NCBI RefSeq assembly: GCF_013046825.1
Contig: NZ_CP053187.1
Coordinates: forward strand, 2,390,001-2,454,000
Reading direction: 5' to 3'
DNA length: 64,000 nt
Source of the DNA: Turicibacter sanguinis
GTDB taxonomy: Bacteria > Bacillota_I > Bacilli_A > MOL361 > Turicibacteraceae
Positions 1-64,000 of this stretch are shown here, piece after piece. Under the pieces are notes generated by a model, which was given only the letters and a program-made list of their open reading frames with translations, ran no database searches and was not told where the DNA came from. A program made the translations under genes and the position numbers. The first letter of the stretch is position 1, and every line of letters begins with the position of its first letter.

Positions 1-340
1 TTCCATTTGGACCAGATAAAATAACCTTGATATGGGTAATGGATTCACATTGCAGCAAGATGTCATCAATCGCTTTTTTTTCTAATAAGCTCATCTGTCG
101 TTGATGATGTCGGCTCACCACAAACGCTCCGTTGTCACAAATGAAATCAAGATAAGGTGTGGCTTCTTTAAAAAAGTCTTTTAAATCATAATAAGATCGC
201 CCACTTGCAATGACGAAGCAAATATTTTTTTGTAAGAGGCGATTTAATAAATCGATAAATCCATCTGGAAGCTGTCCCGCTTCGTTTAATAGTGTTCCAT
301 CCATATCTGTCGCAATTAATTTAATTATGAAAGGTCCCAC
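1..340 (-). CDS. HAD hydrolase, Cof subfamily (3' end missing)
   Basis: Reading the minus strand gives an open frame of about 113 codons that runs off the window edge. Near its start is the HAD motif I (ATDMDGTLL), with the nucleophile Asp and the general acid Asp two residues later. A region resembling the ASGRS motif II (IASGRSYYDL) follows. Cof-type HAD enzymes are cytoplasmic, Mg-dependent phosphatases of sugar phosphates, nucleotides or flavin precursors; the substrate cannot be told here. No ATG exists in frame upstream. The only standard start before the in-frame TGA is GTG at 338-340 (a CTG lies just upstream), and it lacks a clear ribosome binding site. Initiation at ATA/ATT, or a damaged 5' end, is possible. 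The family is clear but the start is uncertain. Confidence 0.8.
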   Translation of the reverse strand, partial: MGPFIIKLIATDMDGTLLNEAGQLPDGFIDLLNRLLQKNICFVIASGRSYYDLKDFFKEATPYLDFICDNGAFVVSRHHQRQMSLLEKKAIDDILLQCESITHIKVILSGPNG

Positions 341-479
341 CAGTACTGATCATGTTTATGTGCCTATTGTAGGGGATGACATGATTTTAAACAAGTAGAA
401 GGATGATGAAATGAATAAATTGTTTCAGTTTTTCAAACGTCATTTGCGATTAAATAAAGCATCCAATCCGGATATTTAA

Positions 480-832
480 TGGTGAGGGACGTTTTAAATA
501 TTCAGGGAATCAATAGGCTTATTTTAATGTTAGCTATTTTTATTGAATTCATTGGTTAAAACTTGAATCCAACTGTCACGATTATTGGGGCATGTTGAGG
601 TAGAATCATTGACGAAAGAATTTTGTGCTCTTTATCCCGAGATTAAATGGTTTTCAATCACATAAAGTACCCTTTATCACTCGATAACCTCCGGGGAAAA
701 GATGTCATCTTGTCATTTATTCAGGCACAGTCTACTTTGACATAGGAGGATCGAGCTAAAATTTTATCCTCGTTAAAAAGTCGGACAAATCACGGGAAGC
801 TCAGGTTATATGTAAAAAATAGTAAAAAATAA
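480..832 (+). pseudogene. Decayed methyltransferase-like remnant
   Basis: No intact gene lies between 341 and 974, but protein-like stretches can be read if frameshifts are allowed. An ATG at 480 opens a hydrophobic stretch that stops after 26 codons. The frame goes on to LNPTVTIIGAC, reminiscent of the SAM-binding motif I. After a shift comes EVESLTKEFCALYPEIKW, and after another shift DNLRGKDVILSFIQAQS, then an in-frame TAG, then EDRAKILSSLKSR and GKLRLYV, ending in TAA at 830-832. The order (glycine-rich loop, acidic 'YPEIK' strand, 'G-DVI-S' strand, 'G-GKL-YV' strand) resembles an O-methyltransferase-type class I fold. The identification is by eye and tentative. A separate 22-codon ORF (411-479) with a plausible RBS precedes it. 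I see no clear promoter in the gap. Confidence 0.35.
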
Positions 833-974
833 ACTAAAAAATAAAATAGTTTTATTCATGTAAAAAAATGTCGTATTTTGACTAAAAGTGATTCTAAAAA
901 AACACTTGGAAAAAATATATATAAATGGTAATATTGTCACGTGAAAAGTAATAGATTGAAGGAAGATGTGATGA

Positions 975-1394
975 ATGACCATGAAATTAAATGTAGCCTT
1001 AATTGCACACGACCGAATGAAGGATCAAATGGTAAACTTTTGTTACGCCTATGAACACATTTTAGAAAACTATGGCTTATATGCAACGGGAACAACAGGT
1101 GGAAGAATTGAAGCGGGGACAAATTTGAAAGTGAATAAACTGGCATCGGGTCCACTTGGGGGAGATCAACAAATCGGTTCTTTAATTGTGACGGAAGCGA
1201 TTGATCTTGTTATTTTTTTAAGAGACCCATTAACACCGCAACCCCATGAAACCGATATTCAAGCACTGATTAGATTGTGTGATGTTCACTATGTACCGAT
1301 TGCGACTAATTTAGCTTCAGCAGAAATCTTTGTTAAGGCGTTAAATCAGGGGGATTTAGACTGGCGAACTTTAAGAAAAATACACGGTTCGTGA
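975..1394 (+). CDS. mgsA: Methylglyoxal synthase
   Basis: This 139-residue protein has the usual length of methylglyoxal synthase, which converts dihydroxyacetone phosphate to methylglyoxal and phosphate as a cytoplasmic bypass of lower glycolysis. It shows the N-terminal ALIAHD segment, the phosphate-binding ATGTTGG loop, the [11 protein letters not shown] block and the catalytic FLRDPL aspartate, followed by [16 protein letters not shown]. All are family hallmarks. The chosen start is ATG 975, nine bases after GGAAG (961-965); an in-frame ATG at 981 is too far from it. In Bacillus mgsA sits with bshB/dapB genes. Here its neighbours are a decayed remnant and an acetyltransferase, so the context is different. 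Confidence 0.96.
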
Positions 1395-1416
1395 AATAAA
1401 TTTAGGGGGATGTTAA

Positions 1417-1878
1417 ATGTTACAAATTGTAAGTGTCAAACAAAGTCCAGTAGGAACACAAGAAGCGTTAGATTATATTCATCGTGTTTGGAATGGAAAT
1501 AATCAAGCATCAAATTTTTTTGATATGATTACAAAAGTATCTCTTGGGGATGAAGAGATGGGAAATTTCTATGTGCTACTTCAAGATAATGAGGTTATTG
1601 GATGTTGTGGATTAGTCACACATGACGTGGTAACCAGTCGTAATTTTTATCCATGGGTGACGTCTTTGTATATTGATGAGGCATATCGAGGACGTAATTA
1701 TGGGCAGTTGTTATTAAATCATGTTGGACATCAAGCACAGTTGATGGGATATCAAAAATTATATTTAACAACAGGTAAAACGGACTATTATCGCCGAAAC
1801 GGGTGGCAGGAACTTGATCAGTATATTAGTCGTAAAAAAACACACGTTTATTATAAAGTGCTTCAAGAACAAAAATAA
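1417..1878 (+). CDS. GNAT-family N-acetyltransferase
   Basis: This is a 153-residue protein with one GNAT domain. The acetyl-CoA pyrophosphate loop is visible as YRGRNYGQLLL (motif A, Q/RxxGxG/A-like). It follows the strand TSLYIDEA and precedes the C-terminal YYRRNGWQ segment typical of the fold. Such enzymes move an acetyl group from acetyl-CoA to an amine; the acceptor cannot be predicted. The start at ATG 1417 follows AGGGGGAT at a suitable distance. It lies 22 bases after mgsA in the same direction, and the pair shares the terminator downstream, so co-transcription is likely. Confidence 0.88.
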   Translation: MLQIVSVKQSPVGTQEALDYIHRVWNGNNQASNFFDMITKVSLGDEEMGNFYVLLQDNEVIGCCGLVTHDVVTSRNFYPWVTSLYIDEAYRGRNYGQLLLNHVGHQAQLMGYQKLYLTTGKTDYYRRNGWQELDQYISRKKTHVYYKVLQEQK

Positions 1879-1898
1879 TTATATTTTTTTTACAAAAA

Positions 1899-1929
1899 CA
1901 GGAAACCGGTTACTGGTTTCCTGTTTTTT
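1899..1929. terminator. Bidirectional rho-independent terminator
   Basis: CAGGAAACC (1899-1907) pairs perfectly with GGTTTCCTG (1915-1923) around a 7-base loop. A-run and T-run flanks lie on either side. It ends the mgsA-acetyltransferase transcript and the converging PAP2 transcript. Confidence 0.85.
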
Positions 1930-2578
1930 ATTGACTTTTAGTAAAAGAAAAGAAACCACAATAAAGCGATAGAATCAAACAAACAAGAGATGATGCAGCC
2001 AAAAAGCCACCCAAAACATCACCTAAAAAATGGACGTTTACATACACTCGACTAAATCCAATTAAACAAGCATATAAAAAGCTAAAAAAACTAAGGAGAT
2101 GGGCCCATGAACGCTTTTGACAATATTGATAAAGTAAGAAGCTACAAAGAATTGCAATGCCAAAACTCATCATGGAATGACCACTTGGAAAACTGTAGCC
2201 ACTTTCATCAATTAAATGTTCAAAGGTTGGACGTTCTCGCATGTAATGAAGTTTTAATAGTAGATTACTCAATGTTAAGGCTAGAACTGTGAACATGCAT
2301 AGTAAGCTTTCTTTATATTTTTTGAAGAGAAGAAACATAAGGCAACTAGCACCCGTGACAAACAAAATAGGAAGAGGATTAGCTGACTTCGTTAAGCTGA
2401 TGAGGATAAAATTAAAAAAAGGCGATCGAATAGAGGTCATCATGTGATAAATTTGGATTTGGATGGGAGTCAAATCATGTGAAAAGATATAGTCTGCTAA
2501 AGAAAAGAAAAAAAGGATACTGAGAATAGAAATAATCAATAAGAGACGACTCTTAGGGGTAAAGTGGAATTTTTTCAT
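1928..2578 (-). CDS. PAP2-family membrane phosphatase
   Basis: This 216-residue integral membrane protein carries the three phosphatidic-acid-phosphatase motifs: K-x6-RP (KLHYMRERP), PSGH (SFPSGHSM) and SR-x5-H-x3-D (SRVYVNVHFLGD). The His residues of motifs 2 and 3 form the phospho-enzyme and activate water. About six hydrophobic segments can be seen, as in undecaprenyl-diphosphate phosphatases of the BcrC/YwoA type and lipid phosphatases. A role in recycling the bactoprenol carrier or dephosphorylating phosphatidic acid or PG-phosphate is likely, but the substrate is not fixed by sequence. The ATG follows AAAGGAG on the minus strand. It is transcribed alone, convergent with the acetyltransferase gene. 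Confidence 0.9.
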   Translation of the reverse strand: MKKFHFTPKSRLLLIISILSILFFFSLADYIFSHDLTPIQIQIYHMMTSIRSPFFNFILISLTKSANPLPILFVTGASCLMFLLFKKYKESLLCMFTVLALTLSNLLLKLHYMRERPTFEHLIDESGYSFPSGHSMMSFGIAILCSFLLYQYCQKRSWAHLLSFFSFLYACLIGFSRVYVNVHFLGDVLGGFLAASSLVCLILSLYCGFFSFTKSQ

Positions 2579-2826
2579 CGGGAACTCCTTTCAAGATTAG
2601 ATTTTTTGAAAAATAGTCAGCCTTAAAAGGTCTAATTTTGAAATTTAGATACAAACTAATTCTGTCAGAATGTTTGATGCTTAGGATGGAATGGTTATAG
2701 TATAAACTATTTCGTTCTCTTAAATGACTTAAAATATCTCAAATTTTTTAGTTTTTTACCTAAGCGATATTTTGACACTTTTGTTGTAGTCGTGTTAAAA
2801 ATTTAAAAAATAATTGAGGGGTATTG

Positions 2827-3480
2827 ATGAAAAAGTTATTGTATATAACAGTTAATTCTAAACCAGAAAATGAGTCGGCAAGTAAAATGGTTGGACGTCG
2901 GCTCGTAAATCAAATTTTAGCAACCTATCATGATTTCCAACTTGAAGAGTTGGACTTGTATGAGGTTCATGTCCCAAGACTTGAATCCCAATATTTTGAG
3001 TCTCGTAACTGCATGATTAATCAAGAGGCCATTAATCAATTACCTAAAAAAGAACAAGAAGAAGTCCATAAAATTGTGAAATTATGTGACCAATTTGTTG
3101 AGGCTGATGTAGTGGTTATGGCTGCTCCGATGTGGAGTTTATCGTTTCCAGCTCCTTTAAAAGAGTATATGGATTGCATTATTCAAGTCGGACGCACCAT
3201 TACATTCGAAGGACACCTTCCAAAAGGATTACTTGATGATAAGTTACGTTCAGTGATCTATGTCCAGTCTTCTGGAGCATCGATTCCGTTTATTTTAAGC
3301 CCATTTTTCAATAAAGGTTTAAATTACATCGAAGATATGATGAAGTTTATGGGAATTAAAAAGTTCGAGTCTTTACTCGTTGATGGAACTGGAACAACGG
3401 AAGAAGAAAAACAAAAAGCAATCGAAAAAGCAACAAATAAAATAGAAGAGATCGTCAAACATTTGACGTTTGAAAAGTAG
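2827..3480 (+). CDS. azoR: FMN-dependent NADH:azo/quinone oxidoreductase
   Basis: This 217-residue flavodoxin-fold protein is of the AzoR/AcpD family. It starts with a beta strand and an SKPENESAS-type phosphate loop for FMN, then has the AAPMWSLSFPAPLKEYMD segment, which is diagnostic of azoreductases (APMWNFSIPAPLK in relatives), and a YVQSSGA loop. It should reduce quinones and azo dyes with NADH through bound FMN. The chosen ATG 2827 sits seven bases after GAGGG; the TTG three bases earlier is a less likely start. It lies 12 bases before a small unknown gene, and both end at one terminator, so they probably form an operon. Confidence 0.9.
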   Translation: MKKLLYITVNSKPENESASKMVGRRLVNQILATYHDFQLEELDLYEVHVPRLESQYFESRNCMINQEAINQLPKKEQEEVHKIVKLCDQFVEADVVVMAAPMWSLSFPAPLKEYMDCIIQVGRTITFEGHLPKGLLDDKLRSVIYVQSSGASIPFILSPFFNKGLNYIEDMMKFMGIKKFESLLVDGTGTTEEEKQKAIEKATNKIEEIVKHLTFEK

Positions 3481-3492
3481 GAGGTTTAACAT

Positions 3493-3804
3493 ATGCAATT
3501 TAAATTAGATGATACGGTTCAACAATTTAAACTTGATTTTAAAGGACTTTATGATGAGATTAAAGTAGATGAAAATTATTTTGAAAGTAAAGAAGGCCAT
3601 GAAACGGTGGCCATTACGTTAACGAATGAATTAAAAGTTAAAGAATATATTCATTGTGTGGTGACATTCCCTGATGGTGGAGGGTACGATGTTGATTTTG
3701 TTTATCAAAATGATGAAGCAACGCCAGGGATTACAAAAGAGCATTATCCAACACTGGCAGAAGTGGTTGAAGGTTGGAAACGCTTCATTAGCTTATATAA
3801 ATAA
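3493..3804 (+). CDS. Conserved hypothetical protein, 103 aa
   Basis: I do not recognise this acidic 103-residue protein. It has no signal peptide and no membrane segment. It alternates charged and hydrophobic residues as in a small alpha/beta protein, with a turn-rich FPDGGGYDVDF stretch in the middle and an amphipathic WKRFISLYK C-terminus. A good RBS (GGAGG at 3480-3484) precedes ATG 3493. Tight spacing after the azoreductase gene and a shared terminator suggest a redox or stress-linked accessory role, but no function can be assigned. Confidence 0.75.
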   Translation: MQFKLDDTVQQFKLDFKGLYDEIKVDENYFESKEGHETVAITLTNELKVKEYIHCVVTFPDGGGYDVDFVYQNDEATPGITKEHYPTLAEVVEGWKRFISLYK

Positions 3805-3806
3805 CC

Positions 3807-3840
3807 AAAAAAGTTGGAACTTATGAGTTCCAACTTTTTT
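3807..3840 (+). terminator. Rho-independent terminator after azoR operon
   Basis: A run of A then GTTGGAAC pairs with GTTCCAAC plus eight T, around the loop TTATGA: a 14-bp stem including the A-T tract. The T-tract runs almost directly into a TATAAT (3844-3849) for the next gene. Confidence 0.9.
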
Positions 3841-3880
3841 TGATATAATGAAGACCGTGAAAGGTAGGGAGTCAATGAAT

Positions 3881-5092
3881 ATGGAATCATTAGTGAATAA
3901 AGAGGGATTGAAAATTGTAGGGTCTTTAATCAAATTAAATCGTTTAAATCAAAAGATGTCTCAAGCGGCCTTATGCGAAGGGATTTGTGTTTCCTCTTAT
4001 TTAAGTAAGATTGAAAATGGGGAAGTGATGCCTTCACTAGAAATGATTGAATTATTATTTGAACAGTTAGCAATTGAGTACGTGGCGAGTCCTGACTTTA
4101 TCAAAGTCATGACGGATCGTTTTGAAGAATTTTTTGAAGAATTAAATTTTAATGGCTTTGTTCAATCAAAAGAGATTTTTAAACATCTCGAACAAGAGGA
4201 ATTAAAATTAATTCACTCGCCTTTAATACTCGATTATTACTTAGTTAAACTCGCTCACTACTGTGCAACAGATGAACGTGAATGTCTTGAAGAAGCGTAT
4301 CGTCTTTTAACGTCAGTTAAGCCGTTGTTAAACAAAACACAACGCTTTAGATATTACCTATATCAAGGAATTGACCTGCTTTATTATCATCAAGACTATG
4401 AATTAGCTAAACAATTTTTTGAACTTGCAAAACAAGAGCTTGAAACTGGCCGTTTGTACGAAATGCTTGCTAATGTTAGCTATAAACAAGGCCAGTTTTA
4501 TCAGGCATTTCAGTTCGTGAGCGAAGCAAAACGGCGTTATGTTTTAGAAGGAAATTTAGTCAGTTTATCAGGGATATATGAATTTGAAGCGATGCTTGCG
4601 TATAAAACAGGTAGTTTTAAACAAGCCATTGAATTGTGTGAATGTTCAGGTGCCTATGCTCATAAAATGAATCGATTCGATTTGACACTGACGCCACTTC
4701 TTTGCAAGGCTTTTATCCACTACACACGTCAAGAATCGTTAAAAGTGAGTGAAAGTTTAGAAGAAATAGCAAACATTCAACAACACTTTCAAGCAACATG
4801 GCCGGTTTTGATTTTAATTGAATGTTTTGAAGCGAAAACAGTGAAAGACTTTGAAAATATCGAAAAACGATGTCATGAAGAAATGCGAGCGGCCATATTA
4901 TTAATTGGATTTTGTGTCACAGGTGGTGTATTTAAAAAAGATGAATTATCATCATTAATTCAAAAGTATCAAACAACGCATCGCCGTTTTCTATTAATCG
5001 ATGAATGGATTTTTTATTTGTTAAAAGAATACTACACTTCAAAACGCCAATATAAAGAGGTAGTAGGTTTACTAAAACGACAACAACTCTAG
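3881..5092 (+). CDS. XRE-HTH/TPR regulator of RRNPP (Rgg/PlcR-like) type
   Basis: This is a 403-residue cytoplasmic regulator. Residues about 10-65 form an XRE helix-turn-helix (KMSQAALCEGICVSSYLSKIENGEVMPS). The remainder is almost all helical with repeated Y-x-G-x-F/Y-x-x-A-like hairpins (ELAKQFFELAKQELE, SYKQGQFYQAFQFVSEAKRR, AYKTGSFKQAIELCE), that is, TPR-like repeats. This build is that of RRNPP sensors (Rgg, PlcR, PrgX, AimR), which bind short imported peptides. At 403 residues it is longer than Rgg or PlcR. ATG 3881 is chosen because AGGGAG (3866-3871) is nine bases upstream. The in-frame ATG at 3848 overlaps a TATAAT at 3844-3849 and would be untranscribed. An oligopeptide permease lies 3.4 kb downstream. 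Confidence 0.8.
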   Translation: MESLVNKEGLKIVGSLIKLNRLNQKMSQAALCEGICVSSYLSKIENGEVMPSLEMIELLFEQLAIEYVASPDFIKVMTDRFEEFFEELNFNGFVQSKEIFKHLEQEELKLIHSPLILDYYLVKLAHYCATDERECLEEAYRLLTSVKPLLNKTQRFRYYLYQGIDLLYYHQDYELAKQFFELAKQELETGRLYEMLANVSYKQGQFYQAFQFVSEAKRRYVLEGNLVSLSGIYEFEAMLAYKTGSFKQAIELCECSGAYAHKMNRFDLTLTPLLCKAFIHYTRQESLKVSESLEEIANIQQHFQATWPVLILIECFEAKTVKDFENIEKRCHEEMRAAILLIGFCVTGGVFKKDELSSLIQKYQTTHRRFLLIDEWIFYLLKEYYTSKRQYKEVVGLLKRQQL

Positions 5093-5127
5093 GTTGAGAA
5101 ATAAGTCAACAATTTTGGGTGTTAAGG

Positions 5128-5196
5128 GTGAAGATAGCGTCCGTTTTTCCCAAAGCTAAGCTAGTGATAGGATCAGTAAAATGGTTTATAATGTGA
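5128..5196 (+). CDS. Possible 22-aa peptide ORF
   Basis: A GTG-initiated frame of 23 codons with stop lies right after the RRNPP-type regulator. It encodes a short basic, hydrophobic peptide (starts MKIASVF, ends KWFIM). GGGTG six bases upstream could serve as RBS. Rgg and ComR regulators are often next to such short peptide precursors, so this is a candidate signal peptide. The ORF is short enough to occur by chance, and it overlaps the TATAAT (5186-5191) likely used by the following MFS gene. Treat as speculative. Confidence 0.2.
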   Translation: MKIASVFPKAKLVIGSVKWFIM

Positions 5197-5212
5197 AGCG
5201 AGGTGAGGGGAA

Positions 5213-6460
5213 ATGGATTTAATTAGACAAAATAAAAATTTTCGATTAGTATTTTTAGGCGCATTAGTTTCAAGTGTAGGAGATGTGTTGTTCAATTTTG
5301 CCATTGGACTCTATATTTTAGAGTTAACACACTCAGCCTTTATGTTGTCACTATATGGAACGATCGGTGGAGTAACGTGGTTACTTCTAGCTCCGTTTGG
5401 GGGTGTCATGGTTGACCGAATTCCACGCGTTAAAGTGATTTATTTCACAGATTTTATTCGAGGAATTAATATCTTACTTTGTGGGCTCGTGATGTTAACC
5501 GTGGATCATGTGAATATCATCATGGCTTGTCTTTGCTTAAGTTCAGTCATTAGTTCGATAAATGGGGCTTTATTTGGTCCAGCTTCACAGGCGATTATTC
5601 CACTAACTGTAGAAGAAGAGCAACTAGTCAAAGCGAATTCTTTAATGTCTTTAATGTACGGTATTAAAGATGTGTTTGGAATGCTGCTGGCAGGGATTTT
5701 ATACAGTTGGCTTGGACCTATTGTGATTATTTTTATTAATGGGTTTTCATTTATTATGTCAGGAATCACGGAGTTATTTATTAAATTAGATGAAAGTGAG
5801 CTACTAAAACGAGCACAAGAAAGTCATGTCTTAACCGATTTAAAAGAAGGGTGTCGCTATATTTTATGTCAAAATAAAGCCATCTTATGGTTGCTCATTA
5901 TTTTGAATTTTAAAAACTTGGCACTAGGACCTATTCAATCGGTATTAGTTCCCTATTTAATGAATGAGCATCTTCACGTGAATGAAATGTATTTATCCGC
6001 TTTATATGTGGCGATGGCGCTAGGAGGGATTTTAGGATCGCTATGGGTTTCAAAAGAAAAAGTTTTAAAAACAAATGAAACCATAAAAAAATCACTATGG
6101 ACGCTAATAATTTGTGTAGGGATACAGTGGGCGTTATTTGAATTGCTTGAATTAGGGCGCATTCCGTATCTGGGATTCTTTTTGTTCTTATTTATTCTCT
6201 TTATTATCTCAGGTGCGATTAATGTGTTACTTTATGTCCCAGTCATGGCTTCATTGCAACGTGTTGTGTCAGCAGAATTTTATGGACGTGTCATGTCTTT
6301 ATTTACGATGATCTCATCGATTACTTCACCGCTTAGCTTGATGTTTGGCGGGATCCTCATTGATTATGTTGGAATTTCTATGATCTATCTCTTTTCTTTG
6401 TTTTTTTTAGCTCTTTCTATTTATTTGATGAAGGAATGGAAAACATTAAAACAACTTTAA
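5213..6460 (+). CDS. MFS efflux transporter
   Basis: This 415-residue membrane protein has about 12 hydrophobic segments and the MFS loop 2-3 motif (GGVMVDRIPRVKVIY, G-x3-D-R-x-x-R/K). It has the MFS_3-type pattern of macrolide and siderophore exporters: a short N-terminus, ASQAIIPLTVEEEQLVKANS between TM4 and TM5, and a central cytoplasmic loop. It probably exports a drug or small metabolite by proton antiport. ATG 5213 follows GAGGGG closely. A TATAAT at 5186-5191 suggests its own promoter. Its place beside an RRNPP-type regulator could mean regulated export, but nothing in sequence proves this. Confidence 0.88.
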   Translation: MDLIRQNKNFRLVFLGALVSSVGDVLFNFAIGLYILELTHSAFMLSLYGTIGGVTWLLLAPFGGVMVDRIPRVKVIYFTDFIRGINILLCGLVMLTVDHVNIIMACLCLSSVISSINGALFGPASQAIIPLTVEEEQLVKANSLMSLMYGIKDVFGMLLAGILYSWLGPIVIIFINGFSFIMSGITELFIKLDESELLKRAQESHVLTDLKEGCRYILCQNKAILWLLIILNFKNLALGPIQSVLVPYLMNEHLHVNEMYLSALYVAMALGGILGSLWVSKEKVLKTNETIKKSLWTLIICVGIQWALFELLELGRIPYLGFFLFLFILFIISGAINVLLYVPVMASLQRVVSAEFYGRVMSLFTMISSITSPLSLMFGGILIDYVGISMIYLFSLFFLALSIYLMKEWKTLKQL

Positions 6461-6546
6461 GATGGACTGAAGGTAGTCAGTCAGAGTGGATTCATGTTAT
6501 AATGCTAATCATGTAATCAAGATCAAGCACTTTGGAGGGATCAAAT

Positions 6547-7320
6547 GTGAAAATAGGTTTTTTTGATTCTGGAATCGGAGGCTTAACCGTTTTAAGTGAA
6601 GCATTAAAACGATTACCACATCATGACTATTTATACTATGCTGACACGTTGCACGCACCTTATGGACCCAAGCCAAAGGAAGAGGTTCGTGGCTATATCT
6701 TTGAAGCCATTGAATTTTTAGTGCGCAAAGGAGCAGATATCATTGTGATTGCCTGTAATACAGCGACTAGTATTGCAGTCAATGACTTAAGAGAGAAATA
6801 TCAAATTCCGATTATTGGGATGGAACCAGCAGTTAAACCGGCTATTGAATGGGTTCAAGAAAGCGGAAAACGTGTGCTTGTGACGGCAACACCGTTAACG
6901 TTAAAAGAAGAAAAACTACATCATTTAATTGAACGATTAGATCAATCACATGTGACTGATTTATTGCCATTACCTGATTTAGTTCGTTTTGCGGAATCGT
7001 TTGATTTTTCTCCCGAAACGGTTGTTCCGTATTTAAAAAAACAATTAGTTGATTATCAGATTTCAGATTATGGTGCGATCGTCCTTGGATGTACGCATTT
7101 TCCGCTCTTTGCGTCATCTTTTAAAGAGGTTTTTGAACCAGGCATCGAGTTGATTGATGGAAGTGTTGGAACGGTGACTCATTTAGCAAATATAATTGAT
7201 ACGATGAAAGGTGAGACGTCTAAAACATCGACGGTGACATTTTATCAATCGGGAAGAGAAATAACCGAAGCGAATGAAATCAAAGGATTTAATCGTATTC
7301 TCAATCAAATAGCGTCTTAA
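6547..7320 (+). CDS. murI: Glutamate racemase
   Basis: This 257-residue enzyme interconverts L- and D-glutamate for peptidoglycan. Both catalytic cysteines are visible, in ACNTAT (proton abstraction on one face) and LGCTHFPL. The N-terminal IGFFDSGIGGLTV carries the conserved Asp-Ser. The start is GTG 6547, six bases after GGAGGG (6535-6540). The TTG at 6532 overlaps that Shine-Dalgarno sequence and is rejected. A TATAAT lies at 6498-6503. In Bacillus racE neighbours rph and yslB; that context is not kept. The enzyme should be essential unless a D-amino acid transaminase provides D-Glu. Confidence 0.97.
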   Translation: MKIGFFDSGIGGLTVLSEALKRLPHHDYLYYADTLHAPYGPKPKEEVRGYIFEAIEFLVRKGADIIVIACNTATSIAVNDLREKYQIPIIGMEPAVKPAIEWVQESGKRVLVTATPLTLKEEKLHHLIERLDQSHVTDLLPLPDLVRFAESFDFSPETVVPYLKKQLVDYQISDYGAIVLGCTHFPLFASSFKEVFEPGIELIDGSVGTVTHLANIIDTMKGETSKTSTVTFYQSGREITEANEIKGFNRILNQIAS

Positions 7321-7415
7321 GTTTTGGTATATCTTTGTGACTTTTATCATATCTTTTTTTAGACTAAGATTTTAAGGTTTTGAAAGAAAAGATGAAGAAA
7401 AGTCGTGGTGATGAA

Positions 7416-7772
7416 ATGGACTTTCAATCGGTTAATCCTGAATTATTTATTTTAGTTGGAGAATTACTCGGAAATGTTATTGCCAATGAAATTCCATTAA
7501 ATGTCCAAAATGCGGTTGGAAACTGGCTTCAGTTGGTTGGACAGGCCATTTTAACATATAATGCACAACAACAGTATTATCAACAAGGACCTGGTCGGTA
7601 TTTTACTCCGGATAGTTTTAATGTGGATAATCCCTTTTGTCAATCGAATCAATCCAATCAAGACGGGATGAGTGCTGAGCAATTGAGACAATTTCAAGAG
7701 ACATTAGAACAATTAGTCAAAAGAATCGAAACGCTTGAACAAGAGCTAAAGACGATGAAGCAGAGTGGTTAA
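7416..7772 (+). CDS. Conserved hypothetical, possible spore-associated protein
   Basis: This 118-residue protein of unknown function has two parts. The N-terminal half (NPELFILVGELLGNVIANEI, AVGNWLQLVGQAILTYNAQQQY, GPGRYF) looks like a family I associate with spore-forming Bacillota. The Gln/Asn-rich middle is followed by a C-terminal coiled coil of about 35 residues (EQLRQFQETLEQLVKRIETLEQE). No signal peptide or clear membrane helix. The start is uncertain: ATG 7416 has a GGTGAT-type RBS, while ATG 7392 or TTG 7380 would add 8-12 basic residues. It sits just before a SASP-like gene, which fits a spore role by inference only. Confidence 0.7.
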   Translation: MDFQSVNPELFILVGELLGNVIANEIPLNVQNAVGNWLQLVGQAILTYNAQQQYYQQGPGRYFTPDSFNVDNPFCQSNQSNQDGMSAEQLRQFQETLEQLVKRIETLEQELKTMKQSG

Positions 7773-7841
7773 AATTAACAGTTTTTTCATTCATGAACTC
7801 ATGATGGTAAGGGTATACTATACTTATCGGAGGTGATCATC

Positions 7842-8042
7842 ATGAGACATTATAGTCATCAAGCGGCTAATCACACTAAAAATCAAATGGATGTTGAATT
7901 TGGATCTGAGTTTGCTCCAAAAGATCATTTTTTAGATCAAGAAGCACAACAAGCATTATTATCTGCTAAAGCAGGAGGAACGATTACCAAACGTTTAGTT
8001 GAGATTGGGGAACAAATGTTAATGAATGAACCTAAAAAATAA
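7842..8042 (+). CDS. SASP-like small protein, divergent alpha/beta type
   Basis: This 66-residue protein has a C-terminal GGTITKRLVEIGEQML, close to the GG-x-x-TKRLV-x-x-x-EQ-x-L signature of alpha/beta-type small acid-soluble spore proteins that coat forespore DNA. Upstream, VEFGSEFAPKD resembles the EFG site cut by the germination protease GPR. The N-terminal half lacks the usual (N-K-L-L-V-P-G-A) SASP block, so it is divergent or a minor SASP. ATG 7842 is preceded by a perfect GGAGGTG (7829-7835). A TATACTA at 7815-7821 resembles a sigma-G -10 (CATACTA), but the -35 is unclear. Confidence 0.65.
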   Translation: MRHYSHQAANHTKNQMDVEFGSEFAPKDHFLDQEAQQALLSAKAGGTITKRLVEIGEQMLMNEPKK

Positions 8043-8071
8043 AAGGTTAAAACGATTAAAATGAAATAATG

Positions 8072-8115
8072 AACCATAAATGACGATGGAACTCATCTGA
8101 TTTTATGGTTTTTTT
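8072..8115 (+). terminator. Rho-independent terminator
   Basis: AACCATAAA (8072-8080) pairs with TTTATGGTT (8102-8110), with an inner GATG/CATC stem, then a T-run. It ends the SASP-like gene transcript. Confidence 0.85.
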
Positions 8116-8425
8116 ATATGATATGTTGAAAAATAACACTTATTAAGATTAAATCTGAAAAGCGTTAATCCCTCTTTTTTCGACGCTGTCATTTTATATA
8201 ATAATGATTAAAAGAATGAAAGATTAAGTTTAAAAGTGAAAGGGTTAGAAATATGCCTAAAAATCTCGGTATCTTCGTAATCTCGGGGATAAGTTAAGTG
8301 AAAGAAATGAAAGTTTAATGTTGAATAAGCGTTAATTATAAAAAAAAAGACTTCTTTTTGACACAACTATGACACGATAAAGTCACAATTTTTACACATG
8401 AAAACACTTTTATTGGTAAAAACTA
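8116..8425 (+). other. Long leader/gap before peptide permease, with 14-codon ORF
   Basis: This 310-base AT-rich stretch lies ahead of the peptide permease promoter. It holds a TATAAT near 8197 and a 14-residue ORF (8253-8297, starting MPKNLGIF) after GAAAGGG. It also holds a direct repeat AATCTCGG (8262-8269 and 8279-8286, inside that ORF) and two copies of AAGCGTTAAT about 160 bases apart (near 8161 and 8327). No function is known. The short hydrophobic peptide is of interest only because it precedes a peptide importer. Confidence 0.3.
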
Positions 8426-8454
8426 TTTACTTTAGCAATAATTGGAAATATAAT
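8426..8454 (+). promoter_or_regulatory. Sigma-A promoter of the peptide permease operon
   Basis: TTTACT (8426-8431), a 17-base spacer and a perfect TATAAT (8449-8454) lie 54 bases before the first gene of the operon. Confidence 0.75.
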
Positions 8455-8507
8455 ACACAATAACATCACATCAAACTAAGTCGTGATGAAATAAGGAGGG
8501 ACCATAT

Positions 8508-10553
8508 ATGAATAAGAATTATTTATGGTTAGCTACTTGTTGTGCTTTAGTTGCCGGGGGATGTAGTAACAGTAATGATACTGCAGGTAATACAGAAGCG
8601 CCAAGTACTAACACATCAACAGAAAATGAAGGGACAGGAAGTACCGAAACAACAGACGTGTATCGTAATGATTATAACTACGTTTATAGTACTGATCCTG
8701 ATACATTTGATTATGTGTATTCATTTCAAGCAGTTGATAATGAACATACGACTAACTTTGTAGATGGGTTGCTCGAACATGATCGTTATGGAAATTTAGT
8801 TGGAGCATTGGCAAAAAGCTATGAAGTAAATGATGATGCAACTGAATTTACGTTTCATCTTCGTGAAGGTGTCAAATGGGTGACAGACGATGGAATTGAA
8901 TACGCTGAGGTGACAGCTCATGACTTCGTCACTGGTTTACGACATGCCGTTGAATTTGATTCACAAACCTTATACTTAGTTCAATATACCATTAAAAATT
9001 TAGATGCTTATTATAATGGAGAAGTAGAGTGGGAAGAAGTAGGGATTAAAGCAGTGGATGACTATACATTAGTTTATACACTGGAGGCCCCAACGCCATA
9101 TTTTCACACGATTACAACTTATTCAATTTTAATGCCAGTTAACCAAGAATTCCTAGAGTCAAAAGGAACAGGATGTAAATTAGGTGCTGCAGAACCATCT
9201 AGCTGTTCATTTGGGGAAGTTGCACCTGATGGAATTTTATACAACGGGGCTTATTTATTAAGTAACTTTACCTCAAAATCAGTCATTGAATACACAGCAA
9301 ACCCTGATTATTGGGATGCTGAACATGTTTATATTCCAAATGTAAAATTAGTTTACTATGATGGTTCAGATCCAGATAGCTTATTCACATCATTTGATAA
9401 AGGAGAGTTCTCATCAGCCCCAGTTTATACAGATAACGCTGCTATTTATGCATCAGCTAAAGAAAAATATGGAGATAATATCTTCATTTCTCGTACCACC
9501 TCAACATCATTCTGGATTTCATGGATTTTTGACCGCAATCAATATGCGTCTCCATTAGATTCATCAGTTGATGTTTCGCCACAAACGGATAAACAAAAAG
9601 CAGATACAGCATTAGCCAAACAAAATACAGCCTTCCGTAAAGCCATTATGTATGCATCTGATATTTCATCCGTGAATTCTCAATATGTAGGAGAAGATTT
9701 AAAATATGGTCGTTTACGTAACACCTTAACGCAACCTGATTTCTTATTAAATAGTCAAGGTCAAACGTATGGTGAATTGGTATCAGCTGCTTTAACAGCT
9801 TCAAATCCAACGGAATATCCAGCTGGATTTGACTTATCAGATGGACAATTAGCTTACTATAATACGGATTTAGCGACTCAATATATGGCTCAGGCGGTTG
9901 AAGAGTTAAGTGCACAAGGCGTTGAATTCCCAGTTCAATTAGATGTGATTGTTAATGGTGAATCAGAAAAAGGATTCCGTGCGGCACAAGCTTATAAAGC
10001 AACAGTAGAGGCTAATTTGTCGGATGTTCAAATTAATTTAATTATTTCAGATTCTACTAATATGGCAGCGTCTAAAACAGCCGATCAAATGAACTGTGAC
10101 TTATACATTGGAGCAGGTTGGGGACCAGACTATGGTGATCCTAAAACTTATGTGGACATCGTCGATCCAGATAGTGGAGATATGTTAAAATACTTTGGAT
10201 TAAACTGGACAGGTTCAGAAGTTGGAGACGATGCAGCAGTTAAAGAAGCGATTGGATTATACGAATTCCAAGCCTTAAAAAATGCAGCAGAGGCTATCGT
10301 TGATGACTTAGATTTACGTTATGAATTATATGCAAAAGCAGAAGCTTACTTATTAGAAAATGCTATTCTTATTCCATATATTACACAAGGTGGTGGATAT
10401 GCGGTATCTCGTGTTGTTCCTTATACTCAACCTTACGCAGCGTATGGTTTATCTGATAATAAATATAAAGGAATGCAAGTTTCTAATGAAGTCATTACGG
10501 TTGAAGAACGTGAAGCGTTAAAAGCAGATTGGGAAAGTAAATTAGGTCAATAG
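8508..10553 (+). CDS. oppA: Oligopeptide ABC transporter, substrate-binding lipoprotein
   Basis: This 681-residue lipoprotein has a short signal peptide ending in a lipobox-like VAGGC (Cys about 19), then a Ser/Thr/Glu/Asn-rich tether of some 30 residues. The rest is one family-5 solute-binding domain (SBP_bac_5). Typical blocks are DTFDYVYSFQ, VDGLLEHDRYGNLVGALAKSY, FHLREGVKWV-DG and a C-terminal VSRVVPYTQP. It captures peptides outside the membrane and passes them to the downstream permeases. The length is near that of streptococcal AmiA/AliA (about 650-660) rather than Bacillus OppA (about 545). The RBS AAGGAGGG is strong. It is the first gene of a five-gene operon. Confidence 0.95.
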   Translation: MNKNYLWLATCCALVAGGCSNSNDTAGNTEAPSTNTSTENEGTGSTETTDVYRNDYNYVYSTDPDTFDYVYSFQAVDNEHTTNFVDGLLEHDRYGNLVGALAKSYEVNDDATEFTFHLREGVKWVTDDGIEYAEVTAHDFVTGLRHAVEFDSQTLYLVQYTIKNLDAYYNGEVEWEEVGIKAVDDYTLVYTLEAPTPYFHTITTYSILMPVNQEFLESKGTGCKLGAAEPSSCSFGEVAPDGILYNGAYLLSNFTSKSVIEYTANPDYWDAEHVYIPNVKLVYYDGSDPDSLFTSFDKGEFSSAPVYTDNAAIYASAKEKYGDNIFISRTTSTSFWISWIFDRNQYASPLDSSVDVSPQTDKQKADTALAKQNTAFRKAIMYASDISSVNSQYVGEDLKYGRLRNTLTQPDFLLNSQGQTYGELVSAALTASNPTEYPAGFDLSDGQLAYYNTDLATQYMAQAVEELSAQGVEFPVQLDVIVNGESEKGFRAAQAYKATVEANLSDVQINLIISDSTNMAASKTADQMNCDLYIGAGWGPDYGDPKTYVDIVDPDSGDMLKYFGLNWTGSEVGDDAAVKEAIGLYEFQALKNAAEAIVDDLDLRYELYAKAEAYLLENAILIPYITQGGGYAVSRVVPYTQPYAAYGLSDNKYKGMQVSNEVITVEEREALKADWESKLGQ

Positions 10554-10563
10554 TTTGACTAGT

Positions 10564-10613
10564 CTATATGCGCTTTAAAGATTGGGGCGATGCCCTAATC
10601 TTTTTGCATATAG
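10564..10613 (+). terminator. Intra-operon hairpin after the binding-protein gene
   Basis: AAAGATTGGGGC (10577-10588) pairs with GCCCTAATCTTT (10592-10603), with one G-T pair, then TTTTT. An outer stem CTATATGC/GCATATAG (10564-10571, 10606-10613) encloses it. The hairpin sits between the binding-protein and permease genes and probably allows partial read-through, so that the lipoprotein is made in excess. Confidence 0.8.
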
Positions 10614-10638
10614 AAAATTTAATAAAGGGGGAATGTTA

Positions 10639-12135
10639 ATGAAACGATACATGCTATATCGATTTTTAAGATCGCTATTTTCAATCTTCATGGTTATCAC
10701 AATTGTCTTCACCTTAATTTACTCAGTTATCCCGCGTGATCGTGTGTTCTTTTCGGACAGTAATATCGAAAAAATCCAAAAAAGACCAGACGATTATGCA
10801 AACTATAAGAATATTCAATGGGAAAAGTTGGGTTATTTAAAATACGATACCATTCAAGATTATTGTAAAGAGTTATATGGAGCCGCAACAACGGAATATA
10901 GTAACTGTGTTTTACCTGAGTCACAAGAAACAAAAGATTATGTAGCTTTACGTGAAAAAGAAGGATATGAGGTTCAATATTTTACAGAATCAGGACAAGC
11001 TTTTGCGACACGAGACATTCCAATTTTACAACGTGCGCTAAATTGGTGGGGGAATCTAATTAGCTTTGATCATCCGTACAAAGTGCAATCAGAAAATAAT
11101 CCTGATTTAGAACGTAAAGTTTATATTGGAAAAGATCATAATAATCGTCCTGCTGTGATGTGTACAGGATGTGAAAGTAAATATTTAATTTATTTTGATG
11201 GGAATTTTCCATTTATTCATCAAAACTTCATCACCTTTAGTTTAGGAACGTCTTATCCAACGTATAATGGCCAAGAGATATTAGATGTCATTTCTGAAAC
11301 ACAAGGCTCTAAAAAGACAGAAGAAATCACCTTACCAAATGGAAATAAAGCAAATTCAGCATTAAATTTATATACGTGTAAATATAAAGATACACTAGAT
11401 AATATTGATCAAAAGCAATTCGTAGATCATTATGCAAATTGTAAAACCAATAAAACGGATCCATCAATGGTTCAAATCTCATTTACCATCGGATTTATCT
11501 CGCTTGTTTTAACGTATATCATTGGGATTCCACTTGGGATTCAAATGGCGAATCATAAAGGAAAACTATTTGATAAAATGGGTCAATGGTATATCATTTT
11601 CATGATTTCGATTCCAGGTTTAGCTTATATTGTGTTAGTTCGATTCCTAGGGAGTAAATATGCTGATTTACCAGGAATGTTTCCAATGCTTGGTTCAAGT
11701 AACCCAAAATCATATATCTTACCGATTATCTCGCTTACCTTAATGTCAGTAGCAGGACGTATGATGTGGATGAGACGTTATATGATTGATCAAACGACCA
11801 TGGATTACGTGAAGTTTGCACGCGCTAAAGGATTATCAGAAAATGAAATTTTCTTTAAACATATTTTCAGAAATGCAATCGGTCCTATTGCTCATGGACT
11901 TCCAGCGGCGGTTATTTTCTGTATTTCAGGGGCATTAATTACGGAAGCTGTCTATAGTATACCTGGGATGGGGAAAATTTTACCAGATTCTATCAATGTT
12001 TATAATAATTCAATGGTCATCGGAATTACATTCTTATTTACAACGTTAGCCATTTTCTCAACCTTCCTTGGGGACTGGTTGTTAACACTTGTTGATCCAC
12101 GTATTACATTACATGAAAAAGGGGGACGTAAATGA
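10639..12135 (+). CDS. oppB: Oligopeptide ABC permease, Ami-type with large extracytoplasmic insert
   Basis: This 498-residue permease has a first TM helix near residue 15-35, then about 250 residues that are mostly hydrophilic. The standard OppB core follows, with five more TM helices and the EAA loop (FARAKGLSENEIFFKHIFRNAI) that docks the ATPases. Usual OppB proteins have about 310 residues. The insert between TM1 and TM2, with several Cys residues, matches the design of streptococcal AmiC (also about 498). ATG 10639 is chosen because GGGGG (10627-10631) is seven bases before it; an ATG at 10633 is too close. It overlaps the next gene by four bases. Confidence 0.95.
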   Translation: MKRYMLYRFLRSLFSIFMVITIVFTLIYSVIPRDRVFFSDSNIEKIQKRPDDYANYKNIQWEKLGYLKYDTIQDYCKELYGAATTEYSNCVLPESQETKDYVALREKEGYEVQYFTESGQAFATRDIPILQRALNWWGNLISFDHPYKVQSENNPDLERKVYIGKDHNNRPAVMCTGCESKYLIYFDGNFPFIHQNFITFSLGTSYPTYNGQEILDVISETQGSKKTEEITLPNGNKANSALNLYTCKYKDTLDNIDQKQFVDHYANCKTNKTDPSMVQISFTIGFISLVLTYIIGIPLGIQMANHKGKLFDKMGQWYIIFMISIPGLAYIVLVRFLGSKYADLPGMFPMLGSSNPKSYILPIISLTLMSVAGRMMWMRRYMIDQTTMDYVKFARAKGLSENEIFFKHIFRNAIGPIAHGLPAAVIFCISGALITEAVYSIPGMGKILPDSINVYNNSMVIGITFLFTTLAIFSTFLGDWLLTLVDPRITLHEKGGRK

Positions 12136-13052
12136 TGAGCGATTCAAGATTTGAATTTGTCAAAATAGATGTACAAGCATCTGAACATATTGCAGCACCA
12201 GCTTACTCATATTGGCGTTCTGTATCACGCGCCTTCTTTGCCAAAAAAACAACGGTTTTTTTATTAATTGTGGTGATTGTTTTTTCATTAATTGCTTTGA
12301 TTCAACCGATTTTATCAGGATATGATCCACAAATCGTTCCTAATATTAATGATGCTTCAATGCGTTTTTTAGGACCAAGCGCCCAATATCCATTTGGGAC
12401 TGATGATGTTGGAAATTCTGTTTGGGATGTCGTTTGGGCTGGAACGAAAACATCGTTAATCATTGGATTTATCGTGACATTAATTAATACAGTCGTGGGT
12501 GTTTTCGTCGGAGCTGTTTGGGGATTTTCGAAAAAAGTTGATAAATTTATGCTTGAAGTATATAACATTGTCTCAAGTGTTCCATATATTTTAATTGTCA
12601 CCGTACTGATGTATGCGATTGGTCGAGGATTTTGGCAACTTGTGTTTGCAATGTGTGTCACTGGATGGTTAGGAACAGCTTATTTTATAAGAACGCAAGT
12701 GATGATTATTCGGGATCGTGAGTACAATTTAGCATCAAAATGTTTAGGAACGCCGACTGGGCGTTTAGTGACACGCAATATTTTACCGTACTTAATTTCA
12801 GTAATTATGACCATTGTAGCGGGAGATATTCCAGGTGCAATCGGAACAGAGGTAACGCTTTCTTATTTAGGTATCGGACTTGGAGTAGATACGCCATCTT
12901 TAGGACGTATGATTAGTAAATACGCGAATTATTTTAATGGATATCCGCATTTATTTTGGGCACCGGTTTTAGTGTTGGCAGTGGTGACAGTTTCGTTATA
13001 TGTGATTGGACAATCGTTAGCGGATGCATCAGATCCACGTACACACATGTAG
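12132..13052 (+). CDS. oppC: Oligopeptide ABC permease, second subunit
   Basis: This 306-residue permease has six hydrophobic segments. It starts with a cytoplasmic tail and a TM helix near 40-65, then the N-terminal OppC block (PFGTDDVGNSVWDVVWAGTKTSL). The EAA loop (YNLASKCLGTPTGRLVTRNILPY) and a C-terminal SYLGIGLGVDTPSLGRMI are typical of OppC/DppC/AmiD. It pairs with the preceding subunit to form the pore. ATG 12132 overlaps the previous stop (ATGA); RBS GGGGGA. The next gene begins 16 bases after its stop. Confidence 0.95.
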   Translation: MMSDSRFEFVKIDVQASEHIAAPAYSYWRSVSRAFFAKKTTVFLLIVVIVFSLIALIQPILSGYDPQIVPNINDASMRFLGPSAQYPFGTDDVGNSVWDVVWAGTKTSLIIGFIVTLINTVVGVFVGAVWGFSKKVDKFMLEVYNIVSSVPYILIVTVLMYAIGRGFWQLVFAMCVTGWLGTAYFIRTQVMIIRDREYNLASKCLGTPTGRLVTRNILPYLISVIMTIVAGDIPGAIGTEVTLSYLGIGLGVDTPSLGRMISKYANYFNGYPHLFWAPVLVLAVVTVSLYVIGQSLADASDPRTHM

Positions 13053-13068
13053 AAAGGGGAGTGTAAAC

Positions 13069-14139
13069 ATGAGTGTAAGAAAGACCGTTTTATCAGTAAA
13101 AGATTTAGAAATTCAATTTAAAGTTCGTGATCGACGTTTAAATGCGATTCGTCGCATTTCACTTGATTTATATGAAGGTGAAACCTTAGCTATTGTAGGA
13201 GAATCAGGTTCAGGAAAATCAGTTTTAATTAAATCATTTACTGGAATGCTTGAATCTAATGGGGAAATTGTTGGAGGAGAAATCCTCTTTGAAGGACAAG
13301 ATATTAGTAAACTAAAAAAAAATAAAGAATGGGATGGCATTCGTGGGGCTAAAATTGCAACGGTTTTTCAAGATCCGATGACGTCTTTAAATCCGGTTCG
13401 AACGATTGGTTCTCAAATTGCAGAAGTAATCGTTAAGCATCAAAAACTAAATAAAGTAGAAGCAAAAGCGAAAGCCATCGATTTAATGAAACGTGTTGGA
13501 ATTACAGATGCACAAAAACGATTTGGAGATTATCCGCATCAATATTCAGGGGGAATGCGCCAACGGATTGTCATTGCCATTGCTTTGGCTTGTCGACCTA
13601 AAATATTAATTTGTGATGAACCTACAACGGCTCTTGATGTCACGATACAGGCACAAATCTTGCAGTTAATTAAAGATTTGCAAGCTGAGTATGGATTTAC
13701 AACGATTTATATTACGCATGACTTAGGTGTGGTCGCAAATGTAGCAGATCGCGTCGTTGTGATGTATTCAGGGCAAATTATTGAATATGGAGAGGTTGAA
13801 GAAATTTTCTATGAGCCAGCGCATCCGTATACATGGGCGTTACTTTCATCATTACCACAACTTGGAACTAAAGGAAATGAGCTCTTTTCTATCAATGGAA
13901 CGCCTCCATCACTTTATAATGAGATTATTGGAGATGCCTTTGCCCCAAGAAATCAGTTTGCGATGCAAATTGATTTCGAAGAAGAACCACCATTTTTTGA
14001 AATTACGCCCACTCATTTTGCTAAAACGTGGTTACGTGATGAGCGTGCGCCAAAAACGGAAATGCCAAAAACGTTACAAAATTTACATGAAAAACTCGTG
14101 GCAATTTATGGAGAGGGCGCAAACGGAGGGGTGAACTAA
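13069..14139 (+). CDS. oppD: Oligopeptide ABC transporter ATPase D
   Basis: This 356-residue cytoplasmic ATPase energises the importer. It shows Walker A GESGSGKS, the Q-loop [10 protein letters not shown], the signature YSGGMRQR, Walker [13 protein letters not shown] and the H-loop ITHDLGVV. The OppD/DppD-type C-terminal extension (oligo_HPY) contains [14 protein letters not shown]. The start ATG 13069 follows GGGGAG. The upstream ATG at 13024 would overlap the previous gene and lacks an RBS. Unlike most family members the C-terminal region lacks the Cys cluster seen in Fe-S-binding OppD proteins. Confidence 0.96.
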
Positions 14140-15065
14140 TGAGAGAACGTGAAGTTTTATTATCGGTCAAAGATTTAGAAATTAAATTTAAAGATTTTGT
14201 GGCAGTAAAAGATGTGAATTTTGATATTTATAAAGGAGAAACCTTCTCGTTAGTTGGAGAATCTGGATCAGGAAAAACAACCATTGGGCGTGCGATTATT
14301 CGTATTAACGACACGTCAAAAGGTGAAATTTTATTTAATGGGAAAAAAATTAATGGACGAATTACGCGAGATATGAATAAATACATTGTTAAAAATATTC
14401 AGATGGTGTTTCAAGATCCCGCTGCCTCATTAAATGAACGTGCGACCGTTGATTACATTGTTTCCGAGGGATTAATTAACTTTGGGATGTATGAAAATGA
14501 AGCAGATCGGAAACAAAAAGTTATTAAAGCACTTGAATCCGTAGGATTACTTCCAGAGCATGCCACGCGTTATCCTCATGAATTTTCAGGAGGACAACGC
14601 CAACGAATTGGAATGGCCCGTGCAATCGTCATGGAGCCAGAGTTTATTATTGCGGATGAGCCGATTTCGGCTCTAGATGTTTCAATTCGTGCGCAAGTGT
14701 TAAATTTACTAAAAAAATTACAACAGGACAAAGGCTTAACATATTTATTTATTGCGCATGATTTATCAGTGGTACGATTTATTTCTGATCGAATTGCGGT
14801 TATTCATAAAGGACGCATTGTAGAGTTAGCTGAGGCGGAAGAATTGTTTTTAAATCCGTTTCATCCGTATACAAAATCTTTATTATCAGCGATTCCAATT
14901 CCCGATCCTCGTCTTGAAAAAAATAAGCAATTAATTGTCTACACAGGCGAAGAGCATGATTATACGGTTGATAAACCTAAGTGGACTGAAATTAAAACAG
15001 GACACTTTGTATGGGCAAATGAAGCGGAAGCGCGTGAATATAAAAAGAATGCTAAAGTTAAATAA
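14139..15065 (+). CDS. oppF: Oligopeptide ABC transporter ATPase F
   Basis: This 308-residue ATPase partners OppD as a heterodimer. Motifs: Walker [10 protein letters not shown]-loop [14 protein letters not shown], signature FSGGQRQR, Walker [13 protein letters not shown] and H-loop IAHDLSVV, with the C-terminal [14 protein letters not shown]. Its ATG shares one base with the preceding stop codon (TAATG), so translation is coupled. The length matches AmiF (308). It is the last gene of the operon and is followed by a terminator. Confidence 0.96.
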
Positions 15066-15076
15066 AGGGTCGTCTT

Positions 15077-15113
15077 AAAGGTCAGTTACATGTGTTTGTA
15101 GCTGACTTTTTTT
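15077..15113 (+). terminator. Terminator of the peptide permease operon
   Basis: GTCAGTTACA (15081-15090) pairs with TGTAGCTGAC (15097-15106), with one G-T pair, followed by seven T. Confidence 0.88.
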
Positions 15114-15169
15114 GCTTTTAACAATTACAAGAAGAGGGAATACGATATAGTAAAGAAGGGGGGATAAGA

Positions 15170-15691
15170 TTGAAACTAAAGAAATATAATCGGCAAAAGG
15201 CCATTGATTATGCAAGAAAATGGGCATTAGGACGCAATCCACTCTACCATGATTATGAAAATTATGGAGGAGATTGTACCAATTTTATTTCACAATGTTT
15301 ACATGCAGGAGAAATTCCTTTTGATGTGAATGGGCGAGATGTTACACAAAAATGGTACTGGTATAGTGACCAGTCTCGAACTCCGTCCTGGACCTCAGCG
15401 AGACCTTTGAAAAACTACATCTTGAATAATAACAGAGAATTATCACAGAATTATGGGATTTATGCAAAACCTTGTCAATATGAAGAGTTAGAACTTGGAG
15501 ATTTAGTCCAAAAAACAGTGAATGGTGAAATTACTCATACCATGATGGTCACAGCGCGTGTTTTTGATAAAAATGGTCAATTGATTGATTATCTAGTTTG
15601 TCAACACTCATATGACTTATTAGATTTTCCGTTGTCTCAAAAAGATGGAATTTTAAGTTTTATTAAAATAGTAGGTTATTATGATTGGTAA
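15170..15691 (+). CDS. Papain-like amidase-domain protein (Amidase_6)
   Basis: This 173-residue protein is made almost wholly of a putative amidase domain (CHAP/NlpC-like fold). The block YARKWALGRNPLYHDY, then GGDCTNFISQCLHAGE with the presumed catalytic Cys and ITHTMMVTAR with the presumed His, is typical. Family members are cell-wall or spore-linked hydrolases in spore formers, mostly with signal peptides. This one has none, so it may act inside the mother cell or on the forespore. The start is TTG 15170 after GGGGGA. No ATG gives a full domain. Confidence 0.8.
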   Translation: MKLKKYNRQKAIDYARKWALGRNPLYHDYENYGGDCTNFISQCLHAGEIPFDVNGRDVTQKWYWYSDQSRTPSWTSARPLKNYILNNNRELSQNYGIYAKPCQYEELELGDLVQKTVNGEITHTMMVTARVFDKNGQLIDYLVCQHSYDLLDFPLSQKDGILSFIKIVGYYDW

Positions 15692-15774
15692 TTTTGGATT
15701 ATTTTTATTGAAATTTAAAGATATTTCAAATTGAATTCATACATGTTTTCGTGAGATAAAGTCATAATACTATA

Positions 15775-15792
15775 GTCGACCAATTCGACAAG
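15775..15792 (+). promoter_or_regulatory. Inverted repeat GTCGA-N5-TCGAC with Spo0A-box-like core
   Basis: GTCGA (15775-15779) and TCGAC (15785-15789) form a palindrome; its right half reads TTCGACAAG, which on the other strand is 8 of 9 bases of the Spo0A box TTTGTCGAA. It lies 24 bases before an Asn-rich small gene. A near copy stands before the next small gene (16124-16139). Whether Spo0A binds is untested. Confidence 0.45.
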
Positions 15793-15815
15793 ATTTTGAA
15801 AGTGAGGACTTAATC

Positions 15816-15986
15816 ATGAGAAATAATAACAATGCAAAAAACAATGCAAAAAACCAAGCAAATGCACAAGCTAAAAACCAAACAAATGCAAATGTAGAAT
15901 TCGCAAATGACTTTGCCAATACAAATGCAAAAAACCAAACAAACAAATTAGCTTCTCAATCAAATACTAAAAATAATTGCCGCTAG
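15816..15986 (+). CDS. Asn/Gln-rich SASP-like small protein (gamma type?)
   Basis: This 56-residue gene is missed by length cut-offs but has a sound RBS (GTGAGG), an ATG start and its own terminator. The product is about one third Asn, with Lys, Ala, Gln and Thr and almost no hydrophobic residues. It contains ANVEFANDFANTN, resembling the EFA-type germination-protease site repeated in gamma-type SASP (SspE), which serve as amino-acid stores in spores. It ends in a single Cys-Arg. I infer a gamma-SASP-like storage protein. Low-complexity composition makes homology weak. Confidence 0.65.
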   Translation: MRNNNNAKNNAKNQANAQAKNQTNANVEFANDFANTNAKNQTNKLASQSNTKNNCR

Positions 15987-16013
15987 TTAGTTAGAATTTA
16001 TCAAATTGGCAAG

Positions 16014-16046
16014 AAAAATGAGACAGATAGAGGTCTCATTTTTTTT
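16014..16046 (+). terminator. Rho-independent terminator
   Basis: AAAAATGAGAC (16014-16024) pairs with GTCTCATTTTT (16033-16043), followed by more T. It ends the Asn-rich gene. Confidence 0.88.
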
Positions 16047-16123
16047 ATGTGTAAACTCTGAAAATGGAAGATTCACATGAAATTAACAGACATTTTTTTG
16101 AATTGGACACAAATAATAAGAGT

Positions 16124-16139
16124 GTCGAGATTCGACAAG
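16124..16139 (+). promoter_or_regulatory. Inverted repeat GTCGA-N3-TCGAC, second copy
   Basis: GTCGA (16124-16128) and TCGAC (16132-16136) form a palindrome, and the right half again reads TTCGACAAG. It stands 20-35 bases before the start of the next small gene, as at 15775-15792. The shared ATTCGACAAGA suggests common control. Confidence 0.45.
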
Positions 16140-16158
16140 AAAATGTGAGGTGTTAATG

Positions 16159-16365
16159 ATGAGTCAAAAAGCGAAAAAATGTGAAGGTAATAATCAATGG
16201 GCAGGGCAAAAAGCAGCTGCTAAAGCTACTCAGTATCACGATAAAACCGAGTTTAGTAATGAGTGGGTATCAACGAATAAAGTAGCCGATTGCAATCACC
16301 CAACTGAAAAAGAATCACAGGGTGATCAAGAAGAGTCAAGATGTCATTGTTCACATAAGCATTAA
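16159..16365 (+). CDS. Small spore-type protein with His/Cys-rich tail
   Basis: This 68-residue hydrophilic protein has TEFSNEWVS, which resembles the EFS/EFA protease site of gamma-type SASP, after a QKAAAKATQYHDK segment. The last 15 residues are rich in Cys and His (CHCSHKH at the end, CNH before), suggesting metal binding. GAGGTG six bases before ATG 16159 fixes this start; GTG 16150 and ATG 16156 overlap or crowd the RBS. It follows the Asn-rich SASP-like gene and shares its upstream palindrome. Function is inferred from context. Confidence 0.6.
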   Translation: MSQKAKKCEGNNQWAGQKAAAKATQYHDKTEFSNEWVSTNKVADCNHPTEKESQGDQEESRCHCSHKH

Positions 16366-16379
16366 ACCGAGGAAATAGT

Positions 16380-16413
16380 AAAAAACGCTATGAGATTGGT
16401 CATAGCGTTTTTT
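16380..16413 (+). terminator. Rho-independent terminator
   Basis: AAAAACGCTATGA (16381-16393) pairs with TCATAGCGTTTTT (16400-16412) around GATTGG. It ends the small spore-type gene. Confidence 0.9.
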
Positions 16414-16463
16414 GTCATTTTCTAGTATAATAAAAATTGACGACATGAAGAAAGGGTGAGGAC

Positions 16464-17297
16464 ATGGAATTATTTGTATCAGATTTAGATGGGACTTTAT
16501 TAAATAAGCAAAGCGAAGTCTCACAGACATCACGCCAAATTATTAATGATTTAATAGATAAAGGGGTGAAGTTTACCGTCGCAACAGCCCGTACACATGC
16601 GACTGTTATTGATTTACTAGAAGGATTAAAGATTGAAATGCCAATTGCCATTATGAATGGCGTGGGGATTTTCGATTTAAAAAATAGAAAATACTTGGAG
16701 ATTGTGGATTTAGCAAAAGATACCACAATGTCTGTTTTAGCCGTTTTTGATAGCTTAAAACTAGAGCCGATGATTTATGGAATTAAGGATGATCAATTAA
16801 GTGTTTATTACCGTGAAATTAACAATGAAGTCGCACAAGACTTTTATTTAGGTCGTTGTGATAAACCATTGAAAACATTTAAACAAATTCAAGACTTTAC
16901 ACCATATATTCAAGATGAACAAATCGTAAATATTTTAGTCTTTGATAAGCTTGAGTTAATCGAAGAGGCTTATCGTCAAATTCAATTCATTGAGGGTGTG
17001 AGTGCAACATATTATAAAACACGTACAGAGGGATTTGGCTATATGGAATTATATAGTGCAAATGCCTCAAAAGCAAATGGAATCAAAGCGTTAGCAAAAT
17101 ATGCAGACTTTAGTAAAATCATTGGATTCGGAGATAATTTAAATGATTTACCAATGTTTGAACAGGCGGATGAAGCATATGCTCCTGCAAATGCGGTTCC
17201 TGAGATTAAAAAAATTGCGACAGGTGTGATTGGTCATCACAACGAAGATGCCATAGCCCTATATTTACAAGAGCGTTATCATCAAAATAATCAATAA
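16464..17297 (+). CDS. HAD hydrolase, Cof subfamily
   Basis: This 277-residue cytoplasmic phosphatase of the Cof/YbiV type has motif I FVSDLDGTLLN, motif II in the ATART region, a conserved Lys near ASKANGIKAL (motif III) and motif IV GFGDNLNDLPMFEQA. A C2-type cap domain lies between about residues 80 and 190. Such enzymes dephosphorylate sugar phosphates, FMN or related metabolites. The RBS is AAAGGGTGAGG. It stands alone between two terminators. Its specificity is unknown. Confidence 0.9.
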   Translation: MELFVSDLDGTLLNKQSEVSQTSRQIINDLIDKGVKFTVATARTHATVIDLLEGLKIEMPIAIMNGVGIFDLKNRKYLEIVDLAKDTTMSVLAVFDSLKLEPMIYGIKDDQLSVYYREINNEVAQDFYLGRCDKPLKTFKQIQDFTPYIQDEQIVNILVFDKLELIEEAYRQIQFIEGVSATYYKTRTEGFGYMELYSANASKANGIKALAKYADFSKIIGFGDNLNDLPMFEQADEAYAPANAVPEIKKIATGVIGHHNEDAIALYLQERYHQNNQ

Positions 17298-17300
17298 TTA

Positions 17301-17334
17301 AAAGAGCTTGGTTAATCTTAAACCAAGCCTTTTT
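17301..17334 (+). terminator. Rho-independent terminator
   Basis: GCTTGGTT (17306-17313) pairs with AACCAAGC (17321-17328), then a C and five T. Confidence 0.85.
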
Positions 17335-17372
17335 AGCAGAGATGAAAAATACAGGATAGAAATGGATACTAT

Positions 17373-17401
17373 TTGCACAAGTGCATAAACTATAGTATTA
17401 T
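17373..17401 (+). promoter_or_regulatory. Sigma-A promoter of the Asp23-family gene
   Basis: TTGCAC (17373-17378), a 17-base spacer and TATTAT (17396-17401) lie 33 bases before the start codon. Confidence 0.6.
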
Positions 17402-17434
17402 ATTAGTAACGCGTTGTAGTGGAGGAGGATGTTT

Positions 17435-17806
17435 ATGGCGGTTTCGAAATACTATCGAATCGATGAACCAAATCAAGAAATTGGAAGTATTGAAATCCAT
17501 TCACAAGTTTTTGAAGTGATTGCACATAATGCAACAGCAGAAATTGAAGGTGTTTCAAAAATGTTTGAAAGTATCTCACAATCCATCGCAGATACTTTTA
17601 ATAGTAAAAAACATCGTAATGGTGTTGAAGTAGAATTTGATGAATCAGGGTTAACGATTGATGTTTATGTGAGTATTAAAGCCGGATATACCATTAATGA
17701 GGTGGCTGAAAAAATTCAGAAAAATATTCATCAAATGATTTATCATATGACATCAGTTAAAACACATGAAATTTATGTTCATGTCGTATCGATTGATTTT
17801 GACTAG
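17435..17806 (+). CDS. yqhY: Asp23/Gls24 family protein (YqhY-like)
   Basis: This 123-residue protein has the Asp23 (DUF322) domain: GSIEIHSQVFEVIAHNATAEIEGV at the front and VSIKAGYTINEVAEKIQKNI with the C-terminal VKTHEIYVHVVSIDF. In Bacillus, YqhY lies beside accBC and nusB and is linked to acetyl-CoA carboxylase and membrane lipid control. Here the nusB neighbour is kept but accBC is not in the window. ATG 17435 follows GGAGGAGG; the ATG six bases earlier overlaps that RBS. A terminator separates it from nusB. Confidence 0.9.
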   Translation: MAVSKYYRIDEPNQEIGSIEIHSQVFEVIAHNATAEIEGVSKMFESISQSIADTFNSKKHRNGVEVEFDESGLTIDVYVSIKAGYTINEVAEKIQKNIHQMIYHMTSVKTHEIYVHVVSIDFD

Positions 17807-17807
17807 T

Positions 17808-17844
17808 AAAATAAACCACTTTTGGTGGTTTATTTTATTTTTTT
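17808..17844 (+). terminator. Rho-independent terminator
   Basis: AAAATAAACCAC (17808-17819) pairs with GTGGTTTATTTT (17825-17836), followed by T-rich sequence. Confidence 0.88.
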
Positions 17845-17851
17845 CTACGTT

Positions 17852-17880
17852 TTGTTCATAAATGTGATAAGATATATAGT
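17852..17880 (+). promoter_or_regulatory. Sigma-A promoter of nusB-xse-ispA
   Basis: TTGTTC (17852-17857), a 17-base spacer and TATAGT (17875-17880), directly after the previous terminator. Confidence 0.6.
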
Positions 17881-17951
17881 TGAAATTGTAGAAAATAGTA
17901 TACAATATAAAAGTAGCAACTTAGAAGATTTGAATAGAAAGAGGGATTTTT

Positions 17952-18431
17952 GTGATTCGTCATGTTATACGTCAATTTGCAGTACAAACATTATATCAAA
18001 TGGAAGTGGGGCAACTGACACGTGAAGAAGCCATTGAAAATATTGAATTAATGGTGGAAAGCTTAAAAGAAGAGGCGATTGAATTAATGGCCGAAGAAGT
18101 GACACCTCATCAAGCATTACAAATGGAACAAACTTTTAAATTAGATGAATTCTATTTTGAGTTAGTTAACGGGGTATTAACACATAAAGAGCAGTTAGAT
18201 CAAATCATTAATGATAACCTTCGTGGATGGAGTCTATCACGTTTAAATAAAGTAGATAAAGCTATTTTACGTCTTGCGACATATGAAATGAAATATTGTC
18301 AAGACACAGCAAAGAAAATTGTTATTGATGAGGCGTTAGAGTTAACGAAAGAATTCTCAGATACAGGAGATGGAAAAGCACGTAGCTTTAACAATAAAGT
18401 TTTAGATCAAATTAGTAAACATATTGCATAG
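17952..18431 (+). CDS. nusB: Transcription antitermination factor NusB
   Basis: This 159-residue all-helical protein is slightly longer than usual NusB (about 130-150), owing to an insert of acidic residues near 30-55. The N-terminal RQFAVQTLYQMEVG and the C-terminal ILRLATYEMKYC, VIDEALELTKEFSDTGDGKARSF are typical. It binds boxA RNA with S10 (NusE) in rRNA antitermination. The start is GTG 17952 after GAGGG. It begins a tight run with xseA, xseB and ispA. In Bacillus folD lies between nusB and xseA; here it is absent. Confidence 0.95.
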   Translation: MIRHVIRQFAVQTLYQMEVGQLTREEAIENIELMVESLKEEAIELMAEEVTPHQALQMEQTFKLDEFYFELVNGVLTHKEQLDQIINDNLRGWSLSRLNKVDKAILRLATYEMKYCQDTAKKIVIDEALELTKEFSDTGDGKARSFNNKVLDQISKHIA

Positions 18432-18443
18432 GGTGTGAGTCAA

Positions 18444-19787
18444 TTGGAGCAAAAGCAACCATTAACCGTCAAAGCATTAACCAAATATATTAAATTAAAA
18501 TTTGACTATGATAAAAATTTACAACACTTATTATTAAAGGGTGAAATTTCAAATTTTAAACGTCATTCCAGAGGGCATTTTTATTTCACGCTCAAAGATG
18601 ATGAAGCTCAAATTAATGCGGTGATGTTTGCCAGTGCCGCTTCGCAAGTTTCATTTATGCCAAAAGAAGGGATGCAAGTCGTTGTAAAAGGACATATTGC
18701 TGTTTATGAGGCTGGCGGATCGTATTCTTTGTATGTAAAAGAAATGACGGAAGATGGGATTGGAAATTTATATGTTGCCTTTACTCAAATGAAAGAACGT
18801 TTAGGTGCGGAAGGATTGTTTGATGCGAGATTTAAACAGCCCATCCCCCCTTTTCCTCATGCGATAGGTGTCATTACCTCTCCAACAGGGGCGGCGATTC
18901 GAGATGTATTATCGACCATTAAAAGGCGTTTTCCCCTTGTGAAGGTGTATGTTTATCCGGCTCTGGTGCAAGGAGAACAAGCAGCACCTTCAATCGTTAA
19001 ATGTATTCAACAAGCAAATGAACTCAAACAAGTAGATACTTTAATTGTGGGGCGCGGTGGTGGATCAATTGAAGACCTGTGGGCTTTTAATGAAGAAATT
19101 GTGGCCAGAGCCATTTTTGAATCAAAAATTCCAATTATCTCTGCCGTGGGTCATGAAACGGACTTTACGATTGCTGATTTCGTCGCAGATCATCGTGCCC
19201 CAACACCGACAGGAGCAGCAGAAATAGCTGTTCCGAATGTCGTAGATGTTTTAAAACACTTGAATCAACTAAATGTGAGGTTAAATCACAATTTTAATGT
19301 TCAATTCGAACAAAAAAAGCAATGGCTTTCACAGCTATCGAATCATTATATTATGAAAAATCCTCATGCTTTATTTGAGCAACGTTTAGTTTATGTCAGT
19401 CAGTTAAATGATAAACTACAGTACCAATTACAACAACAACTGAGAAAACGTCAACAAATTTTAATGATGCATTCTAATCGATTGATTCAACACAATCCAA
19501 AGCAACGAGTGATGAATTATCAACACCAACTCGAATACTTGTCTAAAGCTTTACAAAGTGGAATGAATCAAGAGTTAGCAAATCAAAAACAACACTATGG
19601 ATTACTTTTAACGAAACTCGACATGCTTAATCCCATGTCTATTTTGAAAAAAGGATACACGGTGACAACGAATGAAAAAAACGAAATGGTGACGAGTGTT
19701 TCACAAGTAAGTGTGGGACAAAAAGTAACCGTTGCCTTTGATGATGGATCATTTGTTGCAGAGGTTGATGAAATAAAATCGATGTGA
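18444..19787 (+). CDS. xseA: Exodeoxyribonuclease VII large subunit
   Basis: This 447-residue nuclease subunit has an N-terminal OB fold (LKGEISNFKRHSRGHFYFTLKD). The catalytic region follows with GVITSPTGAAIRD, VGRGGGSIEDLWAFNEE and SAVGHETDFTIAD, and the C-terminal half is a coiled coil. With XseB it degrades single-stranded DNA to oligonucleotides. The start is probably TTG 18444, eight bases after GGGTG; GTG at 18435 would be too close to any RBS. It is 12 bases after nusB and 14 before xseB. Confidence 0.95.
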   Translation: MEQKQPLTVKALTKYIKLKFDYDKNLQHLLLKGEISNFKRHSRGHFYFTLKDDEAQINAVMFASAASQVSFMPKEGMQVVVKGHIAVYEAGGSYSLYVKEMTEDGIGNLYVAFTQMKERLGAEGLFDARFKQPIPPFPHAIGVITSPTGAAIRDVLSTIKRRFPLVKVYVYPALVQGEQAAPSIVKCIQQANELKQVDTLIVGRGGGSIEDLWAFNEEIVARAIFESKIPIISAVGHETDFTIADFVADHRAPTPTGAAEIAVPNVVDVLKHLNQLNVRLNHNFNVQFEQKKQWLSQLSNHYIMKNPHALFEQRLVYVSQLNDKLQYQLQQQLRKRQQILMMHSNRLIQHNPKQRVMNYQHQLEYLSKALQSGMNQELANQKQHYGLLLTKLDMLNPMSILKKGYTVTTNEKNEMVTSVSQVSVGQKVTVAFDDGSFVAEVDEIKSM

Positions 19788-19801
19788 AAGGGTGAATCTT
19801 A

Positions 19802-20029
19802 GTGAGTGAACCAAAAATGAATTTTGATGAAGCATTAAGTCAATTAGAACAAGTGGTTCGTCAGCTAGAAGCTGGAAATTTACCACTTGAGCGTTCAATC
19901 GAGCTGTATAAGCAAGGAATGTCTTTATCTAATGAATGCCACCAAAAGCTTCAAAAAATTGAAGCAGAAGTTGCAAAATTAGTTGATTCATCAGGAAATG
20001 TCACGGATTTCGAGATTCCGGGGGAATAG
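19802..20029 (+). CDS. xseB: Exodeoxyribonuclease VII small subunit
   Basis: This 75-residue helical protein has the family pattern NFDEALSQLEQVVRQLEAGNLPLE and SIELYKQGMSLSNECHQKL. Several copies bind each XseA to form active exonuclease VII. The start is GTG 19802 after GGGTGAA. The ispA start is three bases after its stop, so translation is coupled. Confidence 0.96.
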   Translation: MSEPKMNFDEALSQLEQVVRQLEAGNLPLERSIELYKQGMSLSNECHQKLQKIEAEVAKLVDSSGNVTDFEIPGE

Positions 20030-20032
20030 TTC

Positions 20033-20908
20033 ATGTTATCAACTTATATTGAAACGAATAAAAAACCATTTGAAAAGGTCATGTTTGACTTAATTGAATC
20101 AGAACCTATCCCATCAGAATTAAAAGAATCGATGCTTTACTCGTTAAAAGTAGGAGGGAAGCGATTAAGACCTATTCTGTTATTTGCTGTGTTAGAATCT
20201 TTTAACCTCGCACCACAAAAAGGATATCACGTCGCAGCAGCACTTGAAATGATTCATACTTATTCCTTAATTCATGATGATTTACCTGCAATGGATGATG
20301 ATGCATTGCGTCGTGGGAAACCAACCAATCACATTGTTTTTGGTGAAGCAACAGCTATTTTAGCAGGTGATAGTCTATTGACACATGCCTTTAAAGTCAT
20401 TGCAGAAGACGAACGATTGACGACAAATCAACGATTATCGTTGATTCAAGCATTATCGTTAGCCTCTGGACCTATGGGAATGGTAGCAGGTCAAGTTCTT
20501 GATATGGAAGCTGAAGTTAAAGCAGTGTCTTTAGAACAACTCAAACAGATTCATGTGAATAAGACGGGGCGATTAATCGAATTTGCGATTGTAGCAGGAG
20601 CGATTATTGCGCAGGCTGATGATGAAGTCATTAACCAGTTGAAACAATTTGCGTATCATCTTGGACTTGCCTTTCAAATTAAAGATGATATTTTAGATGT
20701 TGAAGGTAGTACAGCTGTGTTAGGAAAAAACGTAGGAAGTGATTTAGTAAATGGAAAGAGCACTTATGTGTCATTAACGTCTTTAACAGAGGCAAAAAAC
20801 ATGTTAGAAGAAGAAATTAAGTGTGCTAAAGTAATCTTACATAACCTTCCAGTTTCAACAGCTGTCTTAGAAGCTATTACCGATTACATTAAAGACCGTC
20901 AAGCTTAA
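20033..20908 (+). CDS. ispA: Farnesyl diphosphate synthase (polyprenyl synthetase)
   Basis: This 291-residue enzyme condenses isopentenyl diphosphate with dimethylallyl and geranyl diphosphate to farnesyl diphosphate in the cytoplasm. The first aspartate-rich motif is DDLPAMDDD with a downstream RRG, and the second is DDILD, both binding Mg-diphosphate. GGKRLRP near residue 45 binds IPP. Two residues before the first motif (Y-S-L-I-H) fit a short-chain (C15) product. It is the last gene of the nusB operon; a terminator and then dxs follow, giving two linked isoprenoid steps. Confidence 0.95.
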   Translation: MLSTYIETNKKPFEKVMFDLIESEPIPSELKESMLYSLKVGGKRLRPILLFAVLESFNLAPQKGYHVAAALEMIHTYSLIHDDLPAMDDDALRRGKPTNHIVFGEATAILAGDSLLTHAFKVIAEDERLTTNQRLSLIQALSLASGPMGMVAGQVLDMEAEVKAVSLEQLKQIHVNKTGRLIEFAIVAGAIIAQADDEVINQLKQFAYHLGLAFQIKDDILDVEGSTAVLGKNVGSDLVNGKSTYVSLTSLTEAKNMLEEEIKCAKVILHNLPVSTAVLEAITDYIKDRQA

Positions 20909-20917
20909 TAAAAATGG

Positions 20918-20946
20918 GGGCGATTAGACTTAATCGTCCTTTTTTT
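20918..20946 (+). terminator. Rho-independent terminator
   Basis: GGGCGATTA (20918-20926) pairs with TAATCGTCC (20931-20939), with one G-T pair, followed by seven T. Confidence 0.85.
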
Positions 20947-21099
20947 GACGATTTATCTTCATTTATAATGAATAATGGATGGCTACTGGTGGGAAAAAAA
21001 GTCGAAGTGTGGTATGATGATAGAATAAAAATCAAATATGGTTATATTTGAGAAGAAAAGATTAATAATAAAGGTGAAAATGAGGTTGGAGTGATAGAG

Positions 21100-22968
21100 A
21101 TGTATAACATCAAGGAGATACAAGATCCTACGTTTATAAAACAATTATCGAATCGACAATTGAAAATTCTTTGTAAGGATCTTCGTACGTTCTTAATCGA
21201 TTCGTTATCTAAAACAGGTGGACATCTGTCATCAAATCTCGGGGTGGTTGAATTAACCGTTGCTTTGCATAAGGTATTTAACTCACCAGAAGATAAATTT
21301 ATTTGGGATGTAGGACATCAAAGCTATATCCATAAAATCTTAACAGGAAGAGCAAAGGATTTTCCAACATTAAGACAGTATAAAGGGCTGTCAGGCTTTC
21401 CAAAGCGAAAAGAGTCAAGCCATGATTGCTGGGAAACTGGTCATGCCTCTACCTCTATTTCAGCTGCAGTTGGAATGGCTTACGCCAGAGATTTAAATGA
21501 AGATGATTATCATGTCATTGCTATTATCGGTGACGGCTCATTAACAGGAGGAATGGCATATGAAGCTTTAAATCATATTGGACATACGAATAAGCGTTTA
21601 ATCGTCATTTTAAATGACAATGAGATGGCAATTTCACCGAATGTCGGAGCCTTACATAATATTTTAGGAACGATTCGAACAACAGATTCATATTTAAATA
21701 CAAAACGTCAAGTCAAAGCTGTTTTGAAGGGAAATCAGGTGTTAAATGGTGTGATTCACCGTACAAAGGGAAGTGTTAAGCGATTACTTATTGGAAATAC
21801 ACCTTTTGATGCGTTAGGATTTAAATATTTTGGACCCGTTGATGGACATAATCTGAATGACCTGATAAAGAATTTGAATTTTGCTAAAAAAGCGGATAAA
21901 CCGGTCCTCATTCATGTGAAAACTACAAAAGGAAAAGGATTCTCGTTTGCCGAACAAGATAAGCTAGGAACATGGCACGGCGTTGGAAAATTTAATAAAC
22001 GAACGGGAAATGTTGCGGGAGATAAAAAAGAAAATCAAATTTCTTGGAGTAAATTGATTAGTAATGGGTTAATGGAGCTAACAGCGCACGATAAACGTTG
22101 TGCAGTGATTACACCCGCCATGATTAATGGGTCGGCATTAAATGAATATGCCAAGCGTTATCCCGATCGTTTAATCGATGTGGGGATCGCAGAAGAGCAT
22201 GCTGTTACGATGGCAGGTGGAATGGCGACTCAGGGAATGAAACCATTTGTTTCAATCTATTCGACGTTTTTAAAACGTTCATATGATCAAATTCATCACG
22301 ATATTGCGAGACAAAATTTGGATGTTGTCTTTGGGATTGATCGAGCAGGGATTGTTGGAGCAGATGGCGAGACCCATCAGGGGCTTTATGATATTGCAAT
22401 GCTTCGTCCAGTGCCTAATATGACACTGATGATGCCTCGTAATGGGGAAGAAGCATACAATCTTCTTTATACCGCTTATCAAACGCCAGGACCATTTGCA
22501 ATGCGTTATCCACGTGGTGATGTTTGGCAAGTTGATCCTCATTATCATGAGTGGAAAATGATTGAAATTGGATCTTGGGAGTGGTTAGCAACCGCTCAGG
22601 ATGCAGTCATTGTTTCAATGGGGCCGGTTTTAAGTGAATTAGCTGAATTAGTTGAGGAACTAAAGTTAGAAGGCCTTCACATTGGATTGGTTAATGCAAG
22701 ATTTATTAAACCGTTGGATTATAAAATGCTTGATGAAATAGCCGCCTTACAGGTTCCGATCATTGTTTATGAAGAATCAACGTTAATAGCAGGACTCGGA
22801 TCAGCCATTTTAGAGTATTACAATGAGACAAACCAAAGGGTTGAGATCAACCGATTAGGAATTCCGGATATTTATGTTCAACACGGTCGTGTCTCAGAAA
22901 TTTTAGAAGAACTTCATTTAACAATCGAAGATGTTAAATTAGAAGTGATGCGTAGCTTAAAGAAATAG
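21100..22968 (+). CDS. dxs: 1-deoxy-D-xylulose-5-phosphate synthase
   Basis: This 622-residue thiamine-diphosphate enzyme makes DXP from pyruvate and glyceraldehyde 3-phosphate, the first step of the MEP isoprenoid pathway. The TPP-binding motif is GDGSLTGGMAYEALNHIG with NDNEM. The KGKG segment and the pyrimidine-domain EEHAVTMAGG (catalytic Glu) are clear, with the C-terminal transketolase domain. ATG 21100 is chosen since GGAG ends at 21091, eight bases upstream; the GTG at 21091 overlaps it. tlyA follows 14 bases after its stop. Confidence 0.96.
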   Translation: MYNIKEIQDPTFIKQLSNRQLKILCKDLRTFLIDSLSKTGGHLSSNLGVVELTVALHKVFNSPEDKFIWDVGHQSYIHKILTGRAKDFPTLRQYKGLSGFPKRKESSHDCWETGHASTSISAAVGMAYARDLNEDDYHVIAIIGDGSLTGGMAYEALNHIGHTNKRLIVILNDNEMAISPNVGALHNILGTIRTTDSYLNTKRQVKAVLKGNQVLNGVIHRTKGSVKRLLIGNTPFDALGFKYFGPVDGHNLNDLIKNLNFAKKADKPVLIHVKTTKGKGFSFAEQDKLGTWHGVGKFNKRTGNVAGDKKENQISWSKLISNGLMELTAHDKRCAVITPAMINGSALNEYAKRYPDRLIDVGIAEEHAVTMAGGMATQGMKPFVSIYSTFLKRSYDQIHHDIARQNLDVVFGIDRAGIVGADGETHQGLYDIAMLRPVPNMTLMMPRNGEEAYNLLYTAYQTPGPFAMRYPRGDVWQVDPHYHEWKMIEIGSWEWLATAQDAVIVSMGPVLSELAELVEELKLEGLHIGLVNARFIKPLDYKMLDEIAALQVPIIVYEESTLIAGLGSAILEYYNETNQRVEINRLGIPDIYVQHGRVSEILEELHLTIEDVKLEVMRSLKK

Positions 22969-22982
22969 GTCGGTGTAAGTTA

Positions 22983-23789
22983 ATGAAAAAAGAACGAATT
23001 GATGTGTTATTGACACAACTTGGATATTTTAATTCACGTGAAACAGCTAAGCGTGCCATCATGGCAGGGCTTGTTTTAGTGGATCAACAACGAATTGATA
23101 AACCGGGAGAAAAGGTTCCAGTAGAATCAAATATTACTGTAAAAGGAAACGTTTGTCCTTATGTCAGTCGAGGTGGATTTAAGCTTGAAAAAGCCATTAA
23201 AGCCTTTAATTTAGATTTAAAAGATAAAATTATTATTGATATCGGATCCTCAACAGGAGGATTTACAGATTGTGCCCTTCAAAATGGTGCTAAACTCTCG
23301 TATGCCGTTGATGTGGGTTACAACCAATTAGACTGGAAAATTCGTCAAGATGAGCGAGTCATTTGTATGGAACGTACAAACTTCAGATATATGACACCGG
23401 AAAATCTAACGCATGGTGTTCCTGAATTTGCATGTATCGATGTTTCATTTATCTCATTAAAAATCATTTTCCCAGTTTTAAAACAATTATTAGCAAAAGA
23501 AGGGCAAGTGGCAGCGTTAATTAAGCCACAGTTTGAAGCAGGAAAAGATCAGGTAGGTAAAAAAGGAATTGTGCGTGATCCTAAAATACATATCAAAGTT
23601 ATTCAAGAAATTGTGGATTTCTTAACTGCTTTAGAATTAAGTGTATTAGGATTAACTTATTCACCGATTAAAGGTGGCGAAGGAAACATTGAGTTTTTAG
23701 TTCATGTTGGAAACAATGAACAGTTGACAACTTTAATTACTGAAAAAGAAATTATTAATGTGGTAACGGAAGCTCATAGTCAATTATAA
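22983..23789 (+). CDS. tlyA: TlyA-family rRNA 2'-O-methyltransferase
   Basis: This 268-residue protein has an N-terminal S4 RNA-binding domain (RIDVLLTQLGYFNSRETAKRAI) and an FtsJ-like methyltransferase domain with the SAM motif DIGSSTGGFTDCALQNGA. The family TlyA/YqxC methylates ribose in 16S and 23S rRNA; a few members were called hemolysins. It probably shares a transcript with dxs. In Bacillus ahrC (argR) comes next; here a terminator and recN follow, so the arginine regulator is missing from this locus. Confidence 0.93.
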   Translation: MKKERIDVLLTQLGYFNSRETAKRAIMAGLVLVDQQRIDKPGEKVPVESNITVKGNVCPYVSRGGFKLEKAIKAFNLDLKDKIIIDIGSSTGGFTDCALQNGAKLSYAVDVGYNQLDWKIRQDERVICMERTNFRYMTPENLTHGVPEFACIDVSFISLKIIFPVLKQLLAKEGQVAALIKPQFEAGKDQVGKKGIVRDPKIHIKVIQEIVDFLTALELSVLGLTYSPIKGGEGNIEFLVHVGNNEQLTTLITEKEIINVVTEAHSQL

Positions 23790-23807
23790 ACAAAAGAAGC
23801 GAAAAGA

Positions 23808-23840
23808 GGGGAGATGCATATCTCTCCTTTTATTATTTTT
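23808..23840 (+). terminator. Rho-independent terminator
   Basis: GGGGAGAT (23808-23815) pairs with ATCTCTCC (23820-23827) around GCAT, followed by T-rich sequence. It ends the dxs-tlyA transcript. Confidence 0.7.
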
Positions 23841-23873
23841 GAAACAAATGTTTGTTTTTTTAAAAAACGAGAG

Positions 23874-23902
23874 TTGAACAAATGTTCTATTTTTGATATA
23901 AT
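23874..23902 (+). promoter_or_regulatory. recN promoter overlapping a perfect LexA box
   Basis: TTGAAC (23874-23879), a 17-base spacer and TATAAT (23897-23902) form a strong promoter. GAACAAATGTTC (23876-23887) fits the Gram-positive LexA/DinR core GAAC-N4-GTTC exactly and covers the -35. A weaker copy, GAAACAAATGTTTG, lies at 23841-23854. recN should be induced in the SOS response. Confidence 0.85.
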
Positions 23903-23996
23903 GTGAAACAAATGAAATGAATTTTGGTAAGAGATATAGCTTATCGTGACATAAGAATAAAATAAAGATAATTTGAACAATATAGTGGGTGATTAT

Positions 23997-25682
23997 ATGT
24001 TATCGCATTTATCAATTCAAAATATGGCCATCATTGAAGGGTTACAATTAGATTTAAATCAAAAAATGACGGTGTTAACCGGAGAAACGGGAGCCGGAAA
24101 ATCAATTATTATTGATGCTATTTCATTATTGATTGGAGATCGTGCCTCAACCGATTTAATTCGTTATCATGAAGAAATGGCAGTGGTTGAAGGCGTTTTT
24201 GAAATTGAGAACAATAAACCGTTAAAATCTTATCTAATCGCACATGATATTCCATTTGAGACGCAATTAATTGTTAAACGTACCATTAAACGTTCAGGTA
24301 ATGGCCAAATTCGAGTAAACGGAGAATTAATGACAGCCAATCAACTAAAAGAAATTGGTCAATATTTAGTGGATATTCATGTTCAACATGATACACATCG
24401 ATTATTTAATCAAGATTATAATTATCAATTAATTGATAACTTTGATACATCTGATCAAATAGAGAAGGCTAATAAAGCGTATCAAAAGGCTTTAAAGGGG
24501 TATAACGGAGCGAAGAAAAAGTATCTCGATTTTAAAAAAAATGCAGATGAAATTCAAAAGCGAATGGATTTAATTCTTTTTCAAAAAAGTGAAATCGAAA
24601 AAGTCAATCTGAAAAAGGGTGAATTAGAAGAGCTTGAAGATCGTCGCCATATCATTTTAAATTCGGATAAATTACATAAATCATATACTCAAATTTTATA
24701 TAATTTAAAAGGAGATGGCGGTGCCATTGAAAAATTATATGAGGCCTACAATCAAACTCAAATGCTTGCTAACATTGATGAAGAGTTAACACCTTCTGTT
24801 TCACAAATGGCGGATATTTATTATGGCTTAGAAGAGTTTTTAATGATGATTAATTCGAAGTTAGATGAATTAAATTATTATCCAGAAGAGCTTGACGAAA
24901 TTGAATCACGATTAAATGAACTGCAAATGTTAAAACGAAAGTATCGTATGGATATCGAAGAAATCATGACCTACCATGCTCAAATTGTGGAAGAGTTGGC
25001 CCAAGTTGAGGATTTTGATCACTATGAGAAAAACCTTCATGAGGAATTAAAAACTGCTCATCGGGACTTAATTGAAGCGGGAGAGGTATTGAATCAACAT
25101 CGTCAAGAAATTTCAGAGGTGATTAAGACTCAGCTGATTCAAGAATTAAATGATTTACAGTTATTTAATACTCAGTTTGATATTGCCTTTACACGCCATC
25201 AAACCGATGAAATAATTCAAGGATTTTATACGATCAATGGAATTTATGATATTCAATTCTTATTAAGTACAAATAAAGGAGAGCCAATGAAACCTTTAAA
25301 CAAGGTAGCATCAGGTGGAGAGTTATCTCGAATTATGTTAGCCTTAAAAACGATTTTGAATCGTGGTCAATTCATTTCAACCATTATTTTTGATGAAATC
25401 GATACAGGAGTTAGTGGTCAAGTTGCTTCAAGTATTGGGGCAAAAATGAAAGAGATTGCCAAACAAAAACAAGTTTTATGTATCACGCATTTACCACAAG
25501 TTGCTTCACTCGCAGATTATCATATTCATGTCTCTAAACATGAACGCAATGAACGCACCATTACGTCTGTTAAATATTTAACACTCGAAGAGAGAATGCA
25601 TGAGATTGCGAGAATGTTAAGTAGTGATAATATTACGGAATCGGCAATATTAAATGCGAAACAATTATTACAAAATCATTAA
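23997..25682 (+). CDS. recN: DNA repair protein RecN
   Basis: This 561-residue SMC-like ATPase has the usual RecN length (about 555-575). Walker A (TGETGAGKS) is near the N-terminus, a long antiparallel coiled coil with acidic middle follows, and the C-terminal part has the signature VASGGELSRIMLALK and Walker B TIIFDEIDTGVSG with the H-loop ITHLPQVA. It gathers broken DNA ends in double-strand break repair. ATG 23997 follows GGGTGAT; the upstream in-frame codons have no RBS. It is a single transcription unit under LexA-type control. Confidence 0.96.
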   Translation: MLSHLSIQNMAIIEGLQLDLNQKMTVLTGETGAGKSIIIDAISLLIGDRASTDLIRYHEEMAVVEGVFEIENNKPLKSYLIAHDIPFETQLIVKRTIKRSGNGQIRVNGELMTANQLKEIGQYLVDIHVQHDTHRLFNQDYNYQLIDNFDTSDQIEKANKAYQKALKGYNGAKKKYLDFKKNADEIQKRMDLILFQKSEIEKVNLKKGELEELEDRRHIILNSDKLHKSYTQILYNLKGDGGAIEKLYEAYNQTQMLANIDEELTPSVSQMADIYYGLEEFLMMINSKLDELNYYPEELDEIESRLNELQMLKRKYRMDIEEIMTYHAQIVEELAQVEDFDHYEKNLHEELKTAHRDLIEAGEVLNQHRQEISEVIKTQLIQELNDLQLFNTQFDIAFTRHQTDEIIQGFYTINGIYDIQFLLSTNKGEPMKPLNKVASGGELSRIMLALKTILNRGQFISTIIFDEIDTGVSGQVASSIGAKMKEIAKQKQVLCITHLPQVASLADYHIHVSKHERNERTITSVKYLTLEERMHEIARMLSSDNITESAILNAKQLLQNH

Positions 25683-25690
25683 TAAATATG

Positions 25691-25743
25691 AAGAATTCCT
25701 TTTTTTTGAGCGCTAGAGTAGAAAAATTGGAATTCTTTTTTTT
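25691..25743 (+). terminator. Terminator after recN
   Basis: AAGAATTCC (25691-25699) pairs with GGAATTCTT (25729-25737) across a 29-base loop, then T-run. The long loop makes it less certain than others here. Confidence 0.65.
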
Positions 25744-25785
25744 AGATATTTGAGATTGAAAGAGCCATAATAATTTTGTAGTTCG

Positions 25786-25792
25786 TGTCGAA
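25786..25792 (+). promoter_or_regulatory. Spo0A-box core upstream of spoIVB
   Basis: TGTCGAA (25786-25792) matches the 7-base 0A-box core, 22 bases before the spoIVB start. It is within a TTCG-TGT-CGAA palindrome. spoIVB is normally a forespore gene, so a role for Spo0A here is only a possibility. Confidence 0.3.
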
Positions 25793-25814
25793 TAAAGTTG
25801 AAAGGAGGCGCAAT

Positions 25815-26990
25815 ATGAATCAAAAATTTAATAAAAATTTAAAAAAAGTTTATAATCTTTTGATATTTGTCTTCTCATTAATCAGTATTGTCGCTCCTGC
25901 AAGTGAATATGCATGGGCCAAAACGGATAATGAACAACTTTTACACATTGATGAAAAACGAAAAATCTATGAGGTTTCTCATCATCGATTCGAAAAAACA
26001 AACACAGTGGCTTCAGTCGACCGATATATGCTTATTCCGGGTGGTGATGCCATTGGAATCAAGATTCAAACAGATGGATTAGTCGTCGTGGATACTTATT
26101 TAGTCAATACCTCTAATGGAGCGATTAATCCGGCTAAAGAAGCAGGAATTGTGAAAGGTGATTTAATTGTAGCTGTGAATAATCAAAAAATTACGACTGT
26201 TGATGATTATAAGCAGCAATTATTATTGAGCCAAAATAGTGGTCAATTGATCTTAACTGTAAATCGTCAAGGCAAAATTGAACATGTTACGGTTCATCCG
26301 GTGACGTCTACAGAAGGCGTCACCACGACGGGACTTTATCTACGTGATAAGTTAGCTGGAATTGGAACCTTGACATTTATTGATCCAAATTCCTTGAAAT
26401 ATGGAGCACTTGGACATGAAATTATTGATCAAGATACCAATCAGTTAGTGACGGTGAGTTATGGAGAAATTATAAACTCCAATGTGACAGCAATTCGTAA
26501 AGCGGCAACAGGTAGACCAGGTGAAAAAGTGGCTGACATTTTATTTGATCAAAAGTTAGGAACACTGGAAAAAAACAATAACTTCGGTATCTATGGTGTT
26601 ATGGGAAATGCTGATACATTTAGTAAAGAACCGATGCCAATTGCTTATGCGAATGAGGTAAAAACTGGTCCAGCTCAAATTTATACTGTATTAAATGGAA
26701 ATAAAGTTGAGGTATTTAATATTAACATTACCGAAGTCAATCCTCAAACACAAAAAGCTATTAAAGGATTAAAATACGTGGTAACGGATGAACGCTTGCT
26801 CAATGAAACCGGTGGAATTGTTCAAGGGATGAGTGGTAGTCCAATCATTCAAGATGGAAAAATTGTAGGTGCTGTTACTCATGTATTAGTTCATGATGCG
26901 ACGATGGGATATGGTATTTTTATTGAGTGGATGCTACAAGAAGCGGGAATTGATTATTTAAATATTCAAAGTACAACGAATGTAGCTTAG
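25815..26990 (+). CDS. spoIVB: SpoIVB serine peptidase (stage IV sporulation)
   Basis: This 391-residue S55-family peptidase is made in the forespore and secreted into the intermembrane space, where it cleaves SpoIVFA and so activates sigma-K in the mother cell. One N-terminal TM/signal segment (VYNLLIFVFSLISIVAPAS) is followed by a PDZ domain (AGIVKGDLIVAVNNQKI). The S55 domain has the His in ALGHEI and the catalytic Ser in GMSGSPI. ATG 25815 follows GGAGG. recN-spoIVB-spo0A order is the same as in Bacillus. Confidence 0.95.
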   Translation: MNQKFNKNLKKVYNLLIFVFSLISIVAPASEYAWAKTDNEQLLHIDEKRKIYEVSHHRFEKTNTVASVDRYMLIPGGDAIGIKIQTDGLVVVDTYLVNTSNGAINPAKEAGIVKGDLIVAVNNQKITTVDDYKQQLLLSQNSGQLILTVNRQGKIEHVTVHPVTSTEGVTTTGLYLRDKLAGIGTLTFIDPNSLKYGALGHEIIDQDTNQLVTVSYGEIINSNVTAIRKAATGRPGEKVADILFDQKLGTLEKNNNFGIYGVMGNADTFSKEPMPIAYANEVKTGPAQIYTVLNGNKVEVFNINITEVNPQTQKAIKGLKYVVTDERLLNETGGIVQGMSGSPIIQDGKIVGAVTHVLVHDATMGYGIFIEWMLQEAGIDYLNIQSTTNVA

Positions 26991-27003
26991 CTAAATACCC
27001 AAA

Positions 27004-27084
27004 TTCGACAAAATTCCACATTGTGAGGTGAATATTCGCTCTTTGTGAATAAAAGACAAAACATGATAAAAAATATTTGTCGAA
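27004..27084 (+). promoter_or_regulatory. Two perfect Spo0A boxes and a sigma-H-like promoter
   Basis: TTCGACAAA (27004-27012, reverse orientation) and TTTGTCGAA (27076-27084) are exact 9/9 matches to the Spo0A box. Between them, AGGTGAA (27026-27032) and GTGAATA (27045-27051), 12 bases apart, resemble a sigma-H promoter. This matches the known control of spo0A by Spo0A~P and sigma-H. The spoIVB stop is 14 bases before the first box. Confidence 0.8.
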
Positions 27085-27130
27085 TAGAAAAAGTAAAATT
27101 TACAATATTTTAAAAATTTACAAGTAATCA

Positions 27131-27159
27131 TTGAAAAATGTAAGGAACTGTAATTTAAT
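27131..27159 (+). promoter_or_regulatory. Sigma-A-type promoter of spo0A
   Basis: TTGAAA (27131-27136), a 17-base spacer and TTTAAT (27154-27159), 36 bases before the start codon. It would be the proximal promoter, as in the vegetative/sporulation promoter switch of spo0A. Confidence 0.55.
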
Positions 27160-27195
27160 AGTAATATAAACCGTAAAAAATTAGGGGGACAAGAG

Positions 27196-28008
27196 ATGAG
27201 TAAATTAAGAGTTCTATTAGCGGACGACAATAAAGAATTAATTACTGTACTTTCAGAGTATATTTCTTTACAAGACGACATGGAAGTAGTGGAAGTAGCG
27301 GGAAACGGGAATGAAGTTTTATCGACATTACGTCAACGTGAAATTGATATTTTATTATTAGATGTTGTAATGCCTGATTTAGATGGTGTGAGCGTACTCG
27401 AAGAATTACGTGAAAATCCTTCAATGTATCGTCGTCCACGTCATATCATTATGTTCACAGCTTTCAATCAAGAAAAAATTATGATGCGTGCTGCTGAATT
27501 AGGAGCTTCATATTTTATTATGAAACCATTTGAAATTAATAAAATTGTTAAAATTATTCGTGACATTAACGTACGTTTTGATGCTGTAGAACCATCAAAA
27601 CCATCAGTGAACGCCTTATACTCAAGCCGCCCTGTTGTAAAAGAGTTTGACTTAGAGGCTGAAATTACGAATATTTTACATGAAATGGGTGTGCCAGCTC
27701 ATATCAAAGGATACTTATACTTACGTGAGTCAATTAAAATGGTTTATAACGATATTGAATTGTTAGGATCAATTACAAAAGTATTATATCCAGATGTAGC
27801 AAAAAAATATAAAACAACGGCTTCACGTGTTGAGCGTGCGATTCGTCATGCCATCGAAGTAGCATGGAATCGCGGAAATATTGAAGCGATCTCAAATATT
27901 TTTGGCTATACGGTAAGTGTATCAAAATCTAAACCAACGAACTCAGAGTTTATTGCGATGATTGCCGATAAACTTCGTTTAGAACATAAAAATAAAGTTG
28001 CATCTTAA
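27196..28008 (+). CDS. spo0A: Sporulation master regulator Spo0A
   Basis: This 270-residue response regulator controls entry into sporulation. The receiver domain has the acidic pair ADDN (Asp10-11), the phosphoacceptor Asp56 in [12 protein letters not shown], the conserved Thr in FTAFN and Lys in MKPF. The C-terminal DNA-binding domain contains [33 protein letters not shown] (recognition helix) and [16 protein letters not shown], almost invariant in Spo0A. RBS AGGGGGA. The window holds no phosphorelay kinase or Spo0F. The terminator follows 10 bases after the stop. Confidence 0.98.
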
Positions 28009-28017
28009 TAATCAAAC

Positions 28018-28052
28018 AAAAAGAGTATTGACCGAATCAATACTCTTTTTTA
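28018..28052 (+). terminator. Terminator after spo0A
   Basis: AGAGTATTGA pairs with TCAATACTCT around CCGAA, with A and T tracts extending the stem. Confidence 0.9.
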
Positions 28053-28117
28053 TTTTTTTCTTTAAACAACTCACGTTTAAAACGTTTTTTTAATATACTA
28101 TCGCAGTGGTAAATCTA

Positions 28118-28152
28118 AAGAACAATTAGCAAGCAAATCGTTAATTGTTCTT
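28118..28152 (+). promoter_or_regulatory. Hairpin/operator upstream of the GHL10 gene
   Basis: AAGAACAATTA (28118-28128) pairs perfectly with TAATTGTTCTT (28142-28152); a G-T and a C-G pair extend the stem. No T-run follows, so it is more likely an operator or a leader stem than a terminator. Two short starts with RBS-like sequence (AGGAG at 28157, GGAAA before ATG 28194) lie between it and the gene. Confidence 0.45.
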
Positions 28153-28218
28153 AGAAAGGAGAAGCAAGCTAACTAAATAAGGAAATTTAACTAATGAACG
28201 TTATGTCTCTTTAATAGA

Positions 28219-30078
28219 ATGGCTTGTAAACGTGAGACAATGAGTGAAAAATATATAAATCATCAGATTTTAACCTGTTCTTGTCCAGTTTGTCATGCAA
28301 TAAAGCAAAGTTTTTATCCGATTGATTTTTATCATTATCCAATTGATCAAAATTCAGGAATTCCGTCAATTAATATTCCAGTTGAAATTTTACCAGAAAA
28401 CAAATCATCAAATTCGCCGATGGTAACCGATTATGCTAATAGGAGCTCAGCATGGATAAGTGATGAAGAGGCAGTCTTTTTACAATATGCAACTCATCCT
28501 ATTTATGAGTTTCGGGGAGTGTGGGTGACAACTGTTCGAAATAGTGACTTTCCAAATAAGGCAGTTTTTGAAGATGGAACATTCGATTTAGAGTTATTTA
28601 AACGTGAGTTTTTTTCAATTTTAAAGCATTGTAAATTATTAAATCTAAATGCCATCTTTTTTCAAGTAAGACCTCAAGGTGATGCATTTTACGAGTCTAA
28701 GATAAATCCATGGAGTGAATTTTTATCTGGACAACAAGGCGTAAGGCCTGATTGGGGAGATTTTGATCCATTAGAATGGATGATTACCATGACGCATGGT
28801 GCCGGTCTTGAATTTCATGCATGGTTTAATCCATATCGCTTAAGTTCTATTTCTAAAGAGGGAAATTCTAAAGAGGAATTGTTAAATCGCCTAGCTCCTA
28901 ATCATTTTGCAAAAAAAAATCCACAATATGTTTATTTCTTTGACGGTCAAATTTTCCTAGATCCAGGATTTCCTCAAGTCCAAAAGCACGTGATTCAAAG
29001 TGTGATGGAAGTGGTCCAAAATTATTCGATTGATGCGGTTCATTTTGATGATTATTTTTATCCCTATTCCTATCTAACGATAATAGATGATGAACCTAAA
29101 GAAATAAGTTTTAATGATGAGAGTCCAGATATCGAGACCTATGAAACGTATCATCAACCTGGACAAAGTATTAAGCAGTGGCGTGAATATAACGTTAATT
29201 CACTGATTTATTCCTTGTCCTTGTCCATCCGTAAATACAATCGAGAAACAGGCAAAAGTATCGCATTTGGTGTGAGCCCGTTTGGAGTTTGGGCATCAAA
29301 TTTTGAACAATCTGTCGGATCAAAAACGTCTCCGTACCAACTTTCTTCATTAGATGAATACGTGAATTCAAAATTATGGGTTGATGAGGAGTGGGTAGAT
29401 TATTTAATCCCACAAAACTATTGGTCGTTTCACGATCCCTTATCTCCTTTTGGTGAAGTGGCGAATTGGTGGAATGAGGTGGTTAAATCCTCAAGAACAC
29501 AACTATACATGGGAATTGGTCTTTATTTATACCTAGAAGATAACCAAAATCCTTCTTGGCAAGAGGCTCGAGAAGTAAGCAATCAAATCAAATATACAAG
29601 AGTATTATCAAATGTAGAAGGATTTGCTCTTTTTACCTATCGTAATTTGGTTATGAGACCTCAGTCTAATGTAGCCGGTCAACAAGTTTTAAATGTAGCA
29701 CTTGAGTACCTGAGTTTGGATGTATTGAAATATAAAAGTTTAATCCCACCTAGAACCTGGTTACAAACTAAAGCAATTCATCCTGTTAGTGGATTGCAAG
29801 TTCGACGTTGTGAAGACGATAACTGTTTAGTATTTTATGATCAGCTAGATAATGACAGTCAGTATTATGTTATTTATCGTTGTGAAGGGGCAGTGGAAAA
29901 TTTTGATTTTAATGAGGCTGCCAATATCTTAGACGTTATCGGACGGAATTATGGAGAGGCGATGCAACACTATACGGATATTGAGATTGATGAAAATCAA
30001 ACTTATACTTATGCCGTCACGGCTCTTTCTCAAGCCCAAGTCCAATCGCTAGCAGTAGCTTATGTATTCATGCCCTAA
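28219..30078 (+). CDS. GHL10-type glycoside hydrolase (YngK/DUF187-like)
   Basis: This 619-residue protein has a glycosyl-hydrolase-like 10 domain from about residue 90 to 470. Its hallmarks are EFRGVWVTTVRNSDFP, NAIFFQVRPQGDAFYES, EFHAWFNPYR and VHFDDYFYPY, a TIM-barrel set related to GH42/GH10-like enzymes thought to cleave peptidoglycan-like glycans. A fibronectin-like C-terminal part (about 510-619) ends in DIEIDENQTYTYAVTAL. Most relatives are secreted; this one has no signal peptide and instead a CxCPVC motif near residue 20, possibly a metal site. Starts at 28219 or 28240 both have weak RBS. It may be a spore-coat or mother-cell enzyme. Confidence 0.8.
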   Translation: MACKRETMSEKYINHQILTCSCPVCHAIKQSFYPIDFYHYPIDQNSGIPSINIPVEILPENKSSNSPMVTDYANRSSAWISDEEAVFLQYATHPIYEFRGVWVTTVRNSDFPNKAVFEDGTFDLELFKREFFSILKHCKLLNLNAIFFQVRPQGDAFYESKINPWSEFLSGQQGVRPDWGDFDPLEWMITMTHGAGLEFHAWFNPYRLSSISKEGNSKEELLNRLAPNHFAKKNPQYVYFFDGQIFLDPGFPQVQKHVIQSVMEVVQNYSIDAVHFDDYFYPYSYLTIIDDEPKEISFNDESPDIETYETYHQPGQSIKQWREYNVNSLIYSLSLSIRKYNRETGKSIAFGVSPFGVWASNFEQSVGSKTSPYQLSSLDEYVNSKLWVDEEWVDYLIPQNYWSFHDPLSPFGEVANWWNEVVKSSRTQLYMGIGLYLYLEDNQNPSWQEAREVSNQIKYTRVLSNVEGFALFTYRNLVMRPQSNVAGQQVLNVALEYLSLDVLKYKSLIPPRTWLQTKAIHPVSGLQVRRCEDDNCLVFYDQLDNDSQYYVIYRCEGAVENFDFNEAANILDVIGRNYGEAMQHYTDIEIDENQTYTYAVTALSQAQVQSLAVAYVFMP

Positions 30079-30081
30079 ATA

Positions 30082-30115
30082 AAAAAATCATTTACTCCTT
30101 AGTAAATGATTTTTT
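30082..30115. terminator. Bidirectional terminator
   Basis: AAAAAATCATTTACT (30082-30096) pairs with AGTAAATGATTTTTT (30101-30115). It lies between the convergent GHL10 and small membrane protein genes and can serve both. Confidence 0.92.
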
Positions 30116-30124
30116 TGTTTTTTA

Positions 30125-30268
30125 TTAGAATAAAGTATTATTCAGACGCGCAATAACGTAAGCAACCATTGAGATTAATGGAGCCACAACAAACGATAAA
30201 GCTAAAATTAATAATAAGATTTTTGTCCCCTTCATTTTGTTTAAATTATGCTTTGCTTTTTTCGCCAT
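30125..30268 (-). CDS. Small single-helix membrane protein (DUF4044-like)
   Basis: This 47-residue protein has a basic N-terminus (MAKKAKHNLNKMKGTK), a hydrophobic helix (ILLLILALSFVVAPLISMVA) and a short tail. The frame is open further upstream, but AGGTGAA seven bases before the ATG at 30268 marks the true start. Layout resembles the DUF4044 family of very small membrane proteins often next to dinB in Bacillota. Function is unknown. It is divergent from dinB. Confidence 0.65.
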   Translation of the reverse strand: MAKKAKHNLNKMKGTKILLLILALSFVVAPLISMVAYVIARLNNTLF

Positions 30269-30362
30269 ATAAAATTCACCTCTAAGACAAAGTTTGCTAT
30301 AATGTTTAATGTAACTTAATCTATTATAATATAAATAAGTAGAAAAAGAAAGAGGATTTACC

Positions 30363-31559
30363 GTGGGAGAACCGATATTTAGAATTATATTCCATATTGA
30401 CTTAAACGCTTTCTTTGCCTCGTGTGAAGCCATCCTACATCCAGAGTTGAATCAACAACCACTAGTGATTACAGGTGAGAAACAGTCAAAGCGAGGGATT
30501 GTCGTGACAGCAAATTATGAAGCGAGAAAATATGGGATTCATAGCGCGATGCCCTTGATGCAGGCCAAGAAAAAATGTCCTCATTTAGTGGTGGCACCTG
30601 TTCGCTTTGATCTATATCGTAAAATTTCGAAGCAATTTATTCAAATTTTACAGGAATACTCTCCGTTAGTTGAAAAAGCCTCGATTGATGAGGCTTATGT
30701 TGATGTGACGCATCACTATCAAAATATGCATCCGTTAGTGCTGGCTCAGCACATTCAAGCACGAATAGCAAAAGATTTACAAATTGGATGTAGTATCGGA
30801 GTGGCGCCCAATAAATTTTTAGCCAAAATGGCATCAGATATGAAAAAGCCAAATGGGATTACCGTCCTACGAAAACGCGATTTACAGACGATGCTTTGGC
30901 CCATGTCCATTGAAGAAATGTTTGGGATTGGCAAAGCATCGGCACCCAAATTAAGACAATTTGGTATTCATAAAATTGGTGATTTAACGACCATTGAAGA
31001 TGTCGAAAAATTTCAACAACTTTTTGGAAAGCATGCTCTTAAGTGGATTGAAGATGCGAAAGGTGAAGATAAAACACCCATTAATCCAAATAAATATGAG
31101 GAATTATCAAGCATTGGTCATTCAACAACTTTTCCAAAAGATTATAGTTTTGAAATCGAATTAAAACAGCAAGCGAAGTTAATGTGCCAAAAAACGGCGA
31201 ATCGATTAAAACAACATGGTGTTTATGCCAAGACGGTTAGTTTGCAGATAAAAGAAGCGAATTTCAGACAGAGTAGTCGAAGTAAAACGCTCACGATTCC
31301 AGTGCAAACCGTCGATGAGCTTTACGCTGTGATTGAGGAGCTATTTGATGAGCATTGGGAGGGTGAGCCTCTGCGGTTGATTGGCGTCAGTACCTCTAAT
31401 TTAGTGAAGACGAAGAAAGTGACAGAACAGCTTAATTTATTTAATTATCAAAATTTTGCTGAAGAAGAAAAACTAAACCAACTATTGCAAAAAATTAAAA
31501 CAAAACACGGAGAATCCAGTATTTTTAAAGGGATTAAGAAAGGTGAGAATAAAAAATGA
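30363..31559 (+). CDS. dinB: DNA polymerase IV (Y family)
   Basis: This 398-residue translesion polymerase has FHIDLNAFFASCE with the first catalytic Asp and ASIDEAYVDVT with the Asp-Glu pair, then SIGVAPNKFLAKMASDMKKPNG and the little-finger domain. The C-terminal LNLFNY resembles a beta-clamp-binding motif (QLxLF). The start is GTG 30363 after GAGGA. No LexA box is visible upstream. It overlaps the next gene by four bases (ATGA), coupling translation. Confidence 0.96.
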   Translation: MGEPIFRIIFHIDLNAFFASCEAILHPELNQQPLVITGEKQSKRGIVVTANYEARKYGIHSAMPLMQAKKKCPHLVVAPVRFDLYRKISKQFIQILQEYSPLVEKASIDEAYVDVTHHYQNMHPLVLAQHIQARIAKDLQIGCSIGVAPNKFLAKMASDMKKPNGITVLRKRDLQTMLWPMSIEEMFGIGKASAPKLRQFGIHKIGDLTTIEDVEKFQQLFGKHALKWIEDAKGEDKTPINPNKYEELSSIGHSTTFPKDYSFEIELKQQAKLMCQKTANRLKQHGVYAKTVSLQIKEANFRQSSRSKTLTIPVQTVDELYAVIEELFDEHWEGEPLRLIGVSTSNLVKTKKVTEQLNLFNYQNFAEEEKLNQLLQKIKTKHGESSIFKGIKKGENKK

Positions 31560-32101
31560 TGAACTTAGAAGAAAAACAAGTTAGCACTAAAACTTATTAT
31601 ACAAACCCATTTCTAAAAGTGACTGAAGATGAGGTGATTTTACCAGATCAAAAAGAGGCTAAACGCGTCGTAGTCCATCATCCGGGTGGTGTGAATCTAA
31701 TTGCGTTAGATGAGGAGAACCGTTTGTTATTAGTCGAACAATATCGCTATCCGGTTGGAAAAACAACACTTGAAACACCAGCGGGAAAAATTGAGCCAGG
31801 AGAAGAAACAATCATTACAGCAAGACGTGAACTTGAGGAAGAAACAGGCTATACCTGTGATTGTTTAGAACGTGTCGGACGTTTTGCAACATCACCCGGT
31901 TTTTGTAATGAATACATTGAAAATTTCTTTGCTAAAAATATTCAAAAATTAGATCATAAGGTCGCAGGGGATGACGATGAGTTTTTAAACTTATACCGTG
32001 TGACAAAAGAAGAAGCCATTCAGTATATTGAATCAGGATTTATTTGTGATTTTAAAACGATTTACGCGATTCAGTATTTAATGATGCATCATATTTGGTA
32101 A
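31556..32101 (+). CDS. nudF: ADP-ribose pyrophosphatase (Nudix)
   Basis: This 181-residue Nudix hydrolase cleaves ADP-ribose to AMP and ribose 5-phosphate. The complete Nudix box is GKIEPGEETIITARRELEEETGY (G-x5-E-x7-REUxEExGU), preceded by the LVEQYRYPVG strand typical of ADP-ribose pyrophosphatases. In Bacillus nudF (yqkG) lies just before yqkK-spoIIM-fur-xerD, as here. It overlaps dinB by four bases and is probably translated from the same transcript. Confidence 0.93.
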   Translation: MMNLEEKQVSTKTYYTNPFLKVTEDEVILPDQKEAKRVVVHHPGGVNLIALDEENRLLLVEQYRYPVGKTTLETPAGKIEPGEETIITARRELEEETGYTCDCLERVGRFATSPGFCNEYIENFFAKNIQKLDHKVAGDDDEFLNLYRVTKEEAIQYIESGFICDFKTIYAIQYLMMHHIW

Positions 32102-32243
32102 AAATATCGATTTTTAAAAAATTAGGATAAAAAGGAAAAAAGACGATGAGTTAATTTTATAAAAAAATTAAATAATTTTATGAATTATATCATAAACTTC
32201 CCACCCTATTACATAAGTTTGAGTATAAAGGGGGGAAGTGCTC

Positions 32244-32975
32244 ATGGTCGCACACAAAAAACGTCGCAAAAAAACATTTAACTATGTCTTATATGTCATG
32301 TATGTCCTACTATTACTCGTCTTAATTGGAGATATCATTGGCTCTTCGCTTTACGTTAAGCTTGAACAAGCTTCACAAACATCTTTAATGTCTTATGTTG
32401 GAGACAATATTAGTTCATTCGATCCAAATCAATGGTCATTTAATCAATTGTTTTATAAACAATTTATGTATCAAGGAAGTATGTGGGTACTTGGGTTATC
32501 TATTATTGGAATTGTGGTCAATTTGTTTTTAGTCTTTTTAAAAGGCGTGATTGCTGGATTTAATGTGTTTTTTATCTTTCAAACCTTATCTCCACTTTCA
32601 GCACTAATCACAAGCTTTTTATGGCTATTGCAATATTTATTGATTTTAGGTGTCACCATTTTAAGTGGGTATTTTAGTATTCGTTTTGTCATCTTACTGT
32701 TAAAAATTATTTTTGTGAAAAAAAATAATGCGTTACTTCAAAAGCATTTTCTATATTATTTCTATCAATTAGTCATTGTCATGGTTTTAACCTTGGTAAC
32801 CTCAGGTTTAACTTATTTCATTCAACCGGTTGTGTACCATCAGTTTGAAAAAGCAGGACAAACAGATGCTTTAGAGGCTAAAGAATCGGCAGATGACTTT
32901 TTATCGACTCATGAGGGAGCAACATCTGACGTTTGGTTGCAAATTGATGTAAATTTCGATTCAGAAGTGATATAA
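32244..32975 (+). CDS. spoIIM: Stage II sporulation protein M
   Basis: This 243-residue membrane protein has a cytoplasmic basic start and about five hydrophobic segments, with FLKGVIAGFNVFFIFQTLSP in the middle, typical of SpoIIM. With SpoIID and SpoIIP it forms the peptidoglycan machine that drives engulfment of the forespore by the mother cell. The Lys/Arg-rich start HKKRRKKTFNYV is as expected. ATG 32244 follows GGGGGAAG. The gap before it (32102-32243) contains CATAAACTT, a possible sigma-E -10. The place between nudF and fur is as in Bacillus. Confidence 0.88.
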   Translation: MVAHKKRRKKTFNYVLYVMYVLLLLVLIGDIIGSSLYVKLEQASQTSLMSYVGDNISSFDPNQWSFNQLFYKQFMYQGSMWVLGLSIIGIVVNLFLVFLKGVIAGFNVFFIFQTLSPLSALITSFLWLLQYLLILGVTILSGYFSIRFVILLLKIIFVKKNNALLQKHFLYYFYQLVIVMVLTLVTSGLTYFIQPVVYHQFEKAGQTDALEAKESADDFLSTHEGATSDVWLQIDVNFDSEVI

Positions 32976-33017
32976 TAAAGATAGAAATTTAAAAACGTAA
33001 TACAAGATGGTGAAAAG

Positions 33018-33464
33018 ATGAAGCAACTTTCGCAATATGAAACTTTGATTGTTAAATCAGGATCGAAATTAACAAAGCAACGTAAACAAATACTAAAGAC
33101 GATTGTGACCCATTCTGATGAGCACTTCTCCGCTGAGTCACTTTATGATTTAGTTAAACACTTAGATGATACGATTGGGATTGCGACTGTGTATCGCACA
33201 TTAGAATTATTCGAAAAATTAAAAATTGTTCGTAATGTTAAAATTAAAAATGATGGGATTAATTATTATGATTTAATGGAGCTAGGGGAAGAAACTCATT
33301 TACATCATCATTTAATTTGTACAAAATGTCAAAAAATTATTGAGATGGCAGATGAACTTGAAAGTTATGAGTCATTTATTAAAGAAAAATATGGATTTGA
33401 TGTGATTGACCATGACTTAACTTTCTATGGGATTTGTAAAGAGTGCCAATCATCAATTCAATAA
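33018..33464 (+). CDS. fur: Fur-family transcriptional regulator
   Basis: This 148-residue metal-sensing repressor has an N-terminal winged helix (LTKQRKQILKTI, IGIATVYRTLELFEKL). The dimer domain has ETHLHHHLICTKCQKIIEM and FYGICKECQ; the two CxxC pairs hold structural zinc and the His cluster senses Fe(II). The place after spoIIM and before xerD matches Bacillus fur, which represses iron uptake when iron is full. I call it Fur rather than Zur or PerR on synteny. RBS GGTG; a TATAAT overlaps the spoIIM stop. Confidence 0.88.
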   Translation: MKQLSQYETLIVKSGSKLTKQRKQILKTIVTHSDEHFSAESLYDLVKHLDDTIGIATVYRTLELFEKLKIVRNVKIKNDGINYYDLMELGEETHLHHHLICTKCQKIIEMADELESYESFIKEKYGFDVIDHDLTFYGICKECQSSIQ

Positions 33465-33496
33465 AAGACTTCTACCCTCGTGTAGAAGTCTTTTTT
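33463..33496 (+). terminator. Rho-independent terminator after fur
   Basis: GACTTCTAC (33467-33475) pairs with GTAGAAGTC (33482-33490), followed by six T. Confidence 0.92.
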
Positions 33497-33516
33497 AAAT
33501 AAAGGATAGGGAAATT

Positions 33517-34434
33517 ATGAATAAAAATTATCAGTATTATTTAAATGACTTTTTAGCACATCTATTAATCGATCGTGGGTTGAGTTTAAATACCAAGATT
33601 AGTTATGAACGCGACTTAACAGAATACCTTCTTTATTTACAAAATCAATCGGTTCATCAGTTGGACGAGATTAGGCGAGAACATGTGCAACAATATTTGA
33701 TAACGTTATATGAACGGAACCTAAATACAAAATCAGTTGCAAGACATCTTTCTGCCATTCGTTCATTTCATCAATATTTAATGATTGAGAAAATTTCAAA
33801 TACGAACCCATGTGAACTCATTGAATCACCCAAATTAAAACGTCACTTACCTGAAATCTTAAGCATTGACGAAGTAGAGCACCTGTTGAGTAGCTTTAAT
33901 ACGAAGACAGTGAATGATATTCGGAATAAGGCAATGGTTGAACTGATGTATGCTTCAGGACTTCGCGTCAGTGAATTACTTCAATTAAAGCTTGATGATG
34001 TTCACTTATCGATGATGTTTGTACGATGTGTTGGAAAGGGAGATAAAGAACGTATAGTTCCGATTGGTGAAGTAGCGACTGAATTACTTCAGCTTTATTT
34101 AGATACCGCGCGTCCAAAGCTTTTAAAAAAATCGAATGATTGGTTATTTTTGAATCGGTTTGGAGAAGTAATGACGCGACAAGGGTTTTGGAAAATCTTA
34201 AAAAAACAAGCGAAAGAAGCGGGAATTGAGAAGGAAATATCACCTCATAAATTACGTCATTCCTTTGCAACTCATTTAATTGAAAATGGAGTTGATTTGA
34301 GACTTGTCCAAGAAATGCTGGGTCATTCTGATATTTCAACGACTCAAATTTATACACACATAAGTAAAGAACATCTAAAAGATGTCTATGATTTATACCA
34401 TCCGAGAAGTCAAAAAGACGATGTTGAAATTTAA
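33517..34434 (+). CDS. xerD: Tyrosine recombinase XerD
   Basis: This 305-residue recombinase resolves chromosome dimers at dif with XerC. The N-terminal SAM-like domain runs to about residue 90. The catalytic domain has Arg in ASGLRVSELL, Lys in GKGDKER, HKLRHSFATHL (His, Arg), GHSDISTTQIYTH (His and nucleophile Tyr). All six active residues are visible. The gene order fur-xerD-deoB matches Bacillus ripX, supporting XerD over an integrase. RBS GGATAGGG. Confidence 0.94.
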   Translation: MNKNYQYYLNDFLAHLLIDRGLSLNTKISYERDLTEYLLYLQNQSVHQLDEIRREHVQQYLITLYERNLNTKSVARHLSAIRSFHQYLMIEKISNTNPCELIESPKLKRHLPEILSIDEVEHLLSSFNTKTVNDIRNKAMVELMYASGLRVSELLQLKLDDVHLSMMFVRCVGKGDKERIVPIGEVATELLQLYLDTARPKLLKKSNDWLFLNRFGEVMTRQGFWKILKKQAKEAGIEKEISPHKLRHSFATHLIENGVDLRLVQEMLGHSDISTTQIYTHISKEHLKDVYDLYHPRSQKDDVEI

Positions 34435-34540
34435 TCCTTTTTCTCGCCAATTTAAGGAATTTGAACTATAATAAATATAGATGCAAAAAATTAGAATAAT
34501 AATAAATGACTAGTTTTAGGCAGAAGAAAGGACGTTGTAT

Positions 34541-35722
34541 ATGAAATATAATCGTGTATTTTTAGTTATAATGGATTCTGTTGGAGCAGGGGAATTACCT
34601 GATGCCAAAGACTATAATGATACAGGAGCTAATACGCTTAAACATATTGCACAAACAGCAAAAGGATTAAACTTACCTCATTTACAATCATTAGGACTTG
34701 GAAGTATTACGGAGATTGAGGGCGTGGCTCCGACAACTCCTGCCAAAGGATACTATACAAAATGTGAAGAATTATCAGTTGGAAAAGATACGATGACAGG
34801 TCATTGGGAAATAATGGGTCTTAAAGTGACAGAACCATTTCAAACGTTTACAGATACTGGATTTCCAAAAGAGTTAATTGATGAATTAGAAGAGAAAACA
34901 GGACGTAAAGTGGTTGGGAATAAATCGGCTTCTGGAACTGAAATTTTAGATGAATTAGGAGAACATCATCTAAAAACAGGCGATCTTATCGTTTATACAT
35001 CAGCGGATTCTGTTTTACAAATTGCGGCTCATGAAGACGTGATTTCACCAGAAGAGTTATGGAAAATTTGTAAACAAGCACGTGAAATGACGATGAAAGA
35101 AGAATGGAAAGTTGGACGTATTATTGCTCGTCCATTTGTTGGAGCTAAAAAAGGTGAGTTTAAACGTACACCAAATCGTCATGATTATGCGTTAAAGCCG
35201 TTTGGACGTACTGTTTTAAATGAATTAAAAGATGCTAATAAAGAAGTCATTGCAATCGGAAAAATTAATGATATTTACGTCGGAGAAGGAATCACTGAAT
35301 CCATTTTAACGAAGTCAAATGAAGATGGAATGAATCAATTATTAAACGTGATGAAACGTGATTTTAATGGATTAGCATTCTTGAATTTAGTTGATTTTGA
35401 TGCCATGTATGGACATCGTCGTGATCCACTTGGATATGCGAAATGTTTAGAAGAATTCGATGTTCAACTAGGTGATGTATTATCACAAATGAAGGAAGAT
35501 GATTTATTAATCATTTCAGCCGATCATGGGAATGACCCAATTGCAAGCGGAAGTGATCATACACGTGAATATATTCCGGTATTAATGTATTCTCCATCCA
35601 TGCAAGCGGGTGGGGAGTTACCGATTGGAAAAACGTTTGCAAATATTGGAGCAACAGTTGCTGAAAACTTTGAAGTGGAGTTACCAGCAATCGGAGAAAG
35701 TTATTTAGCATCGTTAAACTAA
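34541..35722 (+). CDS. deoB: Phosphopentomutase
   Basis: This 393-residue Mn-dependent enzyme of the alkaline phosphatase fold interconverts ribose or deoxyribose 1- and 5-phosphates in nucleoside salvage. Metal sites: [11 protein letters not shown] at the front, KDTMTGHWE with the phosphorylated Thr, [15 protein letters not shown] and SADHGNDP...[10 protein letters not shown] at the end. The length is standard (392-394). ATG 34541 follows AAAGGACG; the TTG six bases earlier is too close to it. The purine nucleoside phosphorylase that follows in Bacillus is not here. Confidence 0.97.
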
Positions 35723-35730
35723 GGAAATTA

Positions 35731-35759
35731 AAGCTCAAGGACAAGTCCTTGAGTTTTTT
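35731..35759 (+). terminator. Terminator after deoB
   Basis: CTCAAGGA pairs with TCCTTGAG around CAAG, followed by six T. Confidence 0.9.
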
Positions 35760-35783
35760 ATAGGAAGTCGGGGTGAAACCAAT

Positions 35784-36299
35784 TTGGAATCCAAAGATAG
35801 ACGAGATGAAATTTTAGAGCATTTAAAGCAAGCAGGTCATCCAGTTAAAGGAAGTGAATTGGCTAAAATGTTTGCTGTTAGTCGTCAAGTTATCGTTCAA
35901 GATATTGCTTTGATTCGTGCGAAGGGGATTTCAGTCGTGGCAACACCTTCTGGGTATATGATCCAAACTCCTATTACAACAGGTGTATTGAAGACTATCT
36001 GTTGTAAACATGGTCAACGTATCGAAGAATTAGAAACTGAGTTAGAATTAATTATTTCGTTTGGTGGAAAAGTATTAGATGTCGTCGTAGAACATCCCAT
36101 TTATGGAGAAATTCGTGCTGTGTTAAACATAAATTGTTTAATGGACATTAAACAATTTATTAATCAGGTCAAATCTCAAGCCTCTAAGCCACTTTCTTTA
36201 CTAACTGAGGGGATTCATTATCATACGATTGAAGTAACAGATGAATCCATGTATGAATCCATTATAAATGCCTTAAATCAACATCATTATTTATATTAA
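35784..36299 (+). CDS. niaR: Nicotinate-responsive repressor NiaR (YrxA)
   Basis: This 171-residue repressor has an HTH_11 domain (GHPVKGSELAKMFAVSRQVIVQDI) and a C-terminal 3H domain with three metal-type His in KHGQRIEEL, VEHPIYGEIRA and GIHYHTIEV. Family NiaR represses NAD synthesis and niacin uptake genes when nicotinic acid is abundant. None of its usual targets (nadABC, niaP) are in the window. The start is TTG 35784, with GGGGTGA at a normal distance. A single gene between two terminators. Confidence 0.9.
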   Translation: MESKDRRDEILEHLKQAGHPVKGSELAKMFAVSRQVIVQDIALIRAKGISVVATPSGYMIQTPITTGVLKTICCKHGQRIEELETELELIISFGGKVLDVVVEHPIYGEIRAVLNINCLMDIKQFINQVKSQASKPLSLLTEGIHYHTIEVTDESMYESIINALNQHHYLY

Positions 36300-36300
36300 G

Positions 36301-36328
36301 AATCATAGGAGTTCCTATGATTTTTTTT
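36301..36328 (+). terminator. Terminator after niaR
   Basis: AATCATAGG pairs with CCTATGATT around AGTT, followed by a T-run. Confidence 0.9.
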
Positions 36329-36515
36329 ATTCTTTGAAATATTTTAGAGCAATTCGGATACCTTATTAAAGGAGAAGTGAGGGATTAAAAATGCCTGAGC
36401 AAAAACGACTTGAATAAAAGACTCAATGAAAAAGTGGTGATTTAATCTTTAAATCATGAAATCTTGTCATCATACGAGCAATTGAAAAAGAAAACGTTTA
36501 AAAATGAAAACAAAA

Positions 36516-36524
36516 ATTGTCGAA
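36516..36524 (+). promoter_or_regulatory. Spo0A-box-like site in the gap before the Dabb gene
   Basis: ATTGTCGAA (36516-36524) fits 8 of 9 bases of the Spo0A box, 65 bases before the start codon. The rest of the 36329-36588 gap contains only an 8-codon ORF near 36391 with an RBS and AT-rich sequence. Confidence 0.4.
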
Positions 36525-36588
36525 CTATTGAACATTATGTAAAATTTGAGTAAAATAAAAAAATAAACAAGTAAAAAGGTGGCGAGCA

Positions 36589-36894
36589 ATGATGGTTAAA
36601 CATATTGTGATGTGGAAAATTCAAGGTATTAATGGCCTTTCTAAAGAAGAAGTGGCGGCTAACATGAAATCAGAATTAGAAGCCTTAAATGGACAAATTG
36701 AAGGATTACTAAGTTTAGAAGTTGGAATTGACTTTTTACACTCGGATTCATCGTATGATGTGGTCTTATACTCTGAATTAGAGAGTAAAGAGGCATTAGA
36801 TTTTTATCAATCACATCCTCTTCATGTACAGGTTGCTACAAACACTGTAAAACCAGCTGCTACTTCACGAATTGTTGTGGATTACGAAATTTAA
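36589..36894 (+). CDS. Stress-responsive A/B barrel (Dabb) protein
   Basis: This 101-residue dimeric alpha-beta barrel starts VKHIVMWKI, typical of Dabb (PF07876). It has LEALNGQIEGLLSLEVGID, YDVVLYSELESKEALDFYQSHPLHV and a C-terminal RIVVDYEI. Dabb proteins have varied roles, from stress response to polyketide cyclase-like activity; a specific function cannot be given. GGTGGCGAG precedes two adjacent ATGs (36589, 36592), either of which may be used. Confidence 0.88.
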   Translation: MMVKHIVMWKIQGINGLSKEEVAANMKSELEALNGQIEGLLSLEVGIDFLHSDSSYDVVLYSELESKEALDFYQSHPLHVQVATNTVKPAATSRIVVDYEI

Positions 36895-36945
36895 TTTTTG
36901 AAGGCAGTGAGGATTATTTAACAAGTGAAAGAAATGACGTATCTC

Positions 36946-36974
36946 TTGTTATTTATCAACTTTTATAATATAAT
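36946..36974 (+). promoter_or_regulatory. Sigma-A promoter of the PfkB kinase gene
   Basis: TTGTTA (36946-36951), a 17-base spacer and perfect TATAAT (36969-36974). The -35 lies in a CTTGTT arm that could pair with AACAAG at 36920. Confidence 0.7.
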
Positions 36975-37032
36975 GTCGGAATAAGTAGAGAACTTGATCT
37001 GCCATATTAACTAAAGGGAGAGGCTATCTAAC

Positions 37033-37986
37033 ATGAAACACAATCACGAGGCGTACAATTTAGTCTTTGGTATTTCAATATATGATATTTTTGGTTTTAC
37101 ATCATCAACATATCGTTCACATGATTCAAACCCAGGACGTGTGAAAGTTTCTTTTGGTGGTGTTTGTCGTAACATTGCTGAGAATATGGCACGTGTAGGT
37201 GGAAATACAAAGTTCATTTCTATTTTAGGAAATGATGAAAAAGGGAAGAGTATTCTTGAACATGCAAAATCAATGAATTTTGATATGTCTGATTCATTAG
37301 TGGTAGAAGGAGCATCAACTCCAACTTATGTTGCTATTTTAGATGAAAATGGTGAGATGGTGTCAGCTATTGTGGATATCAATATTGATCACCATATGGA
37401 TGCAGCATTTATTGACTCAAAGGCATCAGTTATTGAAGGCGCAGAATATATGTTTTTTGGAGCAGATAATCCTGAATGTATTGAGTATATTGTTAAAAAA
37501 TATGCTGGAAAAACAAAGTTCGTTTTAGATCCTGTTTCAGCGGCCAAAGCAAAAAATATTAAACATTTACTACCTTATTTTCATACGGTAAAACCAAATC
37601 GTCACGAAGCAGAAGTGTTATGTGACTGTGAAATTAAAACGATAGAAGATGTTCGTCGTGCTGGCGCATATTTTATGGAAGTCGGAGTTGAAAATGTCTT
37701 TATCAGTTTAGATGCAGATGGTGTTTACTATTGTAATCAATCTGAAGAGGGGATTATCAAACCGATGGATGTAAAAGTGGTGAACGTAACAGGTGCTGGG
37801 GATGCTTTTATCGCGGGTATTGGTTATGCTTATTTAAATCATATGCCGATTGCAGAAGCTGTCCAATTTGCACAAACAATGTCGATTGTGACGATTTCTC
37901 ATGAGGAAACAATTCATCCTCATTTATGCCATAATTATGTAAAACAACAGATGAATGAATTAACGTGGGACATGATTAAATTTTAA
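37033..37986 (+). CDS. psuK: PfkB carbohydrate kinase, pseudouridine-kinase-like
   Basis: This 317-residue ribokinase-family enzyme has FGGVCRNIAENMARVGG (first PfkB motif) and NVTGAGDAFIAGIGYAYL (second motif, with the catalytic Asp). The N-terminal NPGRVKVSFGGVCRN and VDINIDHHMD are seen in pseudouridine kinases (PsuK/YeiC), which phosphorylate pseudouridine before PsuG splits it. psuG is not next to it here, so it could also act on another nucleoside or sugar. RBS GGGAGAGG; monocistronic. Confidence 0.82.
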   Translation: MKHNHEAYNLVFGISIYDIFGFTSSTYRSHDSNPGRVKVSFGGVCRNIAENMARVGGNTKFISILGNDEKGKSILEHAKSMNFDMSDSLVVEGASTPTYVAILDENGEMVSAIVDINIDHHMDAAFIDSKASVIEGAEYMFFGADNPECIEYIVKKYAGKTKFVLDPVSAAKAKNIKHLLPYFHTVKPNRHEAEVLCDCEIKTIEDVRRAGAYFMEVGVENVFISLDADGVYYCNQSEEGIIKPMDVKVVNVTGAGDAFIAGIGYAYLNHMPIAEAVQFAQTMSIVTISHEETIHPHLCHNYVKQQMNELTWDMIKF

Positions 37987-37988
37987 CG

Positions 37989-38027
37989 AAAAGTGCTATC
38001 TCTAAGGATTGAGGTAGCACTTTTTTT
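37989..38027 (+). terminator. Terminator after the PfkB gene
   Basis: AAAGTGCTA pairs with TAGCACTTT, with an inner CTC/GAG, followed by a T-run. The gap to the next promoter (38028-38238) is AT-rich; it holds only a lone TGTCGAA at 38200-38206. Confidence 0.88.
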
Positions 38028-38238
38028 ATATAGAAGTAAGTAAGTCGTATCAAAATTGAAAATTGAAAAAAAATAGGGAGAAAAAAAGACATATTAAAGA
38101 TCTAACGTTGAACTTGTACTGATACTTGTAGAATGTTGAGGAGATGATTTTTGATAGAAGATTTGAAGTGAGGGATAAAGTAGCTAAAAAGACATAATAT
38201 GTCGAAAATTGAGATACCGGTTACATAAAGGTTCACCC

Positions 38239-38266
38239 TTGTTTTCAAAAATGAAAACGATATAAT
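38239..38266 (+). promoter_or_regulatory. Maltose-operon promoter with CcpA (cre) site
   Basis: TTGTTT (38239-38244), a 16-base spacer and TATAAT (38261-38266). TGAAAACGATATAA (38252-38265) fits the CcpA consensus TGWAANCGNTNWCA at 13 of 14 positions and overlaps the -10, so glucose repression by roadblock is likely. TTTTCA and TGAAAA also form a short palindrome here. The leader to the first gene is about 90 bases. Confidence 0.7.
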
Positions 38267-38365
38267 TATTTATGTCAAGATATCGAAAGTTATAATTTGA
38301 CACGTATTTTTTAATAAAGCCATGAATGACACCGAGAAGGATAACATAGAGGAGGCGTTATTGTC

Positions 38366-40039
38366 GTGAATAAAGTATGGTGGAAAGAGGCAGTAGCCTA
38401 TCAAATCTATCCAAGAAGTTTTATGGATTCAAATGGAGATGGGATTGGAGATTTAAAAGGAATCATTCAAAAGCTAGATTACTTAAAAGATTTAGGAATT
38501 GATGTATTATGGATTTCTCCGTTTTATAAATCACCGAATGATGATTGTGGTTATGATATTAGTGACTACTGTAATATCATGGATGAATTTGGAACAATGG
38601 CCGACTTCGACTTATTATTAAGTGAAGTACATAAACGTGGGATGAAATTGATTGCTGATTTAGTGATTAATCATACGAGTGATGAGCATCCATGGTTTAT
38701 AGAATCACGTTCTTCATTAGATAATCCAAAACGTGATTGGTATATTTGGCGTGATGGAAAAGACGGTGCTGAGCCAAATAACTGGGAAAGTATTTTTAGT
38801 GGGTCAGCATGGGAATACGATGATGAAACAAAACAGTATTATATGCACTTATTTTCAAAGAAACAGCCTGACTTAAACTGGGAAAATGAAGAAGTCCGCC
38901 AAGCTTTATATGATATGGTTAATTGGTGGTTAGATAAAGGGATTGATGGATTTAGAGTAGATGCCATTAGTCACATTAAAAAAGAAGAAGGATTAAGTGA
39001 TCTTCCTAATCCAACAGGGTTAAAATATGTTTCTTCTTTTGAAAAGCATATGAATGTTGAAGGGATTCACCCATTACTTGAAGATTTAAAGAAAAATACA
39101 TTTGATAAGTATGACATCATGACAGTCGGAGAGGCGAATGGTGTTAAAATTGAAGATGCTGAGCTTTGGGTTGGAGAGCAAGAAGGTAAATTTAATATGG
39201 TTTTCCAATTTGAACATTTAGGTTTATGGAAAGATAATGGAGAATCTGGAAAAGATATTATTGGCTTAAAACAAATTTTATCAAAGTGGCAAAAAGGTTT
39301 ATATAATAAGGGGTGGAATGCTCTTTATATTGAAAATCACGATTTGGCACGTATTGTCTCAACGCTTGGTGATGATGAGTTGTATTGGAAAGAAAGTGCA
39401 ACGTCACTAGCTGTTATGTATTTCTTAATGCAAGGGACACCGTTTATTTATCAAGGACAAGAAATTGGAATGACGAATGTTCATTTTAAAACGGTTGAGG
39501 AATACCAAGATGTTCAAAGTACAGGTCTCTATTATTCTAAATTAGAACAGGGAATGGCACATGAAGATATTATGGAAATTATTTGGGCAACGGCACGTGG
39601 AAATTCACGTACACCGATGCAATGGGATGAGACTGTAAATGGTGGATTCTCAAGTGGAACACCGTGGTTAGCTGTTAATCCAAATTACAAAGAGATTAAC
39701 GTGGCTCAACAATTAGCAGATGAAGAGTCAATCTTAAATTTCTATAAAAAAATGATTCAACTTAAAAAATCACATGATGTGTTTACTTATGGGGAATATG
39801 ATTTGACTCTAGACAATCACCCGGCAATTTATGCTTATACAAGAACGCTAGATCATGAGCAAGTTTTAATTTTATCAAATTTAACAGATCAAGAAGTGGC
39901 GTTTGAATTAGAAGAGATGAACTTAGTATTCGATCAGTTAATGTTATCAAATTACAAAGTTGAAGAACATGAACCGATGATGAAGGGGACATTAAAACCA
40001 TATGAGGCACGTGTTTACCGTATTAAGGATAAACAGTAG
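38366..40039 (+). CDS. malL: GH13 alpha-glucosidase of the maltose operon
   Basis: This 557-residue intracellular amylase-family enzyme has all conserved regions: LVINHTSDEHPW, DGFRVDAISH with nucleophile Asp199, MTVGEANG with acid Glu256 and IENHD with Asp326. The residue after the nucleophile is Ala. In related enzymes Val there goes with alpha-1,6 action and Ala or Thr with alpha-1,4, so a maltose/maltodextrin preference is inferred. The gene name follows Bacillus malL; TreC-like activity is not excluded. The start is GTG 38366 after GGAGGCG. It leads an operon with a PTS transporter. Confidence 0.9.
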   Translation: MNKVWWKEAVAYQIYPRSFMDSNGDGIGDLKGIIQKLDYLKDLGIDVLWISPFYKSPNDDCGYDISDYCNIMDEFGTMADFDLLLSEVHKRGMKLIADLVINHTSDEHPWFIESRSSLDNPKRDWYIWRDGKDGAEPNNWESIFSGSAWEYDDETKQYYMHLFSKKQPDLNWENEEVRQALYDMVNWWLDKGIDGFRVDAISHIKKEEGLSDLPNPTGLKYVSSFEKHMNVEGIHPLLEDLKKNTFDKYDIMTVGEANGVKIEDAELWVGEQEGKFNMVFQFEHLGLWKDNGESGKDIIGLKQILSKWQKGLYNKGWNALYIENHDLARIVSTLGDDELYWKESATSLAVMYFLMQGTPFIYQGQEIGMTNVHFKTVEEYQDVQSTGLYYSKLEQGMAHEDIMEIIWATARGNSRTPMQWDETVNGGFSSGTPWLAVNPNYKEINVAQQLADEESILNFYKKMIQLKKSHDVFTYGEYDLTLDNHPAIYAYTRTLDHEQVLILSNLTDQEVAFELEEMNLVFDQLMLSNYKVEEHEPMMKGTLKPYEARVYRIKDKQ

Positions 40040-40061
40040 AGGATAATTAGGAGGAAAAAAT

Positions 40062-41708
40062 ATGAAAAAACCAGGATTTATGTCATTTGATTTCTGGCAA
40101 AAATTTGGGAAAGCATTGATGGTTGTTGTGGCAGTTATGCCTGCAGCAGGAATCATGATTTCAATTGCAAAATTAATTGCAATGTCAGGTGGAGATATTA
40201 ACTTTATCGCGACGATTGCACGAGTAATGGAAGATATCGGATGGGCGATTATCGGAAATCTTCACATCTTATTTGCCGTTGCAATCGGAGGATCTTGGGC
40301 AAAAGAACGTGCAGGAGGAGCTTTCTCGGCATTAATTGCGTTTATTTTAATTAATCGTATTACAGGAGCCATTTTTGGAATATCATCTGATATGTTAGCA
40401 GATCCAACAATGACGGTTCAATCATTATTTGGAGCTGAGATGGTTGTTTCAGATTATTTTACTTCTGTGCTTGGAGCACCAGCTCTAAACATGGGAGTGT
40501 TCGTAGGAATTATTTCAGGATTCTTAGGTGCTTCTTTATTTAATAAATATTATAACTTTAATAAATTACCACAGGCCTTAGCATTTTTTAATGGTAAGCG
40601 ATTTGTTCCATTCGTTGTTATTTTAGGTTCAACGATTACAGCACTTATCTTATCGATTGTTTGGCCATTTGCTCAAGGAGCTTTAAATTCATTTGGACAA
40701 TGGATTGCGACGTCTCAAGATACAGCCCCAATTATTGCCCCATTTATTTATGGAGCAGGAGAGCGCTTATTATTGCCATTTGGTTTACATCATATGTTAA
40801 CGATTCCAATGAACTACACAGAATTAGGTGGAGTTTATGAAGTTTTAACAGGTCCAAATGCTGGATCAATTGTTGCGGGACAAGAATCATTATGGTTAGC
40901 ATGGGTAACAGATTTAAATAATTTAAATGCAGCCGGAGATAGCGTTGCTTATAATCAATTATTAGAGTCGGTGACGCCAGCTCGCTTCAAAGCAGGACAA
41001 GTGATCTTATCAACAGCTTCATTAATGGGAGCTGCCCTAGCGATGTATCGTAATGTTGACACTGATAAAAAAGCAGCTTATCGCTCAATGTTCTTATCGG
41101 CAGCTTTAGCAACCTTCTTAACAGGAGTTTCAGAACCATTAGAATTTATGTTCATGTTTATCTCACCTGTGTTATACTTAATTTATGCGGTTTTAGCTGG
41201 ATTAGCGTTTGCTTTATCTGATTTGATTAACTTACGTATTCATGCTTTCGGATTTATTGAGTTCTTAACGCGTATTCCAATGATGGTCAATGCAGGATTA
41301 ACGATGGATATCATCAACTTTATCTTAGCTTGTTTAGCATTCTTTGGATTAAACTTTGGTATTTTCAATTTTGCCATTAAAAAATTCAACATTGCAACAC
41401 CAGGACGTTTAGGAAACTATAATGATGATGATGAGACATCTCAGGCAAGTGTTACGACAGCGGCTGGTAGCTCACAAGCTAATGAAATTATTAACTTATT
41501 AGGTGGGGCTGAAAATATTGTAGATGTTGATGCTTGTATGACGCGTTTACGTGTAACTGTTAAAGATCCAGATCATGTTTCAGAACAAGCAGGATGGAAA
41601 GCCTCTGGAGCACTTGGGTTAATCATTAAAGATAATGGAATTCAGGCCATTTATGGACCGAAAGCTGACGTGTTAAAATCAGAAATTCAAGATATTTTAG
41701 GTCTATAG
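40062..41708 (+). CDS. PTS EIICB, maltose/glucose family
   Basis: This 548-residue membrane transporter has an N-terminal EIIC domain of about ten hydrophobic segments (GERLLLPFGLHHMLTIPMNY, TGVSEPLEFMF with the substrate Glu). A linker and a C-terminal EIIB domain (about 470-548) follow, with the phosphorylated Cys492 in DACMTRLRV. It phosphorylates its sugar during uptake; the EIIA must be supplied elsewhere, perhaps by glucose EIIA. Neighbouring alpha-glucosidase suggests maltose or another alpha-glucoside. It begins 22 bases after malL with RBS GGAGG. Confidence 0.92.
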   Translation: MKKPGFMSFDFWQKFGKALMVVVAVMPAAGIMISIAKLIAMSGGDINFIATIARVMEDIGWAIIGNLHILFAVAIGGSWAKERAGGAFSALIAFILINRITGAIFGISSDMLADPTMTVQSLFGAEMVVSDYFTSVLGAPALNMGVFVGIISGFLGASLFNKYYNFNKLPQALAFFNGKRFVPFVVILGSTITALILSIVWPFAQGALNSFGQWIATSQDTAPIIAPFIYGAGERLLLPFGLHHMLTIPMNYTELGGVYEVLTGPNAGSIVAGQESLWLAWVTDLNNLNAAGDSVAYNQLLESVTPARFKAGQVILSTASLMGAALAMYRNVDTDKKAAYRSMFLSAALATFLTGVSEPLEFMFMFISPVLYLIYAVLAGLAFALSDLINLRIHAFGFIEFLTRIPMMVNAGLTMDIINFILACLAFFGLNFGIFNFAIKKFNIATPGRLGNYNDDDETSQASVTTAAGSSQANEIINLLGGAENIVDVDACMTRLRVTVKDPDHVSEQAGWKASGALGLIIKDNGIQAIYGPKADVLKSEIQDILGL

Positions 41709-41720
41709 GAGAATAGCACG

Positions 41721-42509
41721 ATGAAATTACTAACTTTAAACTGTCATGCTTGGCAAGAAGAAAATCAAGTTGAAAAAATTAAATATTTAGCACAAGTCAT
41801 CAAAGAGAAACAATATGATGTGATTGCTTTACAAGAAGTGAGTCAATTAATCAATCCAAACGATGAAAATAAAGTGAAGGCAGATAACTATGCTGTGGTT
41901 TTATTGAGTGAATTAATGAAACTCGGAATAACGGATTATCAATTTATCTGGGACTTTTCACACATTGGATTCGATGTATATGAAGAAGGATTAGCTATTT
42001 TAACACGTTATCACATTGAAAGAGCTCATTCATTCGTTGTCACACAAGCAAATGATGTGACAAATTATCGAACTCGTCGTATTGTTGCCATTGATTTTAT
42101 ATCTAATAATCAACCTGTGAGTGTATATTCTTGTCATTTAGGATGGTTCCATGATACAGAGGAACCATTTACTGGACAAGTCGATGAGTTAGTTTCTAGA
42201 TTAAACAAAGAACGTTTAAATATTGTAGTCGGTGACTTTAATAATGATGCCAATTTATCTGGTGAAGGATATGATTATTTATTGAGTAAAGGCTTACTTG
42301 ATACCTATCATCTTGCCTTAAAAAAAGATGAAGGAACAACAGTTGCAGGGAAAATTGATGGTTGGGAAGAGAATAAAAAAGGGTTACGTATAGACTTAGT
42401 CTTAAGTGATAAGCCTGTGAATGTTTTATCTTCTCATGTTATTTTTAACGGAAGTCATAAAGATATCGTATCGGATCATTTTGGTGTTGAAGTTGAATTA
42501 AATATTTAA
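41721..42509 (+). CDS. Endonuclease/exonuclease/phosphatase-fold protein
   Basis: This 262-residue protein has the EEP (DNase I-like) fold: LTLNCHAWQ at the front, DVIALQEVSQ with the metal-binding Glu, SCHLGWFHD with the catalytic His, VVGDFNNDA with Asp-Asn and SDHFGVEVEL with the last Asp-His. No signal peptide. Family members include phosphodiesterases, sphingomyelinases and nucleases. Its place as third gene of the maltose operon (12-base gap) suggests a sugar-phosphate or nucleotide phosphatase role, but this is inference. Confidence 0.85.
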   Translation: MKLLTLNCHAWQEENQVEKIKYLAQVIKEKQYDVIALQEVSQLINPNDENKVKADNYAVVLLSELMKLGITDYQFIWDFSHIGFDVYEEGLAILTRYHIERAHSFVVTQANDVTNYRTRRIVAIDFISNNQPVSVYSCHLGWFHDTEEPFTGQVDELVSRLNKERLNIVVGDFNNDANLSGEGYDYLLSKGLLDTYHLALKKDEGTTVAGKIDGWEENKKGLRIDLVLSDKPVNVLSSHVIFNGSHKDIVSDHFGVEVELNI

Positions 42510-42537
42510 AAAGCGAAGCTTAGGCTTCGCTTTTTTT
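42509..42537 (+). terminator. Terminator of the maltose operon
   Basis: AAGCGAAGC (42511-42519) pairs with GCTTCGCTT (42524-42532) around TTAG, followed by a T-run. Confidence 0.92.
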
Positions 42538-42633
42538 ATTTTTTAGAGAAAATTGAAACATTTAAGATGGTTTTAAGGTTTTTATTTTATAATCAATCTT
42601 GTTAAAAACATCACAGATGAAGGAGGGGATAAA

Positions 42634-43431
42634 ATGGCCATTACATCATTTAAACGATACGAAAAAAAGTTTATGTTAACTCAAGAGCAATTTAATCACT
42701 TGATGCCTAAATTAAAAGAATATATGAATGAAGATGAGCATAGTCAAGATGGTGGAACGTATCATATTTATAATATTTATTATGATAATGAAACACATGA
42801 TGTGATCAGACATTCGATTTCAAAACCTTATTATAAAGAAAAATTAAGATTAAGAAGCTATCATGTGGTTCATCAACAAGAGGAAACTGTTTTTTTAGAA
42901 TTAAAGAAAAAGATTGATGGTGTCGTAAATAAACGGCGAGTGGTTTTAAGTTTAGCTGAGAGTCAAGCTTTTTTAGAGCACGGAATCCGGCCTATGACGA
43001 AAAATTACATGGGAGAACAAGTATTAAACGAAATTGAATACTATCTCAAACAAAATCCTGTTCAACCAAAAGTTTATATTGCTTATGAACGATTTGCGTT
43101 ATTTGGGAAGGATGATCGTTCCATCCGTATTACATTTGACTTTAATATTGTTTCAAGGCGTCATGATTTAAGTTTGCAAAAAGATAATTACGAAGAGAAA
43201 CTACTAAAAGAGGGGATGTACTTGATGGAAGTTAAAATCTCAGATGCCATTCCGATTTGGTTGACACAAATTTTATCCGAATTATCAATTTATAACTCAA
43301 GTTTTTCAAAATATGGAAACGAATATCAAAAATATATAAAAGAAATAAATAATAGAAAAGGAAGTGTTCAAGTATGTTACAATCCATCTTATCGACAACA
43401 GGAGAATCCTTTACCCTTGTTAACGCCTTAA
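42634..43431 (+). CDS. VTC-domain protein (polyphosphate polymerase-like)
   Basis: This 265-residue protein has a VTC domain, a triphosphate-tunnel fold. The front FKRYEKKFMLT, then YYKEKLRLRSY, VFLELKKKIDGVVNKRR and LMEVKI give the alternating Lys/Arg/Glu strands that line the tunnel. The yeast homologue Vtc4 makes polyphosphate at membranes. Bacterial members pair with DUF4956 membrane proteins, as here. The 3' end overlaps the next gene by 58 bases in another frame, which is unusual. RBS GGAGGGG. Confidence 0.88.
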   Translation: MAITSFKRYEKKFMLTQEQFNHLMPKLKEYMNEDEHSQDGGTYHIYNIYYDNETHDVIRHSISKPYYKEKLRLRSYHVVHQQEETVFLELKKKIDGVVNKRRVVLSLAESQAFLEHGIRPMTKNYMGEQVLNEIEYYLKQNPVQPKVYIAYERFALFGKDDRSIRITFDFNIVSRRHDLSLQKDNYEEKLLKEGMYLMEVKISDAIPIWLTQILSELSIYNSSFSKYGNEYQKYIKEINNRKGSVQVCYNPSYRQQENPLPLLTP

Positions 43432-44057
43432 TTATTATGTTAGCTTCAATTGTTTTAGGACTAGTTATCAGTTCAGTCTATTTATTTACACACCGAAAAG
43501 AAACCACACAACAAAGTTTTGTTATTACGCTTGTCATGTTACCAATTGTTATTTCTGTTATCATTTTACTGATTGGCAACAACGTTGCAAGAGCATTTAG
43601 TTTGGCTGGAGCCTTTTCTATTATTCGCTTTAGAAGTGCTCCAGGAGATGCGAAAGACATGTCTTATATCTTCTTTACCCTTGCAGTAGGATTAGCGTGT
43701 GGGATGGGGTATATTGGTTATGCGGCCCTCATTACAGTTGTGTTGTGTTTGTTAATGATGCTGTTATCTGTCTTCCAGTTTGGAAGATCTAAAACGACTC
43801 AATTGCAATTAAAAATAACGGTTCCTGAGCATTTAAACTATCAAGATTTATTTGATGAGGTATTAGAGAATTACACGACATCATATCGCTTAGAACGCGT
43901 CAGAACGCGTGAATTTGGAGCCTTATTTGAAGTGAGTTATCGAATTCAATTAAAGGATGTAAGTAAGCAAAAAGAATTTTTAGATTTAATTCGTTGTCGT
44001 AATGGTAACTTGAATGTTTCTTTAATTCTTTGTGATTTTGGAACGGATAGCTATTAA
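43374..44057 (+). CDS. DUF4956 membrane protein
   Basis: This 227-residue protein has about four N-terminal TM helices, with the conserved block RAFSLAGAFSIIRFRSAPGD between helices, then MSYIFFTLAVGLACGMGYIGYA and a C-terminal cytoplasmic alpha/beta part of about 95 residues. It is the regular partner of VTC-domain proteins in Bacillota. Its ATG has a good RBS (GGAAG) inside the 3' end of the VTC gene. A shared terminator follows. A function in polyphosphate or cell-envelope work is inferred from this pairing only. Confidence 0.88.
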   Translation: MLQSILSTTGESFTLVNALIIMLASIVLGLVISSVYLFTHRKETTQQSFVITLVMLPIVISVIILLIGNNVARAFSLAGAFSIIRFRSAPGDAKDMSYIFFTLAVGLACGMGYIGYAALITVVLCLLMMLLSVFQFGRSKTTQLQLKITVPEHLNYQDLFDEVLENYTTSYRLERVRTREFGALFEVSYRIQLKDVSKQKEFLDLIRCRNGNLNVSLILCDFGTDSY

Positions 44058-44094
44058 AAAAAGGTGAGGGAGATAATCTCCTTCACCTTTTTTA
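44056..44094. terminator. Bidirectional terminator
   Basis: AAAGGTGAGGGAGA pairs with TCTCCTTCACCTTT around TAA, with A and T tracts. It serves the DUF4956 gene and the converging HNH-like gene. Confidence 0.92.
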
Positions 44095-44757
44095 GTTAGT
44101 TGATGGGTCGAATAGATAGACGTTTAAATTTTGACGTCGATTATCCAGTGGATTTTTATTTAAGTGAGCGACACGATATCCTTTTTGACAATCTGTTAAG
44201 AATGAGTCTAAATAGATTCGTCCTGCTGGCGTATGAGCAATGGCATAGGGTTGACCATTTGAACGCTTTTGACAAATCCACGTATAATCAGATGTAATCA
44301 CACGATCAAAGTCTTCGGCCGAAATTAAAGCTTTAGCTTCTACATTTCCATAACGATCTTTTAAAAACACCGCGATTACATCATTTTCTAATATTTCGTA
44401 TTCATTAGGTTGAAATCGGTTGTAAATTTCTAAATTCGTTTTACGGTTATCTAAGACATCACCATTTAAATGACGAATAGGAGCATTTGGGCTTGTTCCT
44501 AAAATAACAGATTGTAACGAATATTTTTTATACTTTAATTTTCCTTTGACCATTTCTTCTGTTACAGCTTGAGCCAAATATTGATTGAAATCTTTATTCC
44601 ACTCCGCAAACCAGTTTCCAAAGTGTTTAACTTTGTCTAAATCTTCTAAATCAAATAGGGCAGTTAATTCCTTTCCTTTTTTATTTAGAATAGTCATTTT
44701 GATAACTTCATTTTCAATATTGAATTGATTAGGAACTGTCTTGTAATCTTGAAACAT
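44092..44757 (-). CDS. Protein with two HNH_3-like repeats
   Basis: This 221-residue protein contains two copies of one unit. Each starts with a strand pair like VIKMTILNKKGKELTALFD or VIAVFLKDRYGNVEAKALIS. A W-containing stretch with a Y-x-x-A follows, and the end is an HNH_3-like block, IRHLNGDVLDNRKTNLEIY (about 92-112) and VAHLNKNPLDNRRQNLNVY (about 195-215). That block is typical of phage-borne HNH endonucleases with AP2-like DNA-binding domains. The first catalytic His of each is kept, but the second one is not obvious, so it may bind DNA without cutting. It stands alone, convergent with the DUF4956 gene. RBS AAGGTGAAA. Confidence 0.7.
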   Translation of the reverse strand: MFQDYKTVPNQFNIENEVIKMTILNKKGKELTALFDLEDLDKVKHFGNWFAEWNKDFNQYLAQAVTEEMVKGKLKYKKYSLQSVILGTSPNAPIRHLNGDVLDNRKTNLEIYNRFQPNEYEILENDVIAVFLKDRYGNVEAKALISAEDFDRVITSDYTWICQKRSNGQPYAIAHTPAGRIYLDSFLTDCQKGYRVAHLNKNPLDNRRQNLNVYLFDPSTN

Positions 44758-44833
44758 AATTTTTCACCTTATTCTAGTTAGTCTTTTTGAATTATAACAA
44801 AAGATTGCAAAGAATACTACTAAATTTCAAAAG

Positions 44834-44867
44834 AAAAAAGGAGTGAGTAATCTCAGCTCCTTTTTTT
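44834..44867 (-). terminator. Terminator of the lipoprotein gene
   Basis: GGAGTGAG pairs with CTCAGCTCC with one bulge, flanked by A- and T-runs; it lies just beyond the 3' end of the minus-strand lipoprotein gene. Confidence 0.8.
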
Positions 44868-44873
44868 ATATCA

Positions 44874-45758
44874 TTATTTTGCTAATGCTTCTTCGATTTC
44901 TGGAAGGTAAGAACCAACTTTGATTGATACTCCAGTTACAGCATCAGTGTGTCCATCTTCATCAGATAATGTTACTTTTGATAAATCGAAGTTATTAGCA
45001 ACGATGAATTCTTGTAATAAATCCATTTGCTCATGGAATTGTAATTCTCCACCCATTACATAAGTTCCAGCTTCAGAAGCTTCACGTTTAGAAGATCCAT
45101 CTGCTTGGATTACATCAACAGTTAAGTCAACAGGATTTCCGTTTTCGAAAGTTACTGCTACTACATCTGATCCTTCTTCACCTTTGAATTCAACAGTTTT
45201 TACACCTGTAAATTCATTGTTTTCAATGCTCGTCATTAATTCTTGAACTAATTCTAAGTAACGACCAGCTTTGAATGATACACCTGTAATAGAATCAGTG
45301 TGTCCATCTTCATCAGTTAAGTTGATTGCAGTTACATCAAAGTTATTTTCAGCTAAGAATGCTTCTACAGCATCGATTTGCTCATGCCATTGTAAAGCTC
45401 CTTCTTCTTGGCTCATTACATATTCACCAGAAGCAGCTAATTCGCTTTTTAATGTTCCATCTTCTAAAATAACATCGATGTTTACTGAAGTTGGTTGTCC
45501 ATTTTCATAAGTCATTGATACTGTTACAACATCAGTTTTTTCTCCAGTTGTATCGTATAAAGCTTCTAACGTATACGTCTCAACTTTTTGAGCTTCTACT
45601 TCTGCCTCTTCAGTTGTTTCTTCAACTGCTGGAGTTTCAGTTGTTGTTTCTTCAACTGCTGGAGTTTCTGGAATTGTTTGTACTGGTGCTTCATTTGAAC
45701 AAGCTCCTAAGAATAATACTGCTGATGCTAATGCGATTAAAAGTTTACCTTTTAACAT
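44874..45758 (-). CDS. Lipoprotein with two FMN-binding-like repeats
   Basis: This 294-residue lipoprotein has a signal peptide with lipobox FLGAC (Cys20), then a Thr/Glu/Pro linker built from repeats of PAVEETTTE. Two homologous domains follow (about 60-173 and 178-294). Each has VVTVSMTYENGQP/VVAVTFENGNP, a QWHEQ/QFHEQ motif, NNFD and DEDGHTD-(S/A)-(I/V)-TGVS. The last motif resembles the D-x3-SGA(S/T) flavinylation site of FMN-binding lipoproteins such as PplA, with Val for Ala. It may carry flavin at the cell surface or be a non-flavin relative. No apbE is in the window. RBS on the minus strand is AGGGGG. Confidence 0.75.
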   Translation of the reverse strand: MLKGKLLIALASAVLFLGACSNEAPVQTIPETPAVEETTTETPAVEETTEEAEVEAQKVETYTLEALYDTTGEKTDVVTVSMTYENGQPTSVNIDVILEDGTLKSELAASGEYVMSQEEGALQWHEQIDAVEAFLAENNFDVTAINLTDEDGHTDSITGVSFKAGRYLELVQELMTSIENNEFTGVKTVEFKGEEGSDVVAVTFENGNPVDLTVDVIQADGSSKREASEAGTYVMGGELQFHEQMDLLQEFIVANNFDLSKVTLSDEDGHTDAVTGVSIKVGSYLPEIEEALAK

Positions 45759-46164
45759 GTCTTTTACCCCCTATAGGTTATGTTTCTGAAATACAAGGTA
45801 TATTCTAGCAATATATAAAAAATTACACAAGTCTTTTTTTGTGTTTTTTTGAACAATATGAGTCGAAATTATTTTTTTTATGAATATTATATCCATTTTA
45901 TAGTAAAAAAACTAAAAATTATTAAATAAATATGGTATTTATTGTATTATAATCGTTTTTCTTTGTTAATAATTTAGAAATATCATGTAAAACGTAAATC
46001 AGTCATAAAGTGAGTACGAAAAAATCTGACTCATCAGAGGTAGATTTTATGAATTAATAAAAAGTATCCTTATTATATGTGTTAACTAAAAATAAAGAGC
46101 TATAAGTAAAGGTAGGTGGGGGGGGATTTACTAAAAGAATTGAAATTCAAATGGATTGCATTTT
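45759..46164. other. AT-rich gap with divergent promoters
   Basis: About 400 bases without a gene lie between two divergent genes. I see TATTGTATTATAAT near 45947, a G8 run at 46118-46125 and no conserved RNA element. The promoter of the lipoprotein gene must lie in its left part. Confidence 0.5.
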
Positions 46165-46193
46165 TTGACAAATATAATAATATATCATGATAT
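46165..46193 (+). promoter_or_regulatory. Promoter of the small membrane protein gene
   Basis: TTGACA (46165-46170) is a perfect -35. TGATAT at 46188-46193 (17-base spacer) or TATGAT at 46191-46196 (20) could be the -10. Confidence 0.55.
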
Positions 46194-46230
46194 GATAGGT
46201 GTATAAAACGTTATCATAAGGGGGATTGTC

Positions 46231-46629
46231 ATGAGAAATTATTATCTTGTCTTAGAGTTGTTACCGGTTTGTGGGTTTATCTACGCACATTATTGTGAGA
46301 AACATCATTCTAATTATCCAAATACATCGAAGGGGTATCCAAACAAGCGGATTAAAAAGAGCAGACAAGGGTGGGAAGTTGGAAATCAAATAATGGCACA
46401 AGCAATTAAATCAGTCACCACCATCATGATTTTATTAAATGTCATCTTCTTTTTTATGAATGTCTTAAATTATGGTTTTGCAACTCTATTAAATCTGTTA
46501 ATGATTGGAATTGGAATTTATACAGGAGAAAAACAATTACGTGTTTGTATCAATGAAAAAGGAATCGTGATGGCGACACCAAAAGTGAAAGTTAAACGAT
46601 ATTTACTGCCTAAATTGACAAGAAAATGA
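46231..46629 (+). CDS. Small membrane protein, unknown
   Basis: This 132-residue protein has a hydrophobic start (YYLVLELLPVCGFIYAHYC), a basic His/Lys/Arg-rich hydrophilic part (about 23-50), and two further hydrophobic segments (TTIMILLNVIFFFMNVL, FATLLNLLMIGIGIY) before a basic tail. I do not recognise the family. RBS AAGGGGG. It stands 100 bases before the second alpha-glucosidase gene, but the cre site between them suggests separate control. Confidence 0.6.
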   Translation: MRNYYLVLELLPVCGFIYAHYCEKHHSNYPNTSKGYPNKRIKKSRQGWEVGNQIMAQAIKSVTTIMILLNVIFFFMNVLNYGFATLLNLLMIGIGIYTGEKQLRVCINEKGIVMATPKVKVKRYLLPKLTRK

Positions 46630-46636
46630 TGAAAAC

Positions 46637-46667
46637 TGTAATCGTTTACGGATAAGCAATTGCTTAT
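46637..46667 (+). promoter_or_regulatory. cre site and 16-bp palindrome before second alpha-glucosidase
   Basis: TGTAATCGTTTACG (46637-46650) fits the CcpA consensus at 13 of 14 positions. Two bases on, ATAAGCAATTGCTTAT (46652-46667) is a perfect 16-bp palindrome, probably the operator of a specific regulator. The downstream gene starts at 46733. This suggests dual control by carbon catabolite repression and a local repressor. Confidence 0.65.
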
Positions 46668-46732
46668 TAAAAAGTAATTATATGGTAAAATAGCAACGTA
46701 GAAACGATTCAATTAAGAGGGGAATGACGTTT

Positions 46733-48442
46733 GTGACAAAATTAGATCGTAAATGGTGGAAGGAAGCCGTTGGATATCAAATCTACCCAAAAAGTTTTTG
46801 TGATTCAAATGGGGACGGAATTGGAGATATTAATGGAATCACAAGTAAGTTAGATTATTTAAATGAACTTGGAGTTAATTTACTTTGGCTTTGTCCAATT
46901 TATAAATCACCAATGGATGATAATGGATATGATGTTTCAGATTACTATGATATTGCAAAAGAATTTGGAACAATGGAAGATTTTAAAACATTATTGTCTG
47001 AAGCTAAAAAACGTGAGATAAAAATCGTGATGGACTTAGTGCTTAACCATACAAGTGATGAGCACCCTTGGTTTATTGAAGCAAGACAATCAACAGATAA
47101 TCCTTATCGCGATTATTATATTTGGCAAAAAGGAAAGATAAATGAAGCGGGAGAAGAGATTGAGCCGACAAATTGGGCTTCATTTTTCACTCCATCATGT
47201 TGGGAAAAAGATGAACAAACAGGCGAATATTTTATGCATATTTTCTCTAAGAAAATGCCGGATTTAAATTGGGCGAATGAAAATATGCGAAAAAAACTGT
47301 TTGAAATGGTGAAATGGTGGTTAGATCTTGGGATTGACGGATTCCGTGTCGATGCTGTTGCCCACATTGACCGCGATTTTACGTTTACTGATTCAACCCT
47401 TAAAGGAAATGGAAAGTATGTTGAAGATTGGTCTAAATTTTCAAATCTTCCAAAAGTTCATGATTATTTAAAAGAATTAAACCGTGAGGTCTTATCTAAA
47501 TATGATATTTTTACGGTAGGAGAAGTTGGCGGAGGGGCCGATGTCCTAGAAGCGTTAAAATATGCAGGTGAAGATTCAAATGAATTAAACATGGTATTCA
47601 CGTTTGATCATTGTTGGTTGAATAGTGGGTTTGATTCTTTAGATGAAAAGTGGAATGGGAATACGGACTTAGTTGAATTGAAAAAAGTCTTTAAAAAATG
47701 GCAAACCGGTCTTTATTCAAAAGCATGGAATCCATTATATTGGCTAAACCATGATCATCCACGTGTCATGTCACAATATGGAGATCCGACTCATTATCAT
47801 AAAGAATCAGGTAAAATGTTAGCGACCTCTTTATTGATGATGTGGGGAACACCATTTTTATACAATGGTGAAGAAATTGGGATGACTAATGCCAACTATA
47901 CTAACTTTGAAGACTATCGTGATGTCTCAACGATTGAAAAAATTAACCGTTTGTTGCAAGACGGTTATCCAGAAGATCTCATTCGTCGATATATTGGGGT
48001 TACTTCACGCGATAATGCTAGAACACCAATGCAATGGAATTCAAGCGAAAATGCTGGGTTTACAAGTGGAGAACCTTGGATTAAAGTCAACTCAAATTAT
48101 GCTACAATAAATGTTGAGGCACAATTAAACGATGAGGATTCTATTTTTAATCACTATAAAAAATTGATTCATTTGCGCCGACATAGTGAGTATAAAGATG
48201 TCATTGTTTATGGAGATTATGAACTTTTAAGTGAAAATCATCCAAATGTTTATGCCTATACACGAACACTAGATCATCAAAAATTATTAATTGTCTCAAA
48301 TTTTTTTGCAAAACCAGCAATCGCTTGTTTAAAGCAATTAAGGGCAAAACAAATCATCTTATCTAACTATGAAGATTCATCTCTTTCATTAGATTGCTTA
48401 ATGTTAAGACCCTTTGAATCAATTGTGTTTGAATTAGAGTAA
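46733..48442 (+). CDS. Second GH13 alpha-glucosidase
   Basis: This 569-residue relative of the malL product has LNHTSDEHPW, DGFRVDAVAH with the nucleophile Asp, FTVGEVGG with the acid Glu and WLNHDHPRVMS with the third Asp. Like the first enzyme it has Ala after the nucleophile, suggesting alpha-1,4 preference. It has insertions (KINEAGEEIEP; a longer acid-region segment), so it is a distinct paralogue, not a recent copy. The start is GTG 46733, since AGAGGGGA leaves only one base to ATG 46724. It is transcribed alone, with its own cre site and terminator. No sugar transporter is linked. Confidence 0.9.
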   Translation: MTKLDRKWWKEAVGYQIYPKSFCDSNGDGIGDINGITSKLDYLNELGVNLLWLCPIYKSPMDDNGYDVSDYYDIAKEFGTMEDFKTLLSEAKKREIKIVMDLVLNHTSDEHPWFIEARQSTDNPYRDYYIWQKGKINEAGEEIEPTNWASFFTPSCWEKDEQTGEYFMHIFSKKMPDLNWANENMRKKLFEMVKWWLDLGIDGFRVDAVAHIDRDFTFTDSTLKGNGKYVEDWSKFSNLPKVHDYLKELNREVLSKYDIFTVGEVGGGADVLEALKYAGEDSNELNMVFTFDHCWLNSGFDSLDEKWNGNTDLVELKKVFKKWQTGLYSKAWNPLYWLNHDHPRVMSQYGDPTHYHKESGKMLATSLLMMWGTPFLYNGEEIGMTNANYTNFEDYRDVSTIEKINRLLQDGYPEDLIRRYIGVTSRDNARTPMQWNSSENAGFTSGEPWIKVNSNYATINVEAQLNDEDSIFNHYKKLIHLRRHSEYKDVIVYGDYELLSENHPNVYAYTRTLDHQKLLIVSNFFAKPAIACLKQLRAKQIILSNYEDSSLSLDCLMLRPFESIVFELE

Positions 48443-48448
48443 TCAAAG

Positions 48449-48494
48449 TGCTACTTACTTTATCTTTTCTTAAGATCAAGTAAGTAGCTTTTTT
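48449..48494 (+). terminator. Terminator after second alpha-glucosidase
   Basis: GCTACTTACTT (48450-48460) pairs with AAGTAAGTAGC (48478-48488), followed by six T. Confidence 0.92.
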
Positions 48495-48757
48495 CAATGC
48501 ATAAGATATCCTAATCACGCATCAAACAAGATTAAAGCTCTCATTACTATTCAATCTTACTGAATCAAAAAGTTGAGAAGTGATCAGCCAATCATTGGCA
48601 GGGAATACGATAGAAAACGGGACTTAGAGGACTGTGTATTTATTTTTTTAAATATGTGATAATTGTATAAAAAACGAAAACACTTTCAATTAACTCGAAA
48701 TTTAAGCGAATTTTTGTTAGAATAATAGAGAGGTTTGGTAAAAAGGGGAAATGGAAA
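48495..48757. other. Gap without gene
   Basis: These 263 bases hold no ORF with an RBS and no recognisable RNA. CGAAAACACTTTCAATT is near 48680 and AGAATAAT (48719-48726) could be a -10 for the next gene. Nothing else seen. Confidence 0.5.
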
Positions 48758-49402
48758 ATGGCTGAAAAAAAAGTAGACTTAAAAACAATGACGCGAAAAG
48801 AAAAAAAAGATTATATTTGGTATTACTATAAAAGCCACATGATGATGGGGTTATTTGCAGTGGTATTAGTCGGAAGTTTAATTTACGATGTCATGACAAA
48901 AGATAAAATTATTTTTTCACTGACTTTGTTTGGAGAAGCAGAGTCGGGCGTGCAAATCGAAGAAATTCAACAAGATTTAACACAATTAGTGGCGCCAGAA
49001 GCAACAAAGAAAGAAAAAGTATTGGTTCAATTTTATGGGTTGAATGAAGTGGAGACATCATTTGATGAGATGACCGATTTATATCAACAAAAGATGATCT
49101 CACAAATCGCAGCTCAAGAATTAGATTTAGTCATTATGGGGGAGAGTGATTTTGGCTTTTATGCAGAGGAGAAGATGTTTGAAGCTTTAAATGAAATATC
49201 AGGGATTGATTGGAATTTAGTTGAGGAAACACAACTAATCAAAGATGAACAAACTGATTTAGTTTATGGTATTAAAATGGCTGGAAGCCAACTTTTAAAT
49301 CGTATTAATTATGACACGAATGGAAAAGTATTGGCTTTAATTAATAATTCACTCAATAAGGAAATGGCGGTGGATGTCATTAATCAATTATTGTCTGAAT
49401 AA
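48758..49402 (+). CDS. Membrane-anchored protein of unknown function
   Basis: This 214-residue protein has a basic N-terminus with RKEKKDYIWYYYKSHM, a motif shared by a group of uncharacterised Bacillota proteins. One TM helix follows (about 31-47) and then an acidic domain, probably outside, that looks alpha/beta with LDLVIMGESDFGFYAEEKMFEAL. No lipobox or sortase signal. RBS AAAGGGGA. A small membrane protein gene follows 17 bases later, so the two likely form an operon. Function unknown. Confidence 0.75.
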   Translation: MAEKKVDLKTMTRKEKKDYIWYYYKSHMMMGLFAVVLVGSLIYDVMTKDKIIFSLTLFGEAESGVQIEEIQQDLTQLVAPEATKKEKVLVQFYGLNEVETSFDEMTDLYQQKMISQIAAQELDLVIMGESDFGFYAEEKMFEALNEISGIDWNLVEETQLIKDEQTDLVYGIKMAGSQLLNRINYDTNGKVLALINNSLNKEMAVDVINQLLSE

Positions 49403-49419
49403 GAAAGAGAAGGAAGAGA

Positions 49420-49653
49420 ATGGATTGGCTACAACTCCTTTTATTTGGATTCATCTTATTGTATTTATTAATGAAAGTAATTCAAACTAAGTCACTCAAA
49501 ACAACAATGATTTTAATCACGGGTGTTTTGGTGATAGGTTGTAAGTTATTTTTACAGCAACTCGATTCGATGCTCTTGCGCCAACTGTTGGCAAGTTTAA
49601 CATTCATTTTATGTTTAATTAGTGGGTGGCTGATTATAAAAAGACCTCAATGA
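49420..49653 (+). CDS. Small membrane protein, 77 aa
   Basis: This 77-residue protein has three hydrophobic stretches (LQLLLFGFILLYLLMKVI, TTMILITGVLVIGCKLFL, LLASLTFILCLISGWLII) and almost no loops. It follows the membrane-anchored protein by 17 bases with RBS GGAAGAG. Its stop codon lies inside the stem of the terminator, which supports the end of the transcript here. Unrecognised. Confidence 0.65.
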   Translation: MDWLQLLLFGFILLYLLMKVIQTKSLKTTMILITGVLVIGCKLFLQQLDSMLLRQLLASLTFILCLISGWLIIKRPQ

Positions 49654-49677
49654 CTGGATGGGATTGAGGTTTTTTTA
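49641..49677 (+). terminator. Rho-independent terminator
   Basis: ACCTCAAT (49644-49651) pairs with ATTGAGGT (49663-49670), followed by T7; the left arm covers the last codons of the upstream gene. Confidence 0.88.
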
Positions 49678-49776
49678 TACGACAAGGACAAAACAACGTG
49701 CTCGTTTTTTTGAATTTCATAATTTATAGTAGGATTAAAAAATCCGAGGCCCAAAAGAAAGGTCGTATCGTCCATA

Positions 49777-50073
49777 ATGAAGCAATGGTTAGAGTTTTTA
49801 AAGTTAAGAATTCATAATTACGGTTTTTGGATTTCTATCTTTTCATTAGTTGTTCTTGTTTTACAAACATTCGAGATTCCGATATTCCCTCATTATGATT
49901 TGATTGTCAACATTATTTTATTGCTCCTATTAGTCTTCGGGATTATCAATAATCCAACCACGACTAATAAATGGTTTGGAGATGATAAAAAAGAACATGA
50001 AATGCTAAATCAAATAGAGGATACTTTAAAAGAACTTAAAAATGAGGGTCAAGAAAAGAATGATAGCTTTTAG
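49777..50073 (+). CDS. Small membrane protein with acidic helical tail, 98 aa
   Basis: This 98-residue protein has two TM helices (FWISIFSLVVLVLQTF, LIVNIILLLLLVFGII) after a short amphipathic start. An NNPTT turn and a charged C-terminal helix (EHEMLNQIEDTLKELKNEGQ) follow. The arrangement looks like a phage holin (phi29/bacteriophage holin class), but no phage genes are near, so it is only a resemblance. RBS AAAGG is rather far. Monocistronic as far as can be seen. Confidence 0.6.
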   Translation: MKQWLEFLKLRIHNYGFWISIFSLVVLVLQTFEIPIFPHYDLIVNIILLLLLVFGIINNPTTTNKWFGDDKKEHEMLNQIEDTLKELKNEGQEKNDSF

Positions 50074-50206
50074 TCTTTAAACTTTAGGCGAAAGCATATA
50101 TGTTTCCATCATTTGTGAATAAGATACAGTAGAGCAGAGATTGTAGTAAAAGTTAAAGTAGGATAAGAACTTGTGATTTGATATCTCTAATTCGAGGTGA
50201 GGGAAA

Positions 50207-50416
50207 ATGCTTAATCGAGGTAAAGATGGTTGGAATAAAGGCATGCTTCAAAAAGAAACAAAAACATCCTCTAGTGTCAGAAATACAAAAAAAACGCCTC
50301 TTCAACAGTTTGATGTTGCGGCTTTCTTTGAAGAAAATCTTTATGACATCATTGATTTAGAAGAAAATCGTTCCGGTGTTAAAGAATTCGAAGATGCTGT
50401 AAAGAAAGAAGAGTAA
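50207..50416 (+). CDS. Small hydrophilic protein, possible antitoxin partner
   Basis: This 69-residue protein has a basic front half (NRGKDGWNKGMLQKETK) and an acidic helical back half (FDVAAFFEENLYDIIDLEENRSGVKEFEDAVKKEE). No family recognised. GGTGAGGG before ATG 50207 is a strong RBS. The next gene, MazF/PemK-like, starts two bases after its end. This layout (small first gene, toxin-fold gene second, tightly coupled) is that of type II toxin-antitoxin operons, and the acidic tail could block the toxin, but no DNA-binding domain is clear. Confidence 0.6.
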   Translation: MLNRGKDGWNKGMLQKETKTSSSVRNTKKTPLQQFDVAAFFEENLYDIIDLEENRSGVKEFEDAVKKEE

Positions 50417-50417
50417 A

Positions 50418-50966
50418 ATGAGTGAACTTCCACGGTTAGTCAATAGTAAAGATATTTCAAGAGGAAAAATCTTTTATGTTGCATTGCCTTATACACAAGG
50501 AAGACCATTTAGATTCATCGAAAAAGATGAACAACATTCAAAAATGTATCGAATTATCGAGAAAGAGGATGGCTTTCAAGGGAAATCTGAACCCCAAACA
50601 GGGAAACGACGATCAGAAAGCCTTGAAATTGTAACAGGAATCAAGTTAAGACCATGTATTGTGATTCAAAAAGATCAGTACAATCATAATGAAAAATACC
50701 CATTTGTTGTCATATTACCCATTGCGACACTCTCTGAAGATCATAAAAAAAAACCTATCTTTAAACGATTAATTGAACGTAATGATTTAGATCAATTTTA
50801 TTATTTAGGAAATGATTGTTACATTACGGTTAATGATCCAAAAAGAGTTTATAAAAATACGCTCTTTTATGTAGAAGGTCATCTCAAAATTGATGAAAAA
50901 GAAATTGACATGGATGAGTTAATGATGCGCTTTGCAGAGTGTTTTGATGTGAAAAAGATTAGATAA
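50418..50966 (+). CDS. MazF/PemK-like protein, long form
   Basis: This 182-residue protein has MazF-like signposts: ISRGKIFYVALPYTQGRP (compare RGDIYWVDL) at about residues 13-30, and GIKLRPCIVIQKDQY (compare RPVVVIQND), then KYPFVVILPIATLS. Classical MazF proteins are about 110-120 residues. Here about 45 residues are inserted between the first two strands, and a C-terminal part with FYYLGNDCYITVNDPKRVYKN replaces the usual short end. The MazF Arg before Pro-x-V-V is kept. It may be an mRNA interferase or a domesticated relative. Coupled to the small gene ahead of it. Confidence 0.6.
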   Translation: MSELPRLVNSKDISRGKIFYVALPYTQGRPFRFIEKDEQHSKMYRIIEKEDGFQGKSEPQTGKRRSESLEIVTGIKLRPCIVIQKDQYNHNEKYPFVVILPIATLSEDHKKKPIFKRLIERNDLDQFYYLGNDCYITVNDPKRVYKNTLFYVEGHLKIDEKEIDMDELMMRFAECFDVKKIR

Positions 50967-50983
50967 CATAGGGAAGAATGAGG

Positions 50984-51014
50984 AAAAGTAGAGGGTGAAA
51001 GCCTTCTACTTTTT
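50984..51014 (+). terminator. Terminator after the MazF-like gene
   Basis: AAAAGTAGA with GG pairs with CC and TCTACTTTT, followed by T. One mismatch in the stem. Confidence 0.75.
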
Positions 51015-51060
51015 GTATCTAGGGGTTCAAATCAAGTTTGCATAATTGAAAACTTTGACT

Positions 51061-51124
51061 TTTCCCTACTAGAGATGGTGACTTTTTTAAGAGTAGGGGA
51101 GTATTCGGACGATTTTACTCCCCC
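51061..51124 (+). other. Two mutually exclusive hairpins (possible switch or small RNA)
   Basis: CCCTACT (51064-51070) can pair with AGTAGGG (51092-51098), while GGGGAGTA (51096-51103) can pair with TACTCCCC (51116-51123). The two stems share bases and exclude each other, as in attenuators. Only a weak CTTT follows the second stem, so it may not be a terminator. The Cys-tRNA deacylase gene starts 250 bases later. No known riboswitch motif seen. Confidence 0.35.
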
Positions 51125-51156
51125 TTTGGTGAGATGATTCCTTTAGAGGATTCATC

Positions 51157-51266
51157 CTAAAAAGTTTTATGAATTGAGACTGATTCAAGGACTGTAGATG
51201 TTCTGATGTTTTGCGTTCAAAGCAATTGTCAACTTCTAGGCAAACCTATGATGATTTCTATTTAGA
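51157..51266 (+). repeat. Degenerate intergenic repeat, copy A
   Basis: This stretch runs from CTAAAAAGTTTTAT (51157-51170) to CTATTTAGA (51258-51266). It shares, in the same order and nearly the same spacing, several blocks with copy B at 53419-53525 (CTAAAA-GTTTTAT, GACT-ATTC, TTTTGC, CTATTTAGA). Neither contains an ORF. The similarity is by eye and moderate. Confidence 0.4.
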
Positions 51267-51371
51267 CGGATTAAAATAATCATAAAATTAATTTAATCAC
51301 AGAGAAATCTCATGCACTTCTTCGATTTTCAGGTATAATAAAGTTATTTTAAGAAATAGGAGTTGAGTAAC

Positions 51372-51866
51372 GTGTCAAAAGTGAAAACAAATGCAATCCG
51401 TTTACTTGATCAAAAAAAGATTTCGTATGAATTGTTAACTTATGAGGTCGATGATCAACTCGATGGAATAACGGTAGCGACTAAAATTAACTATCCAGTA
51501 GAAGTTGTTTATAAAACGTTGGTGACGAGAGGGAATAGTAAAAATATTTATGTTTTTGTGATTCCTGTAGCCACTGAACTGGATTTAAAAAAAGCGGCAA
51601 AAGTTGTGGCGGAAAAAAAACTTGAGATGATAGCAGTCAGTGAAATTAACGGATTAACGGGCTATATTCGAGGGGGATGTTCACCGGTAGGGATGAAAAA
51701 AGTTTACCCGACTGTGATTGATGTCACTGCACAACAGTTAGACTATTTTATTGTGAGTGGTGGGAAAATTGGATTACAAATGAAATTAAATCCAAAAGAC
51801 TTAGAAAAAGTGATTACGCTTCGTTTTGAAAAGGTCACGATAGAGAAGGGAGACATCATGTGTTAA
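51372..51866 (+). CDS. ybaK: Cys-tRNA(Pro)/Cys-tRNA(Cys) deacylase YbaK
   Basis: This 164-residue protein clears mischarged Cys-tRNA(Pro). The family pattern includes VYKTLVTRGNSK with the catalytic Lys, VIPVATELDLKKAAKV, GLTGYIRGGCSPVGMKK and DYFIVSGGKIGLQMKL. The start is GTG 51372, nine bases after AGGAG; the TTG at 51363 touches that RBS. A TATAAT near 51335 is the likely -10. It overlaps the next gene by seven bases. Confidence 0.93.
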   Translation: MSKVKTNAIRLLDQKKISYELLTYEVDDQLDGITVATKINYPVEVVYKTLVTRGNSKNIYVFVIPVATELDLKKAAKVVAEKKLEMIAVSEINGLTGYIRGGCSPVGMKKVYPTVIDVTAQQLDYFIVSGGKIGLQMKLNPKDLEKVITLRFEKVTIEKGDIMC

Positions 51867-52123
51867 TTTTATTAATTATTCTTAATCTCATCAGCTTTAC
51901 ATTAATGTATGTCGATAAACAAAAAGCAATCAAAGGAGAGTGGCGAATCAGCGAGAAAACTTTATTCTTGAGTGCCGCTTGCTTTGGGGCTTATGGAATG
52001 TGGTTAGGCATGAATCAATTTCACCATAAGACCAAACATGTAAATTTCAGAGTATTTATTCCACTATTAATGATCATTGAAAGTGTCATCTTGTTTGTAC
52101 TGTATACGAAAGGGTGGTTTTAA
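51860..52123 (+). CDS. DUF1294 membrane protein
   Basis: This 87-residue protein has three hydrophobic segments and the DUF1294 motif set: DKQKAIKGEWRISEKTLFL, then a glycine-rich TM (CFGAYGMWLGMNQFHHKTKH) and a C-terminal TM. Function unknown. The start is GTG 51860 within the end of ybaK; RBS GGGAG. The pair is translated together. Confidence 0.88.
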   Translation: MLILLIILNLISFTLMYVDKQKAIKGEWRISEKTLFLSAACFGAYGMWLGMNQFHHKTKHVNFRVFIPLLMIIESVILFVLYTKGWF

Positions 52124-52230
52124 AAAAGTTTTTGATGAAAATTTACTTTCATTTTTTAAAAAGTAGAAGGACATAATTCATTTCATACATCATTAAATAT
52201 AAGTACTGTATTTTTTTAGAAGGCGTGGTC

Positions 52231-52430
52231 TTTCAATGTGTCTCTAAAGAAACCTATGAGATGAAACGTGTGTCGAACTCTTGTTAGAGACCCGATAAGG
52301 CTGTCTGTGTAGTCAGCAGTTGGATGTGTTTCATCAAGCAAGTGTCAAGCATTTGATAGAGAATGATCCCATCAATGATTTTAGGAAGAAATAAGTAGCA
52401 GACTAGGGCTTTTTTACCTAGTCTTTTTTT
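52231..52430 (+). ncRNA. Candidate structured non-coding RNA with terminator
   Basis: About 200 bases carry no ORF but several long-range complementary arms. GTCTCTAA (52240-52247) pairs with TTAGAGAC (52284-52291). GATGAAAC (52260-52267) pairs with GTTTCATC (52328-52335). These two cross, making a pseudoknot or alternative folds. A GGCTG/CAGC hairpin lies between, and a clear terminator GACTAGG/CCTAGTC-T7 (52401-52430) ends it. The DUF1294 gene ends 107 bases before the segment, so the terminator could also be its own. A possible small RNA or long 3' UTR. No known family. Confidence 0.4.
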
Positions 52431-52455
52431 AAGCTATAGTTTAATAATGGGTGGA

Positions 52456-52500
52456 TTTAAGAAAAAAGAAATAAATCTGTTTATTTCTTTTTTTCTTAAA
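52456..52500. repeat. Long AT-only inverted repeat
   Basis: Twenty bases (52456-52475) pair with 52480-52500 around TCTG, with one extra T in the right arm. Left arm is nearly all purine, right arm pyrimidine. It lies just after a terminator and 139 bases before the next start. The remaining gap (52501-52638) has only a 12-bp palindrome AAAGTCGACTTT at 52553-52564. Confidence 0.7.
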
Positions 52501-52638
52501 TTTGATGATGAACTGACTTCATTAAAGATTACATCGATTTTGTTTTGAGTTGTAAAGTCGACTTTTTTCTTTGTTTCATCATGAAAAGAGGAGTTTAAAC
52601 ATATGATTTAATAAATGAGAGGATAAGGAGAGAGAGGT

Positions 52639-52992
52639 ATGTTAAAAGAGTTAAATCAAATAAAAAATCAGCGTTATGGATATGTTCGTGTTAAATTGTT
52701 GATTGATTATTGGGAACATCTCTCGCAAATTAAATCGGTTGAAGTAGGAACCATAATTTATAAGGGGCGGCAGTTAGAGTATGGTGTGCTTGCCAAAGGA
52801 TGGAATCATCATGGAACTTATATTCAATTGCTGTATATTTTGAATTCCCCAAAAGATGAATACCACTTTTTAATTGGAAATGTGAAGGGTCCTGTAGAGG
52901 AGTATGAGGATTACCGATTAAAGATTGATGATGTAGTACCAATGAATGAATCTTTAATCGAGTATATTATTGATTTGAATCGATTATTATGA
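52639..52992 (+). CDS. Hypothetical protein, 117 aa
   Basis: This 117-residue soluble protein is not recognised. It reads as alternating strands and helices: LIDYWEHLSQIKSVEVGTIIYKG, LEYGVLAKGWNHHGTYIQLLYIL, DEYHFLIGNVKGPVEEYEDYRL, PMNESLIEYIIDLNRLL. A strong RBS (GGAGAGAG) precedes the ATG. Flanked by gene-poor sequence on both sides, it may be an accessory gene. Confidence 0.65.
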   Translation: MLKELNQIKNQRYGYVRVKLLIDYWEHLSQIKSVEVGTIIYKGRQLEYGVLAKGWNHHGTYIQLLYILNSPKDEYHFLIGNVKGPVEEYEDYRLKIDDVVPMNESLIEYIIDLNRLL

Positions 52993-53418
52993 GGGATTTT
53001 TTTAAAATTAAACGTTAGTTTTCTACGTGTCATACCTTTAAAAATTTTTACAGAAGAACGTCATTAAAAACAGATTGATTTGAAGGCTGTTATGATGGGG
53101 TTCTTTTTTTACTGTATTTTAAATAAGTATAGATGATAAAAAATCATTGATACGATTAGTTAGTATGGATAAATTTTTAATTTTAATTGTAGATCAGCAT
53201 TCTTATAAAGCAGAGATCTTTTAATCTACTCAGTGAAAGTTTTAGATTAATCATCTGTTTTTCATTCTCATTTAATAAGAATCAGAACGCAGGAAATGAG
53301 TTCTGATAGCTTTTTTATGGTGGCAAAGTTTTATTTTCTCTAGATCAGAGCAGGGAGCCTCACAAGTTTTTATTCTCTTTTTAATGGGTTAACCCCTGAA
53401 TGATAAGATACCGTCGGA
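52993..53418. other. Gene-poor gap with one terminator-like hairpin
   Basis: About 430 bases without a credible ORF. ATCAGAAC (53281-53288) pairs with GTTCTGAT (53300-53307), then AGC and T6: a likely terminator, 290 bases after the preceding gene, so a long 3' UTR or a small RNA could end there. TTAACCCCTGAATGATAAG follows before repeat copy B. Nothing else seen. Confidence 0.5.
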
Positions 53419-53525
53419 CTAAAAGTTTTATAACTGTGACTCATTCTAAACATGCAGGTTCCCTATTGTTTTGCTTGTAAAAACTATTCTCTCTCAACTG
53501 CTTGGTAAAAAGGTCTCTATTTAGA
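53419..53525 (+). repeat. Degenerate intergenic repeat, copy B
   Basis: Counterpart of copy A (51157-51266). CTAAAAGTTTTATA begins it, TTTTGC lies midway and CTATTTAGA (53517-53525) ends it; the distance between first and last block is 98 bases, against 101 in A. It precedes a CotA-like gene. Confidence 0.4.
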
Positions 53526-53535
53526 GAGAGTAGAA

Positions 53536-53679
53536 ATGAGGTTTATTTTTGAAGGAGAATGGGATGAATTTATTTTTTTAGATGCATTGTTTTTTTGAAA
53601 TAAGGAGATCACACTAACGCAAAATGAAGAGAAATTCATATTTTATATTATACGAGATTCCATAAGAGGAAGTGCTTAA
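53536..53679 (+). pseudogene. Short frame with in-frame TGA, possible gene remnant
   Basis: From ATG 53536 a protein-like frame runs MRFIFEGEWDEFIFLDALFF, then TGA (53596-53598), then continues in the same frame with about 27 protein-like codons, NKEITLTQNEEKFIFYIIRD and more, to TAA at 53677-53679. The composition is protein-like on both sides of the stop. It could be a decayed small gene; chance is not excluded. It is directly upstream of the CotA-like gene. Confidence 0.25.
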
Positions 53680-53681
53680 AC

Positions 53682-55277
53682 GTGAACGAAAATCACATCG
53701 ATAAACGGTCAACGAATTTAAAATGTAAACCACCTTATATTGATCCCTCAAATCCTGATAGTATCCCAAAATATATTGATCGACTCCCTATTCCCAAAAA
53801 AGCAGCACGTGAAATTTGTACTGAAACATATGATGCATACCGTATCACTATGAAGGAAGCGTTTCATACCTTCCATTCCTATTTTCCTAAAACGAAAGTT
53901 TGGGGATATAATGGAAAATATCCGGGTCCAACCATCGAGGCATTTAAAGATAGAATAACTTATATACGCTGGGAAAATAAATTGCCTGAAAAACATATCC
54001 TTCCCTATGATTACATGCTTCATGGGACCATAGATACACCTGAAGTTAAAACAGTTGTTCATGTTCATGGTGCTCATGTAGAGCCTGAAAGTGATGGCCA
54101 TCCGGAAGCCTGGTTTACTCAAGATTATGCGCTTAGAGGACCACACTTCACTAAGAGGGTATATCAATATACCAATCATCAACCTTCTACAATGTTGTGG
54201 TATCATGATCATGCCATGGGAAGTACGAGATTAAATGTATATGCTGGCTTGGCAGGATTATATCTGATTAGAGATGAATTAGAAGAAAGGTTAAATTTAC
54301 CGAAAGGTGCGTTTGAAATTCCAATTATCATCCAAGATAAATCGTTTAATCCAGATGGATCATTGTTATATCCTGAACCATTGATTAATCCAGATCCACC
54401 TGCTCCCATTACTGGATTTTTAGGTAATACTATTGTAGTTAATGGAAAGATTTGGCCATGTTTAGAAGTAGAGCCTCGTAAATATCGTTTGAGATTTCTG
54501 AATGCATCTAATGAAAGAAATTATGATTTAAGCTTTTCTAATGATGCCTCTTTTTATCAAATAGGAACTGATGGAGGATTTATAAAAGAAACGAATGAAA
54601 TCAAATCTTTTAAAATTTTCCCTGCTGAAAGAATCGATACCATTGTAGATTTTTCAGACTATAAAGGTAAAACGATTATTTTAAAAAATAACGGAGATGA
54701 CGTAGATTCCAATACGGCCGTTATTATGCAATTTAAAGTTTCCTCTAAACGTTCAAAACCCGATACTAGTGAGATTCCAACGAGACTTAATCCTTATGAC
54801 CATTTAACTGTAACAGATGCTGTTACTACTCGAACTTTAAGACTTGGAGCGAAGACTGATTCAAATGGAAATTTGATGCTTGATCCGGATGGGAGACTGA
54901 TACTTGTTTTAAATAATCGAATGTGGCATGAACCAACGACTGAGATTGTTAAAAGTGACACAATAGAAGTTTGGAATATAATTAATCCAACACCAGTTAC
55001 ACATCCGATTCATATCCACTTAGTTCAATTTCAAATATTATCTAGAACGTCGATTGAAACAGGAGAAGAACTTCCAATTCACTCGTATGAACAAGGATTT
55101 AAAGATACGGTTGAAGTACCTTCTGGAACCATTACAAGTGTTGCGATGCATTTTACTGGATTTACGGGTGAATACGTCTGGCATTGTCATTTGTTAGAAC
55201 ATGAAGATCACGATATGATGAGACCTTTACGTGTTATTGAAGGGAGCTTACCCAGTAGAGAAAATCCTATAGTATAA
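53682..55277 (+). CDS. cotA: Multicopper oxidase, CotA-like
   Basis: This 531-residue laccase-type enzyme has three cupredoxin domains and all four copper motifs: HVHGAHVEPESDGHPEAWF, WYHDHAMGSTRLNVYAGLAG, HPIHIHLVQF and HCHLLEHEDHDMM with the axial Met. These bind type 1, 2 and 3 coppers. It is closest in pattern to Bacillus CotA, a spore-coat laccase also known as bilirubin oxidase. No signal peptide, as in CotA, fits spore-coat deposition. The start is GTG 53682 with RBS GAGGAAG. Its surroundings are long gene-poor gaps, and Arg codon AGA is frequent, so it may be acquired. Confidence 0.92.
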   Translation: MNENHIDKRSTNLKCKPPYIDPSNPDSIPKYIDRLPIPKKAAREICTETYDAYRITMKEAFHTFHSYFPKTKVWGYNGKYPGPTIEAFKDRITYIRWENKLPEKHILPYDYMLHGTIDTPEVKTVVHVHGAHVEPESDGHPEAWFTQDYALRGPHFTKRVYQYTNHQPSTMLWYHDHAMGSTRLNVYAGLAGLYLIRDELEERLNLPKGAFEIPIIIQDKSFNPDGSLLYPEPLINPDPPAPITGFLGNTIVVNGKIWPCLEVEPRKYRLRFLNASNERNYDLSFSNDASFYQIGTDGGFIKETNEIKSFKIFPAERIDTIVDFSDYKGKTIILKNNGDDVDSNTAVIMQFKVSSKRSKPDTSEIPTRLNPYDHLTVTDAVTTRTLRLGAKTDSNGNLMLDPDGRLILVLNNRMWHEPTTEIVKSDTIEVWNIINPTPVTHPIHIHLVQFQILSRTSIETGEELPIHSYEQGFKDTVEVPSGTITSVAMHFTGFTGEYVWHCHLLEHEDHDMMRPLRVIEGSLPSRENPIV

Positions 55278-55601
55278 CGTAGGGGTTCACATGATTTGTC
55301 CTATTGATTCATTTAACGATGATTTACTAAAAGATAAATTCAAAACTAATGGTTTAAAGAGAATAAGAAAACAAGCAAATGATCGACTGAAGTCCGAAAT
55401 GATTTCACTCATTTTTTTTCTCTACTACTATTGATGAGAAATTAGGGACTCATCACTTAGGCATATAAAGCCAATTTAAATTTTAAACCTTAAGAGATTA
55501 TGATAGGACGATCTCAATGTCATTAGGATATTTTTTTATTGTGAAGTTATATAGGATTGAGTAAAATGAATGAAGGTAATTCAAAAGGTAGGGGAGTTTT
55601 T
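55278..55601. other. Gap without gene
   Basis: About 320 bases. GAAATGA/TCATTTT with T8 near 55396-55419 may end the multicopper oxidase transcript. No other feature recognised; an upstream in-frame TTG at 55557 has no RBS. Confidence 0.5.
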
Positions 55602-55874
55602 ATGCATTATGTCTATATTGTAGAATGTTCTGATCAAACTTTATATACGGGGTATGCAAAAGATGTCTTTAAAAGATTACATGAACATAATCATACAAAA
55701 GCAGGCGCAAAATACACTCGAAGTCGACGTCCAGTAGAGCTAAGATATATCGAAAACTTTAATTCTCGATCTGAGGCGTGTAAAAGGGAAAGTGAAATTA
55801 AAAGGTTAAAACGTGAAGAAAAATTAGAATTAATCAAAGAGTATATGGAAAAGGAGTCAATAAATTCATATTGA
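55602..55874 (+). CDS. GIY-YIG nuclease-domain protein (UPF0213)
   Basis: This 90-residue single-domain protein has YVYIVECSDQTLYTGYAKD (the GIY-YIG-like strands), the conserved Arg in FKRLHEHN, an AGAKYTRSRRPVEL block and ESEIKRLKREEK with the metal-binding Glu. UPF0213 proteins are small stand-alone nucleases of unclear role, possibly in DNA repair. ATG 55602 follows AGGGGAG; extra codons upstream lack RBS. The length is the family norm. A PerR promoter follows at once, so it ends alone. Confidence 0.9.
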   Translation: MHYVYIVECSDQTLYTGYAKDVFKRLHEHNHTKAGAKYTRSRRPVELRYIENFNSRSEACKRESEIKRLKREEKLELIKEYMEKESINSY

Positions 55875-55919
55875 CAAGCGTCATCTTTTTATTTATACTA
55901 TAACTAATAATCATTACTA
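55871..55919 (+). promoter_or_regulatory. perR promoter with PerR box
   Basis: TTGACA (55871-55876), a 17-base spacer and TATACT (55894-55899). TAATAATCATTACTA (55905-55919) fits the PerR box TTATAATNATTATAA at 11 of 14 positions and lies on the start site, consistent with autorepression. The -35 overlaps the end of the GIY-YIG gene. Confidence 0.7.
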
Positions 55920-56001
55920 TTATAAATATTGGATAGATTTGTTTAATTCACAAATATAAGTTATAAGTATCTAAAATAGATGATAAAGTTAGGTGATAAT
56001 T

Positions 56002-56388
56002 ATGAAGTATTCAAAACAGCGAGAAATGATCTTTAATTGTATTAAAGAAAATCCTATGCATTTAACGGCAGATGCCATTTATGAAATGTTAAAAAAAGAT
56101 AATCCAAATTTAAGTCTTGGAACGGTTTATCGTAATCTTTCTCAATTAGCTGAGCATAATATGATTCAAAAGGTAAGTATCGCAGGGTATCCGGATCGTT
56201 TTGATGGAACGCTACAAGATCACTTTCACTTTTTATGTTTAGAGTGTGGCGATATTCAAGATATTTTTATTGATGAATTATTTGATGTGGCAAAGGTAGT
56301 AGAAAACCAGGAAAATGTTCAAGTTCAATCATTTGATATGTCATTTAAAGGAATTTGTAGTAAATGTAAGGGACATAAAGTTAATTAA
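56002..56388 (+). CDS. perR: Peroxide-sensing regulator PerR
   Basis: This 128-residue Fur-family protein has a winged helix (LTADAIYEMLKKDNPNLSLGTVYRNLSQLAE). The metal region RFDGTLQDHFHFLCLECG holds the Asp and two His that in PerR bind regulatory Fe/Mn and are oxidised by peroxide. Zinc CxxC pairs are CLEC and CSKC. The PerR-like box at its promoter supports this call over Fur or Zur. ATG 56002 follows AGGTGAT. It would repress catalase/peroxidase-type genes, none of which are in the window. Confidence 0.87.
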   Translation: MKYSKQREMIFNCIKENPMHLTADAIYEMLKKDNPNLSLGTVYRNLSQLAEHNMIQKVSIAGYPDRFDGTLQDHFHFLCLECGDIQDIFIDELFDVAKVVENQENVQVQSFDMSFKGICSKCKGHKVN

Positions 56389-56394
56389 GGATAA

Positions 56395-56425
56395 AAAATT
56401 CGTCAGACTCGTGACGAATTTTTTT
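56395..56425 (+). terminator. Terminator after perR
   Basis: AATTCGTCA (56397-56405) pairs with TGACGAATT (56412-56420), followed by T-run. Confidence 0.92.
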
Positions 56426-56530
56426 GTTTTTGGATAGAAAATGATAACCAGTCATATCAAAAATGGATAAATTCAACTAAGATATGGATTTTTTTTAGCT
56501 CTTTTTATAGATTTAAATCTAACGCTTGAG

Positions 56531-56576
56531 TGAAGATATTTTTCAAGGTATATTGTAATTGTGAAACGTAATTTCA
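56531..56576 (+). promoter_or_regulatory. Two 15-bp palindromic sites before the RpiR gene
   Basis: TGAAGATATTTTTCA (56531-56545) and TGAAACGTAATTTCA (56562-56576) both have TGAA/TTCA arms in 15 bases. Their starts are 31 bases apart, about three helical turns, so bound dimers would face the same side. They are candidate operators for the RpiR-family protein encoded at 56694. Confidence 0.5.
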
Positions 56577-56693
56577 AATTAAAACGCGTTTAAATGGAAA
56601 TCAAATGTTGATCATAATGGACGAGTAAAAGATTAGCATTTGATTCTTTTATCGCTAACTTTGTAACCGTTAACATTAGGGGAGGGGATTGAA

Positions 56694-57515
56694 TTGAGTA
56701 GTAAGATAACCAGTATCATGCAAACACATTCAAGTGGATTTACAAAATCTGAAATCAAAATATGTCACTACATCAATTCACATCGAGAATCTGTGATGTA
56801 TCTATCGATTACGGAATTAGCGGAGTTAATCGGGGTCGGAGAGGCAACCATTCTACGCTTCTGTCGTAAGATAGGTTACAAAGGGTATCAAGATTTTAAG
56901 TTAGCTATGGCAAAAGAACCTGCTTTAAATTCCATTGAAAATCACGAACTATCATATATTGATAAACTCTACGAAATGATGATTAAATCATTAGAGAATA
57001 CTAAACATTTATTGGATGATCTGGAAATTAAACATGGATGTGCTCTCATCGAACAGACGAACAATGTTTATGTATATGGTGTTGGATCTTCAGGGCTTAG
57101 TGCTCGGGAAGCCAGTAGCAAATTTTTAAGGGTTGGGAAACATATCGAGGCTATTACAGACTCACATTTTCAGGCCATTAATAGTGCAACCTTAAGCCAA
57201 GAAGATGTTGTCATTGCTATTACGATAACAGGTAGTACAATCGATTTATTAGACTCTGTCAAAATTGCAAAGGAAAGAGGCTGTAAAATTATTGCAATTA
57301 CAAGCTATATTAAATCTCCCATTACTAAATATGCAGATGTTGTCTTACTTACTTCAGGAAAAGAAAATCCGTTAGAAGGTGGATCGTTATCCGCGAAAAT
57401 GTCACAGTTATTTATGATTGAACTATTGTGCATCGGATATATGATAAATAATGCAAAAGTCTCAGAAGAAATGAAAAACTTAACGGCAGGCGCAGTGGCA
57501 AATAAATTAAATTAG
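56694..57515 (+). CDS. RpiR/MurR-family sugar-responsive regulator
   Basis: This 273-residue regulator has an N-terminal HTH_6 domain (LSITELAELIGVGEATILRFCRKIGYKGYQDFKLAMA). The C-terminal SIS domain (about 125-260) binds sugar phosphates: VYGVGSSGLSAREASSKFLRVGK and VIAITITGSTIDLLDSVKIAKERG. It stands just before a sugar ABC importer in the same direction and probably regulates it in response to a sugar phosphate, perhaps an amino sugar. The start is TTG 56694 after GGGGAGGGGATTG. Whether it represses or activates is unknown. Confidence 0.9.
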   Translation: MSSKITSIMQTHSSGFTKSEIKICHYINSHRESVMYLSITELAELIGVGEATILRFCRKIGYKGYQDFKLAMAKEPALNSIENHELSYIDKLYEMMIKSLENTKHLLDDLEIKHGCALIEQTNNVYVYGVGSSGLSAREASSKFLRVGKHIEAITDSHFQAINSATLSQEDVVIAITITGSTIDLLDSVKIAKERGCKIIAITSYIKSPITKYADVVLLTSGKENPLEGGSLSAKMSQLFMIELLCIGYMINNAKVSEEMKNLTAGAVANKLN

Positions 57516-57546
57516 TGGGTTGATTACTTAAATTAGGTTAGTCCAG

Positions 57547-57562
57547 CGATAACTTATTATCG
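57547..57562 (+). promoter_or_regulatory. Inverted repeat CGATAA-N4-TTATCG
   Basis: CGATAA (57547-57552) and TTATCG (57557-57562) make a perfect inverted repeat 38 bases before the binding-protein gene. No T-run, so it is more likely an operator or a 5' stem than a terminator. Confidence 0.5.
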
Positions 57563-57599
57563 TTGTGTTTAACAATAGATACCTATAGGGGGAATAGTC

Positions 57600-58952
57600 A
57601 TGTTAAAGAAACGATTTTTATCGATGGTAACGTTATTAGCGCTTGGGACGCTAACCGTTGCTTGTGCACCAAAACTTGAACAACCAACGACAGATACATC
57701 AAATACCTCAACCGAGAGTACAAAACCAGAAACCTCGACCGAAACACCTAAAAATGAGGTAACAACCATTACGTTTTGGAATTTTCCAAACTTTGCAACC
57801 ATTGATGACACCGTAGGAAAATACGAAGAAGAAATGATTGCAGCTTTTGAAGCTAAAAATCCAGACATTAAAGTCAATTTAGAAATCATTTCATTTAATG
57901 ATGGACCAGCGAAAATTAATACAGCGATTGAAACCAATACTGCACCAGATGTTGTCTATGATGCACCAGGTCGTATTATTACTTGGGGAAATAACGGTGT
58001 TTTAGCCCCATTAAATGACATGTTTACAGAGGAGTTTAAAAATGATTTAGATCCAATGCTTTTAGATGCTGTACAAGGTCAAGATGATAATTATTATATG
58101 TATCCAATTAATACATCACCTTTTATGATGGCATTTAATAAAACGATGCTTGAAGAACTTGGGTTACTTGAGTTGTTACCATTAGATAATGAAACACGTG
58201 CCTGGACGGTTGCAGAGTATGAAACATTATTATCAGCATTAAAAGATGCTGGAAAAATTCCAGCGATTTTCTATGCAAAAAGTTCAGCGGGGGATCAAGG
58301 AACTCGTGCCTTCATTTCTAATCTTTATAACTCATGGATTACAAATGATGATTTAACAGCTTACCGTATCAATGATGAAGGTGGAGTTAAAGCCTTACAG
58401 TGGACGGTAGATGCGATTAAAAACGGATATTTAGTAAATGGTAGTGCGATGACATCAAGTGATGCGATTGACGAATTCGTAGCTGGACGTGCAGCAAGCA
58501 CCATTTTATTCTCACCAGGATTACTAAATAACAATAAAGAGAAAATGGATTTTGAAGTCGTATTCGTTCCTTATCCAAATGAAAGTGGAGAACCCTCACT
58601 TGAATACTTAATTGGTGGTCCTTGTGTATTTAATAGTGGAGACAGTGCACGTATCGAGGCCGCAAAACGTTTTGTTGATTTCATGGCTAATGATGAAGAA
58701 TGGGGTGTTAAAAATATTAAAGCGACTGGAACATTTGCCGCTCGAAAATCAATGACAGGATTATATGACGATGCAGAGTTACAGTACAATGCCTTAATGA
58801 CGTCATATTACGGGACTTACTACAATACCATTAGTGGATATGATGAAATGAGAACTTTATGGTTCCCAGCTCTTCAAGACGCAATTAACGGTGGAGATGT
58901 TCAATCTGCTCTGGATCATTTCGCAGAACAGGCGAATACCACAATAAAATAA
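57600..58952 (+). CDS. Sugar ABC transporter, substrate-binding lipoprotein
   Basis: This 450-residue lipoprotein has a signal peptide with a lipobox LTVAC (Cys about 22), a Thr/Ser/Glu-rich tether, then a family-1 solute-binding domain (SBP_bac_1): FEAKNPDIKVNLEI, DVVYDAPGRIITWGNNGVLAPL, PINTSPFMMAFNKTMLEELG and FVDFMANDEEWGVK. It binds an oligosaccharide or sugar outside the cell for the two permeases that follow. Substrate is not fixed by sequence. RBS AGGGGG. A perfect palindrome lies after its stop, which probably lowers downstream expression. Confidence 0.93.
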   Translation: MLKKRFLSMVTLLALGTLTVACAPKLEQPTTDTSNTSTESTKPETSTETPKNEVTTITFWNFPNFATIDDTVGKYEEEMIAAFEAKNPDIKVNLEIISFNDGPAKINTAIETNTAPDVVYDAPGRIITWGNNGVLAPLNDMFTEEFKNDLDPMLLDAVQGQDDNYYMYPINTSPFMMAFNKTMLEELGLLELLPLDNETRAWTVAEYETLLSALKDAGKIPAIFYAKSSAGDQGTRAFISNLYNSWITNDDLTAYRINDEGGVKALQWTVDAIKNGYLVNGSAMTSSDAIDEFVAGRAASTILFSPGLLNNNKEKMDFEVVFVPYPNESGEPSLEYLIGGPCVFNSGDSARIEAAKRFVDFMANDEEWGVKNIKATGTFAARKSMTGLYDDAELQYNALMTSYYGTYYNTISGYDEMRTLWFPALQDAINGGDVQSALDHFAEQANTTIK

Positions 58953-58958
58953 AAAAAT

Positions 58959-58984
58959 GACGTAGCCTAAATTTAGGCTACGTC
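58959..58984 (+). terminator. Perfect 26-base palindrome after binding-protein gene
   Basis: GACGTAGCCTAAA (58959-58971) and its exact complement TTTAGGCTACGTC (58972-58984) form a very stable stem without a T-run. It likely stabilises the upstream mRNA and attenuates the permease genes, so that the binding protein is in excess. Confidence 0.75.
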
Positions 58985-59032
58985 TAATTAAATCAAGAAC
59001 GAGAGTTGTTCAAAAATAATAGGGGGGAAGTC

Positions 59033-59977
59033 ATGGCGAGTATTAGTCAAAAACCACTTATGCCATCAGTCTCACAGACTAAAAATCAAAAACGTACCCT
59101 TTCACCTAAGATGCGTGAAACAATTGTTGGGTATTTGTTTTTATTACCGGCTTTAATCTTCTTTGGAATATTTGTTTTATTTCCAATTATTCAAGGCATT
59201 TATATTAGTTTTTATGATTATACGATGAGTACCTTCAATTTTATAGGGCTTCAAAACTACATCGACCTGATGTCAGATCAAGTGTTTACTAAATCACTTT
59301 GGAATACTGTTCTCTTAGTTATTGGAACGGTACCATTTATCATTGTATTTTCAATTTTTGTTTCAAATGCTATCTATGAACGCTCAGCCTTTACAAGATC
59401 ATTTTTTAGGGGAGTCTTTTACTTACCAGTGGTCACAGGGATTGTAAGTGTTACGGTTGTTTGGCAATGGATTTTTCATCCTTTACATGGGATTTTGAAT
59501 TATTTATTACAAAATATGGGGGTCATTGATAGTCCAATTTCATGGCTCGGAGATGCAAGATTTGCTTTAATTTCAGTGATGGTCGTTTTATTAACAACTT
59601 CTGTTGGACAGCCAATTATCTTGTATGTGGCATCACTTGGAAATATCCCGAAAGATTATAGTGAAGCAGCGCAGATTGATGGAGCAAATAATTGGCAGAT
59701 TTTTAGACATATTAAATGGCCGCTATTAATGCCAACGACCTTATATATTGTCGTGATATCAACCATTAACTCTTTCCAATGTTTCTCTTTAATTCAACTT
59801 TTAACAGCTGGAGGACCAAACTATTCAACTTCAACCGTGATGTATCTTGTTTATGAACGCTCATTTGTTTTAAATAAATATGGGTATGCTTCGGCAATGG
59901 GAGTTATTTTAGCGATCGTCATTGGGGTGTTCTCAATCATCCAATACAAGTTCTTTGGGAAAGATGTTGAATATTAA
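59033..59977 (+). CDS. Sugar ABC permease, MalF/MsmF-type
   Basis: This 314-residue permease has six TM helices. The EAA loop is YSEAAQIDGANNWQIFRHIKWPLLMPT, where the sugar importers dock their ATPase. QNYIDLMSDQVFTKSLWNTV is typical of the CUT1 group. ATG 59033 follows GGGGGGAAG; a TTG at 59006 has no RBS. It is the second gene of the SBP-permease-permease operon. Confidence 0.94.
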   Translation: MASISQKPLMPSVSQTKNQKRTLSPKMRETIVGYLFLLPALIFFGIFVLFPIIQGIYISFYDYTMSTFNFIGLQNYIDLMSDQVFTKSLWNTVLLVIGTVPFIIVFSIFVSNAIYERSAFTRSFFRGVFYLPVVTGIVSVTVVWQWIFHPLHGILNYLLQNMGVIDSPISWLGDARFALISVMVVLLTTSVGQPIILYVASLGNIPKDYSEAAQIDGANNWQIFRHIKWPLLMPTTLYIVVISTINSFQCFSLIQLLTAGGPNYSTSTVMYLVYERSFVLNKYGYASAMGVILAIVIGVFSIIQYKFFGKDVEY

Positions 59978-59996
59978 GAGATAGGAGGGGATTAAT

Positions 59997-60857
59997 TTGT
60001 CAACGAAACAAAATACTGAAAAGAAATTAAGTAAAAAGAAGAAAATAACGGTTGGATCAGTCATGACGCTCATCATTTTAACCTTGTTAGCCATCTTTTT
60101 TATCTTTCCATTTTATTGGATTATAACAGGAGCATTTAAGTTACAAGATGTAGCTGTGGCACTTCCACCCGAATGGTTTCCAACAAATCCAACACTTGAT
60201 AACTGGGTCAAATTATTTAAAAATCCAGCAGGATCATGGTTCCTTAATAGTGTCTATCTTTCATTTTTTACGATGATTTTAGTTTGTGTGACATCTACTT
60301 TAGCTGGATATGTTCTGGGGAAAAAGAATTTTTATGGTTCTAAACTCATGTTTGCTATATTCATTGGAGCGATGGCACTTCCAAAACAAGTTATCTTAAT
60401 TCCACTTGTTCGTATTGTCTCAGCTTGGGGATTTGGCGATACGCTAAGTGCTGTGATTTTACCAGCAGTGGGATGGCCATTTGGGATTTTTTTAATGAAA
60501 CAATTTTCTCAAACCGTCCCGAATGAGTTATTAGAATCGGCGAAAATAGATGGATGTAGTGAATGGGGAATCTTCACCAAAATTGTATTACCGCTTGTTA
60601 AACCAGGGGTGGCGGCTTTAGCTATCTTTACCTTTATTTCATCTTGGAATGATTATTTCTTACAGTTAATTTTCTTAAATTCACGCTCTAATTTATCATT
60701 ACCACTTGGGGTTGCAACAATGCAACAAGAATTCTCATCAAATTATGGCGTTATTATGGCAGGTGCTGCTTTAGCATCACTTCCAATGGTTATTATCTTT
60801 GTGTTCTTTCAAAAATACTTTACACAAGGAATTACAATGGGAGCTGTTAAAGGGTAA
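59997..60857 (+). CDS. Sugar ABC permease, MalG/MsmG-type
   Basis: This 286-residue permease has six TM helices and the EAA loop LLESAKIDGCSEWGIFTKIVLPLVKPG. It starts with TTG after GGAGGGG, 19 bases after the previous gene. It ends with QKYFTQGITMGAVKG, the usual CUT1 end. No ATPase gene follows; CUT1 importers often share one ATPase (MsmX/MsmK), so a housekeeping ATPase elsewhere is expected. No hydrolase is linked, so substrate is open. Confidence 0.94.
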   Translation: MSTKQNTEKKLSKKKKITVGSVMTLIILTLLAIFFIFPFYWIITGAFKLQDVAVALPPEWFPTNPTLDNWVKLFKNPAGSWFLNSVYLSFFTMILVCVTSTLAGYVLGKKNFYGSKLMFAIFIGAMALPKQVILIPLVRIVSAWGFGDTLSAVILPAVGWPFGIFLMKQFSQTVPNELLESAKIDGCSEWGIFTKIVLPLVKPGVAALAIFTFISSWNDYFLQLIFLNSRSNLSLPLGVATMQQEFSSNYGVIMAGAALASLPMVIIFVFFQKYFTQGITMGAVKG

Positions 60858-60860
60858 ACA

Positions 60861-60899
60861 AAAAAAGACGTTTTGGAATGATCCAGACGTCTTTTTTTT
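60861..60899 (+). terminator. Terminator of the sugar ABC operon
   Basis: AAAAGACGT with TGGA pairs with TCCA and ACGTCTTTT, followed by T8. The A/T flanks allow action in both directions, so it may also end the MATE gene. Confidence 0.9.
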
Positions 60900-60935
60900 G
60901 TTTGCTAAAATCTGTTTATTGGTTTTCAAATGTTC

Positions 60936-62327
60936 TTAATCATCTACCATGTCTGTCAGATCATTTAATGGTTTATTAAACGTTTTATGATAGAAAATAA
61001 TAAAGCACGTAAAAGTTGTTAGTGCTGCAATAATATCTGCAATTGGTTCGGCTAAGAATACAGCATCTAATGGTGAAATAAAAGAAGCAGTGGTTGCAGG
61101 TAAGATGAAAATGAGGGGAACTAATAAAATCATCTTACGAAGTAAGGCTAAAACAAGTGAAATTTTAGCTTGTCCAAGTGCTAAAAACGTTTGTTGACAT
61201 GCTGATTGAGCCCCAAAGATAAAGATACCTGCAAAGAAAATACGGATGCTATGAGAGGTGATTTCAACCAACTCCGGCTTATCGTTAAAAATATTAACAA
61301 AAATGTGTGGTGCTAATTCTAAAGAGACACACATCACGGTTGTATAGACTAAACAAACCGTTAATAATAACTTGAATGTTTTTTTGACACGATCAAATTG
61401 ATTGGCACCGAAATTATATGAAATAATCGGTTGTGCACCAGAAGCAAGCCCCATTAAGGGTAAGAAAATGATTTGATTGATACTACTAATAATGGTCATC
61501 GCACTGACTGCTAAATCGCCACCAAATCGTGATAGTTGATTATTTAAAGAAATTAAGACAAGACTTTCTGTTGCCTGCATAATAAATGGCGAAACACCGA
61601 GCGCTAAAATAGGGAGAATCACGTTCAATTCAGGTTTAAGGTAACGTTTTTGAATCTTTAAAATACTTTGCTTACCAAAAAGGAATTTTAAAACCCAAAT
61701 AGCAGAAACAAATTGTGACGTAATGGTTGCAATCGCAGCCCCTTTAACGCCTAAGTTAAGACCGAAAATAAAGATAGGGTCTAGTACGATATTAAAAATA
61801 GCCCCGACTAAGACCGTTAGCATACCAATTTTAGCAAATCCTTGAGTATTAATAAATGGATTCATTCCAAGCGCGATTTGAACGAAAATGGTTCCTAGTA
61901 AATAAATGGTTAAATAATCATTCGCGTATCCTAATGTTTGAGAACTGGCCCCAAAAGCAAGAAGAATGGGTTCTTTAAAAATTAATAAAAGTGTCATTAA
62001 TAAGACCGAAATAATCATTAGCGTCGATAAACTATTACTTATGATTTTCTCTGCGCCATCATGATCTTGTTTCCCCATTTTAATGGCCGCTAGTGGGGCA
62101 CCTCCCATCCCGATGAGTGCACTAGTAGCAGAGATTAACATGATAATTGGAAATGCTACACCAACACCAGCCATTGCTAAATCTCCATCTTGAATACGTC
62201 CGATAAAAATTCGATCGACGATGTTATATAAAACATTAACTAATTGTGCTATGATAGCAGGTGTTGCAAGCTTTAATAATAATCGACCAATAGGATCTTT
62301 TCCTAAATCAGTAGATTGAGTTGACAT
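60936..62327 (-). CDS. MATE-family efflux transporter
   Basis: This 463-residue transporter has about 12 TM helices in two related halves. LLLKLATPAIIAQLVNVLYNIVDRIFIGRI at the front, with D-x-x-F-I-G, and GFAKIGMLTVLVGAIFNIVLDPIFIF are typical of the NorM/MepA branch (bacterial multidrug, Na+- or H+-driven). The minus-strand ATG is at 62325-62327 after GGAGGG. It is convergent with the sugar ABC operon and stands alone. Confidence 0.93.
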   Translation of the reverse strand: MSTQSTDLGKDPIGRLLLKLATPAIIAQLVNVLYNIVDRIFIGRIQDGDLAMAGVGVAFPIIMLISATSALIGMGGAPLAAIKMGKQDHDGAEKIISNSLSTLMIISVLLMTLLLIFKEPILLAFGASSQTLGYANDYLTIYLLGTIFVQIALGMNPFINTQGFAKIGMLTVLVGAIFNIVLDPIFIFGLNLGVKGAAIATITSQFVSAIWVLKFLFGKQSILKIQKRYLKPELNVILPILALGVSPFIMQATESLVLISLNNQLSRFGGDLAVSAMTIISSINQIIFLPLMGLASGAQPIISYNFGANQFDRVKKTFKLLLTVCLVYTTVMCVSLELAPHIFVNIFNDKPELVEITSHSIRIFFAGIFIFGAQSACQQTFLALGQAKISLVLALLRKMILLVPLIFILPATTASFISPLDAVFLAEPIADIIAALTTFTCFIIFYHKTFNKPLNDLTDMVDD

Positions 62328-62406
62328 CAAATCCCTCCAATAGTAGTTCTATTTTTATCCTCAACATATAATGATACTATACTTTAAATGGAGTGGGAAC
62401 CTTAAT

Positions 62407-62415
62407 TTTGTCGAA
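62407..62415 (+). promoter_or_regulatory. Perfect Spo0A box between MATE and SGNH genes
   Basis: TTTGTCGAA (62407-62415) is a 9/9 match to the Spo0A box, 108 bases before the SGNH gene start and 80 before the divergent MATE gene. Confidence 0.5.
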
Positions 62416-62522
62416 ATATTTAAAATTTGAATAGGACTAAAATTAATGATTGATTAATAAATCATAGATGACATAGAATAAATTATAGGTAAAATCAGAA
62501 AAAATGAAAAAGGAGTTTAGCA

Positions 62523-63365
62523 ATGAGTGGAAAGAAAAGATGGATGATTGGATTAGGTGGCGTATTTACACTTCTTGGAGGCTATACGATTTACAAATTT
62601 AGTCAACCTCCCAACAATAGACCTAAGGACTATCAACGACAAGATAAAAATCGTCAATTAGTAGCATGTCTTGGAGACAGTAATACCCAAGGAACGATGG
62701 CGTATAATTTTGTTAATGAATTAGCAACCTCTATGGGGGAAGAAGGATATGACTTTATTAATGCAGGGGTAAATGGAGATTTAGTTTATAATGTTTTAAA
62801 TCGATTAGATGAGGTTATCATCTGTGATCCTGACTATATCATTATATTAATCGGGACCAATGATATTTTAGCTCAGTTAAATAAACCTAATGAAATCAAA
62901 TTTGAACTAAAAAAACATCTGCCTATGAAACCAAATGAAGCCTGGTTTATTTCTAATTTAACGGCGGTGATTTCTAAGCTTAAAGCCAATACTCGTGCTA
63001 AAATAGCCATCTTATCACTACCATTAATAAGTGAAGATACAGATTCGTTTGCATTTAAACAAGCGATAGAGTATAGTCAACAAATTCAAAAAATTGCTCA
63101 ATTAGAGCAGATTACTTACCTTCCTTTGAATGAATGGCAATTAAAGTTTTTAGAAGAGAATCGTGAGTCGAAGCGTAAAAAGGTTAAAACATCCCCCTTT
63201 GCGTTTTTTATGCCTTCTTTTAAACATTATGTATTAAGAAAATCTTGGGAAGAAATATCACAGGAAGCGGGACTTATTTTAACAGTCGATACGGTTCATC
63301 AAAATAAAATTGCGGCTTCTATGATTGAACAATTGATTCGCTCATTCTTAGAAACAGAAGAATAG
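62523..63365 (+). CDS. Membrane-anchored SGNH/GDSL hydrolase
   Basis: This 280-residue protein has one N-terminal TM helix (about 6-25) and an SGNH domain. LVACLGDSNTQG carries the nucleophile Ser (block I), NAGVNGD block II, ILIGTNDIL with the Asn (block III), and DTVHQNKIAA the catalytic Asp-His (block V). It is probably an esterase or acyl hydrolase on the outer side of the membrane, acting on lipids or cell-wall acetyl groups. RBS AAAGGAG. A perfect Spo0A box upstream may place it under sporulation control. Confidence 0.87.
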   Translation: MSGKKRWMIGLGGVFTLLGGYTIYKFSQPPNNRPKDYQRQDKNRQLVACLGDSNTQGTMAYNFVNELATSMGEEGYDFINAGVNGDLVYNVLNRLDEVIICDPDYIIILIGTNDILAQLNKPNEIKFELKKHLPMKPNEAWFISNLTAVISKLKANTRAKIAILSLPLISEDTDSFAFKQAIEYSQQIQKIAQLEQITYLPLNEWQLKFLEENRESKRKKVKTSPFAFFMPSFKHYVLRKSWEEISQEAGLILTVDTVHQNKIAASMIEQLIRSFLETEE

Positions 63366-63367
63366 AT

Positions 63368-63402
63368 CAAAAAGATACCCATTTTGTGGTATCTTTTTTT
63401 TA
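63368..63402 (+). terminator. Terminator after the SGNH gene
   Basis: AAAGATACC (63371-63379) pairs with GGTATCTTT (63388-63396), followed by more T. Confidence 0.92.
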
Positions 63403-63524
63403 TAAGAGGATATAGAAGGATTGAATCATTAAATCTTTTTATTTAAATTTTTAATAAATTTAATAAATTAGTTCTATAATCGAATTTCATTTCATAATCA
63501 TTAATGAAAACAAAATGAAAGCAG

Positions 63525-64000
63525 GTGACGGTCATCAAACCTTTGGCGAAAGAAGCAAATCATAATCATCAACGTAACATTAATGTAAAAACAGGTTTAA
63601 CAGAAGAACAAGTACTCGAACAACGAAAGCAGTATGGAACAAATGAATTTTCAAAGCCAAGCGAGCGAGGACTATTAAAAGAGTTTCTAGACATTTTTAA
63701 AGAGCCCTTAATGGTCATTTTATTTATTGCAAGTGGAATGAGCTTTTTAGTGGGAGAGTACAAAGACGGTGTTGGAATCTGCATGGCAGTTGTCCTAGGG
63801 ATTCTAATTGGGAAGATTACAGAAGGTAAATCTAAAAAAGCAGCTGCAACACTTGAAAAAATGACAGATGATGTTGTGGTTAAGGTCATGAGATCTGGGA
63901 AAAAACAACAAATTCATAAATCAGAGGTTGTCCCGAACGATATCGTCTTTTTAGAAACAGGTGATTTAGTTCCGGCAGATGGAATCATTTTAGAAGCAGC
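63525..64000 (+). CDS. P2-type cation-transporting ATPase (partial, 5' part)
   Basis: The frame is open to the window end, about 158 codons. The N-terminal cation-ATPase domain (GLTEEQVLEQRKQYGTNEF) is followed by the first two TM helices (PLMVILFIASGMSFLV, ICMAVVLGILIGKITEG) and the start of the actuator domain (VVPNDIVFLETGDLVPADGII). This resembles calcium-transporting P2A/P2B ATPases (PMCA/SERCA type). The only standard start in frame is GTG 63525, after an in-frame TGA at 63516. The RBS is poor because AGGTG lies over it. Phosphorylation Asp and ion-site residues are outside the window. Confidence 0.88.
   Translation, partial: MTVIKPLAKEANHNHQRNINVKTGLTEEQVLEQRKQYGTNEFSKPSERGLLKEFLDIFKEPLMVILFIASGMSFLVGEYKDGVGICMAVVLGILIGKITEGKSKKAAATLEKMTDDVVVKVMRSGKKQQIHKSEVVPNDIVFLETGDLVPADGIILEA

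Follow-up and report, generated by a model that had tools for sequence, protein, structure and literature searches.

A small gene and a MazF-like gene of Turicibacter sanguinis form a tightly coupled operon, which we interpret, with a probability of about one half, as a domesticated, type II toxin-antitoxin-like module. In this module a MazF-fold RNase or RNA-binding protein would act under its small partner. The ORF list of the window (the whole 64,000-nucleotide stretch that was analyzed, 2390001-2454000 of the 3.0-Mb single-contig genome) places the two ORFs in tandem on the forward strand, where a first-pass annotation had located them (Table 1). A broader reading is more tentative and in our judgment falls short of even odds. 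It holds that the pair is a lineage-defining MazF-fold module with a rebuilt active site, an enlarged RNA-gating loop and a two-motif partner of an undescribed family, and that it serves Turicibacteraceae as a core RNA regulator and is not a selfish locus. Turicibacter is common as a gut commensal, and few studies have addressed the functions of its genes.

Table 1. Features of the gene pair and their positions in the window.
Feature	Position	Strand	Basis
5' leader/promoter region of the pair	50115..50206	+	About 90 nt before the start codon align well in five Turicibacter genomes
Small partner gene, 69 aa	50207..50416	+	ORF, conservation, no family match
PemK/MazF-family protein, 182 aa	50418..50966	+	PF02452 above the curated cut-off, structure-model match
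Insert of about 44 residues (32-75), β1-β2 loop	50511..50642	+	Alignments with ordinary Bacilli MazFs
R78, equivalent of MazF catalytic Arg25	50649..50651	+	Invariant column in a 28-sequence alignment; role per PMC7354611
A103 at the MazF catalytic Thr48 position, followed by Thr104	50724..50726	+	Alignment; role of Thr48 per PMC7354611

The pair has the layout of a type II toxin-antitoxin module, a two-gene operon with the small gene first and strict pairing. A good ribosome-binding sequence precedes the 69-residue ORF. The stop codon of this ORF ends at 50416 and the MazF-like gene starts at 50418, a spacer of one base and not the two previously given. In two relatives the stop and start codons overlap as TAATG. 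The gene order, the one-base spacer or overlap and the strict pairing across two genera favor the domesticated module. The conserved leader is confined to about 90 nt in the five Turicibacter genomes, and sequence farther upstream diverges. No Rfam family at the cut-off, covarying structure or sigma-70-type consensus match was found in the leader. Directly upstream of the pair, a 98-residue small membrane protein is encoded at 49777-50073 (+) and has no counterpart at the locus in relatives. It matches the phage holin family PHROG 297 (E 1.7e-9), and its Pfam Phage_holin_1 match is just below the cut-off.

Sequence comparison and modeling indicate that the 182-residue protein is a diverged member of the PemK/MazF family. 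Residues 76-157 match Pfam PemK_toxin (PF02452) with E=1.5e-6 and 28.8 bits, above the cut-off of 23.1. The same family matches all six orthologs, which bears out the MazF relationship suggested by the first-pass annotation. Among PHROGs, the protein matches a MazF-like growth inhibitor family (6.7e-6); neither NCBIfam nor PADLOC gave a match, nor did searching the PDB directly by sequence. Profile comparison with ordinary Bacilli MazFs aligned only the RP-x-x-V-I-Q-x-D core (26 columns, 91% probability). In a multiple alignment, the protein tracks MazF from β1 (RGKIFYVALP) through the C-terminal helix.

An AlphaFold model from an alignment seeded with ordinary MazFs was of moderate confidence (pLDDT 59.7, pTM 0.60). 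Its best PDB match had an E-value of 2.7e-5, TM-scores normalized to the target reached 0.76, and all 50 of the PDB matches listed are MazF-family structures. The model supports a MazF fold, though seeding of the alignment partly drives the match. The model from orthologs alone had a pLDDT of 35.5, which made a fold search from it meaningless. The set of orthologs is small and closely related, a limitation for the structure model as well as for residue-level inference. The Pfam match in all orthologs and the model match favor the domesticated module; the moderate confidence of the seeded model and the low pLDDT of the ortholog-only model count against it.

The insert between β1 and β2 agrees with the length of about 45 residues noted earlier. 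Within the genus, 28 of its 44 positions are invariant. In MazF, the β1-β2 loop acts as a gate for RNA, and MazE displaces it (PMC7354611; PMC4803016). The location of the insert in this loop is a further point for the domesticated module.

The active site combines a conserved and a replaced residue. Mutating Arg25 or Thr48 (T48A) severely reduces the activity of Bacillus cereus MazF, and the catalytic Arg is thought to be the general acid/base (PMC7354611). R78, equivalent to Arg25 of B. subtilis/B. cereus MazF, is invariant in all 28 aligned sequences, which favors the domesticated module. The ordinary MazFs in the alignment carry Thr or Ser at the position of Thr48, whereas all five full-length Turicibacter rows read PIAT, with Ala103 at this position and Thr104 adjacent. 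This alanine, equivalent to the T48A substitution that cripples B. cereus MazF (PMC7354611), argues against the domesticated module. The canonical EQIRTID-type motif is replaced by VNDPKRVY. The C-terminus is thus changed in sequence, as the first-pass annotation had it, but its end is still a predicted helix.

These substitutions bring in an alternative, also raised by the first-pass annotation, that the two genes encode a catalytically dead, derived RNA-binding pair, which has lost cleavage and works in Turicibacteraceae as a housekeeping RNA-binding or regulatory complex. The catalytic Thr/Ser is missing from every full-length ortholog and the EQIRTID-type motif is changed, which fits this alternative, as do the unusually strong conservation, the fixed chromosomal position and the invariant positions within the insert. 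It accounts less well for the invariant Arg78, the presumed general acid/base in MazF, and for the retained antitoxin-first gene order. In addition, Thr104 could substitute for the missing residue through a one-residue shift. We consider this alternative possible but less likely than not.

The small protein has two oppositely charged parts. Residues 1-34 are basic (net +6) and contain a WNKGM motif. Residues 35-69 are acidic (net -8) and form the block KKTPLQxFDVxAFFEENLxDIIDLEENRSGVxEFE. Identity within the genus is 84-91%. A second genus of the family encodes a homologue of about double the length and with a longer linker; it keeps the N-terminal WNKGM and a nearly identical C-terminal block. 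The dN/dS of the small gene is 0.05-0.13, which indicates that it encodes a real protein. The close spacing, or overlap, of the two genes would also suit a mere leader ORF that sets translation of the MazF-like gene and has no functional partner role. Conservation at the protein level, together with a C-terminal block kept almost letter for letter in two genera, makes this explanation highly improbable.

As the first-pass annotation stated, the small protein matches no known antitoxin family. Searches of Pfam, NCBIfam, PHROGs and PADLOC gave no significant family (best E 0.13), and the PDB gave chance-level matches only. Pfam, NCBIfam and PADLOC revealed no AbrB/SpoVT or RHH DNA-binding domain at E<=10. 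By eye, ENLYDIID looks like the ENLHENID stretch of E. coli MazE; this likeness was dropped, as shuffled sequences score as well. A profile of 13 MazE tails scores the small protein at 0.6 bits, which 6702 of 19281 scored shuffles equal. Pairwise comparison with the tails gave a max-score p of 0.53 (0.043 for E. coli MazE alone). The lack of a recognizable DNA-binding domain and of significant MazE-tail likeness counts against the domesticated module.

The same results bear on the possibility of an ordinary, active MazEF-type module whose antitoxin has diverged past recognition. Its gene order, size and overlap suit a type II module, the toxin matches PF02452, and several antitoxin families unrelated to one another are known as partners of MazF toxins (PMC2701414). 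However, no MazE, RHH or AbrB domain appears at E<=10, and the MazE-tail comparison is at shuffle level. The catalytic Thr is replaced, and the pair is not mobile and was not found in the plasmids, phages and viral contigs searched. An ordinary MazEF module is therefore unlikely.

All five Turicibacter genomes searched have both genes, side by side and at one shared locus. The pair is also present in one genome of the second genus, in which the MazF gene is cut by a contig end. The two genes are thus adjacent in each of the six genomes that have either, and so the small gene is conserved with the MazF gene, which passes a refutation check set by the first-pass annotation. In both genera they lie downstream of the same alpha-glucosidase gene. 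The gene order alpha-glucosidase, pair, YbaK-like, DUF1294-like is common to the genus. Both genes are missing from two genomes of a third genus; these genomes are uninformative about an empty site, because the flanking alpha-glucosidase is also without a close match there.

Elsewhere in Bacilli, no further copy was found of the MazF variant among 392 sampled genomes or of the small gene among 295. Neither gene was found on viral contigs. In phages and plasmids the MazF variant was not found, with matches only at chance level at E-values up to 10. A Listeria phage match was rejected because it sits within a 607-residue permease-like ORF. A scan of genome contigs with two short near-exact patterns, which reach close relatives only, returned Turicibacter only; Clostridia were covered solely by these patterns. 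Eight other weak PF02452 matches in Bacilli, picked out of the set with partial profile coverage, have neither the insert nor the small gene. Contig C176 of genome G006 has a PF02452 match that was considered as the continuation of that genome's cut MazF gene and rejected, as it belongs to a different PemK protein.

Both genes are under strong purifying selection, with dN/dS values mostly between 0.02 and 0.13. Between this genome and its relatives, dN of the pair is lower than that of the alpha-glucosidase, YbaK, DUF1294 and Fur genes. The pair belongs to the genus core and is inherited vertically. Its earlier description as accessory-like does not hold, given the synteny and high conservation of the locus across the genus. 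The suggestion of a new toxin-antitoxin type is not established, as there is a substitution at one of two catalytic positions and the locus is inherited vertically as part of the genus core. Selfish toxin-antitoxin modules are typically patchy and mobile. The pair is neither, which counts against the domesticated module; purifying selection on both genes, with dN below most neighbors, counts in its favor. Stable inheritance suggests a host function. Toxin-antitoxin modules turned fixed housekeeping genes are rare and debated.

The neighborhood varies in other respects. In four relatives a gene of about 550 codons, aminotransferase/decarboxylase-like by eye, separates the YbaK-like gene from the pair. 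This genome lacks it, and the corresponding interval is 50968-51360. A 117-residue protein encoded at 52639-52992 (+) has no significant Pfam match and is 47-49% identical to proteins at the same locus in two relatives. A gene for a 531-residue protein at 53682-55277 (+), multicopper-oxidase-like by eye, has no counterpart at the locus in three relatives.

The domesticated module may work by analogy with MazEF, in which the MazE tail wraps MazF, covers its active site and forces out the β1-β2 loop (PMC4803016). The MazF-fold protein probably uses its conserved surface and Arg78 to bind RNA, and perhaps also to cleave it. The small partner is likely flexible, and its acidic C-terminal block probably rests on the MazF-fold protein, with the enlarged β1-β2 loop as the likeliest contact. 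In this way the partner would control access of the MazF-fold protein to RNA, possibly inhibiting it, in the fashion of a MazE tail. The loop is enlarged and conserved, and the partner keeps its ends and varies its linker; control of RNA access is the simplest reading of these features. The second-genus small protein, with kept ends and a very different linker length, fits a flexible wrapping partner.

Known MazF systems resemble the pair in part. MazEF/PemIK modules (PF02452), including B. subtilis EndoA, S. aureus MazF and B. cereus BC0266, share the toxin family and probably the fold, the gene order and the catalytic Arg. The Turicibacter pair differs in its insert, in the Ala at the Thr48 position, in having no recognizable AbrB/RHH MazE partner and in its genus-core inheritance. 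In the predicted MazF-XF1863 module, MazF genes likewise adjoin a small family that fits no characterized antitoxin (Makarova 2009; PMC2701414). A MazF with an unusual partner is therefore not new in principle. The XF1863 family is reported chiefly from proteobacteria and Chlorobi/Bacteroidetes (PMC2701414), and it is set apart from the Turicibacter pair by description, not by sequence. The solitary MazF-mx of Myxococcus xanthus is also chromosomal, has no MazE and appears to have been co-opted by its host. Unlike the Turicibacter pair, it lacks a partner gene next to it, and there is dispute over its role (PMC4803016).

An unnamed PemK/MazF family toxin is listed, with no further detail, in a 2024 note on a Turicibacter genome (PMC11320971). 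The open-licence literature searched yielded no case that unites the insert, the altered active site, an undescribed partner and inheritance as part of the genus core. Such a variant, fixed in the genus core with its active site altered and its partner unrelated to known ones, offers a clean test of the conversion of a MazF fold into a regulator. Two Turicibacter genomes also encode a different, 256-residue PemK-family protein (L040:1843-2613 and L041:1913-2683), which has no obvious adjacent antitoxin and carries long N- and C-terminal extensions.
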